From positions 1 through 5,915 of the forward strand of contig QMNM01000105.1 in assembly GCA_003647765.1 (NCBI GenBank): a stretch of 5,915 bases of DNA, given 5' to 3'. The position numbers and the translations under genes are program-made. Origin of the DNA: Candidatus Cloacimonadota bacterium. Its GTDB lineage: Bacteria > Cloacimonadota > Cloacimonadia > JGIOTU-2 > B8-G9. Below, one piece after another: positions 1 to 5,915 of the stretch; within the stretch, counting starts at the first letter, position 1; each line of letters begins with the position of its first letter. The notes below the pieces were generated by a model that saw only the letters and a program-made list of their open reading frames with translations, ran no database searches and was not told the origin of the DNA.

Positions 1-1328
1 AAAATAAGATTATACTTATCTTCCGTCTGAAATGATTTCATATCTAACCTCTTTAACGATAAACTTGGGAACTGTTTTTTGGCTAATTGTAACATTGCTA
101 TATTTATATCAGTAGCACTAATGTTATATCCTTGATTTTGTAAATAATCAGCAAGTAGTCCAGTCCCACAAGCTAATTCTAAAATATTATCTGGCTTTCT
201 CTTTCTATGCTTATAGTATATATCCATAAGAAATTTGCCCCAATATTTAGGATCAATATTGAAATATTCATCATAAACTTGTGAGAAGTATGTATATGGC
301 TGAATAGTGTTATCAATAATAGCCGCCTTTTTATGAATATTTAGTAAATGACTGGAATTTATAAGCATATTTTTTGCCAATTTAATAGCATAAGCCAAAC
401 TCTCTGGTGAAGCAATATCCTTTCCAGCAATGTCAAATGCTGTGCCATGATCAACAGAAGTGCGAATATAAGGCAATCCCAAAGTTACATTTACACCTTC
501 ATTAAAAGCGAGCATTTTAAATGGAATTAAAGCTTGGTCATGATATGTAGAAATTGTAATATCAAAATTTTGAAAATGTTTCGCAAAATAAGTATCTGCT
601 GGAAATGGTCCTGAAATGTCTATGCCTTTCCTTTTCAATTTAGTAATTATTGGCTGTAGTATTTCTATCTCTTCATTACCAAAAGCACCTCTTTCACCAG
701 AATGAGGATTAACTCCCAACATAGCGAGTTTCGGCTTTTTTATGCCAAAGTAATGTATTAAGCACTCATTGATAATTTCAATTTTTCTTGTAATTATATC
801 TTTTGATTGTGATAAATTGTCGCAAAGAATTTTCAATGGAGTATGAGTAGTTAATAATGCCACATTAAGATATGGACTGAAAAACGACATTACTACTGAT
901 TTTATTTTTGCTTGATCTGCGAAAAATTCTGTATGTCCAATAAATTCAGGATGATGTAGTTGTATATAATACTTTGACAGCGGCGCAGTTACAATAGCAT
1001 CAAGTTTTTTTTCAAGAGCATGTTTCCCTGCTTGTTCAATCGTTTTATATGCAATTTCACCGGATTTTTCACTCGGTTGTCCAGGAATAATTTTTGCCTC
1101 ACAAATCTGATAATAGAATATGTAATCATTAGGATATCTTAATACATCGTTAATATTGGAAATATGTTGGATGTGTTGTGGTTTCAACTTTTCTGGGAAA
1201 AGTCCATATATAACAATTTTTACTTGCCTATCTTGATAAAATTCTAATGCCTTTAATGTGATTTCAGGTCCAATACCACACGGATCACCTAATGTTATTC
1301 CTATAATATAATTTCTGTTTTTGCTCAT
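1..1328 (-). CDS. pdxA: PdxA (4-hydroxythreonine-4-phosphate dehydrogenase) fused to a class I SAM-dependent methyltransferase; 3' end beyond the window
   Basis: Reading the minus strand from the ATG at 1328, the frame is open for all 442 codons to the window edge. Residues 1-325 are a complete PdxA. This enzyme oxidises 4-phosphohydroxy-L-threonine with NAD in the DXP-dependent PLP pathway, in the cytosol. Visible marks are GDPCGIGPE near residue 14, GHTEF (131-135), three metal-ligand histidines at 162 (TTHTPL), 209 (NPHSGE) and 263 (YHDQ), Lys271, Asn280 and Arg289, all spaced as in E. coli PdxA. A linker of about 20 residues follows. From about residue 344 a methyltransferase starts: YFSQVYDEYF, then the SAM-binding ELACGTG (384-390), an acidic residue after strand 2 (ATDIN), and an incomplete end. 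This ATG is the only candidate start, because an in-frame stop lies 15 bases upstream; no Shine-Dalgarno is visible. A PdxA paralogue acting on a related phospho-acid (PdxA2 type) cannot be excluded. The PdxA call is firm; the methyl acceptor is unknown. Confidence 0.93.
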   Translation of the reverse strand, partial: MSKNRNYIIGITLGDPCGIGPEITLKALEFYQDRQVKIVIYGLFPEKLKPQHIQHISNINDVLRYPNDYIFYYQICEAKIIPGQPSEKSGEIAYKTIEQAGKHALEKKLDAIVTAPLSKYYIQLHHPEFIGHTEFFADQAKIKSVVMSFFSPYLNVALLTTHTPLKILCDNLSQSKDIITRKIEIINECLIHYFGIKKPKLAMLGVNPHSGERGAFGNEEIEILQPIITKLKRKGIDISGPFPADTYFAKHFQNFDITISTYHDQALIPFKMLAFNEGVNVTLGLPYIRTSVDHGTAFDIAGKDIASPESLAYAIKLAKNMLINSSHLLNIHKKAAIIDNTIQPYTYFSQVYDEYFNIDPKYWGKFLMDIYYKHRKRKPDNILELACGTGLLADYLQNQGYNISATDINIAMLQLAKKQFPSLSLKRLDMKSFQTEDKYNLI

Positions 1329-1337
1329 AAGATAAAC

Positions 1338-1363
1338 ATTTTAGATATCTGATTTTGTGTCAA
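1338..1363 (-). promoter_or_regulatory. Weak candidate promoter for the pdxA fusion
   Basis: On the minus strand a perfect TTGACA (1363-1358) is followed 14 bases later by TAAAAT (1343-1338), only ten bases before the pdxA start codon. The spacer is short for a sigma-70 promoter and the transcript would be nearly leaderless. That would fit the absence of a Shine-Dalgarno, but the match may be chance in AT-rich DNA. Confidence 0.25.
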
Positions 1364-1476
1364 ATAAAAAATTTTGTAGTCCCACAGAAGTAGTTGTGGA
1401 TGATTTATTAAATAAAGCATCTCAAATTGAATACAATTACTTATACAGGACTATCCATTTTCAGACAATAGACCCT

Positions 1477-1515
1477 GAAACCCGACTCGAGTTCAAAGAA
1501 CCCGAGTCGAGTTTC
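1477..1515. repeat. Strong imperfect palindrome (17-bp stem hairpin) that is also a direct repeat
   Basis: Arms 1477-1493 and 1499-1515 pair over 17 positions around a five-base CAAAG loop, whose outer C and G can also pair. There are two mismatches (1482/1510 and 1490/1502). On the plus strand these are C-A and A-C; in minus-strand RNA they become G-U wobbles, so the stem is unbroken there. The two halves also read as a direct repeat, CCCGACTCGAGTTC and CCCGAGTCGAGTTTC, 20 bp apart. The element is far more GC-rich than its surroundings. No U-tract follows on either strand, so it is not a canonical intrinsic terminator. It could be a REP-like dispersed element, an operator, or an RNA structure in the pdxA-side leader. 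Confidence 0.8.
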
Positions 1516-1518
1516 TGT

Positions 1519-1563
1519 ATAGCAATAATTACAATAGCAAATTATAGCTCCGTAGGAGCGATA
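1519..1563. repeat. Probable fragment of a dispersed palindromic intergenic repeat
   Basis: ATAGCAA occurs at 1519-1525 and again at 1534-1540, and ATAGC a third time at 1544-1548. The last runs into a perfect short palindrome, GCTCC-GTA-GGAGC (1547-1559), flanked by TAT and ATA that extend the pairing. From memory, a CTCCTACGGAG core next to TTGCTAT words is typical of abundant intergenic repeats in several FCB-group genomes. That link is recollection, not a search result. The palindrome itself is plain in the sequence. Confidence 0.5.
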
Positions 1564-1580
1564 TAAATCTTTAACTCATG

Positions 1581-1614
1581 GATAACGATTATCTAAAGTC
1601 AGATGCATCGCGAT
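1581..1614. promoter_or_regulatory. Cluster of short perfect palindromes just upstream of the glmL promoter (possible operator)
   Basis: GATAA-CGA-TTATC (1581-1593) is a perfect inverted repeat. It is followed by two overlapping perfect 8-bp palindromes, GATGCATC (1602-1609) and ATCGCGAT (1607-1614). The last ends seven bases before the TTGACA of the candidate glmL promoter, a position suited to a regulator binding site. No regulator is encoded in the window, and short palindromes arise by chance, so the role is inference. Confidence 0.3.
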
Positions 1615-1621
1615 AGAAATC

Positions 1622-1650
1622 TTGACACTTATTTTTTATATTTACATATT
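1622..1650 (+). promoter_or_regulatory. Candidate sigma-70-type promoter for glmL
   Basis: A perfect TTGACA at 1622-1627 is followed after 17 bases by CATATT (1645-1650), matching the -10 consensus at four of six positions. This leaves a leader of roughly 35 nucleotides before the glmL start. The DNA between them is very AT-rich. Confidence 0.45.
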
Positions 1651-1679
1651 TATCCAAAATATAACTTAGCATTTTAATT

Positions 1680-1684
1680 GGAGA
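1680..1684 (+). promoter_or_regulatory. Ribosome binding site of glmL
   Basis: GGAGA lies six bases before the ATG at 1691, an ideal Shine-Dalgarno spacing that fixes this start. The other two genes in the window lack such a site. Confidence 0.75.
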
Positions 1685-1690
1685 TTTATT

Positions 1691-4603
1691 ATGATTAATA
1701 AAAGAAGTATTATCATTACTGATATTGGAAGCACGACAACAAAAGCAATCCTTTTTCAAAAAGAACGAGACAACTACAAATTGATTGATCTGCAAAATCG
1801 TCCTACAACTGTGGAAAGACCTGTTGAAGATGTAAAAATCGGGATTTATAATGCTATCAAAGAATTGGAAAGCAAAGTTTCCCAGAAGATTCTTTCTGAT
1901 GACTCATCACCAGAATACCTGAAATTTTTAGAGGATAGTATGTATCTAACTACAAGTAGTGCTGGTGGAGGACTGCAAATTTTAGTCATTGGCTTAACAT
2001 TGTTTGATTCTGCAAGTAGTGCAGAAAGAGCTGCTTATGGTGCTGGTGGAGTTATACTGGATACTTTTGCAGTTGATGACCATCGTTCAGCAGTAGAAAA
2101 AATGCAATTGATGAAGATATTGCATCCTGATATTATCTTGTTTTCAGGTGGAATAGATGGCGGAGCAATTAGTGGTATTTTTCGGCTTGGAGAAATTCTT
2201 ACTTTATCTCATCCTAAACCTAAATTTGGCGAAAAGGAGAAAATTCCATTAGTTTATGCTGGAAATAAAGATGCTCAATCATTTATCAAAACTTTATTCT
2301 CCAAGCAGTTTGATTTACATATTGTCCCAAATATTCGTCCAACTATGAAAGACGAAAATCTACAACCATCCAGAGATAAGATACATCAATTATTTATGGA
2401 TAATGTGATGGAACAAGCCCCAGGCTATCAGGAAGTAAAGCAGTTTGTTTCAGATGATATTATCCCTACTCCAATGGGCGTGATTAAAGCATTACAATTG
2501 GTCAGCAGACAGTTAAATGAAAACGTGATGGCACTAGATATTGGCGGAGCAACTACTGATATTTTCTCCAATATTCTGGGTCAATACTATCGCACTGTGA
2601 GTGCCAATTATGGAATGAGTTATAGTATTTCCAATGTAATGGCTGATTGTGGTTTTGATAAAATTAAGCAATGGCTTCCAGATGATATGGACGAAAATTA
2701 CATCCGTAATTATATTAGTAATAAGATGCTTTATCCTACTTATATTCCAAAGGATGATTATCAATTGGCTATTGAACACGCAGTTGCAAGAGAAGCTATC
2801 AGAATGGCAAAAGAACATCATATGAAGATGCACTTTAATACTGAACAGATTGGTATCCTGGATAAAATAAAAACCCGGAATTTAGATAAATTTGCTGAGA
2901 CCTTTTATGTAGAAAAAATGATTGAAAAGCGAAAATTTCATAATAAAGATATAAATATAATGATCGGTGCTGGTGGTGTGATTTCTAATGCAGAAAAAGT
3001 TGAACAATCTCTAATAAGCATTATTGATGGCTTAAATCCACAAGGCATTACAGAAATCTGGCGTGATAACCATTTTATCTCACCTCACATTGGCAAACTC
3101 AGCGATGTAGATGAGAAATTAGCCACAGAACTGCTGATGAAAGAGTGTTATGAAAAAATCGCATTAGTCATTAGACCAATTTATAAAAAGATGAAAATTG
3201 AACAAGATGTGATGTCAATATCTATCAAAAATGATGTTGAGAAAAGATACACAATCAAGGCAAATGAAGTGAAATATATCCCTAATGAGCAGAGAAAAGA
3301 GAGTCAGGTCGTTATTGAATTAGAAAAGGGATTTTATCTGCTGGATGACTCTCACAAAATTTCTTTGACATCTGATTTGCCAATTTTGATAGATACAAGA
3401 ATGAAAGAGGAGTTATCATTTACAAAACTTAATAATGAACTTGGGCTTTACAATCTTGAAAATAGGCAGTTGAATCTCAATGATTGCTTTGCTGATTTTT
3501 TTGAAAAGAAGGATATAGATACTGGAATTCATACTTTGACTATTTCATTGCCTTATGAGGGAGATATTTTTGTAGATGAAGGAGATAAGATTCAGCCAGA
3601 TACCTTAATTGGTGAAAACAGATATGACCCAGCAAGAATCTATGTTCTATCTTTATTTACTGATGAAAAACTGGAATTAACTCCTGATTCATTGAGAAAG
3701 AGTATTCTTGTCAAAAATGGAGATGAGATAAAGTTCGGTCAGAAGATTATTGAAATTGAATCACGAGGCATTATTGATGAGATAAAGGGAAAATATCATA
3801 CTTATCACTCTCCTGTTAGAGGAAGGATTGAAGATATAAACTTTTCCGCAGGCACTATTATTATAAGAGAAATTCAGGATTATTCCACAAAACCTATAGT
3901 AGTGGATGTTGCTAAAAAGTTAGGTGTTCATCCAAAGCATATCAAAGGGCATTTAAAGAAAGAATTAAATGATTTTGTTTACGCGGGTGAAGGTCTGGCT
4001 TCTAAATTGATACAAGGACGAGCCGTAATTATTTCTGCACCATCCACAGGAACGATAAAAGAGATTGATATAGAAAAGGGAACTGTAACTATTCAGTATG
4101 ATAAAAAGCCATATCAGAAATTCGCAGGTATTAGAGGAAAGGTTGTAAAAGTTGAGGAAAACATCTCTGCTAGTATTGAATATGAGGGAAGTAATCTATC
4201 TGGAATTATTGGATTTGGAAGTTCTGCAAGTGGAGATATTTTATTTTTTAAGGAAAATATGGATTTGGATGAAAAGACCTGTTGTGATAAAATTGTGGTC
4301 TATCCAGAAAAAATTGACTATCATATATTAAAACAATCAGCTGATATAAAAGTAAAAGGGATTATTGCTTCATCTATTGATAATAAGGATTTGGTTAAGT
4401 TTATTGATTCAGAGATTGGCGTTGCTTTAACTGGTGATGAAAAGATTCCGTATCCTATTATTATCACAGAGGGTTTTGGGGACTTCAAGATGGATGAAAG
4501 ATATGTAGAGTTTTTCAAGAAATCCGAAGGTAAACTGGCTTATATCAATGGACATACGCAAATAAGAGCAGGTGTAACAAGACCAAGAATTATTGTGATG
4601 TAA
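1691..4603 (+). CDS. glmL: GlmL/MutL-family reactivating ATPase for B12-dependent mutases, with long C-terminal extension
   Basis: The product has 970 residues. The first half, about 1-500, is an actin/hexokinase-fold ATPase of the GlmL/MutL family (not the mismatch-repair MutL). It shows a phosphate-1 loop DIGSTTTKA (11-19), the family stretch TTSSAGGGLQ (87-96), FSGGIDGGAISG (151-162), phosphate-2 loop DIGGATTD (283-290) and an adenosine-site GAGGVIS (426-432). Family members accompany glutamate mutase and B12-dependent aminomutases and are thought to exchange damaged cobalamin using ATP. Usual length is about 460 residues. Here a second half follows: beta-rich segments resembling barrel-sandwich or KOW-like folds (about 610-850: PYEGDIFVDEGD, SPVRGRIEDI, APSTGTIKEIDIEKGTV) and a C-terminal domain with ITEGFGDF (925-932) and INGHTQIRAGVTRP (952-965). 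No signal peptide or membrane segment is seen, so it is cytosolic. No mutase gene lies in the window, so its client is unknown. Confidence 0.9.
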   Translation: MINKRSIIITDIGSTTTKAILFQKERDNYKLIDLQNRPTTVERPVEDVKIGIYNAIKELESKVSQKILSDDSSPEYLKFLEDSMYLTTSSAGGGLQILVIGLTLFDSASSAERAAYGAGGVILDTFAVDDHRSAVEKMQLMKILHPDIILFSGGIDGGAISGIFRLGEILTLSHPKPKFGEKEKIPLVYAGNKDAQSFIKTLFSKQFDLHIVPNIRPTMKDENLQPSRDKIHQLFMDNVMEQAPGYQEVKQFVSDDIIPTPMGVIKALQLVSRQLNENVMALDIGGATTDIFSNILGQYYRTVSANYGMSYSISNVMADCGFDKIKQWLPDDMDENYIRNYISNKMLYPTYIPKDDYQLAIEHAVAREAIRMAKEHHMKMHFNTEQIGILDKIKTRNLDKFAETFYVEKMIEKRKFHNKDINIMIGAGGVISNAEKVEQSLISIIDGLNPQGITEIWRDNHFISPHIGKLSDVDEKLATELLMKECYEKIALVIRPIYKKMKIEQDVMSISIKNDVEKRYTIKANEVKYIPNEQRKESQVVIELEKGFYLLDDSHKISLTSDLPILIDTRMKEELSFTKLNNELGLYNLENRQLNLNDCFADFFEKKDIDTGIHTLTISLPYEGDIFVDEGDKIQPDTLIGENRYDPARIYVLSLFTDEKLELTPDSLRKSILVKNGDEIKFGQKIIEIESRGIIDEIKGKYHTYHSPVRGRIEDINFSAGTIIIREIQDYSTKPIVVDVAKKLGVHPKHIKGHLKKELNDFVYAGEGLASKLIQGRAVIISAPSTGTIKEIDIEKGTVTIQYDKKPYQKFAGIRGKVVKVEENISASIEYEGSNLSGIIGFGSSASGDILFFKENMDLDEKTCCDKIVVYPEKIDYHILKQSADIKVKGIIASSIDNKDLVKFIDSEIGVALTGDEKIPYPIIITEGFGDFKMDERYVEFFKKSEGKLAYINGHTQIRAGVTRPRIIVM

Positions 4604-4624
4604 AACGACCTTCTAATGTCGTTT
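4603..4624 (+). terminator. Weak hairpin at the glmL stop codon
   Basis: AAACGAC (4603-4609) and GTCGTTT (4618-4624) form a perfect 7-bp stem with an eight-base loop, starting in the glmL stop codon. Only three pairs are G-C and no U-tract follows. It is at best a weak terminator or an RNA 3'-end stabiliser. Confidence 0.35.
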
Positions 4625-4714
4625 ATACAAAAGTTATACGCAATTGGTCGCTTGAAAAATGAAAAGTTATTATTAAAAATTTACAAAAATTAATTAATAA
4701 GAATATTTAATGAT

Positions 4715-5915
4715 ATGGATTATATAAAATTACCGCAGGATAATATTCCTTTAGTCCTTTTGGGTGATGTGATGCAGGGCTTGAAGAAAATACCTTCAGA
4801 ATCTATTTCTTGTATAGTAACTTCTCCGCCTTATTGGAATTTAAGAGATTATTATATGCCAGGGCAAATTGGTCATGAGCAAACACCTGAAGAATATATT
4901 ACCAAAATGGTAGAAATTTCAAAAGAATTGTTACGAATTTTGAAGAAAGACGGAGCATATTTTTTGAATATTGGTGATACATATATTGATAAAGGACTAC
5001 AAATGATTCCACAACGAGTTGCATATAGAATGATAAATGAAGTTAAAATGATTTGTAAAAACAAAAAAAAGGTAGGGTGGTTACTCCGAAACCAGATAAT
5101 CTGGTATAAATGCTTGACAGGAGATACTTCGCTTTTTATAAAGGCTGATGGGAAATATCAATTAACAACAATTTCGGAATTATACAATGAACTTAATTCT
5201 TTTAGAGAAGTGCTTCTACCTACAATTAGCAAGGAAGGGAAAGAAATATGGGTTAAAGTTAAAAAACTATTTTCTAACGGTAAAGCGCCTGTTAAAAAAA
5301 TAGTTTTAACGAGTGGACTTATAATAAAAACAACAGAAAATCATTATTTGCCTGTTTTGAAAGGAACACAGGCAAAAAGTAATAGATTATATTTTAAATT
5401 ACAGATAGAGAAAGTTTCTAATTTAAAAGAAGGAGAGCACCTCTGGTTAAATACGCATTTTAATATAGACTTACCAATAGGAAAACAAAAAGATTATAAA
5501 TATGGATATTTAGTAGGATTTTTCTTAGCAGAAGGCAATTTTATTTATAGAAAGAGATTTAACAAATGTAGTAATTTTTCTATGTATGCTTTGAAGCGAT
5601 GGGCATTGGAGAAAGGGTATTCTTCAGTGGAAGAGTATTTAAAAAACAGAAAAGAAAAAGAAATTGTTGGAATTGAATTATCTTGCGGCATAAAAGATGA
5701 AAAGAAAGGATATTTAGATAACTTCATCCATCTATTTGAATTTAAACAACATAAATATGGTAATGAACTAATGTTAGTATCTTATGGGGAAGTATGCAAT
5801 TTTATTGGTAAATATATTGGAGGCGATACATCTCATAATAAATTTCTTAAAAATGATGTATTTAATACTTCTATTAAATTTTTAAATGGTGTTTTACAAG
5901 GATTTCTTGATGGCG
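4715..5915 (+). CDS. DNA methyltransferase (probably cytosine-N4) interrupted by an intein; 3' end beyond the window
   Basis: The frame is open from the ATG at 4715 for 400 codons to the window edge. Residues 1-132 are the N-terminal part of a beta-class (N6_N4_Mtase) DNA methyltransferase. They show LLGDVMQGLKKIP (15-27), catalytic motif IV TSPPYWNLRDY (36-46), an LKKDGAYFLNIGDTY segment (76-90) and WLLRNQIIWYK (122-132). SPPY is more typical of N4-cytosine than N6-adenine enzymes; the target sequence is unknown. Residue 133 is a cysteine that opens an intein. In this class the SAM-binding FxGxG motif comes last, so it must lie in the C-extein, outside the window. This ATG is preferred because an in-frame stop lies at 4691 and ATG at 4710 is closed after five codons. 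No good Shine-Dalgarno is visible. The gene follows glmL by 111 bp of AT-rich DNA and is probably transcribed separately. Whether a restriction partner exists cannot be seen. Confidence 0.92.
   Translation, partial: MDYIKLPQDNIPLVLLGDVMQGLKKIPSESISCIVTSPPYWNLRDYYMPGQIGHEQTPEEYITKMVEISKELLRILKKDGAYFLNIGDTYIDKGLQMIPQRVAYRMINEVKMICKNKKKVGWLLRNQIIWYKCLTGDTSLFIKADGKYQLTTISELYNELNSFREVLLPTISKEGKEIWVKVKKLFSNGKAPVKKIVLTSGLIIKTTENHYLPVLKGTQAKSNRLYFKLQIEKVSNLKEGEHLWLNTHFNIDLPIGKQKDYKYGYLVGFFLAEGNFIYRKRFNKCSNFSMYALKRWALEKGYSSVEEYLKNRKEKEIVGIELSCGIKDEKKGYLDNFIHLFEFKQHKYGNELMLVSYGEVCNFIGKYIGGDTSHNKFLKNDVFNTSIKFLNGVLQGFLDG
5111..5915 (+). mobile_element. Intein with LAGLIDADG homing endonuclease, 5' part (C-terminal end beyond the window)
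   Basis: A protein-splicing element inserted in frame after WYK of the methyltransferase. Splicing block A is CLTGDTSLF, with Cys1 at codon 133. Block B is TTENHYLPV, with the TxxH pair Thr75 and His78 (intein numbering). From about intein residue 130 a dodecapeptide (LAGLIDADG, DOD) endonuclease follows: first motif LVGFFLAEGNF (134-144, acidic Glu141) and second motif LNGVLQGFLDG (258-268, acidic Asp267), 126 residues apart. The C-terminal splicing blocks F and G, with the final His-Asn and the Cys/Ser/Thr of the C-extein, lie outside the window. After splicing the two exteins would be joined into a normal methyltransferase; the endonuclease would spread the intein to empty alleles. The first 130 residues lack methyltransferase motifs, fitting the Hint fold. 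Confidence 0.92.

Follow-up and report, generated by a model that had tools for sequence, protein, structure and literature searches.

The window analyzed here is the whole of contig G000:C131 (5915 bases), which belongs to a metagenome-assembled genome (MAG) of 360 contigs (1.97 Mb, 88.8% complete). On its minus strand, the pdxA ORF (positions 3 to 1328) extends without a frame change into a sequence resembling a class I SAM-dependent methyltransferase domain (residues ~362 to 442 of the ORF), which the left contig end truncates; a PdxA-methyltransferase fusion is possible. A plus-strand gene at 1691 to 4603 encodes a GlmL/MutL-like protein of 970 amino acids with a C-terminal lipoyl-like region. 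This protein or a paralogue is present in most genomes of the order, and a second copy was found in the same genome on contig C2. Directly 3' of the GlmL-like gene lies a palindrome, AACGAC-CTTCTAAT-GTCGTT (4604 to 4623). Similar stretches occur at G000:C234:1-29, C30:6281-6314, and C13:8550-8578, and the palindrome is perhaps a repeated terminator-like element; a longer pattern that extends it downstream was unique. The last ORF of the window (4715 to 5914, plus strand) stays open up to the contig end, running for 400 residues without a stop.

Residues 1 to 132 of this ORF (4715 to 5110, plus strand) form the N-terminal part, or N-extein, of a beta-class N4/N6 DNA methyltransferase, as indicated by Pfam N6_N4_Mtase (PF01555; E = 1.1e-16) and by a homologue in G008, a genome of the same order. 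The Pfam match covers only residues 31 to 133, equivalent to profile positions 1 to 83 of 221. Catalytic motif IV, TSPPYW, lies at 4820 to 4837 on the plus strand, and its TSPPY is invariant in our methyltransferase alignment (A1). Beta-class enzymes are defined by an (S/D)PPY motif IV ahead of a motif I of the form FxGxG. Here, motif IV comes first and is in the window, while motif I was seen outside the window sequence, as the C-terminal DPFAGSGTT of the near-identical G008 protein. The last residues of the N-extein, W130-Y-K132 (5102 to 5110, plus strand), belong by their homologue columns to a conserved IIWxK(P)NxMP segment. Across 90 distinct homologues, counted with W and K as the anchors of the motif (both are also invariant in A1), Ile occupied position −4 in 81/90 and position −3 in 79/90, and downstream of the junction Asn was found at +2 in 69/90, Met at +4 in 68/90, and Pro at +5 in 76/90.

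The G008 homologue is an uninterrupted, intein-free protein of 433 amino acids. It matches the N-extein at 369/396 nucleotides (93.2%) and 127/132 amino acids, with 19 synonymous and 5 nonsynonymous codon differences. DNA identity stops exactly at 5110|5111, beyond which only 23/90 bases match; the intein sequence is missing from G008, whose protein reads IIWYK|PNHMPSPVK across the empty site. Since the similarity ends at this point, the intein starts at Cys133. Alignment to an intein-free homologue, a check proposed in the preliminary description of this DNA, has fixed the insertion point to the base.

The remaining 268 residues of the ORF (5111 to 5914, plus strand) are the N-terminal part of an intein that runs off the contig. 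The TIGR01445 model (intein_Nterm) matched residues 133 to 212, or profile positions 1 to 81 of 83, with 34.2 bits against a curated NCBI cut-off of 24.5 bits; the match begins at profile position 1, exactly on the junction, and was recovered again in a genome-wide search. Its start is splicing block A, CLTGDTSLF (5111 to 5137, plus strand; CLTGDT at 5111 to 5128), with Cys1 as the nucleophile. Block B, TTENHY (TxxH; 5330 to 5347, plus strand), aligned with block B of other inteins from the phylum, and profile comparison (hhalign) of intein residues 1 to 87 with six of these inteins gave an E value of 2.2e-5. Together with the empty allele in G008 and the conservation of the segment in 90 homologues, the TIGR01445 match bears out the preliminary description of a beta-class DNA methyltransferase interrupted by an intein in a conserved segment. 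In beta-class enzymes, the target-recognition region follows the point of residue 132 in sequence, so the segment beyond it could in principle be a target-recognition domain of unusual form in an otherwise ordinary methyltransferase. This explanation is untenable for practical purposes, with a probability close to nil, because a near-identical (95 to 96%) intein-free allele continues as a normal methyltransferase at the same residue and because the intein_Nterm cut-off is exceeded.

The preliminary description had named CLTGDTSLF and block B along with two LAGLIDADG motifs, and the latter find support at the motif level. LAGLIDADG homing endonucleases carry two such motifs ~100 to 125 residues apart, and we found LAGLIDADG-like stretches in the expected order at residue 264 (GYLVGFFLAEGNF; 5504 to 5542, plus strand) and at residue 389 (FLNGVLQGFLDG; 5879 to 5914, plus strand), the second being incomplete where the contig end cuts it. 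The next contig base after VLQGFLDG in motif 2 is a G, which is compatible with the expected Asp but is no proof of it. When the pair was scored against the motif blocks of six complete phylum inteins, 29/3000 shuffled sequences did as well (p ~0.01), a moderate margin over chance, and Pfam LAGLIDADG models gave no match to the ORF at E ≤ 1; because of these two results, we treat the endonuclease as a motif-level assignment. A solved-structure search with the intein alone returned no match, and a single-sequence AlphaFold2 prediction had a mean pLDDT of 33.8.

Searches of the genome with the methyltransferase profile, a model of intein C-termini, the C-extein of G008, and the final 22 bases of the contig located neither the intein C-terminus (blocks F and G) nor the +1 residue nor the C-extein on any contig of the assembly. 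Contigs C318 and C20 do have matches to intein C-termini, but these are parts of a ribonucleotide reductase and an RNA ligase and were rejected as the missing half. Because the contig stops inside the intein and the remainder lies on no other contig, we can only infer splicing and homing. A contig end 805 bases past the junction, in a MAG of 360 contigs, and a same-site intein seen nowhere else in the phylum might also be expected of an assembly or binning chimera joining the methyltransferase 5' part to the intein of another gene. Such a break would need to hit the extein/intein boundary exactly, in frame, and after the conserved Lys, and neither the genome nor the phylum holds another copy of the intein to act as its source; we regard a chimera as very improbable.

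Class 1 inteins need to be followed directly by Cys, Ser, or Thr and cannot use Pro. At this +1 position, Pro is found in G008 and in 67/90 homologues, with Ser in 3/90 and Thr in 2/90. The site evidently tolerates both of the latter, since a Picrophilus plasmid relative has Thr (WHK|TNAMP) and a methyltransferase of G001 has Ser (WYK|SNHMP). Since the empty G008 allele has Pro, the residue must be Ser, Thr, or Cys in any copy able to splice, and Ser and Thr codons are each one base away from the G008 codon (CCT). We predict that the window allele carries Ser, Thr, or Cys at +1; if it keeps Pro, the intein should not splice. A genuine insertion that no longer works, either as a decayed intein or in a gene truncated soon past the contig end, with an inactive methyltransferase in both cases, would fit the unseen 3' part, the weak LAGLIDADG signal, and the Pro of the nearest allele, which would block splicing if retained. 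It fits less well with a frame open across 400 residues, with the intact blocks A and B, or with an N-extein whose differences from G008 are mostly synonymous (19 versus 5 codons), and we consider it improbable, albeit the most credible of the alternatives.

Our preferred reading, with an estimated probability of roughly 0.83, is a canonical cis-splicing intein, most likely with a LAGLIDADG homing endonuclease, that directly follows Lys132 in a beta-class methyltransferase spreading by horizontal transfer. It builds on what was observed directly: a 5' junction placed to the base, an N-terminal splicing domain, an intein-free allele, and an intein cut short where the contig stops. Also in its favor are the conservation of the interrupted segment, the order of the LAGLIDADG-like pair, the commonness of inteins in the phylum (several of them complete, with HN ahead of C, S, or T), and the phage methyltransferase inteins at the neighboring codon. 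Counting against it are the unseen blocks F and G, +1 residue, and C-extein, the substitution that must be assumed given the Pro of the empty allele, the lack of a match to LAGLIDADG models, and the lack of a close intein homologue. Under this reading, Cys1, a C-terminal Asn, and a Ser, Thr, or Cys at +1 would serve to excise the intein from the precursor, and excision would join the IIWYK-(S/T)N-x-MP segment to give an active methyltransferase. The putative nuclease would cut close to the TGGTATAAA|CCTAATCAT junction in alleles that lack the intein, for example, the one in G008, and repair after cutting would copy the intein into the empty allele.

The methyltransferase appears to have a history different from that of its surroundings. 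PdxA of this genome is 56% identical to that of G008, versus 96% for the methyltransferase part, and the best orthologues of the GlmL/MutL-like neighbor in the order are 53 to 77% identical. In the relatives examined, the methyltransferase does not adjoin the GlmL/MutL-like gene, and the G008 copy is flanked by a PhoH-like gene on one side and by genes for short membrane or zinc-ribbon proteins on the other. These identities and differing neighborhoods make a recent horizontal transfer of the methyltransferase gene between families probable. Either one lineage acquired the intein or the other lost it. The possible restriction-modification locus of the preliminary description is less apparent; no restriction enzyme gene is visible in the window, which ends inside the intein, and none was found in 13 kb around the G008 copy. 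The best full-length plasmid match to the intein-free form, a methyltransferase of Picrophilus oshimae plasmid pPO1 (WP_014120428; 49.5% identity over 99%), has no intein, and the gene beside it matches a Type II restriction enzyme model. By analogy with this relative, a restriction-modification origin of the methyltransferase is possible.

The preliminary description took a DNA methyltransferase to be an uncommon intein host, which overstated the case, since inteins in N6_N4_Mtase proteins of mycobacteriophages have been reported (PMC5050341) and studied in detail (PMC9957025). These Dorothy_75-type inteins (DNMT-1/2) also interrupt this conserved segment, at a point between its W and the P that comes seven residues on, and the junctions that we read in Dorothy_75, Megiddo, Lilac, and an uncultured 484-kb phage follow W[LV]YG|C...FITGN|SGFPK. 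Their insertion codon differs from ours, lying after W+3 (WLYG|) rather than after W+2 (WYK|), and their hosts form a different, phage methyltransferase subfamily. Both families have seven residues from the W to the next Pro, which in a gapless alignment places the phage site one codon downstream. A BLASTP comparison of a Dorothy-type intein with the window intein gave an E value of 0.056, which is not significant beyond general intein features; the different codon and the lack of detectable similarity therefore mark the window intein as a separate allele. In the 484-kb phage (LR756508.1; L281), which is unannotated, the Dorothy-type methyltransferase intein sits at the same codon as the mycobacteriophage one and is 35.6% identical to it; two further places in LR756508.1 also match the intein. 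A hidden HNH element known as the ShiLan domain has been described in phage methylases (PMC11855218). Like the window intein, it is a mobile element within a DNA methylase gene, but it has no self-splicing domain, and its endonuclease is read out of frame.

No close relatives of the window intein were found in viral contigs, phages, plasmids, or the phylum, with no phage record at E ≤ 0.01. The suggested search for the same insertion site in other methyltransferase inteins likewise came up empty, with the phage examples falling one codon downstream; scans of ~85,000 species genomes and IMG/VR for the same junction returned only unrelated proteins or chance reading frames. The patterns used were W-[HYND]-K-C-[LFIMV]-x-G-D-T and, for viruses, also [IM]-W-x-K-C-[LFIMV]-x-x-[DE]-T. 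Because they keep W-x-K-C and some of block A constant, they would pass over an intein whose block A differs or whose junction is preceded by different residues, and the species set may omit the window's own genome or near relatives. Among 80 viral methyltransferases, no intein was seen at the insertion site. One viral methyltransferase frame from IMG/VR (L085:3001-4218) contains in-frame stops (MN*VKVVKK*..., DQK*IWHKPN) and is either a decayed gene or from a virus with a reassigned stop codon.

The locus is a genuine and new intein allele in a bacterial host, of a kind already known from phages. It adds a bacterial chromosomal case with a new insertion codon to methyltransferase inteins that have so far come mainly from actinophages, and it leaves knowledge of how inteins work unchanged. 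The near-identical natural empty allele makes a good pair for testing homing. The near-coincident insertion sites suggest that inteins have targeted the conserved motif repeatedly. A broader proposal is that WxK(P)NxMP is a convergent target, invaded separately by unrelated inteins at adjacent codons in phages and on a bacterial chromosome, and that here the intein and the methyltransferase gene are spreading together between distant hosts. We put this forward tentatively and think it rather doubtful as a whole, the convergence resting on a gapless alignment of distant enzymes and one bacterial example. If the two did spread jointly, cutting of the site could be linked to DNA methylation and to gene transfer.

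A total of 22 intein N-terminal matches were recovered from 12/124 genomes of the phylum, and among those that we read, only the window case lies in a methyltransferase. The phylum inteins (in ribonucleotide reductase and other genes; L259 to L279) share blocks A and B and, at the motif level, the LAGLIDADG architecture with the window intein but differ in host gene and insertion site. Two complete inteins have metabolic-enzyme-like hosts, which are unusual for inteins. From its flanks, the host of the intein on G008:C238 (L272:613-1716, minus strand; YDNEAYMN|C...HN|TGIQRSSA) looks 2-oxoacid ferredoxin oxidoreductase-like, and that of the intein on G016:C98 (L275 from 1501; TVRGGMT|C...SN|SHAAVVAR) looks like a PEP-utilizing enzyme. 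On contig C20 of the window's own genome (L278:1363-3228, L023:1-2085), an RNA-ligase-like gene is split after EKLDGAN by an N-terminal intein half that ends in a stop. There follows a free-standing, apparently frameshifted Vsr-like endonuclease ORF (weak Vsr match, E = 0.025), and the last ORF starts with a C-terminal intein half (NNILVHN) before the remaining ligase, an arrangement that we take to resemble the split-intein fractured genes of environmental phages.
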